From: Picosynechococcus sp. PCC 7117
GTDB taxonomy: Bacteria; Cyanobacteriota; Cyanobacteriia; Cyanobacteriales; MRBY01
Assembly: GCF_001693275.1 (NCBI RefSeq)
Contig: NZ_CP016477.1
Coordinates: 496,001 to 560,000, forward strand
Length of the DNA stretch: 64,000 nt
Direction of reading: 5' to 3'
Part shown: positions 1-64,000 of the stretch, in pieces
Layout: each line of letters starts with the position of its first letter
Numbering within the stretch: the first letter of the stretch is position 1
Notes under the pieces: generated by a model
Told to the model about the DNA's origin: nothing
Seen by the model: the letters and a program-made list of their open reading frames with translations, nothing else
Databases searched by the model: none
Position numbers and translations under genes: made by a program

Positions 1-291
1 CGTTTCATCTTCTAGCAGATCAATGTCTTGGCTCTGTAACCATTGTTTGATGCTGGGGGTGAGGGTAAAGGTGGCTTCAATAAATGCCCGTTCTCCCGTG
101 GCATCTCCTTGATCATTTTTCGCCCGAATTAACCGCGCCGTCGCTTTTCCGCCAAGGGCAAGATCGAGGGCATCCAGAATAATTGACTTTCCGGCCCCCG
201 TTTCCCCGGTCAAAACCATCAACCCAGCCTGTAAATCGAGCTCTAGATGATCGATCAACGCAAAATTTTCAATGCGGAGGCAACACAGCAT
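1..291 (-). CDS. recN: DNA repair ATPase RecN, N-terminal part (runs off the window)
   Basis: Reading leftward from an ATG at 291, the frame stays open to the window edge (97 codons). It gives the typical RecN start: a short strand-rich segment, then the Walker A P-loop GETGAGKS at residues 29-36, followed by IILDALDLALGGKA. RecN is an SMC-like ABC ATPase that acts early in recombinational repair of double-strand breaks; the family is normally about 550-580 residues, so only the N-terminal sixth is present. The coiled-coil arms, signature motif and Walker B lie outside the window. The P-loop with its LGGKA follow-on separates it from RecF and SbcC. Identity is confident, completeness unknown. 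Confidence 0.9.
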   Translation of the reverse strand, partial: MLCCLRIENFALIDHLELDLQAGLMVLTGETGAGKSIILDALDLALGGKATARLIRAKNDQGDATGERAFIEATFTLTPSIKQWLQSQDIDLLEDET

Positions 292-410
292 AAATGGTTG
301 GGGAAAAGAAAAGTCGTTCGCTGTCTATTATGCCGGAGTTTTGGGGCGGCAGTGGCAGATTCTGGCCCTGGCAATTTTCACTAAAATGGCAGTAGCGCTC
401 CACAGTTTTT

Positions 411-1307
411 ATGCATCTTGACCAACTCAATCAACAATACGGCCTGCCTGAACTTTCCTTTGGCGATCGCCAACGGGGTTTTCCAGTGATCAAAATTAAG
501 AATCGGTTTGCCACGGCAGAAATCTCTCTCTATGGCGGACAGGTGCTCTCTTTCCAACCAAGCAACACCCAGGCTGATCTTTTATTTTTGAGCGATCGCA
601 GTCATTACCGACCAGGAAAAGCGATCCGGGGTGGCATTCCCATCTGTTGGCCCTGGTTTGGGGCAGACCCGGACGGATTAGGGCGAGCAAACCATGGTTT
701 TGCCCGCGATCGCCTCTGGACTGTCCGGCACACCGAAACCCTCGCCAATGGCGCAACCCGCGTTATTTTAAGCTTGCAAGATGATGAAGAGACCCACAAA
801 ATTTGGGATTATGCTTTTGAACTGGCGATCGCCGTCACCGTGGGCGAAACCTTAGATCTCGAACTCACGAGTCATAACCGCGATCAAAGGCCGATGACCA
901 TTACCCAAGCTCTCCACACCTACTTCACCATCGGCGACATTCAACGGGTTAAAGTGCTGGGCCTCGCAGGTTTGGACTACATCGATAAGGCGGATCAAGA
1001 AAAACTCAAACAACAAATTGGCGAAGTCACTATTCAGGGGGAAGTAGACCGCATTTATCAAAATACCGCCCCGAAGCTGTTCATTGATGATCTTAGTCTT
1101 GAGCGCAAAATTGAGGTTTGTAACCGAAACAGTACCACGACCATCGTCTGGAATCCTGGCATGGAGAAAACTGCAACCATGGGTGATCTTTCTCCGGACG
1201 CCTATCAACGATTTCTCTGTGTTGAAACGGCCAATGCTGCCGCCGAGACTATCACCCTCGCTCCCGGCGAACGCTATACCCTCGGTATTACTTACCGATT
1301 GTTGTGA
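411..1307 (+). CDS. D-hexose-6-phosphate mutarotase (aldose 1-epimerase family)
   Basis: A 298-residue galactose-mutarotase-fold protein of the YeaD/glucose-6-phosphate 1-epimerase group. These cytosolic enzymes interconvert the alpha and beta anomers of hexose 6-phosphates. Visible signs are the RGGIPICWPWFG block (residues 73-84), NHGFAR with His95, the candidate general acid His169 in QALHTYF, and the candidate general base Glu272 in LCVETAN. Length matches the family. The ATG at 411 is the first in frame and gives a full N-terminus. The gene is divergent from recN and convergent with the PP2C gene, so it is probably monocistronic. The exact sugar phosphate cannot be read from sequence. 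Confidence 0.85.
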   Translation: MHLDQLNQQYGLPELSFGDRQRGFPVIKIKNRFATAEISLYGGQVLSFQPSNTQADLLFLSDRSHYRPGKAIRGGIPICWPWFGADPDGLGRANHGFARDRLWTVRHTETLANGATRVILSLQDDEETHKIWDYAFELAIAVTVGETLDLELTSHNRDQRPMTITQALHTYFTIGDIQRVKVLGLAGLDYIDKADQEKLKQQIGEVTIQGEVDRIYQNTAPKLFIDDLSLERKIEVCNRNSTTTIVWNPGMEKTATMGDLSPDAYQRFLCVETANAAAETITLAPGERYTLGITYRLL

Positions 1308-1331
1308 GTTATGGATTATGAAAAATTTGGG

Positions 1332-2066
1332 CTAGTCGGCTTCAACCTGCACCAATACTACGGTGACGTTATCGGAACCACCGTTATCTTTAGCCGTTTC
1401 AATTAAAGCCGCCGCTGCCTGGTCGAGGTCATCATTAGCGCTCAGAATAAATTGGATTTCTGAATCGTCCACTTCTTCGGTCAGTCCATCGCTGCATAAC
1501 AACAGGCGATTGCCACTGTGAATCTCTAGGGTAGCCAGGTCAATCAAGCTTAAATCTTTACGACCCAGACATTGCGAAAGGACATGACGCCAGGGATGCA
1601 CCTTCGCCTGTTCTGCCGTAATATCTCCCGACTGCACCGCCTGGGAGACCCAGGTATGATCGCCAGTTACTTGAATGAGGGTGTCTCCCCGGAAACTATA
1701 GAGGCGAGAATCCCCCACGTGGGCGCGCCAAACATGATCGCCCCGAAATAGCACCATCACCGCTGTCGTACCCATGTCTTGACGGGCTGGGTTGTCGAGT
1801 TGATCCGCGAGGATTGCCTCATTGGCTTTGATAAGGGCCGTTTCTAAAAGATCTTCTGAGCTTTCTGGGCTTTCCCAATTAGCCTCTAAATATTGCTGGA
1901 TGGTTTCTACGGCAATCCGACTAGCTTCTTCTCCCCCTGCGTGTCCTCCCATGCCATCGGCAACGATGAAAAATCGCCCGTCGGGATCACAATAGTAGGA
2001 GTCTTGGTTAGCGGAGCGCACCAACCCGGGATCAGTTTGCCCCGTAAAGCGACATTTCATAAGCAT
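1332..2066 (-). CDS. PP2C-type serine/threonine protein phosphatase
   Basis: A 244-residue soluble PPM/PP2C phosphatase of the bacterial Stp/PphA size class, dephosphorylating Ser/Thr-phosphorylated proteins with two or three metal ions. Metal-binding motifs are in the expected order: GLVRSANQDS (Asp22), DGMGGHAGGEEAS (37-49), GDSRLY, SDGLTEEV and the closing DNVTVVLV. Translation may begin at residue 1 or at Met3; both leave the catalytic core whole. In Synechocystis the homologue PphA acts on phosphorylated PII, but cyanobacteria have several PP2C paralogues and the substrate here is unassigned. The UbiB-like kinase gene lies directly upstream on the same strand, about 60 bases away. Confidence 0.88.
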   Translation of the reverse strand: MLMKCRFTGQTDPGLVRSANQDSYYCDPDGRFFIVADGMGGHAGGEEASRIAVETIQQYLEANWESPESSEDLLETALIKANEAILADQLDNPARQDMGTTAVMVLFRGDHVWRAHVGDSRLYSFRGDTLIQVTGDHTWVSQAVQSGDITAEQAKVHPWRHVLSQCLGRKDLSLIDLATLEIHSGNRLLLCSDGLTEEVDDSEIQFILSANDDLDQAAAALIETAKDNGGSDNVTVVLVQVEAD

Positions 2067-2124
2067 GGTTTCGGGAAAATAGCTGGAAAAGTAGCGTACT
2101 AGATTAGAACTTATCTAAATTTAG

Positions 2125-3867
2125 CTAAAATTTGCGGTCGTAGCGATCTAGTTTTTTAAGGAGACGCCATAATGCCCAACCAGGCACCAAGGCGATCGCC
2201 CCCACCACCGCCGTCGGAATGAATGAGCCATTCACAAATAACAGGGTAGCAGACAAAATCAGCGCACAAAAAATCAACGTATAATTTGTCGCCAGTTGCA
2301 TTCCCCCCAATTTGCGGAGCAGTCGGTCAGACTCCTGGGCCCGCACCCGGATACGAATATCACCCCGGTCTAGCTTGTCGATGGTGTCTTCAATGCGCCG
2401 TGGCAAACCAAAGGTGGACGTGCTCAGTTGTGCCGCCTGGCGTCCTAACTGGTCAATAATGTTGCTGCCGCTGGGTAAATTTTCACTCATAACCTGGAGG
2501 GCGAAGGGTTGAGCCACCGCCATAAAATTGAACTCTGGATCAAGACCTTTGCCGACCCCTTCTAAAGTAGAAAAAGCCCGCATCACAAAGGTAAAGGTTG
2601 CTGGAAACCGAAAGGGCTGGTCGTAGGCAATTTCGTAAAGGTCATCACTAATCGCCGTAATCGATTGGGCCTCAAAGGGCTTATCCATAAAATTATCCAA
2701 CATAAATTGGATCGAACGGCGCACTGGTGCCAAGTCTCCGGTTGCTTCCAAGGCCCCTAGGGTAACGAGGGAGTTCATCACCCGGTCGGCATCCTTTTCT
2801 GTAATTCCCAGCATGGTTTCCATAAGGCCAGCTTTGACATTGGCCTTGATTTCTCCCATCATCCCAAAATCATAGAAAATGAGTGCCCCATCGGGACTCA
2901 CCGCCAGATTACCGGGGTGGGGGTCAGCATGGAAAAAACCATCATTTAGTAATTGTTGTAAATAGGCCCGGGCGCTGAGTTTCGCCAATTGTTTGCGTTC
3001 TAGGCCGGCCGCTTCCAGGGCTTCGTAATGGCTAATTTTAATGCCTGGTACATACTCCAAGGTCAGCACTCGCGGTGAGGCATAACGCCAGTAGACCTTT
3101 GGTACTTTTACCCAGTCAATCCCCCGGAAGTTACGCCGGAAGGTATCGGCACTGCGTCCTTCCTGGAGGTAATCTACTTCCTGCCAGAGGATACGGCAGC
3201 ATTCAGCGTAGATTCCAAGCCAGTCACGGTTTTTGCCCCAACGGGGATGATTTTGGAAATACCAGGCAATTTTTTTGAGGATCGCCAGATCAATGGTGAA
3301 AAGCTGTTTCAGGCCCGGTCGTTGGACTTTAACCACTACTTCTTCGCCGCTGTGGAGTTGGGCTTTGTGGACTTGACCGAGACTCGCCGCCGCGAGGGGC
3401 ACGGGGTCGAAACTGCGAAACAGGACATTAATCGGTTTGCCGAGGTCTGCTTCGATTATTTGCTTCGTTTGTTCGTAGGAAAAGGCTGGGACGCGGTCTT
3501 GGAGCTTAGACAGTTCCTGGACGTATGCTTCGGGAAATAGGTCAGCGCGGGTTGAAAAGAGTTGACCGACTTTAATAAAAGTAGGCCCCAATTCGAGGAA
3601 ACTATCTTTGATCCACTGGGCTTGGATTTTTTGCCGGGCTGCGAGTTTCTCTTCGGTAAAACCACCCGCATAAGTCCATTTCTTGCCGTTGCGGATTAGT
3701 TTAAAAATCAGGGTGAGCACAAATACCCAAATGTCGAACCGTCGCCGATTTTTGGAATAGTTTCCACGGTTCCAGCGATAGGTAGATTTAGCCCGCTCTA
3801 GGCGCGGTGCTGGGGTGGCGTTGGGATTAGAGACCCTGGAATTGGCTTGGGAAGACAGAGCAGACAC
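2125..3867 (-). CDS. ABC1/UbiB family atypical kinase-like protein
   Basis: A 580-residue UbiB/ABC1/AarF-family protein, an atypical protein-kinase-like fold linked to quinone (in cyanobacteria plastoquinone and tocopherol) metabolism and membrane lipid homeostasis. Seen: the KxGQ segment FIKVGQLFSTR near residue 95, the Ala-rich nucleotide loop AAASLGQVHKA near 160, the invariant Lys in VVVKVQRPG, the catalytic HADPHPGNL near 310 and the metal-binding FYDFGMMGE. A hydrophobic C-terminal stretch after about residue 530 (TNYTLIFCALILSATLLF) is probably a membrane anchor. Cyanobacteria carry several paralogues, so no gene symbol is given. It may share a transcript with the downstream PP2C gene. 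Confidence 0.88.
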   Translation of the reverse strand: MSALSSQANSRVSNPNATPAPRLERAKSTYRWNRGNYSKNRRRFDIWVFVLTLIFKLIRNGKKWTYAGGFTEEKLAARQKIQAQWIKDSFLELGPTFIKVGQLFSTRADLFPEAYVQELSKLQDRVPAFSYEQTKQIIEADLGKPINVLFRSFDPVPLAAASLGQVHKAQLHSGEEVVVKVQRPGLKQLFTIDLAILKKIAWYFQNHPRWGKNRDWLGIYAECCRILWQEVDYLQEGRSADTFRRNFRGIDWVKVPKVYWRYASPRVLTLEYVPGIKISHYEALEAAGLERKQLAKLSARAYLQQLLNDGFFHADPHPGNLAVSPDGALIFYDFGMMGEIKANVKAGLMETMLGITEKDADRVMNSLVTLGALEATGDLAPVRRSIQFMLDNFMDKPFEAQSITAISDDLYEIAYDQPFRFPATFTFVMRAFSTLEGVGKGLDPEFNFMAVAQPFALQVMSENLPSGSNIIDQLGRQAAQLSTSTFGLPRRIEDTIDKLDRGDIRIRVRAQESDRLLRKLGGMQLATNYTLIFCALILSATLLFVNGSFIPTAVVGAIALVPGWALWRLLKKLDRYDRKF

Positions 3868-3946
3868 AAAGAATTTGCCTATCGAAATGGGTTTACGGAA
3901 AAGAAAAGTATGGTGTGGCTAGGGCGATCGCCTTGGGAGAAAAAGC

Positions 3947-4288
3947 TTAATTTTGGGTATCGCGATATTGCTTGAGTTCCGCTTTGAGGCTCGCAATTTC
4001 TGCCCGGAGATTGTCGATCATCTCCTGGAGGTCAGCGGGGCGATCATCGCCGTCAATGTCGATGGTGATCGGGCGGCTAGAATTACCTTGATTGGCCGCT
4101 TCCCGTTCGGCGCGGGCCTGGACTTCTTGGGCAAATTCCTGAAACCATTGATTGCGTTCTGCATCGAATTTACCAAGATCACTAAGCAGATCCGTCAAAC
4201 TGTCTTCTACCCTCTCTTTGAGGACTTCTGCAAAGGCGCGGCCATAGGCCAGGGCTTGGAGGACGGGGTTGTTCATGGGACGCAACAT
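3947..4288 (-). CDS. Conserved cyanobacterial coiled-coil protein, function unknown
   Basis: A 113-residue soluble protein. The N-terminal half is helical and charged (RAFAEVLKERVEDSLTDLL); a central linker of Asn/Ser/Asp residues (about 68-83) leads to a C-terminal coiled coil with regular Leu/Ile spacing (LQEMIDNLRAEIASLKAEL). No catalytic motif, signal peptide or membrane segment is visible. It looks like the small coiled-coil proteins conserved across cyanobacteria and plastids, but I cannot name the family. Either Met1 or Met5 could be the start. The gene stands between the UbiB-like gene (same strand, 80 bases away) and the divergent leuD. Reality is supported by clean codon use and length. 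Confidence 0.65.
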   Translation of the reverse strand: MLRPMNNPVLQALAYGRAFAEVLKERVEDSLTDLLSDLGKFDAERNQWFQEFAQEVQARAEREAANQGNSSRPITIDIDGDDRPADLQEMIDNLRAEIASLKAELKQYRDTQN

Positions 4289-4438
4289 TTCTTAATGGCT
4301 TTCGTAACAGATTATATCTATTAAACGAGGTTTCGTCTTTTGGCGATCGCCCCTGGGGTTTCCTTTTCACTGCGGCAATTGCCCCAGGAAAGTATGCTAA
4401 ATTAGCAATCTCCCACTGGTCACCGATTCAAACGAGAT

Positions 4439-5032
4439 ATGAGCAGCGAAATCAAGCAAGTTTCTGGCACAGGGATCCCGCTCCGGGGCAACGACATCGA
4501 CACAGACCGCATCATTCCCGCACGGTTTCTGAAGTGTGTCACCTTTGATGGCCTTGGGGAACAAGCTTTTGCGGATGATCGCCAGCAACTAGACGGCGAG
4601 CATCCCTTTGATTTACCCCAGTATCAGAATGCGAATATCCTCGTGGTCAACGGTAATTTCGGCTGCGGTTCTTCACGGGAACACGCCCCCCAAGCCCTTT
4701 TGAAATGGGGTATTGAAGCCATTGTGGGTGAAAGTTTTGCGGAAATTTTCTTTGGGAACTGCCTCGCCAACGGCGTCCCCTGTGTAACGGCGGATCGGGC
4801 TACGGTCGAAGCATTACAAAGCCAGTTAGAAGCCAATCCCCAGGCGGCCACCAGCGTCGATCTAGAAAATTTGACAGTTTCCTGCGGTGACTGGTCGGGT
4901 CAAATCCAGCTAGGAGAAGGGGCTAGACAAGCATTACTCGCTGGCACTTGGGATAGTTGTGGTCAATTGGTGGCGAACCAGGCGGAGATTGCCACAACGG
5001 CGACAAAATTGCCTTACCTGGCCTGGGCCTAA
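4439..5032 (+). CDS. leuD: 3-isopropylmalate dehydratase small subunit LeuD
   Basis: A 197-residue aconitase-swivel-domain subunit that, with LeuC, isomerises 2-isopropylmalate to 3-isopropylmalate in leucine biosynthesis. Diagnostic segments are [16 protein letters not shown] (residues 18-33) and the substrate-binding loop [17 protein letters not shown], ending in [17 protein letters not shown]. Length is normal for bacterial LeuD. The ATG at 4439 is the first in frame and sits just before the conserved region. leuC is not in the window, so the two subunits are encoded apart, as is common in cyanobacteria. queD begins six bases after the stop, suggesting a leuD-queD-ribulose kinase transcript of unrelated functions. 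Confidence 0.96.
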
Positions 5033-5038
5033 ACCATC

Positions 5039-5416
5039 ATGGCCCAGTGGGAACTCTATAAAGAATTTCGCTTTGAGGCAGCCCACCAACTGCCCCACCA
5101 CGATGGCAAATGTGCCCGTCTCCACGGCCATAGTTGGGTGATGCGAGTGTATCTGCGGGGCGATCGCCTCCAGGAAACGGGGCCAAAACAGGGGATGCTT
5201 TTCGATTTTGGCGAGATTAAAAAATACGTCCAGCCGCTACTAGATCAGTACCTAGATCACTACCATTTGAATGATTCCTTGGGGATGGAAAGTCCCACCA
5301 GCGAGGCGATCGCCCAATGGATTTACCAAGAGCTGAAAAAAGTGGATTTACCGGGTTTAGCGGCGGTAGAAATTAAAGAAACTTGCACCGCTGGCTGTAT
5401 CTATACCGAAGACTGA
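5039..5416 (+). CDS. queD: 6-carboxy-5,6,7,8-tetrahydropterin synthase QueD
   Basis: A 125-residue member of the 6-pyruvoyl-tetrahydropterin synthase fold. QueD converts dihydroneopterin triphosphate to 6-carboxytetrahydropterin in queuosine/deazapurine synthesis. Zinc ligands appear as His16 in FEAAHQL and His29/His31 in the CARLHGH motif, whose Cys25 is the catalytic cysteine with the C-x3-HGH spacing of QueD. The end carries the conserved Glu in VEIKETCTAGCIY. Length is typical. A true pterin synthase for biopterin production is possible but the cysteine spacing favours QueD. The stop TGA shares its last base with the ATG of the next gene, so the two are translationally coupled. Confidence 0.9.
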   Translation: MAQWELYKEFRFEAAHQLPHHDGKCARLHGHSWVMRVYLRGDRLQETGPKQGMLFDFGEIKKYVQPLLDQYLDHYHLNDSLGMESPTSEAIAQWIYQELKKVDLPGLAAVEIKETCTAGCIYTED

Positions 5417-6669
5417 TGACCGCGCCATTTTACCTTGGCCTTGATTTCGGGACTTCTGGGGCGCGGGCGATCGCCATTACAGGTGAGGGTGAAATTTCCC
5501 AGACAGTTAGTGTAAATCCCCTTGAACAAACGCCCCAGGGTTGGTGTGAGGCACTCTGGCATTTACTCGCCGCCCTCAATCTAGAGATTCGGCAAAATCT
5601 CCAGGCGATCGCCCTCAATGGCACCTCTGGCACAGTTCTACTCTGTGATGGCTCCGGAGAAGCGATTACAGAAGCCCTGCTTTACAACGATGACCGGGGC
5701 CAGACTGTTTTACCAATGCTCCGCACCTTGGCACCGCCCCAACATCTCGTGCAATCGGCCACGGCCAGCCTCGCTAAATTACTCTGGTTTGAATCCCAGA
5801 GGTTAACCCAGGGGGCCAACTATTTTTGCCATCAGGCGGATTGGTTAAGTGGCTTACTCCACGGCAACTTTGGCCTGAGCGACTACCACAACGCCCTAAA
5901 ACTCGGCTACGACGTCGAAAATCTCGGTTATCCTCCCTGGTTACAACAGCATCCTCTGTTTCATTTACTGCCCCAAGTGCAAACCCCCGGTGCTGGGAAA
6001 CAGAAGATTTTAGTGACCGTTGCTCGGCGGTTTGGGATCAATCCCCACTGTCAAATTTGCGCCGGAACCACCGATAGTATTGCGGCCTTTATCGCCAGTG
6101 GCGCCCAGGAAATTGGGGAAGCAGTGACCTCCCTCGGCTCCACGTTGGTGCTGAAATTGTTAGGCGATCGCCCGATTCAAGACCTGGCCGCCGGGGTCTA
6201 CAGTCATCGGTTTGGTCATCTGTGGCTCGTGGGTGGCGCTTCAAATACAGGCGGTGCGGTGCTCAAACATTATTTTGATGACACACAACTACAACAACTC
6301 AGTGCCACTATTAATCCCCACCAGGACAGCGGCTTAAATTATTATCCGTTGCTACGGCCTGGCGATCGCTTTCCGATTAATGACCCAACTTTGCCACCAA
6401 AATTAACCCCACGGCCCCAAGATCCCCGCCAGTTTTTGCAAGGCCTCTTAGAAGGCATTGCCCGCATTGAAGCCCAGGGTTACCAAAAGTTACAGGCCCT
6501 AGGAGCGCCCCCCGTTAGCACTGTCTTTACCGCTGGCGGTGGGGCAAAAAATCCAGTCTGGACACAAATTCGTGCCCGTTACCTTCGTTGTTCAGTGCTT
6601 ATTTCACCCCAACCAGAAGCCGCCTATGGGAGCGCTCTCCTCGCCCAACGGGGACTGCCCAGAGCCTAA
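5416..6669 (+). CDS. FGGY-family sugar kinase, D-ribulose kinase (SePSK type)
   Basis: A 417-residue FGGY carbohydrate kinase. The start is taken at the ATG overlapping the queD stop (TGATG), because it puts the phosphate-1 motif LGLDFGTSGARAIAI at the very N-terminus; an upstream in-frame Met would run back into queD. Other hallmarks: NGTSGTVLLCD, QADWLSGLLHG, ICAGTTDSIAAF, GEAVTSLGSTLVLKLLG and LVGGASNTGG. From memory these match the Synechococcus elongatus enzyme SePSK, shown to phosphorylate D-ribulose, and its plant homologue. Ordinary FGGY kinases are about 500 residues; the shorter form is characteristic of this group. The stop overlaps the convergent Ser/Thr kinase gene by three bases. 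Confidence 0.88.
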   Translation: MTAPFYLGLDFGTSGARAIAITGEGEISQTVSVNPLEQTPQGWCEALWHLLAALNLEIRQNLQAIALNGTSGTVLLCDGSGEAITEALLYNDDRGQTVLPMLRTLAPPQHLVQSATASLAKLLWFESQRLTQGANYFCHQADWLSGLLHGNFGLSDYHNALKLGYDVENLGYPPWLQQHPLFHLLPQVQTPGAGKQKILVTVARRFGINPHCQICAGTTDSIAAFIASGAQEIGEAVTSLGSTLVLKLLGDRPIQDLAAGVYSHRFGHLWLVGGASNTGGAVLKHYFDDTQLQQLSATINPHQDSGLNYYPLLRPGDRFPINDPTLPPKLTPRPQDPRQFLQGLLEGIARIEAQGYQKLQALGAPPVSTVFTAGGGAKNPVWTQIRARYLRCSVLISPQPEAAYGSALLAQRGLPRA

Positions 6670-8336
6670 TCGTGGAAGCCGGGATTCCAAATGCCGAGAT
6701 AAAGGCGATCGCTATCGTTGCGTTTAATTTGACCCCGGTGGTTAGCCGTGGTGAAGGATTGGGAACTGCTATTGCGGTTGTAGACACTAGCCACCGCTTG
6801 GTTCACTTCCGGGGGCACGCCTTCGGGCAAGAGGCCACCCAGGGTTTGTTGGATCACGCTGAGGTCAGTCCCCACGGGAAAAGTGATTTCCGTCTGGGCT
6901 AAGGTGCCCGTTGTGTTGTCAACGATGTAGCCGAGGCTGACATTCGCCGGGCCATAGTTGCGATACAAAATCGCCGTACTATCACCCCAAAAGCCAGGCC
7001 GTTGATCGGTGGGGGGCACAGCAATAATTTGGGGAATGGCGGCGCCGGGAGTCCCCACGGGAATTAACGGAATTTCTCCGGGACTGGGAGTAGGTTCTGG
7101 GGTCGGTTCTGGCTCCGGCTCCGGCTCTGGAATGGGTTCGGGTTCTGGCTCTGGTTCTGGAATGGGTTCGGGTTCCGGTTCCGGCTCTGGGGTCGGTTCG
7201 GGTAGGGGAGTCTCAAGAACAGGCGAATTGCTCTCTGTGTTCAAGGCTGGATCTTCAGGGAAAGTTTGAGGTTCAGGCGATCGCCCGACGAGGGCAAAGG
7301 TCAACCAAATTCCCGCACTAATGCCAATACCGCTAAACAAAACCGTGAGAATCGCCAAACGCCAACAGCCACCATTTTCTGTTTCCTGGGGTTGGGCGGC
7401 GGTGGTGCTTGTCGGTAATGTGGTACGTCTTGCCACGGGGGGCGATCCCACAACCCGCGTGGCGGTGGTTTGATTGCCATTAACTACAGGAGCCGGAGCC
7501 GCCGCAGTGCCCACTGCATTCCGGAGAGCATTTAACATCGCCTGGGCCGTGGGAAAGCGATCACGGGGATGGAATTTCACCGCCTTAGCAATGACTTGAC
7601 CCAGGGGCGTTTGCAGATAGGGAAAATCTTGCTGCCAAATCAATTCCCCCGTTTGGGGATCATTGGGAAACTGTTGGGGAGATTGGCCAGTGAGGAGAAA
7701 AATCGCCGTAAACCCAAGGCCATACAAATCACTGGAATAGACGGGACGCCCGGTGCCCTGTTCGGGGGCCATGTAGCCGGGGGTGCCGATCGCCACAGAG
7801 ACGGGCTGGCTCAAGTCCAGGTGAATGGCGGTGGTCAGGGCTTCCTTGACGGCCCCAAAGTCAATTAAAACAGGTTTGCGATCGCTGCTGCGCAGAATAA
7901 TATTTTCTGGCTTAATATCCCGGTGAATGATGTATTGGTCATGAACCAGTTGGAGGACAGGCAACAAGTCCAGCAAAATTTGTTGTACCTGGAGTGGGCT
8001 TAGGCTGCCCTGCTGTTTAACGATGTCCTGGAGCGTCAGCCCATCGATCCATTCTTGCACCAAATAAAATCGTCCCTGCTCCTCAAAGTAGGCGTAGAGC
8101 TTGGGGATCTGGTTATGTTTTTCCCCCAGGCCTTCGAGGATGGCGGCTTCCCGTTGAAAGCGTCGCTGCATCTCCTGGACCGTTTGGGGGCTGGTGGCCT
8201 GTACCTTGAGGGATTTCAGCACACATTGCCGTTGGGAGGGCAGTTGTAGGTCTTTCACCAAAAAGGTATCCCCAAATCCACCCTGTCCGAGGGTCTTCAC
8301 GATTTGGTAACGGCCATTGATCAAGGAAGATTGCAT
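6666..8336 (-). CDS. Membrane-anchored Ser/Thr protein kinase with Pro/Glu-repeat stalk
   Basis: A 556-residue transmembrane Hanks-type kinase. The start is placed at the ATG at 8336 (MQSSLINGRYQIVK), immediately before the glycine loop GQGGFGDT (17-24); longer in-frame starts add unrelated sequence. Lys41, catalytic HRDIKPENI (about 138-146), DFGAVKEA and the GTPGYMAPEQ activation segment are intact. One transmembrane helix lies near residues 320-345 (ILTVLFSGIGISAGIWLTFAL). It is followed by a stalk of repeated PEPEPEP/IPEP units and a C-terminal domain of about 120 residues outside the membrane that I do not recognise. The architecture resembles cyanobacterial Spk kinases. Target and ligand are unknown. 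Confidence 0.9.
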   Translation of the reverse strand: MQSSLINGRYQIVKTLGQGGFGDTFLVKDLQLPSQRQCVLKSLKVQATSPQTVQEMQRRFQREAAILEGLGEKHNQIPKLYAYFEEQGRFYLVQEWIDGLTLQDIVKQQGSLSPLQVQQILLDLLPVLQLVHDQYIIHRDIKPENIILRSSDRKPVLIDFGAVKEALTTAIHLDLSQPVSVAIGTPGYMAPEQGTGRPVYSSDLYGLGFTAIFLLTGQSPQQFPNDPQTGELIWQQDFPYLQTPLGQVIAKAVKFHPRDRFPTAQAMLNALRNAVGTAAAPAPVVNGNQTTATRVVGSPPVARRTTLPTSTTAAQPQETENGGCWRLAILTVLFSGIGISAGIWLTFALVGRSPEPQTFPEDPALNTESNSPVLETPLPEPTPEPEPEPEPIPEPEPEPEPIPEPEPEPEPTPEPTPSPGEIPLIPVGTPGAAIPQIIAVPPTDQRPGFWGDSTAILYRNYGPANVSLGYIVDNTTGTLAQTEITFPVGTDLSVIQQTLGGLLPEGVPPEVNQAVASVYNRNSSSQSFTTANHRGQIKRNDSDRLYLGIWNPGFHD

Positions 8337-8467
8337 AGGGATTTGGTTACGAAAAGGCGTGAATTTTATTTTACATTCCCCGTTTCTGAGTTGGCGATCG
8401 CCGATTACCGTAGCAGCCACTACAATTGCAAGCAGTTTCTTTGCGCCCCCAAGCGGGCGTCCCTGCC

Positions 8468-10084
8468 ATGACCCAGCCGCTCCATCCCCCATCAGAAAAA
8501 CTCAACCTATCGACAAAAATTGCCTTTGGGGCGGGCGATATTGGGCCAGCTCTCACGGCAAATGTCTTGGTTTTCTTTCTGTTGTACTTTTTTACCCAAG
8601 TGGCGGGTTTACCACCGGGCCTGGCGGGGAGCATCTTGATGATCGGCAAAATTTCCGATGCCATCAATGATCCGATTGTGGGGGTTTTGAGCGATCGCAC
8701 CCGTCATCCCTGGGGCCGACGCTTGCCCTGGATGCTGGGGGGAATTATTCCCTTTGTCTTTGTCTTTTTTGGGCAGTGGTTGGTTCCCCAATTGAGCGAA
8801 ATTGATCAAGTGAATGATTGGTTTTTGTTTGGCTACTACATTGTGATGGGGATTTTATTTAATCTGGCCTACACAGCGGTCAATTTGCCCTATGCCGCCC
8901 TCACTCCAGAGTTAACCCAGGATTACCACGAACGCACCAGTCTCAATAGTTTTCGGTTTAGTTTTTCCATTGGCTCTAGTATTTTTTCGCTGATTGTGGC
9001 GCGGTTAATCTTCCAAGCTTATCCCGATGATCCCCTAAAGCAATACAGTCTCCTGGGGCTAGTTTGTTCAGTGTTTGCGGGCTTGGCGCTGTTGTGGTGT
9101 ACGTTGCGGCTTCAAGAAAAGGGGCGATCGCCAATCCTAAACCCTCAGCAACGGCAGCGATTGGGTCAAGGGTTATGGGGAATGGCTGGGGTGAGTGGCC
9201 TGGTTGGGTTGGGGTTGCTCCAAGGGCCAATTTTATGGCCATTTTTGTTTATTTCTGGGGCGCTATTACTGGCGGTGGCGGGTTGGACATTTGTACGCTC
9301 TGTGCCGGAACCCCATTTAGTAGTGCCTTTGGCTGAGCAAACGGATCTTGCGGCCCCGATTCCCTTCCGGGAGCAACTGAAAATTGCCTTTAGTAACAAA
9401 CCCTTTCTCTTCGTGATTGGGATTTATCTGGCCTCTTGGCTGGCGATTCAATTAACCGCTTCGATCTTGCCCTATTTTGTGATCAACTGGATGGGCTTGC
9501 CGGATGCGATGTTTCCCAATGTGGCTCTGGCGGTACAGGGGACAGCCCTGGTGCTTTTATTTGTAGCCAGCGCCCTCAGTCAACGCTTAGGGAAAAAAAC
9601 GGTGTATTTTGGGGGCGTTTTCCTGTGGATTATTGCCCAGGTGGGGTTATTTTTCCTACAACCGGGACAAATCGGTTTAATGTTTGCCTGTGCAATTTTG
9701 GCTGGCTGTGGGGTGTCCGTGAGCTATCTGATCCCCTGGTCGATGGTGCCCGATGTGATTGAGCTAGACGAACTCACCACCGGACAACGGCGGGAAGGCG
9801 TTTTTTATGGCTTTATGGTGCTCCTCCAGAAAATAGGTCTGGCTATTAGCTTATTTCTGGTGGGTCAAGCCCTCGCCTGGGCTGGTTTCGTTGAATCGGT
9901 TCCGGGTCAAGCGCCCCCGGTGCAACCTGATTCTGCCCTCCTAGCAATCCGCTTGGCGATCGCCCCCTTACCAACCATTACCCTCATTATTGGGCTGGTG
10001 CTGGCCTATTTTTATCCCATTACTCAGCAATACCACGAGGAAATTCGTCTCAAGCTTGCTGAACGACGAGTCGATCAAGCCTAG
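8468..10084 (+). CDS. MFS transporter, GPH (sugar:cation symporter) type
   Basis: A 538-residue polytopic membrane protein with about twelve hydrophobic segments. It begins at the ATG at 8468, which puts KIAFGAGDIGPALTANVLVFFLLYF near the N-terminus as in glycoside-pentoside-hexuronide:cation symporters. The loop ISDAINDPIVGVLSDRTRHPWGRRLPWML is the GPH/MelB signature, and EYH-type substrate residues are consistent with it. Homologues are widespread in cyanobacteria but the substrate is not established. The divergent kinase gene starts 131 bases upstream. The last 42 codons plus stop (9956-10084) are repeated in diverged form at 12146-12274, beyond the porin gene. Confidence 0.85.
   Translation: MTQPLHPPSEKLNLSTKIAFGAGDIGPALTANVLVFFLLYFFTQVAGLPPGLAGSILMIGKISDAINDPIVGVLSDRTRHPWGRRLPWMLGGIIPFVFVFFGQWLVPQLSEIDQVNDWFLFGYYIVMGILFNLAYTAVNLPYAALTPELTQDYHERTSLNSFRFSFSIGSSIFSLIVARLIFQAYPDDPLKQYSLLGLVCSVFAGLALLWCTLRLQEKGRSPILNPQQRQRLGQGLWGMAGVSGLVGLGLLQGPILWPFLFISGALLLAVAGWTFVRSVPEPHLVVPLAEQTDLAAPIPFREQLKIAFSNKPFLFVIGIYLASWLAIQLTASILPYFVINWMGLPDAMFPNVALAVQGTALVLLFVASALSQRLGKKTVYFGGVFLWIIAQVGLFFLQPGQIGLMFACAILAGCGVSVSYLIPWSMVPDVIELDELTTGQRREGVFYGFMVLLQKIGLAISLFLVGQALAWAGFVESVPGQAPPVQPDSALLAIRLAIAPLPTITLIIGLVLAYFYPITQQYHEEIRLKLAERRVDQA
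9956..10084 (+). repeat. 3' end of the symporter gene, partner copy of the tail at 12146-12274
   Basis: This 129-base stretch encodes the symporter's final 42 residues and stop. Aligned without gaps to 12146-12274 it matches at about 106 of 129 bases by hand count, with most differences at third codon positions and 37 of 42 residues shared. It begins exactly at a GCGATCGC octamer; no similarity continues downstream of either stop codon. Confidence 0.9.
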
Positions 10085-10187
10085 TCTAAATGCTAGTGTG
10101 AATAGATTTTCAAATCTCGCACTCTTTTCCATTAGACGAAGCCTCCGACAAAAGTCATTAACTCTGAAACTCAGATAGCAGATAATT

Positions 10188-10210
10188 AAAAACCTCGCCC
10201 GGAGGCGAGG
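10188..10210 (-). terminator. Intrinsic terminator of the porin gene
   Basis: A perfect 7-bp stem (CCTCGCC at 10193-10199, GGCGAGG at 10204-10210) with a CGGA loop is followed, in the minus direction, by TTTTT. It lies about 50 bases beyond the porin stop. On the plus strand no T-run follows, so it serves the porin rather than the symporter. Confidence 0.85.
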
Positions 10211-10262
10211 CTCACAAAGAAAATGTGTGAAAAAACAAAGATTTTAGGTGAGATAAACCTGC

Positions 10263-11864
10263 TTAGAACGTGAAGGTGGTGCGGAGAGTACCAATGAGTG
10301 CATCTTCTTCACCATAGGCACCTTCGCCTGGATTACTTAACCAAATTAAACCAGGAGTAATGGAAATCCCATCATTAAGTTGATACTTGTAAAAACCTTC
10401 CACTTGAATCGGAGTCTCATCACCATCAAAGGCTACTTGTCCAGACCCATCAAGGTAAGGGGGGACACCCGCAAACAAACCAAGCACATTCCCTTCTTTA
10501 CCAAGATCAGAGAAAGAGACACCTAAGCCATAGCTGTATACGTCAAGGTCACCACCACTAATAACATTGAGATCGGAATACATGCCATAGGCGGCAATAT
10601 CAATTTTGTCAGTGAGGGAGAACTTTCCTTGGACACCATAAGTATTTGCTTCGAGATCACCGACACTCAGTCCGTTAGCTGCAAATGTTCCATTTACGGC
10701 AGCACCACCACCAAAGTCGAAGATCGCGCCGCTGTCATGGTAACTGTTGACGTATGTTACGCCGAGCTCAGCACGCTCACCGAGGTTAAAAGCAATCTGT
10801 GCCAAAGCACCGTATTCACCGTTAAAAAGACCATCACCTTCGGCAGAAGAGCTGGCCTCATCAGCTAAGTAACCCAAGGAAATATCAACAGGGCCAAGAG
10901 GCATGTTGATACCAAGACCAGAGCCGCCACCAATGGTATAGATGGGGCTAGACGCTGCAAGTTGAGTTAGAGAACCAGAAGCACCGGTAAAATCTTCTAA
11001 ACCATTGGCACCAAAAGTGGTACTTGTGTAATCACTGTGGAGACCACCAAAGGCTGCTAGATAAACGTTTGCTCTTCTGAGCGGGAAGTAGTATGCCAAC
11101 CAGTCGATAACGACATCATTACCATCGGTGTCAAGATTGAAGGTTTGAAAACCCACGCCACCACCGATTTCAGGTGCCAAGCTTACCGAATTACCGGCTG
11201 TTAAACGGGTAATCAGAGTGTCTTTACCAGTGAAGCTGGTTTCGAGGGTTAACCGAACGCGATCACTGAAGGTTGTTGCTGTGTCATCTTCATCGACACC
11301 GCCATCAGACACCGTATCACCAAAGCTATCTTGGATGGCGAAAACAACTTCACCACTGAGCTTGGTCGTGGTAGAAAACTGGTGATCTTCGAGGAACTCA
11401 ACACGGCCTTCGAGATCGTCAACACGAGCACCGAGGGTAGCGAGTTCCGCTTCAAATTCGTTGATCAAGCGACGGAGAGCAGCGAGATCTTCGGGGGTTA
11501 CTTCAGAACCATCACTTTGAATCATCCGCTCGATTTGTTGTAAACAAGCGTTCAGACCAGCCGCAAATTCGTAACGGCTGAGAGGACGACTGCCACGATA
11601 GGTGCCATCGGGGTAACCAACGATACAGTTGTAGTTTTCGACTAGGTTACGAAGCGCATCAAAAGCCCAGTCAGAGGGAGAAACATCGCTGAGTTGGAAA
11701 ACGCTGTTTACCTGAGCAATGTCACCTTGACTGTAGGTGTTGATCTGGTTAAGGAGTTCGCTGTTATTTGCTTGGGCTTGGGCGGTGCCAGCAGTGGCAA
11801 CGGAGACGCCAACAGCAGCCGAAGCAATGGATAAAGACTTCCAGAGAGATAGAGATGTTTTCAT
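10263..11864 (-). CDS. SLH-domain OprB-type outer-membrane porin
   Basis: A 533-residue outer-membrane porin of the cyanobacterial SomA/SomB/iron-uptake porin group. A signal peptide (about residues 1-30, ending in TAGTAQAQ) precedes an S-layer-homology domain (LSDVSPSDWAFDALRNLVENYNCIVGYPDG, about 57-110) that anchors to peptidoglycan-linked polysaccharide. A coiled coil follows (about 120-160) and then an OprB-like beta-barrel ending in Phe (RTTFTF), the usual assembly signal. The barrel is rich in Gly/Asp loops. It has a 280-base upstream region and its own terminator, so it is monocistronic. The gene is bracketed by two copies of the symporter 3' end, suggesting it entered this site as a unit. 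Confidence 0.93.
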   Translation of the reverse strand: MKTSLSLWKSLSIASAAVGVSVATAGTAQAQANNSELLNQINTYSQGDIAQVNSVFQLSDVSPSDWAFDALRNLVENYNCIVGYPDGTYRGSRPLSRYEFAAGLNACLQQIERMIQSDGSEVTPEDLAALRRLINEFEAELATLGARVDDLEGRVEFLEDHQFSTTTKLSGEVVFAIQDSFGDTVSDGGVDEDDTATTFSDRVRLTLETSFTGKDTLITRLTAGNSVSLAPEIGGGVGFQTFNLDTDGNDVVIDWLAYYFPLRRANVYLAAFGGLHSDYTSTTFGANGLEDFTGASGSLTQLAASSPIYTIGGGSGLGINMPLGPVDISLGYLADEASSSAEGDGLFNGEYGALAQIAFNLGERAELGVTYVNSYHDSGAIFDFGGGAAVNGTFAANGLSVGDLEANTYGVQGKFSLTDKIDIAAYGMYSDLNVISGGDLDVYSYGLGVSFSDLGKEGNVLGLFAGVPPYLDGSGQVAFDGDETPIQVEGFYKYQLNDGISITPGLIWLSNPGEGAYGEEDALIGTLRTTFTF

Positions 11865-12145
11865 TTTTTCCTCACACGATTAGGCTATTAAACTTGAGAA
11901 ACTTAATAACTGGTTGCGAGATCTTAGCTCATTTGTTTGAAATTTTCAGATCAGCGATTTCTCGGCAGAAAGCTAAATGTCTGGAACTTTTGACCGAAAC
12001 TGAAGAATAAGAGGAGTAGGGTCCCATCCACTCCAAAAAATTTACAGAGAGAAGATCGTCTTCCCTTTCCACTAAGCCTTCATCTCAAAAATATAAATCT
12101 GTAACGTACTTTCTTTGGAGAAAAATCGTCTTAACCTGAATTAAA

Positions 12146-12274
12146 GTGATCGCCTCCTTACCGACCCTTGCGCTTATCATTGGCTTAGGACTCGCTTACT
12201 TTTATCCCATCACCCAGCAATACCACGAAGAAATTCGTCTCAAACTTGCTGAACGGCGCGTTGATCAAGCCTAG
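12146..12274 (+). pseudogene. Relic 3' end of a second GPH-symporter copy
   Basis: An open stretch of 42 codons ending in TAG encodes a peptide finishing YFYPITQQYHEEIRLKLAER-RVDQA, matching the C-terminus of the intact symporter at 37 of 42 positions. There is no start codon or upstream coding sequence: similarity stops sharply at 12146, where the intact gene has GCGATCGC and this copy has GTGATCGC. DNA identity is only about 82 percent, so this is not a recent duplicate. It is either the displaced end of an original resident allele after replacement by a diverged allele plus porin, or the remains of an older tandem paralogue. Confidence 0.85.
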
Positions 12275-12369
12275 TTGCAGTGGCGATCGCCCCACAAAGT
12301 GCATCGGTAAACAGGCGGCACAACTAAGACCGGGCAACACACAAGAATTCCCACTTAACATCAAGAGCC

Positions 12370-13140
12370 ATGACAACCACACTTTTTACCGCCCCCCGCA
12401 CCCTCTTACAAATGATTGCCACTGGTGCAGTATTTGTGTCCGGATTCTCCGCCAATGCCCTTCCTACCACCGCTTCCCCTTTAACCGTAAGCCCCGCCCA
12501 GGATGCAACTGATTTATTCTTTGCAGACTACACCTGGTGCGATGCAAAAATGCTGGGGGAATTCTGGGGAGAAGGCCCCGGTAATGCCAAGGTCAGTGCT
12601 GGCAAACTCCTCCAGGATGGTGACTATCAAACCGTTGAAAGCAAATTAACGGCGGCCCGGGACTATTACGGTGGCCAAGGTCTTTGCAACTATACCGACG
12701 AAGGCTTTAGCTATGAAGATATGGTTGTCGTTGCCGAATATTGGGATGTGTCTGTGACTGAAGCAAAAACAACCATCGCTGACAAATTGGAATGGGGCTT
12801 ACCGGGTGTTGCCCATGACATCGTTGAGATGGCCTACGCCGAGCAATCCCACTATGATCCCACCGCGATTGTCGAAACCATTGCCTTTGAGAATTTGAAT
12901 CGTGATGGCCAAACTCTAGGTTATTTTGTCCAACGGGCCGATGGTCTATGGGTCGAGCTTACTGCTGCCGGGGAAGAAATTTTTTACTTCAATGAAATTG
13001 AGCGGGATCCGTTGGTGGTGACCCTCTTCGACGCTTCACGCAATATGGAAATTCATTTGGACTATCATTTCAATCAAATTCAATATCGCTATTCTTCCGA
13101 TCCGGGTGCGCCCCAGCCCCTCTATGCGATGGGTTTCTAA
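12370..13140 (+). CDS. Secreted protein with two internal repeats, function unknown
   Basis: A 256-residue protein with a probable signal peptide (hydrophobic TLLQMIATGAVFVSGFSANA, cleaved near residue 31). The mature part has two similar segments, DAKMLGEFWGEGPGNAKVSAGKLLQDG (about 57-83) and YEDMVVVAEYWDVSVTEAKTTIADKLEWG (about 117-145), each with an aromatic-Trp pair followed by an Ala-Lys helix and a closing Lys-Leu...Gly. The C-terminal 90 residues look beta-rich. I do not recognise the family; periplasmic or lumenal location is an inference from the leader. A strong terminator follows, so the gene is transcribed alone or with whatever precedes the symporter relic. Confidence 0.75.
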   Translation: MTTTLFTAPRTLLQMIATGAVFVSGFSANALPTTASPLTVSPAQDATDLFFADYTWCDAKMLGEFWGEGPGNAKVSAGKLLQDGDYQTVESKLTAARDYYGGQGLCNYTDEGFSYEDMVVVAEYWDVSVTEAKTTIADKLEWGLPGVAHDIVEMAYAEQSHYDPTAIVETIAFENLNRDGQTLGYFVQRADGLWVELTAAGEEIFYFNEIERDPLVVTLFDASRNMEIHLDYHFNQIQYRYSSDPGAPQPLYAMGF

Positions 13141-13153
13141 GCGGCAATCATCT

Positions 13154-13186
13154 TGGGAGGTGAGCCATCATCTCCCACATTTTTTT
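13154..13186 (+). terminator. Intrinsic terminator after the secreted repeat protein
   Basis: A 10-bp stem (TGGGAGGTGA with TCATCTCCCA, one G-U pair) around a GCCA tetraloop is followed by CATTTTTTT. It starts 13 bases after the stop at 13140. Confidence 0.9.
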
Positions 13187-13231
13187 GGATAAACATCGAC
13201 GACAACAGACAAGGGCCGAGGCGCAAAAACT

Positions 13232-14365
13232 GTGATTACTCTAGATTGGAAAATTGGCTTTGAAATTGAGTTATTGGCACCATCAGGAAGCAGTCGTCAG
13301 GATCTAGCAGCGGCGATCGCCGCCGCCCAGGGAGGCCAAGTCCATCGCTTTTTTCATCCCCAATCGGAACCCAGCAAAGTACCGGGCAAACCAGTCTTCC
13401 ACAATTTAACCCTCGGCTTTGAGATCCGAGATCCCCAGCAACGGATGATCGCCCAATGTGTCGATGATCTAACGTTACAAAAAGACCTGAAGCGCCAGGC
13501 CAAACCCCAAGCAGGTTGGTATCGCATTGTCAGTGATGACGAGCGTCTGCTGCGTTTGATTGCCCGTCAGACCGAGGCTAAAGCCCCTTTAGAAACCGTG
13601 ATGGATCCCATCGGCGATTTGTTTGGCACGGTACCAGAACCGGGGCCAGGGGGGATGCGGCGGGTGAATGATCAAAGCGGGGCATCCGTGGCGATCGCCG
13701 CCCCACTACCCGGAGAACGAGAACGCCCCTGTGAACTAATTACAGCGCCCCTGGAGACAGACCACGAGCATCAATTAGAAACCCTATTATCCTTAGCGCG
13801 GCACCTAAAATTTACGGCTCCCGTTGAAGGCGCAACTCACCTTCATTTTGAGGCGACGCCCCTCCAGTCAGCCCCGGCGATCGCCAATTTAGTGAATCTG
13901 TTGTGGCGCTATGGGGATATTCTCAAAACTCTCATGGGCACGAATCCCCATTGTCGTCGCCTCGGCCCCTGGCCCGAAACTCTTTTTACTACCGTGAACC
14001 AGTCGGAGTTTCGACAACTCCCCTGGCCCGCCGTCCAACAGCAACTCCATCGCCTCAAGCTGACAAAATATTGTGATTTTAATTTGGTGAACTGCATCAA
14101 TGCCCTACCCCACAAAAACACGATTGAGGTGCGGATTCTTCCCGTTTGGCTAGAGACAACGCCAATTCTTCAGGCCGCTTCTTTATTTACCGCCGTTTTA
14201 CATTTGGCTGCTCAGGGAGAGGCGATCGCCCCAGGCCCCCCAGAAAAATATACCCGTGCGAATGTCCAAGCTCTTTTGCAACAACTGCAACTGGATACAG
14301 AGCAAATTGATCTTTGGTTGCAACGGGTGCCCCAAACCAAGGCCCAGAAAAAAGGTTTTCAGTAA
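13232..14365 (+). CDS. Putative amidoligase-family enzyme
   Basis: A 377-residue protein beginning with GTG at 13232 (a GAGG lies about 10 bases upstream). The opening DWKIGFEIELLAP (Glu11, Glu13) and the later KYCDFNLVNCINALPHKNTIEVRILP are the metal/ATP-site and C-terminal signatures of the glutamine-synthetase-fold amidoligases, predicted to form amide bonds between a carboxylate and an amine or amino acid. No biochemical substrate is known for this branch. It lies close to genes for an Anbu peptidase and, 6 kb on, an ATP-grasp/alpha-E/transglutaminase operon, families that were linked with amidoligases in comparative genomic work. The family call is fairly sure, the reaction inferred. Confidence 0.75.
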   Translation: MITLDWKIGFEIELLAPSGSSRQDLAAAIAAAQGGQVHRFFHPQSEPSKVPGKPVFHNLTLGFEIRDPQQRMIAQCVDDLTLQKDLKRQAKPQAGWYRIVSDDERLLRLIARQTEAKAPLETVMDPIGDLFGTVPEPGPGGMRRVNDQSGASVAIAAPLPGERERPCELITAPLETDHEHQLETLLSLARHLKFTAPVEGATHLHFEATPLQSAPAIANLVNLLWRYGDILKTLMGTNPHCRRLGPWPETLFTTVNQSEFRQLPWPAVQQQLHRLKLTKYCDFNLVNCINALPHKNTIEVRILPVWLETTPILQAASLFTAVLHLAAQGEAIAPGPPEKYTRANVQALLQQLQLDTEQIDLWLQRVPQTKAQKKGFQ

Positions 14366-14404
14366 TTTCAACGATGGAACCCTTAGTTAGATTAAGCGCT
14401 ATCG

Positions 14405-14962
14405 CTAGGACGACAAAGGCTGACCGCACTGGGTACAAAAGCGATCGCCTGCGGTAATGGCTTGACCACATTGGCCGCAAAACCGTTTTGGCTTATTATT
14501 TGCTGCTGGCGTCGGTTGCTGCTGGGCCGGTTGATTCAGATCATCGATCCGCATCTCCATATTGCCCAGGCGCATTTCCATCGGCTTCATTTTCATTTCC
14601 ATGTTGCCCATTTTGAGTGGGGGCAGGGGTTCTAAAGATGACATTGGCTCCGGAGATTTCGCCGCCGTTTGCTCTAAAGGCAGCGATTGGGCACCCTGTA
14701 AATTGAGGGGTTGTTCACAAAGGGCGATCGCCTGGCCTTGTACAGAAATTTGCGTTGTTTTTGTCGCGCTAAAAACCGTGATCACCGTGATCCCGCCCGC
14801 TTGCATCACCGTTGGTTGTGCCGTCCAGGTGCCCGTTAGGTAGCGGTTTGTGCTTTGTTGTTGTTGTCCGGGGCCACTTTGGCTGAGGGTAATAACGGTA
14901 TGGGAGCCTTGGTTCGCCAAATCAAGCCGTTGCCCAGAACCGAGATAACAAACGTAATTCAT
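14405..14962 (-). CDS. Met-rich protein with C-terminal zinc ribbon, function unknown
   Basis: A 185-residue protein starting at the ATG at 14962 (MNYVCYLGSGQRLDL); longer in-frame starts extend into the intergenic region. The N-terminal 90 residues look like a beta-rich domain. A methionine-rich low-complexity tract follows (repeats of the form MGNMEMKMKPMEMRL, roughly residues 117-140), then a Pro/Gln linker and a zinc ribbon with two CxxC knuckles (CGQCG and CTQCG). Zinc-ribbon tails of this type occur on many unrelated bacterial proteins. It is convergent with the amidoligase gene and divergent from the Anbu gene, so any functional link rests on proximity only. Confidence 0.7.
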   Translation of the reverse strand: MNYVCYLGSGQRLDLANQGSHTVITLSQSGPGQQQQSTNRYLTGTWTAQPTVMQAGGITVITVFSATKTTQISVQGQAIALCEQPLNLQGAQSLPLEQTAAKSPEPMSSLEPLPPLKMGNMEMKMKPMEMRLGNMEMRIDDLNQPAQQQPTPAANNKPKRFCGQCGQAITAGDRFCTQCGQPLSS

Positions 14963-15131
14963 GGGGAAACTCCAACAATAATTTGCAAAAATAATGCTCG
15001 CGCAGCTTGGAAGATATGCGATGATTAACGTGACAGCAACTGGCTTTTGTCGTCCATATCCTGACAGGTTACGCTCGGCCAACCCAAAATTTTTTCTGTG
15101 AATCCCATCAGGTCAAACGAGGTCATCAAGA

Positions 15132-15917
15132 TTGACGTATTGTTTAGGAATCTTAGTTCGCCAGGGTTTTATTCTCGCCGCCGATTCACGCACCAATGCG
15201 GGGGTTGATTACGTCTCATCCTATCAAAAGTTATTTGATTTTTCCTGCCCAGGGGAACGGGTGCTTATTCTCTGTACTTCGGGCAATTTATCCATTACCC
15301 AAGCCATCACCTATCAACTAGAACAGGAGATTCGCAGTGGTACGCCCCACAATCTCCATACGATTCCTAGTCTTTATGATGCTGCCCGCTACATTGGCAA
15401 AAAGACTCGCCAACTGCAACAGGAAGATCGACCTTGGCTCGAAAAGGATCACATTGATTTCCAGTGTAATTTTCTCCTCGCTGGGCAAATTGCCGGGGCA
15501 CCACCGGAGCTTTTTCTCATCTACAGCCAGGGAAATTGTATTCGCGCGACCCCAGAGACCCCTTATCTACAGATTGGCGAAACGAAGTATGGCAAACCGA
15601 TCTTGGATCGTACCCTTTCCTATGAGTCTTCTTTAGATGCGATCGCCAAATCAGCCCTCCTCTCCATCGACTCCACAATGCGTTCTAACCTGTCTGTGGG
15701 GCCTCCCATCGATATGATTTCCTATGCGGTCAATAGCCTCAAAATCCAGCACCGTTTGCGGTTAGAAGCCCGCGACCCCTACTTACTCAAAATTCGTCGC
15801 TATTGGGAAAATGCCCTCAAACAAGCCTCCGAAGCAATGCCAGGGGTGGAATGGAACCGGGACTTTAATCAGCAGGATCAAGATCCCGCAAGCAATGGCA
15901 CAGATTTTCTTGAGTGA
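15132..15917 (+). CDS. Proteasome-like peptidase Anbu (ancestral beta-subunit type)
   Basis: A 261-residue Ntn-hydrolase of the proteasome beta/HslV superfamily. Translation starts at TTG 15132 (CGAGG nine bases upstream), so removal of fMet exposes Thr2 as catalytic N-terminal nucleophile: M-TYCLGILVRQGFILAADSRTNAGVDYVSSYQKLF. The ADSRTNAG segment with its Asp and the later Lys (YQKLF) correspond to the Asp17/Lys33 partners of proteasomal beta subunits, and GNLSITQAI is typical of Anbu. Length exceeds HslV (about 175) and fits Anbu. Structures of Anbu from other bacteria show open helical or ring assemblies; its substrate is unknown. The usual partner genes lie 2 kb away on the opposite strand. 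Confidence 0.88.
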   Translation: MTYCLGILVRQGFILAADSRTNAGVDYVSSYQKLFDFSCPGERVLILCTSGNLSITQAITYQLEQEIRSGTPHNLHTIPSLYDAARYIGKKTRQLQQEDRPWLEKDHIDFQCNFLLAGQIAGAPPELFLIYSQGNCIRATPETPYLQIGETKYGKPILDRTLSYESSLDAIAKSALLSIDSTMRSNLSVGPPIDMISYAVNSLKIQHRLRLEARDPYLLKIRRYWENALKQASEAMPGVEWNRDFNQQDQDPASNGTDFLE

Positions 15918-15948
15918 CGCAATCGGGAGTATTGTTTGTCATCCCTAA

Positions 15949-16878
15949 TCACGATACAGACGCTAATTCTTTCGTCTGGCCATGCAAACTAGAGACACGT
16001 TCAAGATTGCCTTCGATCACATCACAAAGATCGTCTAGGGGCAGATCATTAACATCAAAACCAAAGGGATTTTCTAGCTCCCGGGCGACTTCTTCAACGC
16101 CTAGTAACAGGAAGCTAACCACAGCCACAATCGGAATCGCCCACCAGGTCATCTCAGGCACCAAGCGGAACGGTAAACCAAAACAATAAATTAAAATCAA
16201 GCGCTTTAAATAGACACGATAGGTAATTGGAATTGGGGTGGTTAAAATTCTTTCGCAACCACTCACATTGTCCGTGAGATTATTCAGCATACCGGTGGTC
16301 ATATTTAGCTGCGCATCCCCAAAATTTTTCAGCTTGAGTTGCTGATGTAGATAGGTGCGTAACCAAAATTGAATATCAAGGGGGCGATTTTTCGAGTCTT
16401 TCAGTTGCGCGACCTGCTCCGGCTCGACCAATGCTTCTAGTCTGTCGTTTACTTGGTCTCCCCGTAGGTGCAACTTGGTGGCGATCGCAAAAGCAAGCAG
16501 TAGATTTAAAGCTTGTTTTTTGCCTTGTATTTCTTTTTCTGTTGAGGTCGTAATCCCAATCAAAATTTCCTGGGCAAGGTTACGGATATTCACAACGATT
16601 CCTCCCCATGCTTTTCGCCCTTCCCAAAAACGCTCGTAGGATGTGTTGGTGCGAAAAACGATGAGCAAACCCAGAATCAGATTGTAAATAACATTTGTGG
16701 TCAAATCTCCCAGTTTCTCAAGATAAATAGGTAAACCCTGGAGGTAGATAAATGTCAATGCCGCAGTCAAAATACAGAAAAAAAGGATGCGCGGCAAAAT
16801 CATAGACAAGACAGCCCCCTTGACCTGAAAGATAGTACTGAGCCAATCGGGTTTATCCAGTTTGTCAGAGGTAATCAT
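15949..16878 (-). CDS. Bestrophin-family anion channel
   Basis: A 309-residue membrane protein of the bestrophin/UPF0187 family. Hydrophobic helices near residues 20-50 and 60-80 precede the family signature LGLLIVFRTNTSYERFWEGRKAWGGIVVNIRNL (about 88-120); further helices near 225-260 contain FGLPFRLVPEMTWWAIPIV. Bacterial bestrophins form pentameric anion or cation channels, and algal relatives carry bicarbonate into the thylakoid lumen. The adjacent bicarbonate-uptake locus makes a carbon role tempting but unproven. It is on the same strand as the MscS gene 64 bases upstream; the two may form an ion-channel transcription unit. Confidence 0.88.
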   Translation of the reverse strand: MITSDKLDKPDWLSTIFQVKGAVLSMILPRILFFCILTAALTFIYLQGLPIYLEKLGDLTTNVIYNLILGLLIVFRTNTSYERFWEGRKAWGGIVVNIRNLAQEILIGITTSTEKEIQGKKQALNLLLAFAIATKLHLRGDQVNDRLEALVEPEQVAQLKDSKNRPLDIQFWLRTYLHQQLKLKNFGDAQLNMTTGMLNNLTDNVSGCERILTTPIPITYRVYLKRLILIYCFGLPFRLVPEMTWWAIPIVAVVSFLLLGVEEVARELENPFGFDVNDLPLDDLCDVIEGNLERVSSLHGQTKELASVS

Positions 16879-16942
16879 CGGTATCTAAAGTAATTTTTTG
16901 TGTGAGTCAACAAATTAAATATTCGGTTTTCAAATCAGCTTT

Positions 16943-17833
16943 CTAAGTATCATCTCCTGCAGGTAATTGGCTGGGCAAATAATCATTGTATTTATCCTGA
17001 TTGTAATAATATAAAGTGCGAATAGGATAGGGGATATTAATATCAGCTGCGTCGAATACTTCTTTGATCTTAATAATTGCCAGGGTTTGGACGCGACGAA
17101 CTTCTTTTTGTTTAGGCATTGTCCAATAGCGGACAATAAAGTCAATGGAACTATCGCCAAAACTGACGAGATCAATTTCGGGGGCAGGCTGTGCTAAAAC
17201 GCCATCCAAATCACAAATCGTTTGCTGTAATAAATCCTTGGCCATTGGCAGGGGCGTATTGTAATCTACCCCCACACCGAGATCAGTGCGCCGATTAGGA
17301 TAAGCTGTTTTCACCATTACCGCATCAGTAAACACGCTGGCATTTGGTAACAAGACTTTTTCCCCCTGATAGGTGCGAATGCTCGTTGTGCGGATGCTGA
17401 TATCTTCAATAATACCTTGGTAATCACTGACTGCAATTTCATCACCGATGCGAAAAGGCTCCTCAACCAGTAGGATAATCCCCGCAAAAAAGTTTTTGAC
17501 GATATCCTGAAACGCAAAACCAATGGCGATTGAACCCACCCCTAAAGTGGCAACAATATCCCCTAAACTCAGGCCAGGAAAAGCGACTACACAGGCAAAT
17601 AAAACACCTAAAACCCATGTCCCCACATAAACGCCTTTGTCAGCCAGAATTTGTAGTGAATGATTTTTGATGGTTTTGGCGGTAACTTCTTTGGTTATTT
17701 TCTGGAAAATTTCCGAGCAATACCTTGTTAAAAATAGAATAATGATTCCAGTTAGCAAGCCAGGGATTCGTTGAATACCGATACTTAAAATGGCTTGTAG
17801 ACTGTTAATAATGGTTTCTGTAATTTGGCTCAT
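16943..17833 (-). CDS. Small-conductance mechanosensitive channel, MscS family
   Basis: A 296-residue MscS-type channel. Three hydrophobic helices occupy roughly residues 15-35, 55-80 and 80-110; the pore-lining TM3 reads LSLGDIVATLGVGSIAIGFAFQDIVKNFFAGIILL with the Gly/Ala packing pattern of MscS. The cytosolic beta domain follows (FRIGDEIAVSDYQGIIEDISIRTTSIR) and a C-terminal alpha/beta domain. Size matches E. coli MscS (286). It would release ions or osmolytes on hypo-osmotic shock. The gene breaks the neighbourhood between the Anbu gene and the transglutaminase/alpha-E/ATP-grasp operon. Confidence 0.92.
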   Translation of the reverse strand: MSQITETIINSLQAILSIGIQRIPGLLTGIIILFLTRYCSEIFQKITKEVTAKTIKNHSLQILADKGVYVGTWVLGVLFACVVAFPGLSLGDIVATLGVGSIAIGFAFQDIVKNFFAGIILLVEEPFRIGDEIAVSDYQGIIEDISIRTTSIRTYQGEKVLLPNASVFTDAVMVKTAYPNRRTDLGVGVDYNTPLPMAKDLLQQTICDLDGVLAQPAPEIDLVSFGDSSIDFIVRYWTMPKQKEVRRVQTLAIIKIKEVFDAADINIPYPIRTLYYYNQDKYNDYLPSQLPAGDDT

Positions 17834-18076
17834 AAAATGTGTGGCTTCAGTTTGTAGTGAAACTCAATATAATCAGGAGAATAATTCAACAAAAATTTTA
17901 GGATTGGCAACAATGCCATCAGTACTGAGAGAAAATAAAAAGTATTCTGCTCAAGCTAACTGAACCGATTTCATGGTGAAAGCTTTCCGTAAAGCTGTCA
18001 AGTTAACGGGGTTTGGCATATAGAAATGATTCGCTAATGCCATCCTCTGGCTTAACTGATGATAGACCCTAGAGCA

Positions 18077-18961
18077 TTATTGCGATTGTGATTGTGTTTG
18101 GGAAAAAAGCGCATCATCAACCAGACGAATATCGCAGACCAAGCTCGTCTGGGGTCGCCCCAAGGGACTCTGGATATCCCCTGATACAGGGGCCGCCCGT
18201 CGGGGATCTCCCGTTGCGGCGACGACAATATGACCGTCTGTGACCGCTAAACCTAAGGTGGGATCAAAGCCACGCCAGCCACCTCCCGGCATATACACTT
18301 CTCCCCAGGCATGGAGTTCATGTTGGGTTGTGGTTTCATCGCCCCGTTGGTAGCCACTGATAAACCGCGCCGCTAGACCAGCGATTCGACAGGCCTCAAC
18401 CCATAACAAGGCAAAATCACGGCAAGTACCTGTCCGCTGGCTGAGGGTGATCCCAGGGAGTTGGGGTGCCCCTTCAAGGCGATGGATATAGCGACAATCT
18501 TCATAGATGCGCTGGGTCAGTTGGCTCACAAAGAGGCCGGCATTCCCTTCTACTTGGTGCAAGAGATCCTGGGCTAACTCCACGACGCGGGGATGGGGAG
18601 TTGTGAGTTGTCGGTAGGGATAAAGTCTGAGGGCGAGGGAACTGGGGTAGTCCCAGGGACAGGCGATCGCCCAGGGAGCCGCAAGATAATCAAAGGGATT
18701 CTGACAGACGACTTCCACCTCTGCCGTTGTGACGAACTTTAGGGACTGTACAGGTTGCGGATCAAACCAGAAGCGATCTGCCACGTTGCCATCTGGATCC
18801 AGGAGGCGGGTGTGCTGTCGGGGTAGCGGGTCAACTTCTATGTGAAACTGCCGGAGCCGTTGCTGGCCATCGGTGCGTGGACATAATTTGACACAATGAC
18901 TGCCCAGTTCTACGGGATGACTATAGGTGTAGAGGGTCGAATGGGTAATCTGATAGCGCAC
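18077..18961 (-). CDS. Transglutaminase-like cysteine protease (Anbu-associated)
   Basis: A 294-residue protein. The N-terminal beta domain typical of this group (MRYQITHSTLYTYSHPVELGSHCVKLCPR) is followed by the transglutaminase-core catalytic triad Cys180 (RTGTCRDFALLW), His217 (HAWGEVYMPGGGW) and Asp233 (GFDPTLG). Such bacterial proteins are thought to act as peptidases or amide-bond transferases. It is the last gene of an operon with ATP-grasp and alpha-E genes (45-base gap to alpha-E). These three families co-occur with Anbu and were proposed by Iyer and colleagues to make and remove a peptide tag; that function has not been shown. The triad is complete, so activity is expected. Confidence 0.9.
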   Translation of the reverse strand: MRYQITHSTLYTYSHPVELGSHCVKLCPRTDGQQRLRQFHIEVDPLPRQHTRLLDPDGNVADRFWFDPQPVQSLKFVTTAEVEVVCQNPFDYLAAPWAIACPWDYPSSLALRLYPYRQLTTPHPRVVELAQDLLHQVEGNAGLFVSQLTQRIYEDCRYIHRLEGAPQLPGITLSQRTGTCRDFALLWVEACRIAGLAARFISGYQRGDETTTQHELHAWGEVYMPGGGWRGFDPTLGLAVTDGHIVVAATGDPRRAAPVSGDIQSPLGRPQTSLVCDIRLVDDALFSQTQSQSQ

Positions 18962-19006
18962 AACACAGGCCTAAAAAAGTAAACAGTTAATTCAAACTCA
19001 TTCAAA

Positions 19007-19957
19007 CTAAACCGCCAGGGGGACGGCGATGAAATCTTCATAAATATCCTGACCAACGCGATTCAATTTACTCTGAAGATCGTCAAGAAATTCATGGAGG
19101 CCCTGGTCAAAAATTTCATCCATCGTCATGTAATCCAACGCAGAACAGAGGCGACCAAGGGAGCGCTCACTAGAGCAACTCCAGCTCCCAACGGGAGTCC
19201 CGGCAATGCAATGGAGAGATTTTTGGGCTTCGAGCAACGAAAAACAAATCGACCGGGGAAACTGTGCATCCAAGATCAAAAAAGCAGCCACATTCTCTGG
19301 GGTAATCCGATGTTGGCGTTTGCGGTACATCTCGTAGGCACTGGCAGATTTGAGTAGAGCAATCCACTGTAAATTATCTAAAGGACTCCCCACATCCTGC
19401 AAGGAAGGCAAGAGGATAAAGTATTTCACATCAAGGATTCGCGCTGTTTTATCTGCCCGCTCCAGGAGACGCCCCAACTGGCCAAAGTGCCAGCCTTCAT
19501 TGTGGGACATTGTCGCTTCCATAATGCCCGCAAACAGATGACTCCCCATGCGAATGGCGGGATAAAATTGATAGCGCTCCTCTAGGGTCATGGGCTGACT
19601 CGCGGCCCGTTGTACTGTGTGATAAAGCTCGTTGAGCTGTTCCCACATTTCAGAAGAAATATTGGCCCGGACAGCATGGGCATTTTCCCGCGCCCGTTTG
19701 AGACAGGACACAATTGAACTGGGGTAGTTCTGATCAAAGGTTAAAAATTGCAGGACATTTTCGCTGGTGGCTTCGCCATAGGACTCGCGGAATAGAGCAG
19801 AATCTCCTGTGGTGGTGATCAGAGCTTGCCAGTAGTTGGTGGTGGTTGTCGTATCCAACAAGAGGGTTAAATTGACCTCCACAAAGCGAGCGACATTTTC
19901 GGCCCGTTCGACATAACGATTGAGCCAATAAATAGAATCAGCAACACGACTCAACAT
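19007..19957 (-). CDS. Alpha-E domain protein (DUF403)
   Basis: A 316-residue largely helical protein opening with the family hallmark MLSRVADSIYWLNRYVERAENVARFVEVN, then repeated acidic/aromatic helices (EGWHFGQLGRLLERADKTARILDVKY near 170-195; FPRSICFSLLEAQ near 245). It is named for its conserved glutamates in helices. No catalytic role is established; the domain is almost always fused to or encoded beside circularly permuted ATP-grasp proteins and transglutaminase-like proteins, as here. Gaps of 72 bases upstream and 45 downstream, all on the same strand, support one operon in the order ATP-grasp, alpha-E, transglutaminase. Confidence 0.92.
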   Translation of the reverse strand: MLSRVADSIYWLNRYVERAENVARFVEVNLTLLLDTTTTTNYWQALITTTGDSALFRESYGEATSENVLQFLTFDQNYPSSIVSCLKRARENAHAVRANISSEMWEQLNELYHTVQRAASQPMTLEERYQFYPAIRMGSHLFAGIMEATMSHNEGWHFGQLGRLLERADKTARILDVKYFILLPSLQDVGSPLDNLQWIALLKSASAYEMYRKRQHRITPENVAAFLILDAQFPRSICFSLLEAQKSLHCIAGTPVGSWSCSSERSLGRLCSALDYMTMDEIFDQGLHEFLDDLQSKLNRVGQDIYEDFIAVPLAV

Positions 19958-20029
19958 GGTGGATCTTTACTCCTCGAATTTGCTTAGGGATAGGGTGTAG
20001 TAGGGAGTTTGCAGTTTGGCGTAATTTTT

Positions 20030-21481
20030 TTAGGCGGCCTTGGTATTAATCACCCAGGTATCTTTGCTGCCGCCCCCTTGGGATGAGTTGACGACTAGGG
20101 AGCCTTGTTTGAGGGCGACACGGGTCAGGCCACCAGGATTAACATAGGTGCGATCGCCACCGTTGAGGATGAAAGGCCGCAGATCCACGTGACAGCCGAC
20201 AAATGCGCCATCAATTAAGGTTGGCACCCGCGATAAACATAATGTGGGTTGGGCGATATATTTTCTGGGGTTAGCTTTGATATAGCCTTTAAATTGCTCC
20301 CGTTCACTGGGACTGGCATGGGGGCCGACCAACATCCCATAGCCCCCGGAGGCATCGGTGGCCTTCACCACAAGCTCGTCTAAATGGTTCAACACATGGG
20401 ATTGCTGCTGGGGATCTTCACAAAAATAAGTCTCGACATTGGGCAAAATTTGGTCTTCGCCGAGGTAGTAGCGGATCATCTGGGGAACGTAGCCGTAAAC
20501 CATTTTGTCATCGGCGATCCCTGTTCCTGGCGCGTTGGCGATCGCCACCCGTCCTTGGCGGTAGACTTCCATCAGGCCCGGCACCCCAAGCACCGAATCC
20601 GAGCGAAAAACAAACGGATCTAAAAAGTCATCATCAATGCGCCGATAAATCACATCAATCCGTTGCAATCCCTTGGTGGTGCGCATCTGTAAATAGCCAT
20701 CCACCACGACCAGATCGCGCCCTTCGACCAACTCACAGCCCATTTGCTGGGCGAGGTAAGAATGTTCAAAATAGGCAGAGTTGTAAATGCCTGGTGTCAG
20801 CACCACAACGCAGGGATCGGCAATGTGATCGGGGGCCAAATTCATTAACAGATTCAGCAGTTGCCCCGGATAGTCATCGACGGGTTGAATCTTTAGGGTA
20901 TTAAAAAAGCTCGGAAAAAGACTTTTCATTACCCGACGATTTTCGAGAACGTAGGAAACCCCGGACGGACAGCGGAGGTTATCTTCGAGGACGTACCATT
21001 GACCCTGGCGATCGCGCACCAAATCAGTACCCGTAATGTGACACCATTTACCCTTGGGGGGTTTGAGGCCGATGCAAGGTTTTAGGTAGCCCGACGCCGA
21101 TTCCACCACATGGCGCGGAATCACTTGATCCTTGATAATGCGCTGTTCATTGTAAATATCGTCAAGGAAATGATTTAACGCTTCAATGCGCTGTTGTAAG
21201 CCTTTTTCGAGCCAATCCCACTCCGTTTGGGCAATAATCCGGGGAATCACATCAAAGGGAAAAATCCGCTCTGTCCCCTGGTTATCGCTGTAAACATTAA
21301 AAGTCACACCCAACTTAAACAGCATATTTTGCGCCGATTTCTGTTGTTGCTCCAGGGTACTGAGGGGGAACTTGCCAATATGCTGAATCAACGCCGCTGC
21401 GGCTGGTCGTGGTATCCCCTGCTCCGCAAAAAGCTCATCATAAAAATCTCCGGGGTTGTAACCTTCTAGACTATTTACCAT
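20030..21481 (-). CDS. Circularly permuted ATP-grasp protein (DUF404/DUF407)
   Basis: A 483-residue circularly permuted ATP-grasp enzyme, predicted to ligate an amino acid or amine to a carboxylate using ATP. The start at 21481 (MVNSLEGYNPGDFYDELF) is preferred over an upstream ATG because GAGGG lies seven bases before it. Conserved parts: ERIFPFDVIPRIIAQTEWDWLEKGLQQRIEALNHFLDDIY, then TGTDLVRDRQGQWYVLEDNLRCPSGVSYVLENR with acidic metal ligands, and KATDASGGYGMLVGPHAS, the nucleotide-binding glycine-rich loop. It is the first gene of the ATP-grasp/alpha-E/transglutaminase operon. The substrate is unknown. Confidence 0.92.
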   Translation of the reverse strand: MVNSLEGYNPGDFYDELFAEQGIPRPAAAALIQHIGKFPLSTLEQQQKSAQNMLFKLGVTFNVYSDNQGTERIFPFDVIPRIIAQTEWDWLEKGLQQRIEALNHFLDDIYNEQRIIKDQVIPRHVVESASGYLKPCIGLKPPKGKWCHITGTDLVRDRQGQWYVLEDNLRCPSGVSYVLENRRVMKSLFPSFFNTLKIQPVDDYPGQLLNLLMNLAPDHIADPCVVVLTPGIYNSAYFEHSYLAQQMGCELVEGRDLVVVDGYLQMRTTKGLQRIDVIYRRIDDDFLDPFVFRSDSVLGVPGLMEVYRQGRVAIANAPGTGIADDKMVYGYVPQMIRYYLGEDQILPNVETYFCEDPQQQSHVLNHLDELVVKATDASGGYGMLVGPHASPSEREQFKGYIKANPRKYIAQPTLCLSRVPTLIDGAFVGCHVDLRPFILNGGDRTYVNPGGLTRVALKQGSLVVNSSQGGGSKDTWVINTKAA

Positions 21482-21862
21482 GCCATTACCCTCGAACCTG
21501 CTGTGAAGTGGGGCCAAAGATCAAGCTACAGTTCAGGCGATCGCCAAACAGACCACTGCCTTCTGTGCTTAAATCGTCCCAGCTAGCTAGATGTATCAAG
21601 CATTGAGCGACTGAAGCTGTAACAAGTCATACAGCTACCAAAGACTTCACAAAAATCAAGCTTCCCAAAAGACACCCTTCTCGCTCGCTTAAACCCTAGT
21701 GGAATCTCCTCTGAAGCCAAAACTTTGACCTCTGCAACAAAAAAAGCCGAGGCGAAACCCCGACTTTCTAGTGTTTATTTTTTGCGATCGCCCGACGATT
21801 GACCGGAGACAATGCAGGCCATGATCGAAATTCTGGATTATTTGACGATGACCGATTTTAGA
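21482..21862. other. Intergenic region between the ATP-grasp operon and sbtA
   Basis: This 381-base gap holds the leader of the minus-strand ATP-grasp operon, next to its start, and the sbtA terminator at 21738-21765. Apart from two GCGATCGC octamers, I see no gene or other structured element in it. Confidence 0.6.
21738..21765 (-). terminator. Intrinsic terminator of sbtA
   Basis: In the minus direction AGTCGGGG-TTTCG-CCTCGGCT forms an 8-bp stem with two G-U pairs and a 5-base loop, followed by TTTTTTT. It lies about 100 bases after the sbtA stop and before the leader of the ATP-grasp operon. Confidence 0.85.
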
Positions 21863-22975
21863 TCAGCCACCCATGGTTGCTTGGGCAAGGCCGATAAAAA
21901 GTGGTATGCCGATGGCGATCGCCACAGGAGTACCGATGGCCGTAGACGAACCGATGTAAGCAGAAGGATTAGCCGACGGAATCCCAGCCCGTAAAGTAGG
22001 TGGCCCGGAGATGTCCGAACTAGACGCCGCAATAATTGCTAAGAGGGCAACACCACCAGGACTGAACCCGGTAACATAGTGGGCGATCATGCCGAGACCG
22101 AAGGCAATAAATCCATGGAGTAGCGGCGCAATAAACGCATAGACAGCGTACCATTGAGCAACTTTGCGCAGTTCCCCAAGCCTAGACCAAGCTTCCATCC
22201 CCATCACCAGCATCAAAATCGAAAGAAAACCACGGAAGAGGGGCTCATAGAAACTTTCAAAGACACTTTCCGGCCGAGTCAACAAACCGAGAGCAAGACC
22301 GAGCAACAATGCTGATAGGGCAGAACCCTGGAGACTTTCCTTAACAATGGGCCAAATTTCAACCCGATTAGTCGGCTTATCACGCTTTTGATCCAGATAT
22401 TCCTGCCTCGTGGTGGGATAAACGGGTTCACCAGAATATTCACCAGCGGCAACGGGTTGTTTGCTGAAACTATCGGCTTCAACCTCGCGTTTTTTGCTTT
22501 TATAAACGCTCGCCACCACAATCGCTGTGACAAGGGCGGGAATATCCATAAAAGGATAGAGTGCTGCTGCCCAAGGTTCGTAGAAAACACCTTGCCCTTC
22601 CATGACCGTGATCCCAGCCGCAAGGGTCGAGCCACTCACAGCCCCAAACAAACCTGCGGTTGCAATGGCATCGACTGTCCTGATGCCCGGCAGTTTAGCG
22701 AGGGTAAAACGCCCAATAAATACAATCAGAATTCCTGTCGCCACAGCAAACAGTGCAGGTAATAGCATATCCGCTAGATTTGCCCCACGGATGGCAATAC
22801 CGCCGCTCAAACCGACTTTGATGAGCAGCATGAAGACGATGAACTTATACACTGCATCGGGAATGGTGAGTCGACTACCGAAGGCAGCAATGACAATACC
22901 ACCCATTAAAAAGCCGAGCGTTGGGGACTGCAACTGCGACCCAAATTTCGTCAAAAAATCGGACAAAAAATCCAC
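21863..22975 (-). CDS. sbtA: Sodium-dependent bicarbonate transporter SbtA
   Basis: A 370-residue inner-membrane Na+/HCO3- symporter, one of the inducible high-affinity inorganic-carbon uptake systems of cyanobacteria. It has two inverted five-helix halves joined by a long hydrophilic cytosolic segment (about residues 170-215) and family motifs such as LIKVGLSGGIAIRGAN, FGAVSGSTLAAGI and AASSSDISGPPTLRAGIPSANPSAYIGSSTAIGTP, which holds the substrate/Na+ site. It starts with GTG at 22975 behind an excellent AAGGAGG five bases upstream. Unlike the common sbtA-sbtB tandem, sbtB here lies 1.3 kb upstream on the opposite strand. Expression is probably low-carbon induced; regulators cannot be read with confidence. 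Confidence 0.97.
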   Translation of the reverse strand: MDFLSDFLTKFGSQLQSPTLGFLMGGIVIAAFGSRLTIPDAVYKFIVFMLLIKVGLSGGIAIRGANLADMLLPALFAVATGILIVFIGRFTLAKLPGIRTVDAIATAGLFGAVSGSTLAAGITVMEGQGVFYEPWAAALYPFMDIPALVTAIVVASVYKSKKREVEADSFSKQPVAAGEYSGEPVYPTTRQEYLDQKRDKPTNRVEIWPIVKESLQGSALSALLLGLALGLLTRPESVFESFYEPLFRGFLSILMLVMGMEAWSRLGELRKVAQWYAVYAFIAPLLHGFIAFGLGMIAHYVTGFSPGGVALLAIIAASSSDISGPPTLRAGIPSANPSAYIGSSTAIGTPVAIAIGIPLFIGLAQATMGG

Positions 22976-23338
22976 GAATACCTCCTTCCGCTTCCTCCCA
23001 TGAAGAGCGGTAATTGTGAGCTTTGAATAGGTAAGGCTGCAGGGCTTTACACCTACAGCGCGGGTACGATGCGAAAATCTGTTATTGGGCTTTTATAGAT
23101 TTGGCTCTATCAATACCCAATTTTCTATGTGCTTAAGTCTATCCTGAAAATCTCAATTTTTAGCATCAACTTGATACGCAATGTCAAATTTGATTCATAA
23201 GTTTTTCTTTTCTATTGCTCTCATTGCTCCTAGTTAAGGTGAATGGTGTTCAAGTAAATGGCGATCGCCTATTGTTTGTGCAACCAAACAATCCTTTGAT
23301 TTACTTTGCGCTGTCTCGAGTGCCTCCAAGGGGAGAAT
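22976..23338. other. Regulatory region upstream of sbtA
   Basis: No convincing gene is present in these 363 bases. They hold the sbtA leader and, at 23271-23292, an inverted repeat (ATTGTTTG, 6-base loop, CAAACAAT) near the end of the small membrane-protein gene. No T-run follows on either strand, so the repeat could be a factor-independent end or an operator. Confidence 0.5.
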
Positions 23339-23581
23339 TCAGTCCACTTGCAAAGCAGGAGATTGTTCAGGTGCAGGACTTTCTAAAGGGGGACTGTAAG
23401 GGGCAATGTTCACCCAGATAACAGAAAGCAGTAAACCAACCCCACAACCGATCAAAAACATCCAACCGTGGGAAGGCTCTAAAACGCAAAGTAAGCGGCG
23501 GTCACTACCATACACTTGCACTACCCACCCCTCATCTGCATTTAAGGTGGGTTGCGATGGTCTCGCGTCAAATTTTTTCAT
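23339..23581 (-). CDS. Small single-span membrane protein between sbtA and sbtB
   Basis: An 80-residue protein with a cytosolic-looking N-terminal domain (residues 1-40, including GWVVQVYGSDRRLLCVLEPSHGW), one transmembrane helix at about 41-62 (MFLIGCGVGLLLSVIWVNIA) and a short Pro/Ser/Glu tail. GGAG ten bases before the ATG supports translation. It points the same way as sbtA, 363 bases upstream of it. I recognise no family. Position in the bicarbonate locus suggests, without proof, a role near SbtA, for example as a small accessory subunit; equally it could be unrelated. Confidence 0.6.
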   Translation of the reverse strand: MKKFDARPSQPTLNADEGWVVQVYGSDRRLLCVLEPSHGWMFLIGCGVGLLLSVIWVNIAPYSPPLESPAPEQSPALQVD

Positions 23582-23715
23582 TGCTTTTTACTCCATGCTG
23601 TTTGTATGTATTTCCGAACAATCACATGCCCGTTTAAAACAGAGAACGTAGCCAACGACCACCAATGCAATATCCATGGCGACTTCAAGTTAAATTTTTT
23701 AAATAGTTGAGTAAG

Positions 23716-23747
23716 CTCAATCCATAGAAATAAACCTATGGATTGAG
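23716..23747. promoter_or_regulatory. Perfect 12-bp inverted repeat in the sbt intergenic region
   Basis: CTCAATCCATAG and CTATGGATTGAG, separated by 8 bases, are exact reverse complements. Neither side has an immediate T-run (a T6 lies about 12 bases later on the plus strand), so an operator is as likely as a weak terminator. It sits about 135 bases upstream of the small membrane-protein start and 500 upstream of sbtB. Confidence 0.45.
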
Positions 23748-24128
23748 TGAATGCCATGTTTTTTAGTCTATACAATGCCGGGTCAACAAGTGGCCTTTTT
23801 TGTCAAAAATCGCCTTAAACTTGCTGAATTCTTTGATAATCTAAGCTTATGAATTGAGTCTAAATCCCTGGATCTGTGTTTGTGAATTGGGTCAAATTAC
23901 AAAGCCAACATCCGTTAGAAAAATATCTGCTGTGACGAGGGTGATTCTCAAGGGCTGGCTTGTCGTTAGACGATGAATTGGGATTTGACGGGTTCCATTG
24001 CAAACAGCGTTAAAACCAGTGATTAAAAGGCGATCGCGGCACTAAAGGGATAAGCGTTTTTTATAAAATGCTTCGATTAATCTAAATCAATCCTTTCCGA
24101 CAGAGAGTCTCCTTTGGCATAGACTTAA

Positions 24129-24563
<435 letters not shown>

Positions 24564-24932
24564 GCTGACTTCCCAAGTGCTGAATATTGCAGAAAACCCT
24601 GTCAGTCACAGCTAATCGTTCCCTCATCAAACGTCATCACCACAGTCAAGCCCTCTACAGCGACGGATAGCAGCAGTGCTCCACACAACCGTAGGGGGTT
24701 TTTTAATGTCAAGGATCAAGTGTGGTGTTTCTTCTTTGATTTTCTTGATCTCATCAGTGTTACGGACATCAAATTTTCTGAGATCATCTTGGGCGAGGAA
24801 AGATAATCTAATCGGTAAGTTCGACTACCCTTAAGGGTAAAATAGGGTCAAAAGTCTTTATTTCACGAGCCGCATCTCTAAAAGTTTCGTTTTTTCTAGT
24901 GCCGTGCCCCATCCGCAAACCCTTGTTAATCC
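24564..24932. other. Intergenic region between sbtB and the FHA gene
   Basis: These 369 bases carry the probable sbtB terminator (24651-24704) and the leader of the FHA protein, including a small palindrome (CCCTTAAGGG at 24829). No gene is supported on either strand; an open minus-strand frame at 24627-24824 has no usable start. Confidence 0.5.
24651..24704 (+). terminator. Probable terminator of sbtB
   Basis: CCCTCTAC (24651-24658) pairs with GTAGGGGG (24691-24698) through one G-U pair, enclosing a 32-base loop with a small inner hairpin, and TTTTTT follows at once. The loop is long for a textbook terminator, hence moderate confidence. Confidence 0.55.
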
Positions 24933-25328
24933 GTGATTATTCTGACCTTACTTCATCCCATCCAAGCTACTCCGATGCAAAATTGGTCTTTTGAGACCGA
25001 AACCACGATCAGTATTGGCCGTTCAACCGATAATGATGTGGTTCTCTACAGTGCAGTCGTTTCTCGCCACCATGTTGAACTGCGATTGGAGGGGGAAGAG
25101 TGGTCAGTTGTTAATCTCGGCACCAACGGTACTTATATAGAGGATCAACGGGTCGAGCAATGTGTGGCTAAGGATGGTCTGATTTTCCGTTTGGCAACCT
25201 CTGGGCCAAAAATTCTTGTGCGCATCCAAGGGAAACAACTCAGTGAAGGGGAAGCGGCAAGCAAGGAACAACGCTTGAAAAAGTCCTCTAACCCAGATCC
25301 GTCCCGGGAAACCTTCGCGCAATTCTAA
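24933..25328 (+). CDS. FHA-domain protein
   Basis: A 131-residue protein made almost wholly of one forkhead-associated domain, which binds phosphothreonine peptides. Key residues are in place: GRSTDNDVVL (Arg30), SRHHVEL (Ser44, His46-47) and NLGTNGTYI (Asn65, Gly66). A charged tail of about 30 residues follows and may be disordered. It starts with GTG at 24933; the next Met (residue 15) would cut the first beta strand. There is no enzymatic domain, so it is probably an adaptor in Ser/Thr-kinase signalling. It converges on tlyA, with 15 bases between stops. Confidence 0.9.
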   Translation: MIILTLLHPIQATPMQNWSFETETTISIGRSTDNDVVLYSAVVSRHHVELRLEGEEWSVVNLGTNGTYIEDQRVEQCVAKDGLIFRLATSGPKILVRIQGKQLSEGEAASKEQRLKKSSNPDPSRETFAQF

Positions 25329-25343
25329 TGCGTAATCTTAAAT

Positions 25344-26201
25344 TTATTCGGTAATATTTGCCGTCGTCGATCCGTCTGGATTCGCTGGCCTGCTGAGGGT
25401 GGCGATCGCCGTTTTGGTGAGTTGTTTTAGGGCCTCTAAATCAAGGTCAATTTGGGGAGTATCTGTACTTAACCACAGCAGATATTCCACATTTCCGGCG
25501 GGGCCAGTGATCGGCGAATAGGTCAGCCCTTGGGGATGCCAACCGAGTTTTTGGGCGGCTTCTAGTACCGCAAAGATTGCTTGGGCCTGGGCCTGGGGAT
25601 CGCGAACAACGCCATTTTTTCCTACCTGGGCGCGTCCCACTTCAAATTGGGGTTTAACCAACAGGATCACTTCCTTCGGCTCATCCAGAAGGCTCCAGAG
25701 GGTAGGCAAAACCTTCGTCAGGGAAATAAAAGATAAATCCATCACCCCTAGGGTCGGCTTTTTTGTGCCTTCTGGGTAGAGATCGCCTGGGGTCAGATGG
25801 CGAAAATTAGTGCGCTCCCGGAGGATGAGCCGTGGATCTTGGCGGATCTTCCAGGCGACTTGGCCGTAACCCACATCAATGCCATAAACCTGTTGGGCAC
25901 CGGCTTGTAAGAGGCAGTCGGTAAAGCCACCGGTGGAAATTCCGCCATCTAGACAAATGCGATCTTTGACTGTGATTTGAAAGTGGGCGATCGCCTTGGC
26001 TAGTTTTTCGCCTCCCCGGGACACAAAGGGCGGTTTCGCCTGAACTTCAATGTCCACATCCGCAGGAACCAAAGTGCCTGGTTTATCCACAATCTGCTGT
26101 TTTACTTTGACTTCTCCGGCCCGGATTACCCGTTGGGCCTGTTGCCGAGACTCGCACAGTTTACGCTCCACCAACAGGAGGTCTAATCGTTGTTTGGCCA
26201 A
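25344..26201 (-). CDS. tlyA: TlyA-family rRNA 2'-O-methyltransferase
   Basis: A 285-residue protein with an N-terminal S4 RNA-binding domain (RLDLLLVERKLCESRQQAQRVIRAGEVKVKQQIVDKPG) followed by an FtsJ-like S-adenosylmethionine methyltransferase core (VSRGGEKLAKAI, then DGGISTGGFTDCLLQAGAQQVYGIDVGYGQ). TlyA proteins methylate 16S and/or 23S rRNA cytidines at the 2'-hydroxyl. The start is set at TTG 26201 (LAKQRLDLL), where homologues begin, with GGGGAAG just upstream; the 37 extra codons back to an ATG at 26312 overlap the promoter of the divergent gene and look noncoding. The exact rRNA site is not deducible. Confidence 0.88.
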   Translation of the reverse strand: MAKQRLDLLLVERKLCESRQQAQRVIRAGEVKVKQQIVDKPGTLVPADVDIEVQAKPPFVSRGGEKLAKAIAHFQITVKDRICLDGGISTGGFTDCLLQAGAQQVYGIDVGYGQVAWKIRQDPRLILRERTNFRHLTPGDLYPEGTKKPTLGVMDLSFISLTKVLPTLWSLLDEPKEVILLVKPQFEVGRAQVGKNGVVRDPQAQAQAIFAVLEAAQKLGWHPQGLTYSPITGPAGNVEYLLWLSTDTPQIDLDLEALKQLTKTAIATLSRPANPDGSTTANITE

Positions 26202-26353
26202 AGTTTTTCTTCCCCAATGCCACCGCTGCTGTTTTAGTCTACTGGGTGTCTGGTGCTTTCGGGAATGATTGGGCCAGGGCGACCGGAAACCGTCGAACTC
26301 GATACAATACAAAAATTGTCCAGTTTAGCTTTCAAGAAAATCACGAAATCATT

Positions 26354-27958
26354 ATGGCGATCGCAGTGGATTTTGGGACGAGCAATACCCTAGTGACCCG
26401 GTGGAATGCCGCCAAAGGAGCCCCAGAAATTCTGCCACTCCAGGGTCTTTCCCAACGCATTTCCCCGAATCCACCGCTGATCCCCAGCCTTTTGTACATC
26501 GAAAATGCCGCCGACCAAAAAGTCGTTATCGGTCAAGCCATTGGCGATCGCGGTTTAGATCGCGCCCCCGATCCCCGCTATTTCTGCAACTTTAAACGGG
26601 GCATTGGCACCGCAATCCAAGGTTTTTTACCGGAACTAGATGGCGAAAAAATCACCTTCGAGAAGATGGGGGAATATTTCCTCAACGGCATTTTTGCCCA
26701 ACTCAAAGCCCAGGGTGAACCCCTCGATAGCCTCGTTTTAACCGTGCCAGTCGATAGTTTTGAAGCCTACCGGAGTTGGCTGAGTCGGCTTTGTGAGCAG
26801 TTGCCAGAACTTGAAAAAATTCAGCTTTTGGACGAACCCACCGCCGCCGCCTTGGGTTATGGGGCCTTGGCCGAAGATTTAAAAAGAGTTCTCGTGGTGG
26901 ATTTTGGGGGGGGAACCGTAGACTTTTCCCTTGTGGATCTCAACCTGGCCCAGGGCCAAAGTAAACCGACGGGCTTTATTTTGAAGTGGGGCCGCAAATC
27001 CTTTGCCGAAAGCAAAACCCAAAAGGTCAAAACCGCAAAAGTGCTGGCGAAAGCAGGTAAAAATCTCGGTGGTTCCGATTTAGATAATTGGCTTTTTGAA
27101 CATTTCCAGACCCAACAAAATCTGCCCCAGGATGCCCTGAGTTTACGCTTAGTTGAACGGTTGAAAATTGCCCTGTCCCAAAAGACTAAGGCAACGGAGA
27201 TTTATTACAACGACCAAACCTTTGAGAGCTATGAGTTAAGCCTGGGTCGGTCGGCCTTTGAGGAGATTTTAGAAAGTCAAGGCTTCCTTGCCCAACTCGA
27301 TGATTTGCTGGCCCAGGTCTTACAACAGGCCCGCCGTAACGGTGTCGGCAAAGAGGACATCGAAGCGGTACTCCTAGTCGGAGGCACGAGCCAAATTCCT
27401 CTAGTGCAAAGCTGGCTAGAGGGCTATTTCCCCCCGGAAAAAATTAAACGAGATAATCCCTTTGGGGCGATCGCCTGGGGGGCGTTGCAGTTGGCCCAGG
27501 GATTTGAACTCAAAGATTTTCTCTACCACAGCTACGGTATCCGCTACTGGAATCGCCGCCATAATCGCCACGACTGGCAACCGATTATTAACCAAGGTCA
27601 ACCCTACCCGATGACGGAACCGCTGGAAATCACTCTAGGGGCATCGATGGATCAACAGCCCAGCATTGAACTAATCGTTGGCGAACTGGGGGAGCAAAGC
27701 AGCGGCACGGAGGTTTATTTCGATGGCGATCGCCTCGTGACCCAACAACTGGGAGCCAACCAAACCAACGTTAAACCCCTCAATGACCGGGATGGAGCGC
27801 GCACCATTGCCAAACTGGATCCCGTGGGCTATCCCGGTACCGACCGCATTAAGTTGCAATTCCTCGTCGATGGCGATCGCACCTTGCGGGTCACCGTCGA
27901 GGATCTACTGCGCAATGTCACCCTCATTGAAAACCAAAAAGTTGCCGAGTTGAGTTAG
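26354..27958 (+). CDS. Hsp70/DnaK-like ATPase with short C-terminal domain
   Basis: A 534-residue actin-fold ATPase. It starts at ATG 26354, just before phosphate-1 motif AVDFGTSNTLVTRW; longer in-frame starts overlap the tlyA upstream region. Phosphate-2 (VLVVDFGGGTVDFSLVD), connect-1 (LDEPTAAALGYG) and adenosine motif (VLLVGGTSQIPLVQSWL) are intact. The nucleotide-binding domain takes up to about residue 400; the remaining beta-rich region is much shorter than the DnaK peptide-binding plus lid domains (DnaK about 630 residues) and lacks an EEVD-like tail. It is thus an atypical Hsp70 of the kind found singly in cyanobacteria, with unknown clients. Confidence 0.85.
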   Translation: MAIAVDFGTSNTLVTRWNAAKGAPEILPLQGLSQRISPNPPLIPSLLYIENAADQKVVIGQAIGDRGLDRAPDPRYFCNFKRGIGTAIQGFLPELDGEKITFEKMGEYFLNGIFAQLKAQGEPLDSLVLTVPVDSFEAYRSWLSRLCEQLPELEKIQLLDEPTAAALGYGALAEDLKRVLVVDFGGGTVDFSLVDLNLAQGQSKPTGFILKWGRKSFAESKTQKVKTAKVLAKAGKNLGGSDLDNWLFEHFQTQQNLPQDALSLRLVERLKIALSQKTKATEIYYNDQTFESYELSLGRSAFEEILESQGFLAQLDDLLAQVLQQARRNGVGKEDIEAVLLVGGTSQIPLVQSWLEGYFPPEKIKRDNPFGAIAWGALQLAQGFELKDFLYHSYGIRYWNRRHNRHDWQPIINQGQPYPMTEPLEITLGASMDQQPSIELIVGELGEQSSGTEVYFDGDRLVTQQLGANQTNVKPLNDRDGARTIAKLDPVGYPGTDRIKLQFLVDGDRTLRVTVEDLLRNVTLIENQKVAELS

Positions 27959-28019
27959 CTGCCCATCCCCAGGACAGCCCTGCTAAAATCCATAGAAGCC
28001 CTTCAATCTCACAAAATCG

Positions 28020-29504
28020 ATGAAAAATCCCCAACTCAAGAAGATGCGTCTCCTGGTCTCGAAATTATACCGACGCGGTTGGACTTTATTTTTTGTCGGT
28101 TTAGTGACGGTACAACTGCTCCCCAGTCCGGCGATCGCCCTTACCCCCAAAGATTACAGTGAGTTAGAATTTCCTCCCCTACCAGAAATCACCCTCCCCG
28201 ATTACGAACGCTACGAACTAGAAAACGGGATGGTGGTCTATCTCATGGAAGATCACACCCTGCCCTTGGTGGGGGGCTCCATGGTGATTCGCACTGGCTC
28301 ACGCCTGGAACCCGCCGACAAAGTGGGCCTGGGCAGTATTACGGGCACTGTGATGCGCAGTGGGGGCACCCTCAAACATCCCGCTGACACCTTAAATAAC
28401 ATCCTTGAACAACGGGCTGCCAGCATTGAGACCAGCATTGGAGAAGCTTCTGGCAGTGCTTCTTTTAGTGCTCTCAAGGAAGATTTTGCACTCGTCTTTG
28501 ATCTGTTTGCCGAAGTGCTCCAGCAACCTGCCTTTCCCCAGGACAAACTCGATCTCGCGAAACGACAAACCGCCGGAGGTATTGCCCGCCGTAACGATGA
28601 ACCCGATGCGATCGCCGCCCGGGAATTTGACAAGCTGATCTACGGTGCCGATAGCCCCTACGCCCGCACCGTCGAATATGCCACCCTCGATAACATTGAC
28701 CGGGTCGATTTATTTAACTTCTACCGCAGCTATATCCGCCCTGACCAAATGATCCTTGGCATTGTCGGTGACATCGACGTAGAAGCCACCAAAGCAAAAA
28801 TTGCCGCTAAATTTGGCCCCTGGCGTAACCCCAGTCCCAGTCCTGATCTTGCTCCAACCGCTGTCACCCAACCCGCTCAAAGCGGCGCTTTCCTCGTTGA
28901 TCAATCCCAACTGACCCAAAGCAGCATCTTGATCGGCCACCAGGGGGGACAACTGAGTAACCCTGATTATCCAGAACTCTCTGTGATGAATGGTGTGATT
29001 AATGGCTTTGGGGGGCGGCTTTTTAACGAAATTCGCTCCCGCCAGGGCCTCGCCTATTCTGTATATGGCGTGTGGAGTCCCCGTTATGACTACGATGGTC
29101 AATTTATCGCCGGGGGATCGACCCGTACCGAGGCGACGGTGCCCTTTATCACGGCCATGAAAGGGGAAATCAAGCGACTACAAACGGAACTGATTACCCC
29201 CGCCGAACTCGCCTATGCCAAGGATTCGATTCTGAATTCCTTTGTCTTTAATTTTGAAGATCCAGGTCAAACCCTGTCTCGCCTCATGCGCTACGAGTAC
29301 TATGGCTACCCGGAAGATTTTATTTTCCAGTACCAACGGGAAGTGGAAGCAACCACCATTGAAGATGTGCAACGGGTGGCCCAAACCTACCTCAAACCGG
29401 AACAACTAACGGTGTTGGTGGTGGGCAATGCCGCCGCCATGGATCCTCCCCTAAGCAGTCTGTTTGAGACGATTAAACCTGTTGACATCACCATCCCTGA
29501 GTAG
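28020..29504 (+). CDS. M16-family peptidase-like protein, non-catalytic
   Basis: A 494-residue exported M16-fold protein. The N-terminus has a signal sequence (LFFVGLVTVQLLPSPAIA, residues about 24-41), suggesting periplasm or outer-membrane association. The first M16 domain begins YELENGMVVYLMEDHTLPLVGGSMVIRTGS, but where active enzymes have the zinc-binding HxxEH this protein reads KVGLGSITGTVMRSGG: both histidines and the catalytic glutamate are missing. The C-terminal half keeps the substrate-gripping GGRLFNEIRSRQGLAYSVYGVWSP segment. Inactive M16 partners normally pair with an active subunit encoded next door; none is present here. The trm1-like gene starts eight bases after the stop. 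Confidence 0.88.
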   Translation: MKNPQLKKMRLLVSKLYRRGWTLFFVGLVTVQLLPSPAIALTPKDYSELEFPPLPEITLPDYERYELENGMVVYLMEDHTLPLVGGSMVIRTGSRLEPADKVGLGSITGTVMRSGGTLKHPADTLNNILEQRAASIETSIGEASGSASFSALKEDFALVFDLFAEVLQQPAFPQDKLDLAKRQTAGGIARRNDEPDAIAAREFDKLIYGADSPYARTVEYATLDNIDRVDLFNFYRSYIRPDQMILGIVGDIDVEATKAKIAAKFGPWRNPSPSPDLAPTAVTQPAQSGAFLVDQSQLTQSSILIGHQGGQLSNPDYPELSVMNGVINGFGGRLFNEIRSRQGLAYSVYGVWSPRYDYDGQFIAGGSTRTEATVPFITAMKGEIKRLQTELITPAELAYAKDSILNSFVFNFEDPGQTLSRLMRYEYYGYPEDFIFQYQREVEATTIEDVQRVAQTYLKPEQLTVLVVGNAAAMDPPLSSLFETIKPVDITIPE

Positions 29505-29512
29505 GTGGCGTT

Positions 29513-30619
29513 GTGGTGCAACTGGTTGAAGAGCGGTCGATACAATTTCAGGTAGATGGGGGATTCTACCGGGCCCACAGCCGCATTGTGCGAGATTTAG
29601 GGGTATTAGCGGCGGCAGTCTATCGGCAAAATCAAGGGCAATTGCGGGTTCTAGATGGCCTATCAGCGACGGGGGTGCGATCGCTCCGATACTACCAAGA
29701 AGCCCAAGCCGATTGGGTCTGGGCCAATGAAGGAAACCCAGATCTCCTGGAGACATTGACCACGAATTTGCGGCGAATTCCCGCGGCCCAACGGTGCATT
29801 AGTGTGCTTTCCCTGCGGCAGCTTTGCTTGGAACGGTCTTTAATGGGCGATCGCTATGAGCTGGTTGATTTTGATGCCTTTGGCTCTGGGTCAGCCTTCG
29901 TCCAGGATGCCCTCACCGTGACGACCCTGGGCGGATTGATGTACCTGACTAGCACCGATGGTCGAACCTACAGTGGCCGGGAACCGCAACGAGCCTTGCG
30001 ACAATATGGGGCCTATGGGAGATCGCATCCCGCCGTCCAGGAACAGGGCCTACGCCTCTTGTTAGGGAGCCTTGCCCAACAGGCAGCCCAGCGAAATTTC
30101 GGGATTGAACCAATTTTTTCGTTTTTTTGGGGGGATACTTGCCGGATTATGGCCCGTTTGACCCGCAAACCCATCCTCACGGAGACAAACTACGGCTTCC
30201 TCGGCTATTGTCACCACTGCGGCACTTATGGTTTACCCTCTTGGCGCAAACTGTCCCAGGCGACCTGTGCCCATGACGATTTGCCCTTAACCCTCAGTGG
30301 CCCGATGTGGTTAGGCAAGCTGCACCACCCGGATTATTTACGGCAAATGTTAGCGATCGCCCAACGCTGGCACTGGCAGGATGTGGTAAAGGTTCTAGAA
30401 ACGATGGCCTTAGAAAATGATTTACCCCCCTATTTTTTCCCGTTAAAAGAGATTGGTGCCCGGGCCAAAATCGATCTGCCGAAATTAGATTCGCTACTGA
30501 ACAGTCTCCAGGCGCAAGGTTTCCAAGCCAGTCGCACCCACATTAATCCCCAAGCGCTAAAAACCGATGCGCCAATGGAAAAAATTAAGGCGATCGCCAT
30601 CCAGTTAGGCGCATCTTAA
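29513..30619 (+). CDS. trm1: tRNA (guanine26-N2)-dimethyltransferase, Trm1 family
   Basis: A 368-residue class I methyltransferase that makes N2-methyl or N2,N2-dimethylguanosine in tRNA. N-terminal FYRAHSRIVRDL and LRVLDGLSATGVRSLRYYQEA (SAM site) match Trm1, as does the catalytic-loop region ELVDFDAFGSGSAFVQDAL (D-x-D-PFG equivalent) and a zinc site with CHHCG and a further Cys about 20 residues on (ATCAHDD). Trm1 is mainly archaeal and eukaryotic; among bacteria it is known from Aquifex and cyanobacteria. The start is GTG 29513, eight bases after the M16 stop, so the two genes are likely cotranscribed. Confidence 0.88.
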   Translation: MVQLVEERSIQFQVDGGFYRAHSRIVRDLGVLAAAVYRQNQGQLRVLDGLSATGVRSLRYYQEAQADWVWANEGNPDLLETLTTNLRRIPAAQRCISVLSLRQLCLERSLMGDRYELVDFDAFGSGSAFVQDALTVTTLGGLMYLTSTDGRTYSGREPQRALRQYGAYGRSHPAVQEQGLRLLLGSLAQQAAQRNFGIEPIFSFFWGDTCRIMARLTRKPILTETNYGFLGYCHHCGTYGLPSWRKLSQATCAHDDLPLTLSGPMWLGKLHHPDYLRQMLAIAQRWHWQDVVKVLETMALENDLPPYFFPLKEIGARAKIDLPKLDSLLNSLQAQGFQASRTHINPQALKTDAPMEKIKAIAIQLGAS

Positions 30620-30789
30620 ATTGTCGTTTAACCCTGTAATCTTGAATTCAGTGTCGGGAGGATGTCACCCAAACTTTATTTGTTGTGAAATGTCCAAAAA
30701 CTATTGTTACTGAGCCCGTTTTTTCTGGAGAAATTCGCTAGGCTAAAGCAGGGGGAACCCCAAAACCCCACCTGTGACGGAGAAGGCCC

Positions 30790-31422
30790 ATGGTAGATCT
30801 TGCAGAAATTTCTTTAGTCGAAAATCGCGACTACACCCTCATCATCGATAAAAGCGGCAGTATGTACACCTGCGATCTGCCCACCTCTGACAAAACCCGC
30901 TGGGATGCAGCCCAAGACTCTACCCTTGCCCTTGCCCAAACCTGCGAAAAAATTGACCCCGATGGCATTACGGTCTACTTATTTTCAGGGCGATTCCGGC
31001 GTTATGACAATGTCACTGCCGATAAAGTGACCCAAGTTTACGCTGAAAATGAGCCCATGGGACGGACGGACTTGGCGGCAGTTTTGCAAGATGCCCTCGA
31101 TAACTATTTCCAACGGAAAGAACGAGGGGAAGCCAAACCCAACGGTGAAACATTTTTGGTGATTACCGATGGGGAGCCGGACGATAGTAAAGCCGTGATG
31201 CGGGTGATTATCGATGCCGCCAATAAAATTGAGCGGGATGAAGAAATCGGGATCTCGCTGATTCAAGTGGGCCAAGACCGTAAGGCTAAGGCCTATCTCA
31301 AAGCCCTCGATGATCAACTAGGTCAGGCCGGGGCGAAGTTTGATATTGTCGATACCATCACCATCGATGAAATGACGGCCATGTCTCTCCCGGAAGTGCT
31401 GCTGAAGGCCTTAATTGATTAA
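30790..31422 (+). CDS. VWA-domain protein
   Basis: A 210-residue cytosolic protein made of one von Willebrand factor A domain. The metal-ion-dependent adhesion site is complete: DKSGS (residues 20-24), the Thr of GRTDLAAVL and the Asp of ITDGEPDD. There is no signal peptide or membrane helix. The shape resembles TerY-like VWA proteins, but no ter genes, MoxR ATPase or phosphatase lies nearby, so the partner is unknown. The ATG at 30790 follows GGAGAAGG at a normal distance. It has its own 170-base upstream region and no clear terminator. Confidence 0.88.
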   Translation: MVDLAEISLVENRDYTLIIDKSGSMYTCDLPTSDKTRWDAAQDSTLALAQTCEKIDPDGITVYLFSGRFRRYDNVTADKVTQVYAENEPMGRTDLAAVLQDALDNYFQRKERGEAKPNGETFLVITDGEPDDSKAVMRVIIDAANKIERDEEIGISLIQVGQDRKAKAYLKALDDQLGQAGAKFDIVDTITIDEMTAMSLPEVLLKALID

Positions 31423-31531
31423 GTTGCTTTAAATTGGTTGCCATAAGGGCGATCGCCGAGGGTCACTTTGATATGATGGCGATCGCAGTACCCACAATGC
31501 AAGCCATTCAAACAGTTAGGACAAAAAAACA

Positions 31532-31744
31532 ATGGGAGAAGCAAAGCGCCGCAAGAAATCCATGGGGGAAAACTATGGTAAAGAACAGCGCATTTACCCC
31601 TGGTTACCCCTCACCAAAACCCAAGCAGAACAAGCTTATAATCTGACCACCAAAGGTGCCTGGATTGGCATTGGTCTCATGGTTGTACTGTGGCTTACCG
31701 TGCGAATTATTGGCCCTGGCTTCGGTTGGTGGGCCGTTGACTAA
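31532..31744 (+). CDS. DUF2839 family small membrane protein
   Basis: A 70-residue protein with the cyanobacterial DUF2839 pattern: MGEAKRRKKSMGENYGKEQRIYPWLPLTK at the N-terminus and one hydrophobic helix (about residues 46-64, GIGLMVVLWLTVRIIGPGFG). Function is unknown. The highly basic first ten residues and the single span suggest a membrane protein with its N-terminus in the cytosol. It lies 110 bases after the VWA gene and 300 before glgP, on the same strand as both. Confidence 0.82.
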   Translation: MGEAKRRKKSMGENYGKEQRIYPWLPLTKTQAEQAYNLTTKGAWIGIGLMVVLWLTVRIIGPGFGWWAVD

Positions 31745-32043
31745 AAGCAAAGGACGCTTTACAACATCCGTTCTCCAGAACATTTCGACATCTTTCGCTA
31801 AAGAAATTCATAAGTCCTGATAATGTCATGTTCTATTAACGATTCTTTTGCATGATTATGAGGACAGACTGCAAAATAGCAGTACAACGGTGGGCCGTAG
31901 CAGTACAGAAATTTTCACCATTGACCATTAATTAAAATCATTGACTGAATCATGCGCGTTGTCAGACTACGGGAACGTCCCCTACCACTGCAATGCTACA
32001 AACCCGCGACCCTCGTTTATTTTGTTAGGAGTGATAACTTACT

Positions 32044-34569
32044 GTGCAAACACAACCTTCTACCTCTGCGACTAATTCCCATGGCCTCCCTTCCCTTGGG
32101 GGGAGTGGCGATCGCACGGGGATGGACAAAGAAAGTCTCCGCCGTGCGTTTTTCGATCACCTTTTCTATTCCGCCGGAAGTGATAAAGATGCGGCCCAAC
32201 AACGCGATTATTACGTTGCGCTCGCAAATGTTGTCCGCGATCGCCTTTTAGAACGGTGGAAACAAACCGAGCAAACTTACCTCAACACGGGTGCAAAAAC
32301 GGTTTGCTACCTTTCCGCAGAATTTTTGATGGGACGGTACCTGGGCAACAACCTCATCAGCCTCGGAATCTACGAAACCGTCGCCGAAATGCTCGCCGAA
32401 AGCAACATTAAACTCGAAGATATTCTCGAAGAAGAAGTTGATCCCGGTTTAGGGAATGGCGGCCTGGGTCGTCTCGCCGCTTGCTTTTTAGATTCCCTGG
32501 CCTGTCTCGAAATTCCAGCCATTGGTTACGGGATTCGCTATGAATTTGGTATTTTCCACCAATACATCCGCAACGGTTGGCAAGTGGAAGTGCCCGATAA
32601 ATGGCTCCGTAACGGTAATCCTTGGGAAATTTGTCGCCAAGCTGAGGCCCTGGAAATTCCCTTTGGGGGCCACACTGAGATTTACCACTGCGATAAGGGC
32701 TACCCCTGTGCTGTCTGGGTGCCAGCCCGCCGCGTTAAAGCAGTGCCCTACGATACCCCAGTTCCGGGCTATAGCAACAATACTGTTAATGTTCTCCGTC
32801 TTTGGAGTGCGATGGCAGCGGAAGATGAAGGCTTTAACTTCGAGGCCTTTAATGCCGGGGATTATGACGGAGCGGTCGCTAACCAAATTTCTTCGGAAAA
32901 TATTTCTAAGGTGCTCTATCCCAACGACAACACCCCCCAGGGACGTCAACTGCGCCTAGAACAGCAATTTTTCTTTGTGTCCGCTTCCTTGCAGGATATG
33001 ATCCGGGCGCACCTGAAGAAACAGCCCAATCTGGATAATTTCTTCGATTTCTACACCGTTCAACTCAACGATACCCATCCGGCGATCGCCGTTGCCGAGT
33101 TGATGCGCCTCTTCATTGATGAACATAGTCTCCCCTGGGATCGGGCTTGGTACATCACCCAAAAAACCCTCGCTTACACCAACCACACCCTAATGCCCGA
33201 AGCCCTTGAGCGTTGGCCCGTGGAGATGTTCGAGCAGCTCCTGCCCCGTCACCTAGAGATCATTTACGAAATTAACTTCCGGTTTATTGAAAATCTCAAA
33301 ACCTGGTACGCCGACCACGATGACCTCGATGCTCTCATTCAAGAGCTGTCCATCATCGAGGAATATCCCCAAAAATCGATCCGGATGGCGAACCTGGCCT
33401 GCGTCGGTAGCCATGCGATTAACGGGGTCGCCGCCCTCCACACGGAATTGTTGAAATCCGACACCCTGAAGGGATTTGCCCGCATCTGGCCGGAGAAATT
33501 CTACAATAAGACCAATGGCGTCACCCCCCGTCGTTGGATTCGCCAGTGCAATCCCAAACTTGCAAATCTGATTTCTAGCAAGATCGGTACTGGTTGGATC
33601 AAAAACCTAGAACAGGTGCAACGCATCGAAGAATTTGTAGATGATCCAGAGTTCCGTCGTCAGTGGCGCGAAATCAAGCATCAAAATAAAGTCAAGCTGG
33701 CCAGCTACATCGAGCATCACAACGGTATCGAAATTAATCCGGATTCGATTTTCGATATCCAAGTGAAGCGCATCCACGAATACAAACGCCAACTGCTGGA
33801 TGTGTTGTTTATCATCACCCTCTACAACCGCATTAAGCATAATCCGGCGATCAATATGGTGCCCCGGACGATGATCTTTGGTGGTAAGGCTGCACCGGGC
33901 TATTTCATGGCGAAATTGATCATTAAATTGGTGAATGCTGTGGCAGAGGTGGTCAATAATGATCCCGATACCCACAATCGCCTCAAGGTGGTCTTTATGG
34001 AGAACTTTAATGTTTCCCTCGGCCAGAAAATCTATCCAGCAGCAGACCTCTCGGAACAAATTTCTACCGCTGGAAAAGAAGCCTCTGGAACCGGCAACAT
34101 GAAGTTTGCGATGAATGGCGCTCTGACCATTGGGACGCTGGATGGAGCAAATATCGAAATTCGTGAGGAAGTGGGAGCCGATAATTTCTTCCTCTTTGGT
34201 CTCACGGCGGAAGAAGTTTCCCATCTCAAGGCCAGCGGCTATGACCCGCTGCATTATTACAACAATAATGCGGAACTCAAAGGCGTCATTGACCGGATTG
34301 CCCGTGGTGATTTCTCCCATGGGGACACGGAGATGTTTAAACCGATTGTGGATTCTCTGTTGTACAACGATCAATATGTGTTGTTGGCGGATTATGAATC
34401 CTACGTTGAACGTCAACAGGATGTGGCTAATGCTTATACAGAAACGGAACGGTGGACACGGATGTCGATCCTAAATGCGGCGCGGGTAGGCAGATTTTCT
34501 TCTGACCGTACCATTGATGAGTATGTCAAAGAAATCTGGTGTGCTAAACCTGTTTCAGTCAAGCTGTAG
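32044..34569 (+). CDS. glgP: Glycogen phosphorylase GlgP
   Basis: An 841-residue pyridoxal-phosphate enzyme releasing glucose 1-phosphate from glycogen. Full-length family features: ETVAEMLAESN and LGNGGLGRLAACFLDS near residues 115-155, YGIRYEFGIFHQ, NDTHPAIAVAELMRL, and the C-terminal PLP region EASGTGNMKFAMNGALTIGTLDGANIEI with the Schiff-base Lys. The start is GTG 32044 behind a GGAG; the first 27 residues are poorly conserved, so Met28 is a possible alternative. It is preceded by about 300 bases without genes that likely contain the promoter and followed by a strong terminator, so the gene is monocistronic. Confidence 0.97.
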   Translation: MQTQPSTSATNSHGLPSLGGSGDRTGMDKESLRRAFFDHLFYSAGSDKDAAQQRDYYVALANVVRDRLLERWKQTEQTYLNTGAKTVCYLSAEFLMGRYLGNNLISLGIYETVAEMLAESNIKLEDILEEEVDPGLGNGGLGRLAACFLDSLACLEIPAIGYGIRYEFGIFHQYIRNGWQVEVPDKWLRNGNPWEICRQAEALEIPFGGHTEIYHCDKGYPCAVWVPARRVKAVPYDTPVPGYSNNTVNVLRLWSAMAAEDEGFNFEAFNAGDYDGAVANQISSENISKVLYPNDNTPQGRQLRLEQQFFFVSASLQDMIRAHLKKQPNLDNFFDFYTVQLNDTHPAIAVAELMRLFIDEHSLPWDRAWYITQKTLAYTNHTLMPEALERWPVEMFEQLLPRHLEIIYEINFRFIENLKTWYADHDDLDALIQELSIIEEYPQKSIRMANLACVGSHAINGVAALHTELLKSDTLKGFARIWPEKFYNKTNGVTPRRWIRQCNPKLANLISSKIGTGWIKNLEQVQRIEEFVDDPEFRRQWREIKHQNKVKLASYIEHHNGIEINPDSIFDIQVKRIHEYKRQLLDVLFIITLYNRIKHNPAINMVPRTMIFGGKAAPGYFMAKLIIKLVNAVAEVVNNDPDTHNRLKVVFMENFNVSLGQKIYPAADLSEQISTAGKEASGTGNMKFAMNGALTIGTLDGANIEIREEVGADNFFLFGLTAEEVSHLKASGYDPLHYYNNNAELKGVIDRIARGDFSHGDTEMFKPIVDSLLYNDQYVLLADYESYVERQQDVANAYTETERWTRMSILNAARVGRFSSDRTIDEYVKEIWCAKPVSVKL

Positions 34570-34624
34570 ATTTTTAACGGCGATCGCCTGTTCGATGGCA
34601 ACTGAAAAAATCGTCTAAGCAAGC

Positions 34625-34654
34625 AAGTGGGTCACGATGGCGGCCCACTTTTTT
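34625..34654 (+). terminator. Intrinsic terminator of glgP
   Basis: AAGTGGGTC pairs with GGCCCACTT (9 bp, one G-U) around an 8-base loop, and six Ts follow. It lies 55 bases after the glgP stop. Confidence 0.92.
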
Positions 34655-34664
34655 CGTGCTCACA

Positions 34665-35153
34665 TTAAGAATTTTGGGCAATGCCTAAATCCTGAAGGGC
34701 GAGGCGAATTTGTTCGAGGCGGCGACGGTTAACGCCCAGGTCTGATTCCCCAAGACGGGAGGCTGAGCGCATTTGAATCACTGGTTCTGTTTCGGGGAAG
34801 TAAAATTCCACATCATCCACAAAGCCAAATAAACGACTGTGAGATTCGGCCCGGAGATAGTTTTCTGTTTGGGTGATGATTTCTGTGCGGGGGACAACTC
34901 CGAGAACCTGAACAACGGCTTGGTAGGCCTGTTGGCGATCGCCGGCGTAGGGAATCGGCGCAATTTGATGTTCCCCATCACCGCCCTGGCTCACCACACA
35001 ATTAGGCGTACTAGGACAGGGCGCGAGGTGTCCAGCTTCGACACCTAAATCCGTTGGTCGTTCGCCGGCAAAGGGGGAAGCGGCAAAACTTGGCAGTGGC
35101 GATACAGCCCAGAGACAGAGAGCAAGGCAAAGAATCAAAAAACGGCTCAGCAT
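34665..35153 (-). CDS. DUF1499 family exported protein
   Basis: A 162-residue protein with a signal peptide (MLSRFLILCLALCLWAVSPLPSFAA, cleaved near residue 25) and a DUF1499 domain: HLAPCPSTPNCVVSQGGD opens it, with two cysteines that could form a disulfide, and it ends MRSASRLGESDLGVNRRRLEQIR, the family's most constant segment. The domain occurs in bacteria and in plastid proteins; no activity has been shown. Export implies periplasm or thylakoid lumen. It is convergent with glgP and lies just downstream of the site-2 protease gene, 85 bases away on the same strand. Confidence 0.88.
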   Translation of the reverse strand: MLSRFLILCLALCLWAVSPLPSFAASPFAGERPTDLGVEAGHLAPCPSTPNCVVSQGGDGEHQIAPIPYAGDRQQAYQAVVQVLGVVPRTEIITQTENYLRAESHSRLFGFVDDVEFYFPETEPVIQMRSASRLGESDLGVNRRRLEQIRLALQDLGIAQNS

Positions 35154-35237
35154 CTTAGAAGAATTTTTAAAACAACATTCCCTATGCTAGACAAAATCCA
35201 GGCATACCGTTGGGTTCATGGCCATTGCGTTGATCTT

Positions 35238-36455
35238 TCAACTTTCAGAGGGTTGCAGTTGTTGGGCGATTTCCACGAGGGGAAAACCATTGGGATAGAC
35301 CCGCTCACTGCGAATCCGTTGGAGTTCCTGGGCGGGCAGGTTGATGTTGTATTCCTTGGCGATCGCCTGGACGATTTGCGCGCGGTCGATGATCCCCGCC
35401 ACAGCCCCCGCCGGAGAAAGCACGGTGATAAAGGGTTCTTCGAGGGTTTCGAGGGCACAGATCACCGTGGCGAGGTTGTCCTGTTCAGTGACGGAAGGAA
35501 TTTTGTCTAGGGGGATGGCGATCGCCATGAGTTCCAACTGATCCCACTGGCTACGCTCAAGGCGATGGAGGCTCTTGGGTCGAATTAAGCCCCGGTAGCG
35601 ACCTTCGGAACTGGCATAGGTGGGGCGAGTGGGATGGGGCGACAGCACAAGGTACTGTTCAGCAAATTCCCGTAGAGACAAATGGGCATTGACCACCCGA
35701 AATTCGCGGCCCATGGCTGTTTCGGCGGTCAGGGTCAAAAGAAGATTTTGGAGATCGCTCAAGCGTTCATAGGCATCGGCATTGCGCAATACAAACCAGC
35801 CAATCAGCGCCAACCATAATCCCCCTAATTCACCAACCAACAATACCGCCAATAGCCCAAAGGCGATCGCCACTGTGCCTAATAATTTTCCACTGGCAGC
35901 GGCATAACGAATTCCCTTGAGGCGATCGCCTGTCCATTGCCAAACGATGGCCTTAAACATTTGCCCTCCATCCAAAGGCAGCCCCGGAATTAGGTTAAAC
36001 AGCGCCAAGACCAAATTTAACCGAGCCAGATCCCGCACCAAAAAAGTACCCGCGCCGCCGAGGGGAGCATATTGCCACAGCACCCAAAACAAACCAAATA
36101 ACGTAAAGCTCACCAATGGCCCGGCGATCGCCACCGCAAAGGCCGCCAAGGGGGTTTGGGACTCGCGGTCGATGGAGGCTACCCCCCCAAAGAGAAAGAG
36201 GGTGATTGATTTGACGCTGATTCCCTGGGACTTGGCCACGAGGCTATGGCCCAATTCGTGGAGTAATACGGAGCCAAACAACAGTAAAGCCATGGCAAAA
36301 CCCAGCCCCACAGCCACTAGGGGAGATTGCACAAACCCCTGTCCGAGGACGTCATTGGCATCCACCGCCGTGATGAGAACTAAAATTACAAACCAAGAGC
36401 GATCTAGATATAACGGAATCCCAAACAGTGATCCCACTTGCCAGTTTTTTTGCAT
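35238..36455 (-). CDS. Site-2 protease-type M50 metalloprotease with CBS domains
   Basis: A 405-residue intramembrane protease. The zinc-binding HELGH lies in a hydrophobic segment (FGSVLLHELGHSLVAKSQGI, about residues 62-80) and the third ligand in NLIPGLPLDGGQMFK (about 155-170). Five or six membrane helices occupy the first 230 residues. The C-terminal 150 residues contain paired CBS-like motifs (for example FITVLSPAGAVAGIIDRAQIVQAI), typically adenine-nucleotide sensors. The order matches the CBS-bearing S2P group that includes chloroplast and cyanobacterial members. Substrates, possibly anti-sigma factors, are unknown. Start MQKNWQVGSLFGIPLYLDRSWF agrees with homologues. Confidence 0.92.
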   Translation of the reverse strand: MQKNWQVGSLFGIPLYLDRSWFVILVLITAVDANDVLGQGFVQSPLVAVGLGFAMALLLFGSVLLHELGHSLVAKSQGISVKSITLFLFGGVASIDRESQTPLAAFAVAIAGPLVSFTLFGLFWVLWQYAPLGGAGTFLVRDLARLNLVLALFNLIPGLPLDGGQMFKAIVWQWTGDRLKGIRYAAASGKLLGTVAIAFGLLAVLLVGELGGLWLALIGWFVLRNADAYERLSDLQNLLLTLTAETAMGREFRVVNAHLSLREFAEQYLVLSPHPTRPTYASSEGRYRGLIRPKSLHRLERSQWDQLELMAIAIPLDKIPSVTEQDNLATVICALETLEEPFITVLSPAGAVAGIIDRAQIVQAIAKEYNINLPAQELQRIRSERVYPNGFPLVEIAQQLQPSES

Positions 36456-36590
36456 AGCACGTACAAGACCAATCGGCGACGATGGTGAGAGTCACTGTGA
36501 TCATAGCAACTTTAGGCGATCGCCTTTTTTCGGGACAAAAGTCTTGTCATTTCCCAAAACATCCCCTAGAATGTAATACTGTTGACAAAA

Positions 36591-36664
36591 CGGGACGTAG
36601 CGCAGCTTGGTAGCGCACCACTTTGGGGTAGTGGGGGTCGTGGGTTCAAATCCCGCCGTTCCGA
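36591..36664 (+). tRNA. trnP: tRNA-Pro (anticodon GGG)
   Basis: A 74-base cloverleaf: acceptor CGGGACG/CGTTCCG (one G-U), D arm GCGC...GCGC, anticodon stem CCACT/AGTGG with loop TTGGGGT giving anticodon GGG, and T arm GTGGG-TTCAAAT-CCCGC. Discriminator A follows and CCA is not encoded. It reads CCC and CCU codons. A terminator lies 33 bases downstream. Confidence 0.96.
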
Positions 36665-36696
36665 TACTAAAAAAATCTAATCATCACCCTCGAAAG

Positions 36697-36723
36697 ACCT
36701 CTGGATGATCCGGAGGTTTTTTT
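36697..36723 (+). terminator. Intrinsic terminator of the tRNA-Pro transcript
   Basis: ACCTCTGGA and TCCGGAGGT form a 9-bp stem (one G-U) with a TGA loop, followed by seven Ts. It also separates the tRNA from the convergent truB. Confidence 0.92.
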
Positions 36724-36768
36724 CGTTTCTGGAAATCGTTTTTGGGAAAAGAAATCACAGGCGATCGC

Positions 36769-37710
36769 CTAGCGACCGATTAAGACTACTCGCCCCGCCA
36801 AAACTCGTTCACTTGGATTGTCTTTACTGGGACGAAACTTACCCACACCGAGACAGTTATGGGCCTGGTTATAGACAGCCAGAGGTTCCCCCAGGGGATC
36901 AGCCAAGGCCACATCCCAACTAATTTTTTGCCCATAACTCCACTGGGTTACTTGGGCTTCATTCAGAACGACGGCTGGCAAATGGGCCAAAGCTTGATCC
37001 GGCGCGAGGCAAGCAAATACTCCCGTTTCCCGCTGGGCGGCAATGTCTTCTAGGCTAATACTCTCCTCTAGGTCAAAACCGCCACTGCGAGTCCGCGTTA
37101 AACCCGCTAAGGTGGCCCCGACCCCCAACCGTTCACCGAGATCCCTGGCGATCGCCCGGATGTAAGTCCCTTCCCCACAGCAAATCTCTAGGGTTAGTTC
37201 CGGGAAATCCCCCGGTTGCCACGCCTTAATTTGTAAATCATAAATTTCTACCTGACGACTAGGCACATCCACCGCAATGCCTTGGCGAGCCAACTCATAT
37301 AAGCGTTTACCATTCCGCTGGATCGCGCTAAAGGCTGGGGGAATTTGGGTGATAGTACCGAAAAAGTCTGGTAAAACCCGTTGAATCTCCGCCAAAGTTA
37401 GGGCGCTACAAGCTTTTTGGGTGATTACTTCCCCTTCTAGGTCATCCGTGGTTGTTTTGACCCCAAAGCGGACAATCCCTTGATAATTTTTTTGTTTTGG
37501 CAAATATTGCAAGAGACGCGTTGCCTTACCCACCGCAACAGGCAAAACCCCCGTGGCCATTGGATCAAGGGTGCCACCATGGCCAATCTTTTTGAGGCCC
37601 AGGAGCCGCCGCAGTTTCCCAACACAATCATGGGAAGTCCAGCCAGCCGATTTTTGCAAGTTAATAAAGCCCCACCCGCTAAAGGCTGATCCTGTCCGTT
37701 GCTGATTCAA
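36769..37710 (-). CDS. truB: tRNA pseudouridine-55 synthase TruB
   Basis: A 313-residue enzyme forming pseudouridine 55 in the T loop of tRNAs. FINLQKSAGWTSHDCVGKLRRLLGLKKIGHGGTLDPMATGVLPVAVGKATRLLQYL holds the catalytic Asp in GTLDPMATGVL (about residue 48); the KNYQGIVRFGVKTTTDD and CCGEGTYIRAIARDLG motifs follow. The C-terminal 60 residues form the PUA-like extension. Length is standard. It is convergent with tRNA-Pro, separated by a terminator, and divergent from the RpaB-like regulator. Confidence 0.96.
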   Translation of the reverse strand: MNQQRTGSAFSGWGFINLQKSAGWTSHDCVGKLRRLLGLKKIGHGGTLDPMATGVLPVAVGKATRLLQYLPKQKNYQGIVRFGVKTTTDDLEGEVITQKACSALTLAEIQRVLPDFFGTITQIPPAFSAIQRNGKRLYELARQGIAVDVPSRQVEIYDLQIKAWQPGDFPELTLEICCGEGTYIRAIARDLGERLGVGATLAGLTRTRSGGFDLEESISLEDIAAQRETGVFACLAPDQALAHLPAVVLNEAQVTQWSYGQKISWDVALADPLGEPLAVYNQAHNCLGVGKFRPSKDNPSERVLAGRVVLIGR

Positions 37711-37868
37711 ATGGCCCCCTTTTTTCCGTCACCAATGACAATGAGCCTTTGTATTTTGCCCTATCTTGGCTTGGCACGACAAAAAGGATCTTGCTATACT
37801 TCTTGTAACGAAATGTAAAGAATCATTTCTAAGAAATCCCACCGTTGCAACAAGGAGTCCCGTCCATC

Positions 37869-38621
37869 GTGGTAGACAACAAGGCAACCATCCTCGTAGT
37901 CGATGACGAAATCGCCGTACGTCGTATCTTACAAACTCGTTTATCCATGATTGGCTACGACATTATCACTGCTGCCGATGGTGATGAAGCCCTCGACATT
38001 TTTTGGCGTGAAGATCCCGATTTAGTCATCCTGGATGTGATGATGCCCAAGCGCGATGGGTATTACGTCTGCCAAGAAATTCGCCGCGAATCTAGTACAC
38101 CGATCATTATGTTGACGGCCCTTGGGGATGTGGCCGACCGGATTACGGGATTGCGCTTTGGGGCCGATGATTATTTGATCAAACCGTTTTCGCCCAAAGA
38201 GTTGGAGGTGCGGATCCAGTGTATTTTGCGGCGCACCCAAAAAACGCTGCCCCCCACGGAAGAAGCGGGCATTTTACGGACGGCTAACTTGGTGATTGAT
38301 ACGAATCGCCGCAAGGTGACCCAAAATAATAAGCCCCTGCGGTTAACCCACATTGAATTTAATTTGCTGGAATTGCTCGTGAACCAAGCGGGACAACCCC
38401 TAAGCCGCACGGATATTTTAACGGCGATCTGGGGTTATGTGCCCCGCCGCCACAGTGATTTGCGGGTGGTGGACGTCCATGTATCACGCCTGCGCTCGAA
38501 GATTGAGCAGGATCCACGCCAGCCAGAATTTATCATTACAGAACGGGGCACAGGCTATCTGTTTCGGAAACTACCGGTGGCGATCGCCGCGAATGTATCT
38601 TCTTCTATGGCGGCATCGTAG
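37869..38621 (+). CDS. OmpR-family response regulator, RpaB/Ycf27 type
   Basis: A 250-residue two-domain regulator. Translation is placed at GTG 37869 (VVDNKATILVVDDE), 11 bases after AAGGAG; a TTG at 37845 would overlap that ribosome-binding site. The receiver keeps the acidic pair (VVDDE), phospho-acceptor Asp (LVILDVMMPKRDGY), Thr (MLTALGDVADRITGL) and Lys (IKPFSPKELE). The winged-helix domain has WGYVPRRHSDLRVVDVHVSRLRSKIEQDP and ends GTGYLFRKL. LGDVADRITGL and the RVVDVHISRLR-like helix resemble RpaB, which binds HLR1 sites in photosynthesis promoters, but the match is not close enough to exclude a paralogue; no symbol is assigned. Confidence 0.82.
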   Translation: MVDNKATILVVDDEIAVRRILQTRLSMIGYDIITAADGDEALDIFWREDPDLVILDVMMPKRDGYYVCQEIRRESSTPIIMLTALGDVADRITGLRFGADDYLIKPFSPKELEVRIQCILRRTQKTLPPTEEAGILRTANLVIDTNRRKVTQNNKPLRLTHIEFNLLELLVNQAGQPLSRTDILTAIWGYVPRRHSDLRVVDVHVSRLRSKIEQDPRQPEFIITERGTGYLFRKLPVAIAANVSSSMAAS

Positions 38622-38644
38622 TGGAGTTAATTTTAAAAAAGCTC

Positions 38645-39033
38645 AGGAGAGTTAGACATAAGCCGGGTTCTGTTCTCTTGCAGCGCAAAAGGGCAGTTAT
38701 CTATCTAGGATGACTGTTACCAGCCACCTCCAGCGGCACTCCAAATTATGGGATCGGAAAAAGACCAACCATCATCCCGCCGTCCTTGCTCCCAACCGGG
38801 GTTTACCGAGCCAGCACCTCACGATACTGCTGGTGCGCTCTTACCGCACCTTTGCACCCTTACCAGATAGCTTAGGCGAACCTAATGCTAATCTTCGGCG
38901 GTATGTTTCTGTGGCACTATCCTCACGCTCACGCGCACTGGGCGTTACCCAGCAAGTTTGGTCTTTGGGGAGCCCGGACTTTCCTCAGAGCTGATCTCAA
39001 GGTCAACCCTGCAACTGCCGCGCTAACTCTCCT
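38645..39033 (-). ncRNA. rnpB: RNase P RNA
   Basis: Catalytic RNA that matures tRNA 5' ends. In the minus direction the ends AGGAGAGTTAG and CTAACTCTCCT pair to form helix P1. The universally conserved GAGGAAAGTCCGGGCT (complement of 38971-38986) marks the 5' part and ACAGAACCCGGCTTA (complement of 38659-38673) the 3' part. Total about 389 nt, in the range of cyanobacterial type A RNAs. A T-run follows P1 (GAGCTTTTTTAAAA), acting as terminator. It converges on the response-regulator gene; the hisIE stop lies upstream of its 5' end. Confidence 0.96.
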
Positions 39034-39054
39034 ACTGGTCAGTGTAGCGGTATT

Positions 39055-39690
39055 TTATTTCCGGCGTCTATCTTGGAGCTTTTTATAAACATCCCGCAGT
39101 TCTACGCCATGGTGGGCGATCGCCACGAGGGAGTGATAAAACAGATCGGCCACTTCCCCGGCGATGTCGTCTTTGTCGTCGTCTTTACAGGCCATCACCA
39201 CTTCGGCGGCTTCTTCACCAATTTTTTTGAGGATTTTATTATCCCCTGCTTCAAAGAGGCTGTTGGTATAGGAACCCGCTTGGGGATTGTCCCGGCGATC
39301 GCGAATGACGTTAAAAACTTCCGAGAGGGTATCCGCTGGGGGGGCAGATTTACTGTGATCTAGTTGGTGGAAACAGCTCCGTTCCCCCGTGTGGCAAGCA
39401 ATATCACCAATCTGCTCAATGGACATTAAAATCGCATCACTATCGCAATCGTAGCGGAGGGATTGTACCTTTTGAATGTGTCCGGAGGTGGCCCCTTTGT
39501 GCCATAGCTCTTGGCGGGAACGACTCCAATACCAAGCTTCTCCCGTGTCCATGGTTTTTTCTAGGGATGCTTGGTTCATCCAGGCCAACATCAGCACGGT
39601 GCCATCAAGATAATCTTGGGCGATCGCCGGCACCAATCCCTGCTCATTGAAACGCACCTGATCCAGTGGGATAGCACCACGTAAACTCAT
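39055..39690 (-). CDS. hisIE: Bifunctional phosphoribosyl-AMP cyclohydrolase / phosphoribosyl-ATP pyrophosphatase
   Basis: A 211-residue fusion carrying steps 2 and 3 of histidine synthesis. Start at ATG 39690 ([26 protein letters not shown]) matches homologues; an upstream ATG adds 26 hydrophobic residues that cross the terminator hairpin of the preceding transcript. HisI part: [36 protein letters not shown] and the zinc site DCDSDAIL...[10 protein letters not shown]. HisE part: [41 protein letters not shown] with its acidic metal site. The stop lies 21 bases before the rnpB 5' end, so the two could share a primary transcript. Confidence 0.95.
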
Positions 39691-39747
39691 TTTGACGATC
39701 TCCAAATCTTTAAAAAAATAACGACTAATTGGGGCAATGAATGACAA

Positions 39748-39776
39748 TAAAAAAGAAAGCCCAATCATTGAGCTTT
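39748..39776 (-). terminator. Intrinsic terminator of a minus-strand transcript, likely rplU-rpmA
   Basis: In the minus direction AAAGCTC-AATGATT-GGGCTTT (7 bp, one G-U) is followed by C and TTTTTT. The nearest upstream minus-strand gene is rpmA, 400 bases away, so the transcript would have a long noncoding 3' part unless another promoter lies between. Confidence 0.8.
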
Positions 39777-40178
39777 CCCAGTTTGACGCTCCAACGGCTA
39801 GAAGCGTGTTGGATTCTTAATTCGTCGAGATACCTTACAGTTTCCAGGAGTTCACTTCCTTTCCACCCCAGAGGGTATTCTCTCCAAAAGCGTTGATTAT
39901 ACTGTTTGGGTGCGCCCCACCCTACAGTTTAAAAATTAAATTGTTTCAGTTTTACTGGGACTTCCGTTAGGAAGCAAACGTTTTTATAGAGGTTTTTCGC
40001 TCCTCTTTAACTTTCAAAGTATCACAAACTTATCGGTTTGTTAACTGAAAGCTAACGGCGGCTCAAGACGCCCACGCTACATTTCACGGATGAATCACGA
40101 GGTTTTTGCTTGCTGTCCTATAAACGGTGGGGTTTGGGTTTTGTTCCCCAATTCCTCAGAAACCTTTGCTAAAAAAAC
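39777..40178 (-). other. Noncoding segment, possible IS605-type right-end / omega-RNA relic
   Basis: No reading frame fits this 400-base stretch after rpmA. In the minus direction it ends AAGAATCC...GGAGCGTCAA (complement of 39783-39818), enclosing a short hairpin (CCAAC/GTTGG). I remember this arrangement from the right ends of cyanobacterial IS200/IS605-family TnpB elements, where it is the 3' scaffold of the guide RNA. Upstream are further paired-looking segments, but no TnpB coding remnant was found by eye. An unrelated structured 3' untranslated RNA is the alternative. Confidence 0.3.
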
Positions 40179-40445
40179 TTAGGCAGAAGCATCTGTGGGG
40201 TAAACACTGACCTTACGGCGGCCACGCTTGTAGTGCTCGAACTTAACGATGCCATCGACAAGGGCAAACAGGGTGTCATCGCCACCACGACCAACATTAT
40301 TGCCGGGGTGAACTTTGGTGCCCCGTTGACGGACGAGGATGCTGCCAGTGGTCACGGTTTGGCCACCATAGCGTTTTACACCGAGTCTTTGGGCGCGGGA
40401 GTCGCGGCCGTTTCTCGTACTACCAGTACCTTTCTTATGTGCCAT
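40179..40445 (-). CDS. rpmA: 50S ribosomal protein bL27
   Basis: An 88-residue bL27. The N-terminus [29 protein letters not shown] is diagnostic: it reaches the peptidyl-transferase centre and needs no processing here (no extra leader residues as in Firmicutes). [28 protein letters not shown] follows. It is the second gene of the rplU-rpmA operon, 71 bases after rplU, in the usual bacterial order. Confidence 0.98.
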
Positions 40446-40516
40446 TGGGATTCTCCAGTTGCTAGAAATCTAGGGATTTATTGTAACAGTGAACTATTGC
40501 TGACTGTTGAGGGGAT

Positions 40517-40864
40517 TTAGGCGTCTGCTTTGGCCGCAACAACATTGCCACCAACTTTGATGCTATCGATCATGAAGCGGGTGAAATATTGACGGTGACC
40601 GCGCTTTTTACGGGTTTTCTTCTTGGGCAGCATTTTGTAAACCAGCACCTTCTTAGCCCGACGCTGATCAACAACAGTCCCTTCAACGGTTGCGCCATCG
40701 ATGTAGGGTTGACCGACGGTGACGCCATTGTCATCGCTGATCAAAAGCACTTTATCAATGGTGTGGTTGCCATCGATGTCCACATCGAGTCTTTCGATAT
40801 CGTAGAAACGACCGGGCTCAACACGAACCTGCTTACCGCCGGTTTCAATAATTGCGTAGCTCAT
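40517..40864 (-). CDS. rplU: 50S ribosomal protein bL21
   Basis: A 115-residue bL21. The start at ATG 40864 gives MSYAIIETGGKQVRVEPGRFYDIERL, the canonical opening; an in-frame ATG 42 bases earlier adds unconserved residues. The C-terminal KMLPKKKTRKKRGHRQYFTRFMIDSI is typical of rRNA-binding bL21. It is first in the operon with rpmA. The 277-base upstream gap to the divergent LptD-like gene probably holds both promoters. Confidence 0.97.
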   Translation of the reverse strand: MSYAIIETGGKQVRVEPGRFYDIERLDVDIDGNHTIDKVLLISDDNGVTVGQPYIDGATVEGTVVDQRRAKKVLVYKMLPKKKTRKKRGHRQYFTRFMIDSIKVGGNVVAAKADA

Positions 40865-41141
40865 AAAAATAGTAATTTTTCTATAGGGTTGCCGTACAGG
40901 TAGCAATCGCGCTTAAGTCTGTTTGCTTCACAAAGTTAAGGCTGGCGATCGCATTTTTACTGTGTCACCTGATCCGAGCAGGATATAAAGACACAATCAT
41001 CTAATATAGATTTAATTTGTGGGTTTCGTCAAATCCCGGCACATTACAAAATAACTTCCCAAAAAAATAAAATTACGTGTGGTGCTGAATTTAGGGATTA
41101 GGATAGATTTTGTGTAATTTCCTTTGCAGGTGAGTACTGTT

Positions 41142-43280
41142 ATGTCTGCGATCGCCGTCCTTTGTACATTGAATTGTGCTGTGATGCCTGTGGTGGCAGA
41201 GCCGTTGATGCAGACGGGCCAAGGCTCACCGATGGCGCAATTACCGGGGGGAGTAGAGGCCCAGGAAATTGAGCTGGAAGGGGAAATGAACTATGGCGAA
41301 ATTCAAATTCAAGATCGTACGGGTCAGCAGCAACAATTTTCCTTAGAAGCAAATCCAACCGAGGAGGCGATAGATCCCGAAGCAATCCCGACTCCGCCAG
41401 CGGTGCTCGAAGTGATCAGCGATCGCCAGGAATATAACGAGCAAACCCAGGTGGTGACAGCCATGGGAAATGTGGTCGTCCGCTTTCAAGAAGCCGTTCT
41501 CAGCGCCGACCAACTCCAGATCAATCTCAACAGCAAATTGGCGATCGCCAGGGGAGATGTCGCCCTACGTCGGGGGCAACAGATTTTACGGGGTGAACAA
41601 TTTACCTATTTCTTTGTACAAAATCGCGGCCAGATCCAACAGGCAGAAGGGGAAATTTCCCAAACGACCTTAAACCAAGACTTGGGAGTGCGACCCACGC
41701 GTTTTGGGGTCAGTAGCAATCCAGCTGTGCTTTTAAACGAACGGCTTTTGCTCAATCAACCAGCCACAGAGGTCATGGGCGAAGAAGGGATTAGTTTTGT
41801 CCTGGGCAGTGGGCGCGATATTGGCACCCGTGACATTGATACCCAAACGAACGTCATTAATCGGGTGCGTTTCCAAGCTGAATCGGTGGAATTTGTCGGC
41901 GATCGCTGGGAAGCTAAAAATATCAGCATCACCAATGATCCCTTTTCGCCACCGGAATTGCAGTTGGTGGCAGACACGGCCACTTACCAAAAAGTAGACG
42001 AATTTAACGACGAGCTCGTTACCACCAAGACCCGCCTCGTCATTGACAACAACGTTTCTTTACCTGTATTTCCGCGGACCTTTCGCTTTGGCGAATCCGA
42101 GGGGATTTTTAGCCAGGTGTCCTTTGGATTTGATGATGAGGAAAAAGGCGGTTTATTTCTGCAGCGGCGGTTTTCTCTCTATCGCAGTGCCCAGGGTCGC
42201 TGGACAGTGACCCCCCAATACCTCCTCCAGAAGGCTTGGTTCCCGGATACGATCCTCGCAGAAACCAACGATGATGATGCAGGGGAAATCTTGGCCCCTG
42301 GGGTGTTTGCGGTGACCAGTGAGTTTGACTATCGGTTTAATCCACGGGTGTCATTTGCGGCACGGGGTTCTTTAGAGAATCTCAAGCTGGATAATTTTGA
42401 AGATAAACTCGAGTTGAATTTTCGCCTAGAACAACAGCTTGGCAATTTAGATAATCCCTTTCGTCTTAGTCAGGAATTTAACTACCGCGATCGCCTTTTT
42501 AATGGTTCCCTCGGCTTCCAGCGAGTACAGCGGAGTTTTGGAATTGTGCTGCGATCGCCGCGCTATATTTTGGGAAATTCCGGCTTTGAGGTGGATTTTC
42601 AGGCCAGCGTGCAGAATATCGAAGCCGATACCGACCGCCCAGACTTATTGGAACCTGGGGTCAGCGAAGACCAAGTGAACCTCACCCGTTACCAAGGCTC
42701 CTTTAACCTCGACCATCGTTTTCCTCTCTGGAGCGGTGAACCGTTGCCGCCGACTCGCTTTGAAGGCTTACGGTACAGTCCGAGGCCCATTGTTCCCTAT
42801 GTTTCTCTGGTGACGGGGTTACAGGGGGTAGCGGGGGTTTACAGCAATGGCGATCGCCAAAATTCCCTCCGGGGGAAAATTGGTATCGAAGGACAATTTG
42901 GTCGCTTTGCCGGGAACAGTTTCGACTATACGGGTTTTAACCTCAGCTACACCAATAGCGTCCTCAGTGATGAACTATCGCCGTTTCTCTTTGACCGGGC
43001 CGTTGATCAACGTACCCTCGAATTCGGCCTGACCCAACAACTCTATGGCCCCTTTCGGGTGGGTTTCCAGACGGCGATCAACCTCGACAGCGAAGAAGCG
43101 ATTAGCACCGATTATTTCCTTGAATATAGTCGGCGAACCCACGGTGTGCTATTGCGCTACAATCCCGTCCTTGAAATTGGTTCGGTGAATATCACGATCA
43201 ATAGTTTTAATTGGAACGGCTCCACAGATCCGTTTACCAACGAAGAAATTCGGCCCGTCAGCGATGGGGTCACACCTTAA
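41142..43280 (+). CDS. Cyanobacterial LptD-like outer-membrane protein (DUF3769)
   Basis: A 712-residue protein. The start is taken at ATG 41142 with AGG about 12 bases upstream; TTG 41124 and GTG 41130 are also in frame. A signal peptide (LCTLNCAVMPVVA) precedes an acidic linker, an OstA/LptA-like beta-jellyroll (YNEQTQVVTAMGNVVVRFQEAVLSADQLQINLNSKLAIARGDV, near 100-150) and a C-terminal beta-barrel of about 400 residues with alternating strands. This is the organisation of cyanobacterial LptD, which inserts lipopolysaccharide into the outer membrane. It is shorter and more diverged than the enterobacterial protein. No other lpt gene lies in the window. Confidence 0.82.
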   Translation: MSAIAVLCTLNCAVMPVVAEPLMQTGQGSPMAQLPGGVEAQEIELEGEMNYGEIQIQDRTGQQQQFSLEANPTEEAIDPEAIPTPPAVLEVISDRQEYNEQTQVVTAMGNVVVRFQEAVLSADQLQINLNSKLAIARGDVALRRGQQILRGEQFTYFFVQNRGQIQQAEGEISQTTLNQDLGVRPTRFGVSSNPAVLLNERLLLNQPATEVMGEEGISFVLGSGRDIGTRDIDTQTNVINRVRFQAESVEFVGDRWEAKNISITNDPFSPPELQLVADTATYQKVDEFNDELVTTKTRLVIDNNVSLPVFPRTFRFGESEGIFSQVSFGFDDEEKGGLFLQRRFSLYRSAQGRWTVTPQYLLQKAWFPDTILAETNDDDAGEILAPGVFAVTSEFDYRFNPRVSFAARGSLENLKLDNFEDKLELNFRLEQQLGNLDNPFRLSQEFNYRDRLFNGSLGFQRVQRSFGIVLRSPRYILGNSGFEVDFQASVQNIEADTDRPDLLEPGVSEDQVNLTRYQGSFNLDHRFPLWSGEPLPPTRFEGLRYSPRPIVPYVSLVTGLQGVAGVYSNGDRQNSLRGKIGIEGQFGRFAGNSFDYTGFNLSYTNSVLSDELSPFLFDRAVDQRTLEFGLTQQLYGPFRVGFQTAINLDSEEAISTDYFLEYSRRTHGVLLRYNPVLEIGSVNITINSFNWNGSTDPFTNEEIRPVSDGVTP

Positions 43281-43295
43281 CGAAATTCACAGAGC

Positions 43296-44129
43296 TTAGA
43301 TCTGCCAATCCTCCTGGGCGAGGGTCTGGATGCGGTGCAGGTCATTCATGATGTACTGCAAAGGCGTGATGGTGATATAGCCAGCGGCGATCGCCTGGAC
43401 ATCGGTCGGAAAATCTAGGGGAATATTCGGCTCATCCGGTTGGGGTAATTCTTCGATCACTTCCCCAGAGAGCCAATAATAGGTTTTGCCGCGCGGATCT
43501 TGACGCTTCTGAAATTGTTCAATGTAACGGCGTAACCCCTGGCGCGTAATTTTCACCCCCGCAAGCTTTTCTTTTTCTAGGTTGGGCACATTGATATTCA
43601 ACAAAACGGGCGTATCCTGGTTGGCGATCGCCCAGTGGGGACGTTTTTCCATCAGTTGACAGAGGAGCTTGGCTGCGAAATCAGCGGCAGGTTGAAAATT
43701 GTGGCTGGTATAGTCCGCCAGGCTTAGGGCAATGCTGTGAATACCTTCTAATAACCCTTCCATCGCGGCTGAAACCGTTCCCGAATAAAGCACATCAGTC
43801 CCCAGATTAGAGCCGTGGTTAATGCCAGAGAGGACAAAATCAGGGCGTTCCTTGAGGACGGCACTGAGGGCAAATTTGACACAGTCCGATGGTGTACCAG
43901 AGCAGCTCCAAGCAATGACACGGGGATCAAAAATCCCTTCGACAATTTCAGTGCGGATCGGGCGGTGGAGCGTTAAACCGTGCCCCGTGGCAGAACGTTC
44001 CCGGTCAGGACAAACGACGGTGACCTGGTGACCTGCTTCGGCGAGGGTATTGGCGAGGGTACGGATCCCCAGGGCGGAGATGCCATCATCATTACTGATT
44101 AATAAATTCAGCGGCGTAGCAGGTGTCAT
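43296..44129 (-). CDS. surE: 5'/3'-nucleotidase SurE
   Basis: A 277-residue metal-dependent nucleoside monophosphate phosphatase. The N-terminal [46 protein letters not shown] carries the metal-binding DD pair; [13 protein letters not shown] and [27 protein letters not shown] complete the active site. Slightly longer than E. coli SurE (253). It is convergent with the LptD-like gene (15 bases between stops) and divergent from pheS. Confidence 0.96.
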
Positions 44130-44228
44130 GGGTTCCTGGTGAAAAATTGACGTTTTTTTATGATCAAGGACGGTTTAAACTGTTAGGGTCTTCACCATCG
44201 AAACAAGTTTAGTCGCACTCTTTTTGGC

Positions 44229-45236
44229 ATGACCACTTCTACTTTGACCCAAATCGAATCTGATTTGCAAACGCTCCAACAGGAAGCCACCGACGCGATC
44301 GCCACGGCGACAGATCTCGACACCCTCGAAAAATTGCGGGTCAACTACCTCGGCAAGAAGGGTCAACTGTCCCAAATCCTCCGGGGCATGGGCAAACTCT
44401 CCGCTGAAGAACGGCCAAAAATTGGGGCGATCGCCAACCAAGTTAAAGAAGCCCTCCAGGAGACTCTTGATACCAAGCTTGAAACTCTCCAGAAAGCGAA
44501 GATCGAAGCCCAACTCAAGGCCGAAACCCTCGATGTCACCATGCCCGGTGTGGGGCGTCCCCTGGGGAAAATGCACCCGCTCCAGAGCACCATTGATCGG
44601 GTTTTAGATATTTTTGTGGGCCTGGGCTACACCGTCGCTGAAGGCCCCCAAATTGAGACAGACTATTACAATTTTGAGGCACTCAATACCCCTGCTGACC
44701 ACCCAGCACGGGATATGCAGGATACATTTTATCTGCCGGGCGATCGCCTATTGCGCACCCATACTTCCTCGGTGCAGATTCGCCACATGGAGCAAAACGA
44801 ACCCCCTTTAAGGATCGTTGCCCCGGGCCGGGTTTACCGTCGCGATACCGTCGATGCGACCCACTCCGCCGTGTTCCATCAGATTGAACTCCTGGCAATT
44901 GATAAAAATTTGAAATTCACCGACCTAAAAGGCACCCTCAAGGAATTTTTGCGGCAGATGTTCGGCGAGGATCTAGAGGTGACCTTCCGGGCCAGCTACT
45001 TCCCCTTCACTGAACCTTCCGCCGAAGTAGATGTGAAATGGCAGGGTAAATGGCTGGAGGTAATGGGTTGTGGCATGGTTGATCCCAATGTGCTCAAGGC
45101 CGTTGGTTATGACCCGGAAGTCTATACCGGTTTTGCGGCCGGGCTAGGGGTAGAGCGCTTTGCGATGGTTCTGCACAAGCTGGACGATATTCGCCGTTTG
45201 TATAACAGTGATCTGCGCTTTTTGCGTCAGTTCTAG
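44229..45236 (+). CDS. pheS: Phenylalanine-tRNA ligase alpha subunit
   Basis: A 335-residue class II aminoacyl-tRNA synthetase subunit. An N-terminal coiled coil (residues 1-85) binds tRNA; motif 1 lies near [19 protein letters not shown], motif 2 in [36 protein letters not shown] with VFHQIE, and motif 3 in [32 protein letters not shown] binds phenylalanine. Length is normal. pheT is not adjacent, as often in cyanobacteria. The upstream 100 bases separate it from divergent surE; no tRNA-Phe leader peptide or T-box was seen. Confidence 0.97.
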
Positions 45237-45326
45237 GCCGTTTTCGACTAGGGTTTCTACAATAGTGGGGAAAGGCGATCGCCTGGTTGATTGCCAATGT
45301 CCGCTTAGTATGACCAAGAACCCTGC

Positions 45327-45878
45327 ATGAGACAGAAAAGTACAGCCGCAGTGTTAGCCTTTTTCCTCGGTGGTGTGGGGGGGCATAAATTCTATCTGGG
45401 GGAAATCGGCTGGGGGATTATTTACGCTATTTTTTTCTGGACTTACATTCCCACCATTGTCGGCTTTGTCGAAGCAATCGTGTTGGTTAGTATGTCCCAG
45501 GATGATTTTGACAAAAAGTACAACACCAAAGCCCTTATGGGATATGAGTCTAAACGCTTAACCCGTGACGCGATCCCTCCCCAGGTGATTGTGAATATTG
45601 GGGATCAGGCGATCGCCGCCAATCAGCAAAATGTGACTCCCAGTTTGGCCCCAGACACACCTGTCGATCAAAATATTGCCAAAGAAGCCCTCGATCGTCG
45701 CATCCTTAAATTTTGTCAGACCAAAGGCGAAGTTACCCTTCTAGACTGCTTCCTTGAAATTGAAGAAGTTCCAAGAAACATCCTCGAATCCCACCTAGAA
45801 AATTTAGTGCGAGCAGAATTTTTGCAAGTGACGAATCGCGCCACCGATGGCAAAATTGTTTATCGTTTAGACAACTAA
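45327..45878 (+). CDS. TM2-domain membrane protein
   Basis: A 183-residue protein. Residues 1-55 form a TM2 domain, two membrane helices joined by a conserved turn: MRQKSTAAVLAFFLGGVGGHKFYLGEIGWGIIYAIFFWTYIPTIVGFVEAI. The cytosolic remainder has a predicted winged-helix-like end (LKFCQTKGEVTLLDCFLEIEEVPRNILESHLENLVRAEFLQVTNRATDGKIVYRL), which may bind DNA or protein. Function unknown. A DUF4870 gene lies 96 bases downstream on the same strand; TM2 and DUF4870 proteins often occur together in bacteria. Confidence 0.87.
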   Translation: MRQKSTAAVLAFFLGGVGGHKFYLGEIGWGIIYAIFFWTYIPTIVGFVEAIVLVSMSQDDFDKKYNTKALMGYESKRLTRDAIPPQVIVNIGDQAIAANQQNVTPSLAPDTPVDQNIAKEALDRRILKFCQTKGEVTLLDCFLEIEEVPRNILESHLENLVRAEFLQVTNRATDGKIVYRLDN

Positions 45879-45974
45879 TGGATGTCTTCGTGCTCGTAAA
45901 ACGTAACATTCATAACAACCATTTAACCTTTATTTAAAAAATACAACTTTACTCAAGTTAGGAGAATTTAAGCG

Positions 45975-46325
45975 ATGACCTTTGATCCCGATAAAAGAAA
46001 ACTGCTTTCGAGTCTTTGCCACGGAGCCATTTTTATTAACTATACATTTGTCTCCATTGGAATTCCGGTGGCCCTGTTACTTGTGAGTGAAGATCCTGTC
46101 GTCAAAGCCAACGCACGGGAATCTCTCAATCTCCACCTAAACCTCTGGGTGGGTTGGATAATCTTTGGCATCCTCTGGTTTACAGTGATCGGCATTCCCA
46201 TTGCGATCATCCTAGCCATTCCCCTACTGCTCCTGAGCTTTGTAATGCCAATTCTGGCGATTTTAAAAATCTTGGGCAGTCCAGCAACAGAATATCGCTA
46301 CCCTTTTATCATCCATATTCTGTAA
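45975..46325 (+). CDS. DUF4870 family membrane protein
   Basis: A 116-residue protein with three hydrophobic stretches (about residues 18-40, 60-80, 80-100). Family features are LSSLCHGAIFINY at the start and VKANARESLNLHLNLWVGWIIFGIL in the middle, where the NARESLN motif is characteristic of DUF4870/Tic20-like small proteins. TAGGAG six bases before the ATG supports the start. Function unknown. Possibly cotranscribed with the TM2 gene. Confidence 0.87.
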   Translation: MTFDPDKRKLLSSLCHGAIFINYTFVSIGIPVALLLVSEDPVVKANARESLNLHLNLWVGWIIFGILWFTVIGIPIAIILAIPLLLLSFVMPILAILKILGSPATEYRYPFIIHIL

Positions 46326-46544
46326 CTAAAATGACGATGGTTGACTTCGTTCTTTCGCCTTTTGTTATCAAGTTCAGCTTAAATAATCATTAAGATACAT
46401 GATCCATTTAGGTGAACTTTTAAGATTGTGATTTGCGGCAATTAATCGAGTCCAAAGAAACAGTTAAGACGTAACCACGGTTACAATCTGTTGACATTAA
46501 CTTTGTTAACGTAGGAGCAACAATCGCAAGGAAGTCAAACCATC

Positions 46545-47345
46545 GTGACTTTAATCTCTGTTGCCATCATCGAAGGAAATCCCCACTTGAGATCATTGCT
46601 TGGGTGGCATCTTCAACAAGCCAACTATGCCATTTACCAAGCAGCAAATCTCAACCAGTCGCGGCGTGTCTTTGAACAGCACATGCCCGCCTTGGTGCTA
46701 CTAGACTCGGAATTACCGGACGGTGATGGCCTCGAACTCTGCCGTTGGTTGCGCCAAAATACCCAGGCCATCATTCTCATCCTGTCGGCCAAAAATACAG
46801 AAAAAGATGTTGTGGCAGGGTTAAAGGCTGGGGCTGATGATTATTTAACGAAGCCCTTCGGGATGCAAGAACTTTTAGCGCGGGTAGAAGCCTTGACGCG
46901 GCGGATTCGGGCGGTGAGTGCTCCCCTCCAACTTGATTATGGTGAATTGCGCATTGATCTCGTGCAGCGGCGGGTACAATTCCGGGGTCTGTACATCGAT
47001 TTAACGCCCCAAGAATTTAGTTTGTTGTATGTGCTCGCCCAGGCCAACGGAGAACCCCTCAGTCGCTCAGAATTATTGCGGCGGGCATGGCCAGATGCCA
47101 TCGATAACCCCCGTACCATCGACACCCATGTATTATCCTTGCGGAAAAAAATTGAACAGGACCCCCGCCAGCCCAATTTGATTCAAACGGTACGCAATGT
47201 GGGTTATCGCTTCAATCTCGATGGGATTGGGTCTGGTCTCGGCAATGGCAATGCAACTTTAGAACCTGCTGCAACGCCAGCTCGCCCAAGCCACCCAAAA
47301 CTCAAAACCCGGACCTCCATTCGTGAGCTGGTTAATCAAGGTTAG
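46545..47345 (+). CDS. Atypical OmpR-family response regulator
   Basis: A 266-residue regulator with receiver (1-120) and winged-helix DNA-binding domain (about 130-225), plus a 40-residue basic/Pro-Ala tail. It starts with GTG 46545. The receiver has the acceptor Asp54 (LVLLDSELPDGDGLELC), Ser (ILSAKNTEKDVVAGLKAG) and Lys (LTKPFGMQEL), but the acidic metal pocket normally reading DD or ED is here E10-G11-N12. Loss of one acidic ligand suggests weak or no Mg-dependent phosphorylation, as reported for NblR-type regulators; orthology to NblR was not established. The DNA-binding helix region (TIDTHVLSLRKKIEQDP) is intact. Confidence 0.85.
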   Translation: MTLISVAIIEGNPHLRSLLGWHLQQANYAIYQAANLNQSRRVFEQHMPALVLLDSELPDGDGLELCRWLRQNTQAIILILSAKNTEKDVVAGLKAGADDYLTKPFGMQELLARVEALTRRIRAVSAPLQLDYGELRIDLVQRRVQFRGLYIDLTPQEFSLLYVLAQANGEPLSRSELLRRAWPDAIDNPRTIDTHVLSLRKKIEQDPRQPNLIQTVRNVGYRFNLDGIGSGLGNGNATLEPAATPARPSHPKLKTRTSIRELVNQG

Positions 47346-47352
47346 AGGGTCG

Positions 47353-48084
47353 TCACCAAGGTTCGCTATTGGTGGATTGACGACTTTGGAGGGTTTGCTG
47401 GATGACTGACCAAGGAATAGAGTGATTGTAGTGGTGGTGCTGGATTTGGCCTTGGTCGAGGTAAATCAATTTTGTTGCGAGTTGCTGGGCGAAGTCGAGG
47501 TTGTGGGTAGAAATAACCAGAGGGGTATTGGATTGAGCCTGATATTTCAACAACAGCGCAACTAAGGTTTGAATGCGACCTAAATCTAGGGCGGCGGTGG
47601 GTTCGTCTAGGAGGAGAACTTGGGGTTTGCAGAGGAGTGCCCTGGCGATCGCCACCCATTGTTTTTGCCCGCCGGACAGGAGTGCTTCGTGGCGATCAAG
47701 CCATTCTGGGGGAATATCCAGTTGATCTTGCCACTGTTGCCAATGGTTGCGGATAGTTGGGGCCGATTGTTTCCGTAACTGGAGTGGGTACCATAGGGCA
47801 TCCTTGACGGTCATGGCCAAAAGGCGGGCCTCCTGGGGCACGAGGGCAATGTGTTGCCGCAGGACAACGGGATTATAGGCGCTGTAGGGCTGACCTTGGA
47901 AGGTGAGGCGGCCTGCGGTGGGACTCTGAAGTTGATTGAGACAGTGGAGGAGGGTTGTTTTTCCGGAGCCCGATGGCCCCACCAGCACTAGGCGATCGCC
48001 GGGCTCTAGGGCAAAGGAAATATCCCGGAGAATATCCTTCGGCTCAAGGGTAAGGGTGAGTTGTTCAACCGTTAAAATCGCCAT
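47353..48084 (-). CDS. ABC transporter ATP-binding protein, orphan
   Basis: A 243-residue ABC ATPase. Walker A GPSGSGKTT (about 35-43), Q-loop IALVPQEARLLAMTV, signature LLSGGQKQWVAIARALL, Walker B VLLLDEPTAALD and H-loop VISTHNLDFAQQLATKLI are complete. Overall shape resembles the phosphate/tungstate/amino-acid importers. No membrane or binding-protein gene adjoins it, so the transporter it drives is unknown; the sugar-binding lipoprotein 1.3 kb away belongs to a different importer class. It is convergent with the response regulator gene (seven bases between stops). Confidence 0.9.
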   Translation of the reverse strand: MAILTVEQLTLTLEPKDILRDISFALEPGDRLVLVGPSGSGKTTLLHCLNQLQSPTAGRLTFQGQPYSAYNPVVLRQHIALVPQEARLLAMTVKDALWYPLQLRKQSAPTIRNHWQQWQDQLDIPPEWLDRHEALLSGGQKQWVAIARALLCKPQVLLLDEPTAALDLGRIQTLVALLLKYQAQSNTPLVISTHNLDFAQQLATKLIYLDQGQIQHHHYNHSIPWSVIQQTLQSRQSTNSEPW

Positions 48085-48113
48085 GGATGGTGCCAGAGTA
48101 CAGGATGCTGCTG

Positions 48114-48788
48114 TTATTGTTTTACGCGGTAATGGAGAAATAATTCCGAGGCGATCGCCTCATATTCCAGAAGTTCGAGGGTCAAGCCCGCCGTCTGTAA
48201 AAAACCATTGCCTGCCATGGGGGTGGGAGCCGCTGTTCCGCCGAGTAAAACAGGACAAACCGTTAGCCACAGTTCATCCAAGCAGCCCTGCTCCGCGAAG
48301 CTGGCGATGAGGTTTCCTCCTCCCAACAGACCCAACTTTTCAATCCCCTGTTGCCTCAGTTCCGTGAGAGTTGGTTGCCATGCTCCGGCTGAATCTAAAG
48401 CAATAATTTGCTCAAAGCCCGGAAATTTGGCCCACCGGGGGAGTTGTTCAGGAGCGGTTAAAAGACCCCGGCGGAGGGGCTGCCGAAAAAAAGGTAAATC
48501 CTGGGACAGATTGCCGGAGCCAGAACAAACAAAGTGGATCGGTTGGGGCGGTTGGTGGCGGTCTTGGCGTTGTTGCAATAGGTGGCGATCGCCAATCGGA
48601 AGACTTGTGCCATAGGCGCGGAGGGTATTGGCCCCAAACATCACCGCATCCACCTGGGCAATTAACCGTTCCAAGTGAGCCTTATCCTGGGCCGAAGGAA
48701 ACCGCGCTGGAGCGCCACTGTAATCGGCAATTTTACCGTCGGCACTCATGGCGGCGATCGCCATTACCTGGGGTCGCTGCCTATGCAT
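48114..48788 (-). CDS. RibD C-terminal (reductase) domain protein
   Basis: A 224-residue dihydrofolate-reductase-like protein of the RibD_C family, NADPH-dependent reductases acting on the pyrimidine riboflavin precursor or related compounds. RPQVMAIAAMSADGKIAD opens it, VDAVMFGANTLRAYGTSL follows, and LGLLGGGNLIASFAEQGCLDELWLTVCPVLLGG carries the nucleotide-binding loop. No deaminase domain is fused. The ATG at 48788 overlaps the end of the upstream DUF3531 gene by eight bases (ATGCATAG), so translation is probably coupled. It may supply the reductase for a deaminase-only RibD, or have another pteridine-like substrate. Confidence 0.88.
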   Translation of the reverse strand: MHRQRPQVMAIAAMSADGKIADYSGAPARFPSAQDKAHLERLIAQVDAVMFGANTLRAYGTSLPIGDRHLLQQRQDRHQPPQPIHFVCSGSGNLSQDLPFFRQPLRRGLLTAPEQLPRWAKFPGFEQIIALDSAGAWQPTLTELRQQGIEKLGLLGGGNLIASFAEQGCLDELWLTVCPVLLGGTAAPTPMAGNGFLQTAGLTLELLEYEAIASELFLHYRVKQ

Positions 48789-49224
48789 ACCAACTGTCAG
48801 CTTCGTCCCGTTCGATGGGCCAATCTTCATTTTCGCCCCCCACCACAATTCGGCGCAGATCCACAAAATCCTTGCTTAACTGCTTCAGGGCATTAACCAA
48901 AACATCTAAAGCAATGAGATCACTCGTCCCCAAATCAAACCAGCAACGCCCCCAAATGCCCTCATATTCAAAGTCCCCTTTATTGTGCATTGGGGCCATC
49001 AGCGCATTATCCGCTTGGTCTTCGTCATAGGTGAGATAGCTGATATCTACCCCAGTTTCTTGGATCTGGAGATTCTCCGCATTAAAGCCCCCTAATTTCC
49101 CGATGTAAAACCAAGAGTCAAATAGCTCTTCGACATATTGTTTTTCTGTCTCCGAAGGCACATGATCAAACTCCAACCAAATCCAGAGGTCGAAGGGGGA
49201 AAATTCGCGAAATTGGACTTCCAT
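48781..49224 (-). CDS. DUF3531 family protein
   Basis: A 147-residue soluble acidic protein from ATG 49224: MEVQFREFSPFDLWIWLEFDHVPSETEKQYVEELFDSWFYIGKLGGFNAENLQ. The aromatic-rich start, DISYLTYDEDQ, and GIWGRCWFDLGTSDLIALDVLVNALKQLSKDFVDLRRIVVGGENEDWP are hallmarks of DUF3531, shared by cyanobacteria and plant chloroplasts. No activity is known. The stop overlaps the start of the RibD_C gene by eight bases, an arrangement that suggests joint expression. Confidence 0.85.
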   Translation of the reverse strand: MEVQFREFSPFDLWIWLEFDHVPSETEKQYVEELFDSWFYIGKLGGFNAENLQIQETGVDISYLTYDEDQADNALMAPMHNKGDFEYEGIWGRCWFDLGTSDLIALDVLVNALKQLSKDFVDLRRIVVGGENEDWPIERDEADSWYA

Positions 49225-49344
49225 ATTGTTTGTGGATAATAGGGCTTGAGAAATGTCAGTATAAACGTTTTGCAAAAAACCAAGAAACATCCTCCCTGGA
49301 GGGAGGTGCCCAACGGGCGGGGGGTGGATTCCCTCTTGGGAGAG

Positions 49345-50625
49345 TTAAAGGGCATTCCAGGCTGCTGCCGCATCAGCCACCGCCTGGGGAACTGTCTTTT
49401 GGCCGAGCATCGCTGCTTGGAGATTTTCGTAGATAAGCTTTTGCAGTTCCGTGAGATTCTCCTGGGCGGGGATCAAAATTTCGGCATCCGCTAGTTGTTC
49501 GGCACTAATTTTCCGGGCCAAACTGAGGCTATCAGTGGCGGCGCTGGCGGCGAGTTTCGCAATGTATTGTTCCACTGCGGCCTGGGTAGAGGGCAAAACA
49601 TTGGCGGCTTCAGCAAAGGCAAGTTGATTTTCAGTATTGGTGACAAAGAGGGCAAAATCGAGGGCAGCCTCTGGATCGTCGCTATCTTTGGGGATCACAA
49701 GGTTCATTACGGCGACGTTCTTCTTACCTGTTTCCCCGGTGATTTGGGGGGCCGGGACAGATACCACCGCAATTTGGGGCGCGTTCTGCTGGATGGTATT
49801 GATAAATTCGGGGGAAGTGTTGGCGATCGCCGTTTCCCCGGCTTGGTAGAGTTCAATGCCGTGGCTATGGCCTTGGGTCAGAACTTCTGGGGGTAATAAT
49901 TCCGCCTGGTAAAGATCGACCCAGTATTGAAAAGCCGCAATGCCTTCGGGGGTATTAAAGCCCGCAGAACCATCGGCATTGACTAGGGTGACTCCCATTT
50001 GTACCAAGGACTCCAGGACTTCATTGGAGTTACCGGGAACGAAGGTGACGAAAAAGGCATATTTCCCGGTTGTTTCTTTGATCGTTTGGGCGGCGATCGC
50101 CAACTCAGTGTAGGTACTGGGAGGAGCGTCAATGCCCGCCTCGGCAAAGAGATCTTCGTTATAGAAACTAATCCGGGTTGTGAGATACCAGGGAATCCCA
50201 AAGGTTTGGCCGTTGATTTGATTCGCCTGCCAAATTTTCGGCAAATAGCGATCGCGCAATTCTGGCGTCAGACGATCATCCAGCACCAACCAAGCATCAC
50301 GACTGGCCAACTGGGAAGCAAAATTAGGATTGAGGTTCACCACATCCGGAGCCGTGCGCGCCGAGACCGCCGTCAGGATTTTACTTTCCATCGCTGACCA
50401 AGGGACATCTACCCAGCGCACCGTTTCTGCCGCATTTTCGGTTTCAAAGGCCGTAATTAATTCATTGAAATAATCTGTAAACTTTGGTTGCAATTGCATT
50501 GTCCAAAATTCGACCGTTTCTGGGGTGTTGCCATTGCCTCCAGGTACCTGCTGACAGGCGGCGATCGCCACCAAACTCACCCCCACAAACAGTCCACGCC
50601 GTAGCCCTTTGAGACCATTAAACAT
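49345..50625 (-). CDS. ABC sugar transporter substrate-binding lipoprotein
   Basis: A 426-residue family-1 extracellular solute-binding protein. Start at ATG 50625 behind GGGAGG; the leader GLFVGVSLVAIAAC ends in a lipobox (AIAAC), so the protein should be lipid-anchored at the periplasmic face. VEFWTMQLQPKFTDYFNELITAFE and KILTAVSARTAPDVVNLNPNFASQLASRDAWLVLDD match sugar/glycerol-phosphate-binding proteins, and the NEDLFAEAGIDAPPSTYTEL segment is typical of the class. The permeases and ATPase are not in the window. The sugar is unknown. Confidence 0.92.
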   Translation of the reverse strand: MFNGLKGLRRGLFVGVSLVAIAACQQVPGGNGNTPETVEFWTMQLQPKFTDYFNELITAFETENAAETVRWVDVPWSAMESKILTAVSARTAPDVVNLNPNFASQLASRDAWLVLDDRLTPELRDRYLPKIWQANQINGQTFGIPWYLTTRISFYNEDLFAEAGIDAPPSTYTELAIAAQTIKETTGKYAFFVTFVPGNSNEVLESLVQMGVTLVNADGSAGFNTPEGIAAFQYWVDLYQAELLPPEVLTQGHSHGIELYQAGETAIANTSPEFINTIQQNAPQIAVVSVPAPQITGETGKKNVAVMNLVIPKDSDDPEAALDFALFVTNTENQLAFAEAANVLPSTQAAVEQYIAKLAASAATDSLSLARKISAEQLADAEILIPAQENLTELQKLIYENLQAAMLGQKTVPQAVADAAAAWNAL

Positions 50626-50837
50626 AAAAACTTTCCTCCCAATTTCAGCCGCAGTGATCACTCACATTGAATTGACCTTCAGATCATGCCATTATCCAGA
50701 CAGCTTCAGGGGCAAAATTGCTCCCTTTTTTGCGATTGTTATTTACTTTCGGCAAACTGAGCTAAATTTAATAGCAACCGGGGTATGGGTGGTTAGCACC
50801 GATGGCTCCATAGGTCATCCTTTCGGAACATTTTCCT

Positions 50838-51941
50838 ATGCTAGATTTCTTCAAAAATATCTTCAAACCAAAGCGTAAAGGGATTGGCATCGAGATCTCA
50901 ACGGAACGCTTAAACATTGTCCAACTCAAAAAACAGGGACAGGTCTATAAGCTGGCGACCTACATCACCGAACCCGTACCCGAAGGCATTTTTGAAGAAG
51001 GAAAAATTGTTGATGTTCCCGCCCTCGCCGAGCTGATCCAAAATACCCTCAGCGCCAACAACATCAGCGCTAAACAGGTTACCGCCGCCGTGCCCATGCG
51101 GGAGGCAATTATTCGCCTGATCCCGATCCCCGCCGAACTCGATGATGCCGAACTGCGGGATATGGTCCTCAACCACGAAGCAAGCCTCTACCTGCCCTAC
51201 CCGCGCGAAGAAGTGGATCTCGATTATCAAAAACTTGGGTTTTTCCAGGATGAAGATGGCATTGAAAAGGTGCAAGTTCTGTTGGTGGCCACCCGGCGAG
51301 AAGTGACCGACGCCTATGTGGAGACCATTGTCCAGGCGGGACTAGAGATCAATATCCTCGAAATCAATAGTTTTGCCCTCCTCCGGACGATTCGTGAGCA
51401 ACTACGGCAGTTTAGCTCCCAGGAAGCGGTGGTCTTGGTTGATATTGAATTTGACTGTACCGAAATTGCCATTGTGGTCGATGGGGTACCACAGTTTTCC
51501 CGGACGGTGCCTATTGGTGCTTCGCAACTGCAAAATGCCCTATCCCGCGCCATGAATTTACCTGCCCCCCGCGACATCGAACTTCTCCAGGGGATGACCA
51601 TTCCCAACACACCAATGGAAGGATCGCGCACTGGCGCCACGGGCATTAACCCTGGGATGGCGGCCCTCCTGCGCGTTCTAGGGGAACTGACAGACGAATT
51701 GCGCCGTTCCATTGATTTTTACCTCAACCAGAGCGGTGAGCTGGAAGTGGCCCAATTAATGTTGGCTGGCCCTGGGGGGGGGATTAGTCAACTGGATGAA
51801 TTTTTTACGCAGCGTCTCAGCATTCCGACGATTCAAATTGATCCGTTTGAGGCGCTGTCTATTGACGTTGATGAAGAAATTTCCAAGGTACAACGACCGT
51901 CCTTGGGCACTGCACTGGGTTTAGGACTCCGGGAGGTATAG
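50838..51941 (+). CDS. pilM: Type IV pilus inner-membrane platform protein PilM
   Basis: A 367-residue actin/FtsA-like ATPase on the cytosolic face of the type IV pilus machine. IGIEISTERLNIVQLKKQG carries phosphate-1, AVPMREAIIRLIPIPAELDDAELRDMVLNHEASLYLPYPREEVDLDYQKLG is the highly conserved PilM 1C region, and VVLVDIEFDCTEIAIVVDGVP the phosphate-2 segment. It is first of the pilMNOQ cluster, with pilN four bases after the stop, so they form an operon. PilM recruits the N-terminal tail of PilN (the MYGLDINFLK motif). Confidence 0.95.
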   Translation: MLDFFKNIFKPKRKGIGIEISTERLNIVQLKKQGQVYKLATYITEPVPEGIFEEGKIVDVPALAELIQNTLSANNISAKQVTAAVPMREAIIRLIPIPAELDDAELRDMVLNHEASLYLPYPREEVDLDYQKLGFFQDEDGIEKVQVLLVATRREVTDAYVETIVQAGLEINILEINSFALLRTIREQLRQFSSQEAVVLVDIEFDCTEIAIVVDGVPQFSRTVPIGASQLQNALSRAMNLPAPRDIELLQGMTIPNTPMEGSRTGATGINPGMAALLRVLGELTDELRRSIDFYLNQSGELEVAQLMLAGPGGGISQLDEFFTQRLSIPTIQIDPFEALSIDVDEEISKVQRPSLGTALGLGLREV

Positions 51942-51945
51942 GGCT

Positions 51946-52677
51946 ATGTATGGTTTAGATATTAATTTCCTGAAAGACCGTGGTTTAACGAAAGATTCTT
52001 CGATGACGATCGCCGATCGTCTGGTGAGCAAACCTGGGGTGATTCCGGGCCAAGAGCCAAAGCCACTAATTATCGGTGGGGCGGTCACTGCGGCGGCCTT
52101 GGCGGTGGTAGGTCTGTTATGGTTCCAGCAAAGTCGTGAAAAAGCGAACATCCAAGAAGAGATTGCCGTTGTCGATCAACAGCTCCAGGGAGCCAATGCC
52201 CAGCAGGCGAGGTTACAGCAAATTCAACAAGAAATTGACACCTATAAGTCCCAAAGCCAAGCCTTTGTGGATGTGCTGCAAACGAGGATTAAACCCTGGT
52301 CGGCAATTTTGCGGGAAGTGGGGGATTTAACTCCACCCGGTCTCAAGATCACCTCCTTCGAGCAGTCGGATAATCAAGTGTTGGTACGGGGTAACGCACG
52401 CACTTTTAATGAAGTGAATGACTTTGTCCTCAACCTGCCGGAATCGCCTTTGCTGCAAGGGGAAGAAATCTATATTGTCAGTGCAAATTTAGTCGATAAC
52501 CCGATTACCACTGCCCAGGTGGATTTTCCGCAGCCCGTTGCTTCTTTTAGCATGCCCCAGGTGGTGGACTACACGGTATCAATCTCCCTCAATGATCTCA
52601 CCGATGCAGAGGTGATTCGCACCCTAGACAGCCAGGGGGCACGGGGGATGGCCGAACGCTTGCGGAGTAGCTTTTAG
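51946..52677 (+). CDS. pilN: Type IV pilus alignment protein PilN
   Basis: A 243-residue bitopic protein. The cytosolic N-terminus MYGLDINFLKDRGL fits the PilM-binding peptide (consensus INLLP-like). One transmembrane helix lies near residues 42-62 (LIIGGAVTAAALAVVGLLWF), then a periplasmic coiled coil (REKANIQEEIAVVDQQLQGANAQQARLQQIQQEID) and a ferredoxin-like domain. It is longer at the N-terminus than in Proteobacteria (about 200 residues), which is usual in cyanobacteria. It dimerises with PilO to link inner membrane and secretin. Confidence 0.94.
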   Translation: MYGLDINFLKDRGLTKDSSMTIADRLVSKPGVIPGQEPKPLIIGGAVTAAALAVVGLLWFQQSREKANIQEEIAVVDQQLQGANAQQARLQQIQQEIDTYKSQSQAFVDVLQTRIKPWSAILREVGDLTPPGLKITSFEQSDNQVLVRGNARTFNEVNDFVLNLPESPLLQGEEIYIVSANLVDNPITTAQVDFPQPVASFSMPQVVDYTVSISLNDLTDAEVIRTLDSQGARGMAERLRSSF

Positions 52678-52727
52678 GATTTAACGATCTCGATATTCAT
52701 CAACACTGTGAGGAGGAGCAACAACCG

Positions 52728-53534
52728 ATGACATACGCAGAAGAGTTCCGGCAAACGATGACGGAAATGACCATGGTTGGTCAGGAACAGGGCTTTTTTG
52801 AAGCCTTTGGGATTCAGTTCACTTCAAAAGTTTTAGGGACGATGTTGGCGATCGCCGGCATTGGGGCCAGCGCTGGACTATGGTGGTTTCTCGTTCGGCC
52901 CATCCAAGGGGAAATCAGCACCCTCGAACAGGAACTCCAGACAAAACAAGCAGAATTACAAGAAAAAGGCGCCGGGAATATCCAAGAGCAAATTGCCCAG
53001 CGCGAGGTGGAATTAGCCAACGAGCAACGGATTGCCACCGAAATTCTCAATGCCTATGGTCAAGACAAGCAAATGCAGACTTTCCTGCTTGATTTCAACC
53101 GGATCCTCACAGCCAGCAATGTACAACTAACGAGCTACGAGCCGACACCGCCTAAACCCGAATTTATTACCGATGCCGCTACCTACGGTGAAGCTGCCCA
53201 AAATAAGCTGAAATACCAAACCTTTAATGTCAGCTTCGATAATATGACCTACACAGAAGCAGAGTCTATGCTCACGAGCATCGATGTGTTGCAGCCGTTG
53301 TTGGTATTGCGTAATTTTTCGACGACGGTGGCCGAACCAGCGACATTCCGCTACGAAAATGGCCGTTTGGTAACACAAACCCAGGCCCAGCTAGGGGTTT
53401 CCTTTGTGGTGGATGCCCTCATTGCCCCGACCCCGGAAGAGCTAGCCGCCCGACAAGCAGAATTAGCTGCTGAGGCCGCCCCAGCCGAAGGAGAAGAAGG
53501 TCAAGAGGAACAACCCGCAGAGAATGGTGGCTAG
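52728..53534 (+). CDS. pilO: Type IV pilus alignment protein PilO
   Basis: A 268-residue bitopic protein of the same layout as PilN: a membrane helix near residues 35-58 (VLGTMLAIAGIGASAGLWWFLV), a coiled coil (TLEQELQTKQAELQEKGAGNIQEQIAQREVELA), then the ferredoxin-like domain. The last 30 residues are an unusual Glu/Ala/Pro-rich tail (AEAAPAEGEEGQEEQPAENGG), perhaps disordered and reaching towards the secretin. pilP, present after pilO in Proteobacteria, is absent here; PilQ follows after a 230-base gap. Confidence 0.93.
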   Translation: MTYAEEFRQTMTEMTMVGQEQGFFEAFGIQFTSKVLGTMLAIAGIGASAGLWWFLVRPIQGEISTLEQELQTKQAELQEKGAGNIQEQIAQREVELANEQRIATEILNAYGQDKQMQTFLLDFNRILTASNVQLTSYEPTPPKPEFITDAATYGEAAQNKLKYQTFNVSFDNMTYTEAESMLTSIDVLQPLLVLRNFSTTVAEPATFRYENGRLVTQTQAQLGVSFVVDALIAPTPEELAARQAELAAEAAPAEGEEGQEEQPAENGG

Positions 53535-53766
53535 GTTTCGAGGTCAAAACAATTTGCTGAGGAGATAGGGAGGTAAACTAGCGGCATAAGAACCATTAAT
53601 TTTGGTTTCAAAACAAATTTCTGAAGACATTATTAGCAAAACTTATTTTAAATTGCTAATTATTTTGGATTTTTAGGGTTGTTTTTTAAAATTATTGTTA
53701 ATTTCAAGCGGGATTCATTTCGGTTTTTCGATTACATTTAATTAGTGTGTGTGGAGATTTTCTGTC

Positions 53767-56160
53767 GTGAATATCAAGTCCTATTCCGGAGTCGTCGCTG
53801 GTGTCGTTGCTTCTACAACAGTTTTAGTTACCCCAGCCCAGGCAGCAAATATACAAGTACGGGAACTGGCGGTACGGCCAGGAGATGGCAACCTAGAGCT
53901 CGCCCTTAGTCTTGCGCCAGAGAGTGCACATCTGTCTGGTGAGAAGCCCCAGGTTTCGACGACCCAAAAAGACCGGGTACTCATTGCAGAAATTGCCAAT
54001 GCACGGCTAGATCTCGGCAATGGACAGGATATTTTCAGCCAAGATAATCCTTTACCGGGGATTGAGCGCATCGAGGTGATGGAGTCGGCTCCGGGCAATG
54101 TCAAAATCGTCGCCCTAGGGGAAGTGGCAGCACCAAAAGGGGAAATCCTCAGCCAGGATAACAACAGCATTTTGCTCAATGTGACCACCTCGACAGCAGG
54201 CACGACAGAAACGGCCCAGGTCACAGAGCCCTCCACGGTAATTGAACCGACCTTGTTAGCCCAGAGTACCCCCAGCAGTAACAATCAAAATAATTTCCTC
54301 CAACCGACGGCCCCCATCCCACCGTTTTTACCAAGGGCCAGTGCGCCACCAGTGGGGGATATTGCGGTTTCGACAATTGATACGACCCTGCCTAGCTATG
54401 TGAATCTACAAACAAATGCAATGGTACCTCGTCTTGTACTGAAGGAAGCTCCCATTGAGGATGTGATGTCTCTGTTGGCCCGCGCTTCCGGTCTCAATAT
54501 CGTTGTGGGCAATGATGTAAAAGCACCTGCCGGGGAAGGTGAAGCGCCACCTGTTACCGTCTCTTTAGATATGCAAAATGCGCCTGTGCAAGATGTCTTT
54601 AACTACGTCTTAATGCTTGGTGACCTCAATGCTGTGAGAAATGGCAACACAATTTTTGTCGGGAGAAATCTGCCCTTTGCGATCGCCCCCAGGATTACCC
54701 GCAGCTTCCGATTGAATCAGGCAACTCCTGAAGAAGCCCGCTGCTTTTTGATTACTGGTGATTCTACAGTTTCTGAAACAATTAACGAAGAAAGAACGGT
54801 AGAAACAGCGGAATCTGCTTTTTCTCTAAGTGAAGAAGGTAGCGATATACCCACATCCCGGACTCAAAGCACATCGGTAAGTAGAGAGGTGACAAGAACT
54901 TGTTCCAAGACGCCAACAGAAGAAGAACTTGCCCGTGGTTTACTATCTCGATTTAGTAGTTTAGATATCCTGACGGATGCACGACTAAAAACAATTACTT
55001 TGGGTGGCGATCCCAAAACTATTGAAATTGCCAGTAATTTTCTTAAGCAGTTAGATGCTCGTCAGCGGCAAGTGGCAGTAAATGTCAAAATTATCGACGT
55101 AACACTCACTGGAAATCGTTCTATCTCTTCTGATATTAAACTTTTGCTTGAAGATCGCATCGGAATTAGCGCTGGAGACGGAATAATTTTATCCCCTAAT
55201 GATCTCTCCAGAGGTAGCAGCATTTTTTCTGAATTCAATCCTGCTGGCATTGTTGTTGAGCAAGGCAATCAGGAAGTTTCTTTTGGGGAAGCTTTTGATG
55301 CTTTCGATGGCTTGGATCCTGAAAATACAGTTTTTGTTGGGCCAATTACCGAAGCTCTCGAAATTGCCGGTCAAACAGGCATCACAGTTACAGATCCCAA
55401 TCAGGTTGCAGCAGTAATTCGTACAGTTGATGATTTGGGAAATGTTAGCCTTTCTATTCAAGGACTTGGAGTACAAAAAAATAATTCTATTGGTCGGGGA
55501 ACTAACTTTATTGGTAATTTGGTTGCTGGCTTACTGCGCAATACAACCTCGAAAATTATCGCTGATCCCACTTTAATTATTCAGGAGACAGAAACAGGAG
55601 AATTACGGGTTACCGAACAAATTATCAATAGTGTAGAAATCGTGTCAGGTAATGCTAATACGACAGCGACGAACAACAATACTACATCTACTGCTTTACC
55701 AGAACCTGTACTTGCCGAAGTTGGTCTATTTGTACCGATCACGGTGGAGAATGTTGATGATAATGGTTTTATCACCCTAAACGTTACTCCTGAGGTCTCT
55801 GCTCCTTCTGAAGAGGTTGTCTTTGAGGCTGGTGATAGTAGAAATATTTTGACTCTCAAACGTCAAAGTATTCTAAGTTCTGGTTCTGTTCGTCTCCGAG
55901 ACAATCAAACACTCGTTCTTGCTGGAGCAATTGACGAACGGGATATTGTAACAACCAGTAAAGTGCCTATCTTAGGCGATATTCCTATTCTCGGTTCATT
56001 ATTTAGAAGCACGTCTAGAGAAAACAGTCGTCGTGAACTACTTTTTATCATCACGCCGCAAGTTATTGATGATTCTCAGAATGCGATGTGGGGTTACGGC
56101 TATCAACCCAGCGAAACAGCCCGTGAAATGCTAGACAATGCCCGTTTCCCCACCCGTTAA
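53767..56160 (+). CDS. pilQ: Type IV pilus secretin PilQ
   Basis: A 797-residue outer-membrane secretin. It starts at GTG 53767 with GGAG ten bases upstream (an earlier in-frame GTG lacks a site). A signal peptide (GVVAGVVASTTVLVTPAQA) precedes an AMIN-like domain (about 30-130), N-domains (VPRLVLKEAPIEDVMSLLARASGLNIVVGNDV, NVKIIDVTLTGNRSISSDI) and the secretin core (SKIIADPTLIIQETETGELRV...NITPEVSAP...VRLRDNQTLVLAGAIDERDIVTTSKVPILGDIPILGSLFRST). The variable loop rich in Ser/Glu between N-domains (about 330-390) is longer than in Proteobacteria. It forms the pore through which pili leave the cell, including for natural transformation. Confidence 0.95.
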   Translation: MNIKSYSGVVAGVVASTTVLVTPAQAANIQVRELAVRPGDGNLELALSLAPESAHLSGEKPQVSTTQKDRVLIAEIANARLDLGNGQDIFSQDNPLPGIERIEVMESAPGNVKIVALGEVAAPKGEILSQDNNSILLNVTTSTAGTTETAQVTEPSTVIEPTLLAQSTPSSNNQNNFLQPTAPIPPFLPRASAPPVGDIAVSTIDTTLPSYVNLQTNAMVPRLVLKEAPIEDVMSLLARASGLNIVVGNDVKAPAGEGEAPPVTVSLDMQNAPVQDVFNYVLMLGDLNAVRNGNTIFVGRNLPFAIAPRITRSFRLNQATPEEARCFLITGDSTVSETINEERTVETAESAFSLSEEGSDIPTSRTQSTSVSREVTRTCSKTPTEEELARGLLSRFSSLDILTDARLKTITLGGDPKTIEIASNFLKQLDARQRQVAVNVKIIDVTLTGNRSISSDIKLLLEDRIGISAGDGIILSPNDLSRGSSIFSEFNPAGIVVEQGNQEVSFGEAFDAFDGLDPENTVFVGPITEALEIAGQTGITVTDPNQVAAVIRTVDDLGNVSLSIQGLGVQKNNSIGRGTNFIGNLVAGLLRNTTSKIIADPTLIIQETETGELRVTEQIINSVEIVSGNANTTATNNNTTSTALPEPVLAEVGLFVPITVENVDDNGFITLNVTPEVSAPSEEVVFEAGDSRNILTLKRQSILSSGSVRLRDNQTLVLAGAIDERDIVTTSKVPILGDIPILGSLFRSTSRENSRRELLFIITPQVIDDSQNAMWGYGYQPSETAREMLDNARFPTR

Positions 56161-56164
56161 CCAT

Positions 56165-56231
56165 CCGTAGGGGCTTGGTTCCCATGCCCTTGGTTTCCAT
56201 TATTTTGGATTTGGAAACCAAATCCCTACGG
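56165..56231. repeat. REP hairpin upstream of the RAYT gene
   Basis: Two 19-base arms, CCGTAGGGGCTTGGTTCCC and GGAAACCAAATCCCTACGG, are near-perfect reverse complements around a 29-base spacer. A related palindrome follows the transposase gene, and the right arm recurs in the tRNA-Arg intron. Confidence 0.9.
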
Positions 56232-56239
56232 TTATTGCG

Positions 56240-56824
56240 ATGGCAAATCGATATAATCCGCAAATTCATCATCGGCGCTCCATTCGTTTGAAATCTTATG
56301 ATTACAACCGGGCAGGCGCATATTTTGTGACAATTTGTGTGCAGGCCCGTGAATGTTTACTTGGCACGATCACGGATAAAATCTTGCACTTAAACGAGTA
56401 TAGAAAAATTGTTGAACAAGTTTGGAATTATTTGCCTAGACATTTTGAAAATCTAGAAATTGATGCCGCCGTGATTATGCCCAATCATTTTCATGGCATC
56501 TTAATTTGTACCGAACCTGAAACGACAGATTTCCCTGTGCCACCGCCAAAAGATGCTTTTAACGCCATTCGCAACAAAGGCGATCGCCCTTTTTACGAAC
56601 AAAAAACAAACCTCGGCAAAATCATCGCCTATTTTAAATATCAAACAACGAAAAAAATCAACCAAAAACGCGGTCTAGTTGGGACAAAAATTTGGCAAAA
56701 AAACTATTACGAGCACATTATTCGCCATGAAAAATCTCTCAATATCCTCAGAGAATACATAGAAAATAATCCCTACAATTGGCACACCGACCAATTACAC
56801 CCCAATATCCCATCGAAATGGTAG
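56240..56824 (+). CDS. REP-associated tyrosine transposase (RAYT)
   Basis: A 194-residue Y1-type HUH single-strand DNA transposase. YFVTICVQARECLLG starts the core, the HUH motif is MPNHFHGIL (His83, His85), and the candidate nucleophile is Tyr156 or Tyr157 in WQKNYYEHIIRHEKSL. ENNPYNWHTDQLHPN is typical of RAYTs. Unlike IS200 transposases it is encoded once, flanked by REP hairpins, and thought to disperse REP sequences. The ATG lies nine bases after the left REP; the right REP begins within its stop codon. Catalytic residues are intact, so activity is plausible. Confidence 0.9.
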   Translation: MANRYNPQIHHRRSIRLKSYDYNRAGAYFVTICVQARECLLGTITDKILHLNEYRKIVEQVWNYLPRHFENLEIDAAVIMPNHFHGILICTEPETTDFPVPPPKDAFNAIRNKGDRPFYEQKTNLGKIIAYFKYQTTKKINQKRGLVGTKIWQKNYYEHIIRHEKSLNILREYIENNPYNWHTDQLHPNIPSKW

Positions 56825-56880
56825 GGATTTGGTTGCCAGGGGATTTCATAATAATGGGATTTGGAGACCAAATCCCTACG
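56820..56880. repeat. REP hairpin downstream of the RAYT gene
   Basis: GTAGGGATTTGGTTGCC pairs with GGAGACCAAATCCCTAC across a spacer of about 25 bases. The first arm overlaps the transposase stop codon, and the hairpin ends seven bases before the tRNA-Arg 3' end. Confidence 0.9.
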
Positions 56881-56924
56881 GGAAAAACGGGACTGGCCGG
56901 ATTCGAACCGGCGACCTAGCGCTT

Positions 56925-57247
56925 CAGATTGGTGTGGGTTTCCCCAACTCTCTGGACTATCTCTTCACCCTAGAACTCAGGATTTAGTAATCAAATCCCT
57001 GCGGTTTCCGTAGGTGGTGGCCGTTATGCTGGGTTGGCGATGACCTTTCGCTACAAACGTTAGCATTCAAGATCCTCAAAAAAATTTGCCCCAAAACCAA
57101 CCTGCTAGTCTCTGCACCTTCCTCCGGCGAGGCACCGAAAGGCTTGGCTCAGGGTTACCCTATGATGAAAATTTCCATCACTTAGGCTTCCTTGAATTTG
57201 ACCACATTCAGCCATGGCGTTTCCGATCCATGCTGCCCGAAAGATTC
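56925..57247 (-). other. Group I intron in tRNA-Arg(CCU), probably subgroup IC3
   Basis: A 323-base self-splicing-type intron. P1 forms from exon CCU plus GAA with internal guide UUCGGG, placing the required U-G wobble at the 5' splice site. Conserved core strands appear in order: TCAAATTCAAGGAAGCCTAAG (P-Q region, 20-base part TCAAATTCAAGGAAGCCTAA), AAGGTGCAGAGACTA (R/P7) and GAAGAGATAGTCC (S/P7 3' strand). The last base is G, as needed. These elements resemble the Azoarcus tRNA-Ile intron. No homing endonuclease is encoded. A REP-like block (56980-57004) lies between R and S, probably in a P8 extension. Confidence 0.9.
56980..57004. repeat. REP-like arm inside the tRNA-Arg intron
   Basis: These 25 bases match the right arm of the REP at 56207-56231 at 21 of 25 positions by hand count (GGATTT...CAAATCCCT-CGG). 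A short related piece (TTTCCGTAGG) follows to 57014. It lies about 155 bases from the RAYT stop. Confidence 0.8.
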
Positions 57248-57323
57248 AGGAGGCGCTTGCTCTATCCTGCTGAGCCACAGCCCCAATAAAGCGCCCAAAT
57301 TATAACATAGCTTTTTTTCTATG

Positions 57324-58016
57324 CTAACTAGCGACCTGTTCTCGGATCAGTTGCACCGCTTCCCATAAATTTTCCACAATGAAATCTGGGTTGTGGGCGG
57401 CCAATAGTTGGCGATCGCGAATCCCCGAAAGCACGGCAATCACGGGAATATTATGGCTCTGGGCCGAGCGAATATCGGCTTCCGTATCTCCCACCATCCA
57501 AGTGGTTTCTTTGGGACGCAGTCGGGCGAGGCTTTCGCCCATGAGTAACGGCTTTTGATAAAAATCTTGGTTGCGATCCGTTGAGTCGGGTAAACAAAAA
57601 CGGCGATCGCCCGGAAAAATATCCTGCAAAACCGGATGAAGCTGCAAAATTTTGTCCAGTTCACTGTAACGACGCATGGTAACGGTCATCACTTCCCAGC
57701 CCAAGCTTTGGGCTGTTGTCAACGCTTCCAATGACCCCTCAATCAGGCGATCGTGCACCATATTTTCCAGTCGATGCACATGGTCATCTCGGAGCCGCTT
57801 AAACTCTGGCAACTGATCTTCCCGGAGACCCGACCGCAAACCAATATCGGTCTGGGAAGTCTTTTGTCGCTTTAAAGCCCAAAATTCTTCCTTTGTTAAG
57901 GGGGATAACGTTTGCTCCGGTTCTGCGACTTGGGTTAACCGCCAGCGATAAACACGGTAGTAGCGTTCCGACAGATCTACGACCACCCCATCAAAATCCG
58001 AAATCAACCTGACCAT
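57324..58016 (-). CDS. HAD-family phosphatase
   Basis: A 230-residue HAD hydrolase resembling phosphoglycolate-phosphatase-like enzymes. Motif I is ISDFDGVVVDLSERYY (nucleophile Asp at position 7), motif II lies in VMTVTMRRYS, the motif III Lys region near FYQKPLLMGESLARL and motif IV MVGDTEADIRSAQ. The helical cap between residues 15 and 90 is of C1 type. The substrate is not identifiable. It lies 39 bases downstream of the tRNA-Arg 5' end's upstream region and after the VapC-like gene on the same strand. Confidence 0.88.
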   Translation of the reverse strand: MVRLISDFDGVVVDLSERYYRVYRWRLTQVAEPEQTLSPLTKEEFWALKRQKTSQTDIGLRSGLREDQLPEFKRLRDDHVHRLENMVHDRLIEGSLEALTTAQSLGWEVMTVTMRRYSELDKILQLHPVLQDIFPGDRRFCLPDSTDRNQDFYQKPLLMGESLARLRPKETTWMVGDTEADIRSAQSHNIPVIAVLSGIRDRQLLAAHNPDFIVENLWEAVQLIREQVAS

Positions 58017-58072
58017 AATCTTGCTCTCATGCTCACAATACTTTAAAGGTTGCCAGTATTAAACCAAACAAT

Positions 58073-58480
58073 CTATCTCATTAAATAATTTTCGAGTTCA
58101 GGATATTTTCCAAAAAGCCCGTCAATACTGGCAAGCTGAGCCTGATACACCAGAGCTGTCGCAATAATCATGCGATCAAATGGGTCTCGATGAATAGGAG
58201 ATAAATTTACAGCCCTTGCTGCAATTGTTGCCGTTAAAGGCAAAATCTCGATACCTGCCGGGTCTAAAGCCTGCCGTATCCATTCTTCGGGGCGACAAGT
58301 CAGTTGCAAACGCTTTCGCTGACAGGCTAGAGCGATTTCGTAGCAAGATAGCGGCGAAACACCAACAACATCGACTCGTTCCAGCTTCTCAACCCAGTGG
58401 GACGGAAATTGATCAAAATCGCCATTGATGAGCCATAACCAAATATGGGTATCTAGGAGAATTACTTCAGACATTCCCAA
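58073..58480 (-). CDS. PIN-domain toxin, VapC-like
   Basis: A 135-residue PIN-domain ribonuclease of the type II toxin class. It begins MGMSEVILLDTHIWLWLINGD with the first catalytic Asp in LLDTH; the Glu of SCYEIALACQRKRL and the Asp pair in HRDPFDRMIIATALVYQAQL complete the acidic site. The family normally cuts tRNA or rRNA when freed from its antitoxin. Start is Met1 or Met3; either overlaps the upstream antitoxin gene by 13-19 bases, typical of toxin-antitoxin operons. The catalytic residues are intact, so it should be active. Confidence 0.9.
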   Translation of the reverse strand: MGMSEVILLDTHIWLWLINGDFDQFPSHWVEKLERVDVVGVSPLSCYEIALACQRKRLQLTCRPEEWIRQALDPAGIEILPLTATIAARAVNLSPIHRDPFDRMIIATALVYQAQLASIDGLFGKYPELENYLMR

Positions 58481-58686
58481 TCTGCTTCATCTACTAGGGG
58501 TGCCACAATATCACCGAGGACTTTCGCTTTGTCAGCCAAGTGTGATGGGGGAAAGTGGCGTTTTTTCTGAATCGGAGAACCTTCCTCAATGATCGTCACA
58601 ATTACCCGTGCTTGATCAATTTGGGGCACTTCCCCAAGCCAAATCATTTGTCCTGCCTCATAAATTGCCTCGTAACTTTTCAGCAT
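58462..58686 (-). CDS. Antitoxin of the PIN-toxin pair
   Basis: A 74-residue protein directly ahead of the toxin gene and overlapping its start. MLKSYEAIYEAGQMIWLGEVPQIDQARVIVTII has the look of the cyanobacterial antitoxin family with a short AbrB/DUF-like DNA-binding front; the back half (PPSHLADKAKVLGDIVAPLVDEADWECLK) is the toxin-binding part, with a Trp near the end as often seen. The exact antitoxin family is not assigned. It likely neutralises the PIN protein and represses the operon. Confidence 0.8.
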   Translation of the reverse strand: MLKSYEAIYEAGQMIWLGEVPQIDQARVIVTIIEEGSPIQKKRHFPPSHLADKAKVLGDIVAPLVDEADWECLK

Positions 58687-58816
58687 ATCGATTCATCCAG
58701 AGCATTACCCATACATTTTAGAAGTTTTGTCCGATTCAAACCCAAAGCTAAGTTCAGAAGTAGTGGGGAGGAACAGACTAGGGGATAATCAACCTACTAC
58801 GTTTTTATCGGATTTA

Positions 58817-60160
58817 ATGTCTTCAGCCCGCCAACTCGCCTTTCTCGCCCTCCGGCAAATCATGTACCACAACGCCTATACCGATGTGGCCCTTGATCGA
58901 GTCCTCCACAAAAGTAACCTCACCGGGAGCGATCGCGCTTTAGTTGCCGAATTAGTCTATGGTACTGTCCGTCGCCAAAAAACCCTCGATGCAATCATTG
59001 ATCAATTAGGGAAAAAGCCCATCGATCAACAACCGCCTGATCTACGGGTACTCCTTCAACTGGGTTTGTACCAACTGCGTTACTTAGATCAAATTCCCCC
59101 CTCGGCGGCGGTCAATACCAGCGTTGAAATTGCGAAAACCAACAAGCTGGGCCAATTAGCAGGGGTGGTAAATGGCTGTCTGCGCGGTTATCTGCGGCAA
59201 CGGGACAAAGGCCATGATCCGCTCCAGTTACCAGAGGCAGCGGCAGAGCAGCTAGCTTTGCAATATAGTTTTCCGGAATGGCTGATTGGCCAATGGCTTG
59301 AACAATTTGGAGCGGAGGAAACAGAACAGCTTTGTCAATGGTTTAATCGGCCTGCCCAACTGGATCTCCGGGTAAATCTCCTCCGGGCAAATGTCGCCGC
59401 TGTCCAGGATAAACTCACCCAGGCAGGGGTCAAAGCCGAGGCGATCGCCAATTTACCCAATGCCCTGCGCCTGGTGGAAAAACGGGGTTTAATTCAAGAT
59501 TTACCGGGTTACAAAGAAGGCTGGTGGACGATCCAGGATGCCAGCGCCCAGTTGGTAACGCACTTACTCGATCCCCAACCGGGGGAAGTGATTATCGACG
59601 CCTGTGCAGCCCCCGGCGGCAAAACGACCCACATCGCCGAAAAAATGCAAGATCGCGGCACCATCTGGGCCAGCGATAAATATCAAGCCCGCATTAATAA
59701 AATTGAGCAAAATGCCCGCCGCCTCAAACTCTCGATGATCCGCACCCTCATCGGTGACAGTCGCGCCTATTCGCAGTTTCGCAATATGGCCGACCGGGTG
59801 CTGCTGGATGTGCCCTGTTCGGGCCTAGGAACACTCCACAAACGTCCCGATATCCGCTGGCAACAAAACCCCCAGAAAATTGTTGAACTGACCCAACTCC
59901 AGAGAGAACTGCTTACCACGGGGGCGACTTGGGTCAAACCGGGAGGCTATTTAGTCTATGCCACCTGCACGCTAAATCCGGCAGAAAATGAGGCGATCGC
60001 CAACCAATTTCTCGTGGAACACCCAGACTGGCAGATTGTCCCCCCCAGCCCAGATTCACCCGCTTTTCCCTATGCCCAGGAACAGGGTTGGATTCAGGTC
60101 TTACCCCAGCGTCACGACATGGATGGTTTCTTTATGGTGAAGTTGCAACGGCCTGCCTAG
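58817..60160 (+). CDS. rsmB: 16S rRNA (cytosine967-C5)-methyltransferase RsmB
   Basis: A 447-residue enzyme of the Sun/RsmB family. Start at ATG 58817 gives MSSARQLAFLALRQIMYHNAYTDVALDRVL, the NusB-like N-terminal domain; an earlier in-frame ATG adds 30 unconserved residues and overlaps the antitoxin promoter. The methyltransferase domain has DACAAPGGKTTHIAEKM (SAM binding), DVPCSGLGTLHKRPDIRW and YATCTLNPAENE, holding both catalytic cysteines. Length is normal. Its stop overlaps the convergent pncB stop by four bases. Confidence 0.95.
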   Translation: MSSARQLAFLALRQIMYHNAYTDVALDRVLHKSNLTGSDRALVAELVYGTVRRQKTLDAIIDQLGKKPIDQQPPDLRVLLQLGLYQLRYLDQIPPSAAVNTSVEIAKTNKLGQLAGVVNGCLRGYLRQRDKGHDPLQLPEAAAEQLALQYSFPEWLIGQWLEQFGAEETEQLCQWFNRPAQLDLRVNLLRANVAAVQDKLTQAGVKAEAIANLPNALRLVEKRGLIQDLPGYKEGWWTIQDASAQLVTHLLDPQPGEVIIDACAAPGGKTTHIAEKMQDRGTIWASDKYQARINKIEQNARRLKLSMIRTLIGDSRAYSQFRNMADRVLLDVPCSGLGTLHKRPDIRWQQNPQKIVELTQLQRELLTTGATWVKPGGYLVYATCTLNPAENEAIANQFLVEHPDWQIVPPSPDSPAFPYAQEQGWIQVLPQRHDMDGFFMVKLQRPA

Positions 60161-61497
60161 AGGGATTGGGCGATCGCCTCGGTGAGGGTTTGCAGGGATT
60201 CAGAAATTTTGACGGGATAGGCATCAGGCTTTCCTAAACGTTTTACTTCATCGGGCAGTTGGCGTACATTGTCCGTTGTTCGTTGGCGAACCGTGCCGAG
60301 GTCTTCGGTCGAAAATAACCGCTTGCCCTGGGCCATCACTTTTTTGAGCAGAGGCATTTCTCCTGATTGGGGAGCTTCATTCGCTAAACCGAGGCGATCC
60401 TGGCCAGCTTCTCGGTTACGGAAAATCTGCTTACAACCCGGATAGGTGGCTTTTCCGCTGGACTTTTTCATCGTCGGGCGATCGCCAATTTGCACTAATT
60501 TATACACGCCATTAACTGGGTCGCCTGTCACCAATTTCGTCCCCAAACCATAGCCATCAATGGTTGCCCCAGCCGCCTGGAGCCGCGCCATTTCCCCTTC
60601 ATCGAGATCACCACTGGCAAAGATTTTCACCGTCGTTGGTAACGCTTGCCGCACCTGTTGGGAGAGGGTTAATAAATCCCCCGAATCGAGGCGCACTCCC
60701 GCTAGATGGGTTTCGCCAGTTTGAATCGCCTTACCTAAACGCTCCGCCGCCGCCACCGTGTCATAGGTATCAATGAGTAAAGGGGCTGCCGGAAAATAAC
60801 GGTGAAACGCCCGGAACGCATCATCCTCCGAGCCTTCGAGGGTGCCCACCGCCATCACCAAGGCATGGGCCATGGTTCCCACGGGTTTAATTCCTAACTG
60901 TTGTGCTGCTAAAACATTGGACGTGGCATCTAACCCTCCCGCTAAAGCCGCCCGCGCCGCCCAGGTAGACCCCTGGGGACTAAAAGCCCGCCTTGTGCCG
61001 AATTCTAATAATTGGCGATCGCCCGTAATATGACGCATCCGTGCCGCCCGTGTTGCAATTAGGGTTTGGTAATTAATGGCATTGAGCAGAAACGTTTCAA
61101 TAATTTGGGCTTGCCACAGGGGGGCTTCGATCCGCAAAAACGGCTCCTGGGGAAAAATCACGGTTCCCTCCGGGACGGCCCAAAGATCCCCTGTAAAACG
61201 GCCCGTGGCGAGTAAATCCCAAAAGGCAGCTGGGGCCTGCTCAAAAATTCCGGTGCTGCGGAGATAGTCAATTTGCGCCCCCGTAAACCGTAATCCTTCT
61301 AGGTAACTTAAAACCTGCTCTAGGCCCATCGCCACCAGATAGCCAAAGTCATCGGGCAAACGACGGGCAAACATTTCAAAGCAAGCCGGGGTCTCCGCCA
61401 GCCCTTCCCCCACATAACAGGCTGCCATGGTGAGCTGGTAAAGATCCGTTAACAGACTGTAGTCCTGGGCCGTGATGTCTAAATTTTTCCCAGCCAT
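60157..61497 (-). CDS. pncB: Nicotinate phosphoribosyltransferase
   Basis: A 446-residue type II phosphoribosyltransferase that makes nicotinate mononucleotide in NAD salvage. DYSLLTDLYQLTMAACYVGEGLAETPACFEMFARRLP is the standard start; ATRAARMRHITGDRQLLEFGTRRAFSPQG and LAGVRLDSGDLLTLSQQVRQALP, with GLGTKLVTGDPVNGVYKLVQI, carry the phosphoribosyl- and nicotinate-binding residues. Length is in the range of plant/bacterial enzymes (430-560). It is followed by no clear terminator; the convergent rsmB stop overlaps. Confidence 0.94.
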   Translation of the reverse strand: MAGKNLDITAQDYSLLTDLYQLTMAACYVGEGLAETPACFEMFARRLPDDFGYLVAMGLEQVLSYLEGLRFTGAQIDYLRSTGIFEQAPAAFWDLLATGRFTGDLWAVPEGTVIFPQEPFLRIEAPLWQAQIIETFLLNAINYQTLIATRAARMRHITGDRQLLEFGTRRAFSPQGSTWAARAALAGGLDATSNVLAAQQLGIKPVGTMAHALVMAVGTLEGSEDDAFRAFHRYFPAAPLLIDTYDTVAAAERLGKAIQTGETHLAGVRLDSGDLLTLSQQVRQALPTTVKIFASGDLDEGEMARLQAAGATIDGYGLGTKLVTGDPVNGVYKLVQIGDRPTMKKSSGKATYPGCKQIFRNREAGQDRLGLANEAPQSGEMPLLKKVMAQGKRLFSTEDLGTVRQRTTDNVRQLPDEVKRLGKPDAYPVKISESLQTLTEAIAQSL

Positions 61498-61618
61498 GGT
61501 GCGTCTTTCGCCTCCAATGAATTAATTTAGTGTTTATTTTACAATAAAAAATCTGGATCGGCTGCTTTTAGGGGGTGAATGTTAAGATCCCATCAGAAAG
61601 TTCAGGGGAAAAAGATCC

Positions 61619-62494
61619 ATGGCAACCCAACACCAGCGGCGATCGCAAAATGTGCCCGGTGACTTTTATGTGGACAGTAGTTGCATTGACTGTGACACTT
61701 GCCGTTGGCTCAGTCCAGAGATTTTTAACCGCCAGGATGGGCAATCCGCCGTCTACCACCAACCCCAAACCTCTGACCAAAGGCGGGCCGCCTTGCAAGC
61801 TTTATTAGCCTGTCCAACGGCCTCGATCGCCACCGAAACCGCACCGAAAGATCTCCCCGCAATCCAAGCCGAGTTTCCCCTGCCCCTTGTTGAAAATATC
61901 TATTACTGCGGCTACCATTCGCGCAAATCCTTTGGGGCCGCCAGCTATTTCATCCAGCATCCGGAAGGTAATATTCTTGTGGATTCCCCTCGGTTTCAAC
62001 CCTCTTTAGTGAAGCAACTCGAAGCCCTTGGCGGCGTGAGATATTTATTTTTAACCCACCGGGATGACGTGGCCGATCACCAAAAATTCCATGATCATTT
62101 CGGTTGCGATCGCCTGTTGCACCGGGCCGATCTCCGGGAGGGAACAAAAGCCGTAGAAACCGTTCTCGAAGGCACCGAAGCGATCCCCTTTCTCAAGGAC
62201 TGCCTAATTATTCCTGTGCCGGGCCACACCGAAGGCCATGCAGTGTTACTCTACCGCAATCAATATCTTTTTACCGGGGATCACCTGGCTTTTTCGGCGC
62301 GGCTGGGTCATTTGACGGGCTTTCGGAATCACTGTTGGTATTCTTGGACAGCGCAAATTGAATCGATGAAAAAACTCCTTCCCTACCCGATCACCTGGAT
62401 TTTGCCGGGCCATGGCCGCCGCTACCAGGCCGACAGCGCAACCCTACACCAAGATTTAAAAGCTTGTATTCAGTGGATGGAGTCCGTGGCATGA
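61619..62494 (+). CDS. Ferredoxin-like domain fused to metallo-beta-lactamase-fold hydrolase
   Basis: A 291-residue two-domain protein. Residues 1-70 form a small ferredoxin-like domain with Cys22, Cys25, Cys28 and Cys65, enough for one [4Fe-4S] cluster. The rest is a metallo-beta-lactamase fold: LTHRDDVADHQKFHDHF (the usual HxHxDH reads HRDDVADH), VPGHTEGHAVLLY, FTGDHLAF and LPGHGRRY. The odd first motif leaves the metal set uncertain. The cluster may serve redox sensing or electron transfer rather than hydrolysis. Known cyanobacterial proteins of this layout exist, but the substrate is unknown. The stop shares ATGA with the next gene. Confidence 0.85.
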   Translation: MATQHQRRSQNVPGDFYVDSSCIDCDTCRWLSPEIFNRQDGQSAVYHQPQTSDQRRAALQALLACPTASIATETAPKDLPAIQAEFPLPLVENIYYCGYHSRKSFGAASYFIQHPEGNILVDSPRFQPSLVKQLEALGGVRYLFLTHRDDVADHQKFHDHFGCDRLLHRADLREGTKAVETVLEGTEAIPFLKDCLIIPVPGHTEGHAVLLYRNQYLFTGDHLAFSARLGHLTGFRNHCWYSWTAQIESMKKLLPYPITWILPGHGRRYQADSATLHQDLKACIQWMESVA

Positions 62495-62796
62495 GCGTAA
62501 CGTTTTTCTGGCTGGTGGCGATCGCCAGTAATCTTTGTCTAATCGGGGTGAATTATATTCTCTGGCGAAAAGTTCGCCGTTGGCACCAGGATCTACGCCT
62601 CAGTCGCCACCGTTTCGCCCTCAACGAACGCAAAATCAAAATTGTCGTAGAAGATTTAATTCAACAAGCGGACGTGATCCCCGCCACCACCCAACAGATC
62701 CAGATGAAAAAACAGCAAGGGCAGCAAGTCATCGCCCAGATCAAGTTGCTCCAACAACTCCTCCGAGCCTTAATTTTCGTGCGGCGTCGCCTCTGA
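62491..62796 (+). CDS. Small membrane-anchored coiled-coil protein
   Basis: A 101-residue protein starting at ATG 62491, overlapping the previous stop by four bases (ATGA), so translationally coupled. An N-terminal membrane helix (VTFFWLVAIASNLCLIGVNYILW, about 3-25) is followed by a basic amphipathic coiled coil (LRLSRHRFALNERKIKIVVEDLIQQADVI and MKKQQGQQVIAQIKLLQQLLRALI). No family was recognised. The coupling suggests a link with the ferredoxin/MBL protein, perhaps as a membrane tether; this is inference. It is convergent with hisC, ten bases between stops. Confidence 0.72.
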   Translation: MSVTFFWLVAIASNLCLIGVNYILWRKVRRWHQDLRLSRHRFALNERKIKIVVEDLIQQADVIPATTQQIQMKKQQGQQVIAQIKLLQQLLRALIFVRRRL

Positions 62797-62806
62797 AATT
62801 ACCTGT

Positions 62807-63928
62807 TTACAAAGCCTGCAAGTAACCTGTTAACCGAGTTAAAGTGCGCTGATTTTCCGCTGGTGTTCCTACACTAATCCGCAGGCCGCCCCCCGTGTGT
62901 CGAATTAAAGTCCCCTGATTTTTCAGAGTTTCGACGAGGTTTGCTAAGGCTTCTGCCTGGGGTTCCATCGCTGGCTGGAGGCGACCATAGAGGAAATTCG
63001 CATCGCTGGGCCACACCCGAAAATTCGGCAGTTGCCCTAACGCTTGGTAAAGTTTCCCCCGTTCCTGTTGAGCTTCGGGAATGGTTTCCAACAGGCGATC
63101 GCCATGGTCGAGGGCGAGTCGGGCCGCCGCCTGGGAAAAACTAGGCAAATTATAGGGGAGGCGTACCTTTTCGAGGGCTTGGATAATTTCTAAACTGCCC
63201 ACGGCATAGCCCACCCGCAGGGCCGCCAACCGGAACGCCTTCGAGAAGGTGCGCAGGATCACCCAGTTGGGCCGCTGTAGGACTTCTGCCACCAAAGTTT
63301 TTTGACTAAATTCAAAATAGGCTTCGTCCACCACCACGAGAATATCCGGCGGCAAAGACTGGAGCCAGCTAATTTCTGCTGCCGTGAGACATTGGCCTGT
63401 GGGAGAGTTGGGATGCACCACAAATACCACCCGCACCGGTGCCCCTTGGGGTTGGTCAATGGCGTTTTGGGCCGCCGCAAGATCCCAACTAAAGTCTTCT
63501 GGCTGTCGGGCGATCGCCACGGTGTGAATTCCCAAAGTTTGCGCCAAAATGCGGTACATCGAAAAAGTCGGCTCTGCCACCAGGATCGATCCTTCCCCGC
63601 CCAGGCAAGTGGCAATTAACAACGAGCGGATCAACTCATCGGAACCATTTCCCACGGAGATGTGGGCCGCTTGAATATCCCCGGTCAACTGCCCAGAACG
63701 ATTCACATAGTCGGCAATACCTTCCTTGAGCGCCCCATGGCCCCCGTCGGGATAGCGGTTTGTGGCAATTTGATTTTGATAATGTTGAGCCAGAATTTCC
63801 TTGAGATCCGCTGGGAGATCGTAGGGACTTTCATTGGTGTCGAGAATATCTACCGGCGTATTTACCGGGCCACCGGGGTGGGACACATAGGCTTTGAGTT
63901 GGGCCAAGTCAGAACGCAAAAAGGACAT
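62807..63928 (-). CDS. hisC: Histidinol-phosphate aminotransferase
   Basis: A 373-residue fold-type I PLP enzyme. The start at ATG 63928 ([20 protein letters not shown]) agrees with homologues; an earlier ATG adds 11 hydrophobic residues. [67 protein letters not shown] and [22 protein letters not shown] (Schiff-base Lys) appear in order, with the closing [18 protein letters not shown]. It makes histidinol phosphate from imidazole-acetol phosphate. It pairs functionally with hisIE in this window, though the genes are 24 kb apart. Confidence 0.95.
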
Positions 63929-64000
63929 AGGTGCTGTGCAAAAAAGAAGAATGAAAATCAATTCCCCAAGGGCATTGAAACGAACGCAAATGAAATGTAA

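Follow-up and report, generated by a model that had tools for sequence, protein, structure and literature searches.

A REP-derived hairpin in the P8 arm of a tRNA-Arg(CCU) group I intron beside a RAYT in Picosynechococcus sp. PCC 7117

The group I intron that interrupts tRNA-Arg(CCU) in Picosynechococcus sp. PCC 7117 carries, in the arm of its ribozyme known as P8, a hairpin derived from the REP sequences of the transposase gene next door. At the level of sequence, both the REP origin of this block and its standing as a real extension of P8 are confirmed, and we put at roughly 0.85 the probability that one REP was copied into this length-variable arm and has been decaying there since. The window analysed here is a 64-kb stretch (C1:496001-560000) of the 3.43 Mb genome (G000 below), and coordinates given without a locus or contig label are positions within it. 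The genome encodes PsaA and PsaB and is thereby cyanobacterial, the same search responding, among 14 control genomes, in Synechococcus elongatus only.

The transposase cassette occupies the gap between a secretin gene (53749-56160, plus strand; Pfam Secretin, 111.8 bits) and tRNA-Arg(CCU), in the order secretin gene, left REPIN, RAYT (REP-associated tyrosine transposase), right REPIN and then the tRNA on the minus strand. In the left REPIN the outer REP, GTAGGGGCTTGGTTCCCATGCCC (56167-56189, plus strand), matches the REP pattern with 1 mismatch and the inner REP, GTAGGGATTTGGTTTCCAAATCC (56207-56229, minus strand), with 0 mismatches. The RAYT gene (56240-56824, plus strand) is intact and encodes 194 aa; its product contains a Y1 transposase domain (PF01797, 24.7 bits against a cut-off of 23) with HUH and tyrosine motifs assigned by eye, the motifs MPNHFHG, IWQ and YIENNP being legible in the translation, and it scores 57.5 bits (E 1.3e-15) against NCBIfam REP_Tyr_transpos, which is under that model's cut-off of 80. 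The gene is single-copy in the genome and has REPINs made of its cognate REPs on both sides. The right REPIN consists of an outer REP (56821-56843, plus strand; 3 mismatches) and an inner REP (56857-56879, minus strand; 1 mismatch), the latter nine positions from the tRNA 3' end. Just as an earlier reading of the sequence alone (the sequence-only reading) had described, this REPIN overlaps the end of the RAYT and stops seven bases short of the tRNA: the RAYT stop codon TAG (56822-56824) lies within the GTAG head of the outer REP, and the REPIN finishes, with CCCTACGG, at 56881, the tRNA 3' end being at 56888. Between the RAYT and its ortholog in the relative G002 (87% protein identity) there are 16, 9 and 46 differences at codon positions 1, 2 and 3, with dN 0.06, dS 0.38-0.51 and dN/dS of about 0.12-0.17, and the gene has evolved under purifying selection since the two split.

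Introns in tRNA-Arg(CCU) are known from alpha-proteobacteria. In the window the tRNA runs on the minus strand as a 5' exon (57248-57284) and a 3' exon (56888-56924), both read from the sequence and conserved in relatives, and is interrupted immediately 3' of the anticodon CCU by a group I intron of 323 nt (56925-57247, minus strand); in this interrupted form it was missed by ARAGORN. The intron ends follow from exon logic (the anticodon CCU, then GAAT...ATCTG, then AAGCGC) and agree with the boundaries proposed from the sequence alone. Rfam Intron_gpI (RF00028) matches at 56932-57257 on the minus strand with 63.1 bits (gathering score 50; model 1-253), and the intron has both the conserved group I core (P3, P7 and P8, by RF00028) and the terminal G, ending as it does in ATCTG. 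The Rfam alignment, with positions set by eye, places the 5' strand of P7 (element R) at 57106-57110 and its 3' strand (element S) at 56954-56960, both on the minus strand. Between them, where the sequence-only reading had located the block, lies a P8 arm of 47 nt (56968-57014, minus strand) delimited by the alignment and by folding of the arm alone. Each of six genomes of the genus has one RF00028 match, which is this intron.

In some relatives, homing-endonuclease ORFs of the LAGLIDADG_2 family lie within tRNA-Arg introns of about 0.9 kb (L028:1807-2250, 74.9 bits; L030:1720-2097, 61.8 bits), so that the intron family can be mobile, and similar exon spacing in L018, L020, L025 and L029 suggests more long introns that bear ORFs. 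Three close group I intron matches also occur on each of two contigs (G082:C119:7963-10877 and G106:C2:594441-595820), as if several introns were set in one gene or operon.

Within P8, at 56980-57002 on the minus strand, the arm holds GCAGGGATTTGATTACTAAATCC, a hairpin whose head reads GCAG in place of GTAG and which is identical at 20/23 positions to the consensus REP of the neighbouring RAYT. A recount returns the same 21 of 25 identities that had been claimed between 56980-57004 and the left arm at 56207-56231, and gives 20/25 against the right-hand arm at 56857-56881. Read on the minus strand from 57002 to 56980, the block departs from the pattern GTAGGGATTTGGTTNCCAAATCC at 3 positions; with at most 3 mismatches allowed this pattern has 0 matches in 100 shuffles of the window, and its reversed control has 0 in G000 and 1 across the six genomes (in G004). 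The best of 2000 dinucleotide shuffles of the intron reached 17/23, against the 20 observed. Because P8 is a hairpin regardless, random hairpins are the fair null, and against the REP consensus these reached 20 in 2 of 200,000 draws and at least 18 in 20 of 200,000. In a set of 136 group I introns from the order, drawn from the matches listed (6 from the genus, then 30 and 100 more, with 14 listed non-genus rows omitted), the intron of PCC 7117 scores 20, that of G002 scores 18 and the other 134 score 11-15; seven further introns from among the omitted 14 scored 12-15. When the P8 arms of 13 genomes are compared directly with the consensus, the values are 20/23 for G000, 18/23 for G002 and 10-12/23 for the other eleven. 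Judged by these comparisons, the similarity of the block exceeds what chance, or the convergence of one hairpin on another, would be expected to yield.

The block forms a hairpin, as an imperfect palindrome, in the arm fold of both G000 and G002, and it comprises a single REP, the second REP of a REPIN being absent from the intron. Its head is not that of a GTAG REP: it reads GCAG in PCC 7117 and is missing in G002, where the match consists of an 18-nt hairpin. With the GTAG head broken, the block is better termed REP-derived than an intact REP, and a fossil rather than a mobile element in place. The proposal that a REP-type mobile sequence resides in a catalytic RNA is upheld for its origin and its position in P8, and the block is probably no longer mobile.

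The same intron in the same tRNA is found in six genomes of the genus (G000-G005). G002, at 92% identity to G000 over tRNA and intron, has GATTTGGTTATCAAATCC in its P8 and a RAYT with both REPINs at the same place; in G001, G003, G004 and G005 the tip of P8 differs and no RAYT lies at this tRNA. A REP-like P8 is accordingly present in 2/2 genomes with the RAYT and REPINs beside the tRNA and in 0/4 without, and the prospect that relatives lacking the RAYT might share the block, which would have marked it as native intron, is not borne out in any of those four introns. The secretin gene adjoins the tRNA in G004 (tblastn 52%) and G005 (53%) as well, with no RAYT between, and G003 has a RAYT of 42% identity elsewhere in its genome, with another REP stem. 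Contig C32 of G005 (L047, L048) contains a 272-aa frame with two separate RAYT-similar pieces, possibly a longer RAYT variant. The intron tree joins G000 and G002 with a support of 0.966 (96% identity over aligned columns); since these are sister species their REP-like P8 counts as one event, and since there is one event only, the fact that it coincides with the RAYT carries no statistical weight by itself. An exact empty site is absent among the genomes compared, G001, the next relative (82% over tRNA and intron), having a different P8 tip.

For the order at large, P8 length was taken as the gap between CCTA and GGTGAAG, a pattern that demands exact flanking bases and is escaped by other introns. 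The arm was found in 98 of 388 genomes, with a gap of 4-26 nt in 87, 27-57 nt in 12 and 58-88 nt in none, G007 appearing in both of the occupied classes. No second REP-like P8 came to light among these 98 genomes, only those of G000 and G002, the 12 long arms having been scored and the short ones inspected by eye; most of the eleven other arms that were folded (28-61 nt) form hairpins with unrelated sequences. As sampled in the 98 genomes, P8 reads as short in most, as bearing unrelated hairpins in some and as bearing a REP once. One of the 12 long arms, on contig C445 of G007, is not on the contig that holds the tRNA-Arg of that genome and may belong to another intron. G007 also has a different, GTAGGGG-headed hairpin just downstream of the same tRNA-Arg and outside the intron (L021, near 1631, minus strand), so that REP-like hairpins at the 3' end of tRNA-Arg are not unique to the window. 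Hairpins of at least 8 bp with a GTAG or GCAG head (one mismatch allowed) occur in 4/136 introns from the matches listed (L106, L133, L164 and L091); they are GTAGG-headed, have TCAAG in the stem or loop and stems unlike the REP of PCC 7117, and, judged by eye, resemble a native hairpin common to the four introns and not REPs.

The REP family of PCC 7117 is small. A pattern with an A/T stem finds 6 matches in the genome at up to 3 mismatches, the intron copy included (reversed control 0), and a looser pattern finds 10 at the same tolerance (reversed control 2); by these counts the family is repeated but far from high copy, and appears hardly amplified. Four of the six A/T-stem matches lie outside the RAYT flanks, among them the intron copy, which is 100 bp from the flank, and the stem recurs at other places in G000, G002 and G003. 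REPs distant from the RAYT in G000 and G002 (L031, L034, L038, L041 and L043) share flanking sequence with one another, as might result from the copying of a larger intergenic unit that included them. Homologues of the RAYT are present in 29/60 genomes, G000 included (E <= 1e-10), and hairpins headed by GTAGGG, with various stems, stand at 15/31 RAYT loci, a count made without a shuffle control. When G000 and G002 are excluded such hairpins are found at 13 of 29 loci, two of which are pieces of one gene; none has the stem seen in PCC 7117, and 16/29 loci show no such hairpin by the criterion used. As RAYT homologues carry GTAGGG heads on other stems, the head is to be assigned to the RAYT system, with the intron as recipient. 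Birth of the REP family from the intron is disfavoured by those other stems and by the occurrence of the G000 stem at other sites.

The copying of one REP into P8 most probably went as follows. In the common ancestor of G000 and G002, a single REP hairpin of the RAYT's own family would have been copied into the tip of P8, at a point 100 bp away from the cassette's terminal REPIN, and the ribozyme would have tolerated a self-pairing insert in an arm that is peripheral and variable in length. Decay would have followed in both lineages: in G000 the head would have changed from GTAG to GCAG along with two stem positions, and in G002 the head would have been lost and one position changed. The insert is now probably only structural filler of P8, and probably immobile. 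Against this account count its single occurrence, the want of an exact empty site, the absence of a second REP, the headless 18-nt match in G002, the lack of recurrence among the 98 genomes and the 16/29 RAYT loci at which no GTAGGG hairpin was seen. We infer, on this account, a single insertion, its direction from REP to intron, its tolerance by splicing and its present immobility.

As to how the REP was copied, insertion catalysed by the RAYT is about as likely as template switching, or recombination, that involved the REP nearby, and we would place each a little short of an even chance. Under template switching, the native P8 strand CCTACGG would have annealed to the neighbouring REP during replication, with the REP copied in as a consequence. 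CCTACGG forms one end of the REPINs, within the CCCTACGG that terminates them at 56224-56231 and 56874-56881, and is complementary to the REP head CCGTAGG; it also opens P8 in G001, G002, G004 and many other genomes of the order, and so predates the insert. The presence in P8 of a single REP, not a REPIN, points the same way, and the closeness of the intron copy to the flank, in a genome with only four matches outside the RAYT flanks, favours a local event. A local hop by the RAYT would be near too, however, and no junction is preserved well enough to discriminate. For insertion by the RAYT speak the intact gene next door, under purifying selection, and the GTAG head of its REPs, which is that described for RAYT-linked REPs; set against it are an activity that is predicted and a family so little amplified (10 loose-pattern matches, 2 in the reversed control). 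The sequence-only reading had named the neighbouring RAYT as the probable mover of the block. In that role the RAYT is a candidate: both genomes with the block have it, but they share one event, and the nearness of 100 bp to another REP fits template switching or recombination equally well. Convergence, by which P8 would have grown a self-pairing extension that resembles a REP by chance, both being simple hairpins, is very improbable: P8 does often grow hairpins, as the eleven mostly unrelated arms attest, but random hairpins equal the match in only 2/200,000 draws, the shuffled-intron and 136-intron nulls likewise disfavour it, the match includes a GNAG head that pairing would not require (three of its four bases are unpaired in the arm fold), and within the genus such a match is confined, over six genomes, to those with the RAYT and REPINs alongside.

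Since the copying of the REP into P8, the head has gone by a T to C change in G000 and by a deletion in G002, and the hairpin has been kept in both. The head CCGTAGG is an exact complement of the native strand that it would face in P8, and folding of the arm alone supports a conflict between the two: the base of P8 pairs with a probability of ~0.92 in G000 and 0.91 in G002, which falls to 0.07 when the head is given the T of the REP and to 0.16 with the full REP consensus. Folds of the whole intron, which cannot hold the P3-P7 pseudoknot, give almost no P8 in either G000 or G002 (at most about 0.02); when the strands of P3 and P7 are blocked, G000 prefers the head hairpin (~0.77) over P8 (0.10), and P8 reaches 0.77 in G002 and 0.88 in G001. 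The T head does worse than the C head in all three fold settings. It is conceivable, if rather unlikely, that the insert has been domesticated, in that an intact REP would misfold P8, the two lineages would have broken the head independently and the hairpin would have been retained as a working part of the ribozyme; a disarming of the head by selection on splicing is, on these modelled folds, only a hypothesis.

A short mobile repeat has been described in a group I intron before. In the dsrA 'MITEtron' of Candidatus Thiomargarita nelsonii, P9 of such an intron contains a MITE that bears a long hairpin (PMC4853749); the case has in common with the P8 insert a hairpin-bearing short mobile repeat, found across its genome, in a peripheral region of the ribozyme. 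As far as the accessible text of that report goes, the MITE has homologs on >100 contigs, the intron interrupts a protein gene and no parental transposase was identified, whereas in PCC 7117 the repeat is a REP of low copy number, the arm is P8, the intron interrupts a tRNA gene and the cognate RAYT is adjacent. The sequence-only reading knew of no described REP insertion into a group I intron. The literature searched, from which subscription papers are largely absent, likewise yielded none, with the qualification that a MITE in such an intron is published (PMC4853749, in its accessible part). GTAG-type REPs, as portrayed in the available portion of PMC3733652, occur in cyanobacteria and elsewhere with a GTAG head, a short stem and a small loop, often as dimers 20-100 bp apart, and GYAG variants and insertions inside genes have been described; the REPs of PCC 7117 share the head, short stem and small loop, and the intron copy differs in having a self-splicing RNA as host. 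A word search of the text of that study returned no mention of introns.

The RAYT itself has relatives of record: its NHFH, WQ and YIENNP, by eye, fit the motifs NH[IFV]H, WQ and YIxNNP of subclass 2.4, which is abundant in cyanobacteria, and the accessible pages of the same paper place REPs within the RAYT gene itself (PMC6006769), not, as here, in a neighbouring ribozyme. The cyanobacterial trnL(UAA) intron has heptanucleotide repeats in P6b and resembles the present case in having a repeat-built, length-variable peripheral arm in a tRNA group I intron (PMC4476775), although the part of that work at hand describes no link to a transposase, in contrast to the RAYT-linked REP of P8. IStrons, such as CdISt1, combine an insertion element with a group I intron (CdISt1 is cited in the accessible part of PMC6006769, IStrons in that of PMC4853749), and the transposase is there reported to lie within the intron's large hairpin (PMC4853749); in PCC 7117 the RAYT (56240-56824) lies outside the intron (56925-57247), which has no transposase gene within it.

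That short mobile repeats insert into genes is known; what is unusual here is a REP with a catalytic tRNA intron as its host. Being one event shared by two sister species, and with a MITE in an intron already on record, it is more of a curiosity than a new principle, and the insert looks like a tolerated relic, a one-off in the genomes searched. The locus is a concrete case of a bacterial REP as part of a catalytic RNA, with RAYT, REPINs and recipient ribozyme side by side. It makes testable whether REPs are spread locally by RAYTs or by replication errors, and how much of a foreign hairpin the arm of a group I intron tolerates before tRNA splicing suffers. If domestication were true, a hairpin linked to a transposase would have become fixed as a functioning component of a catalytic RNA.
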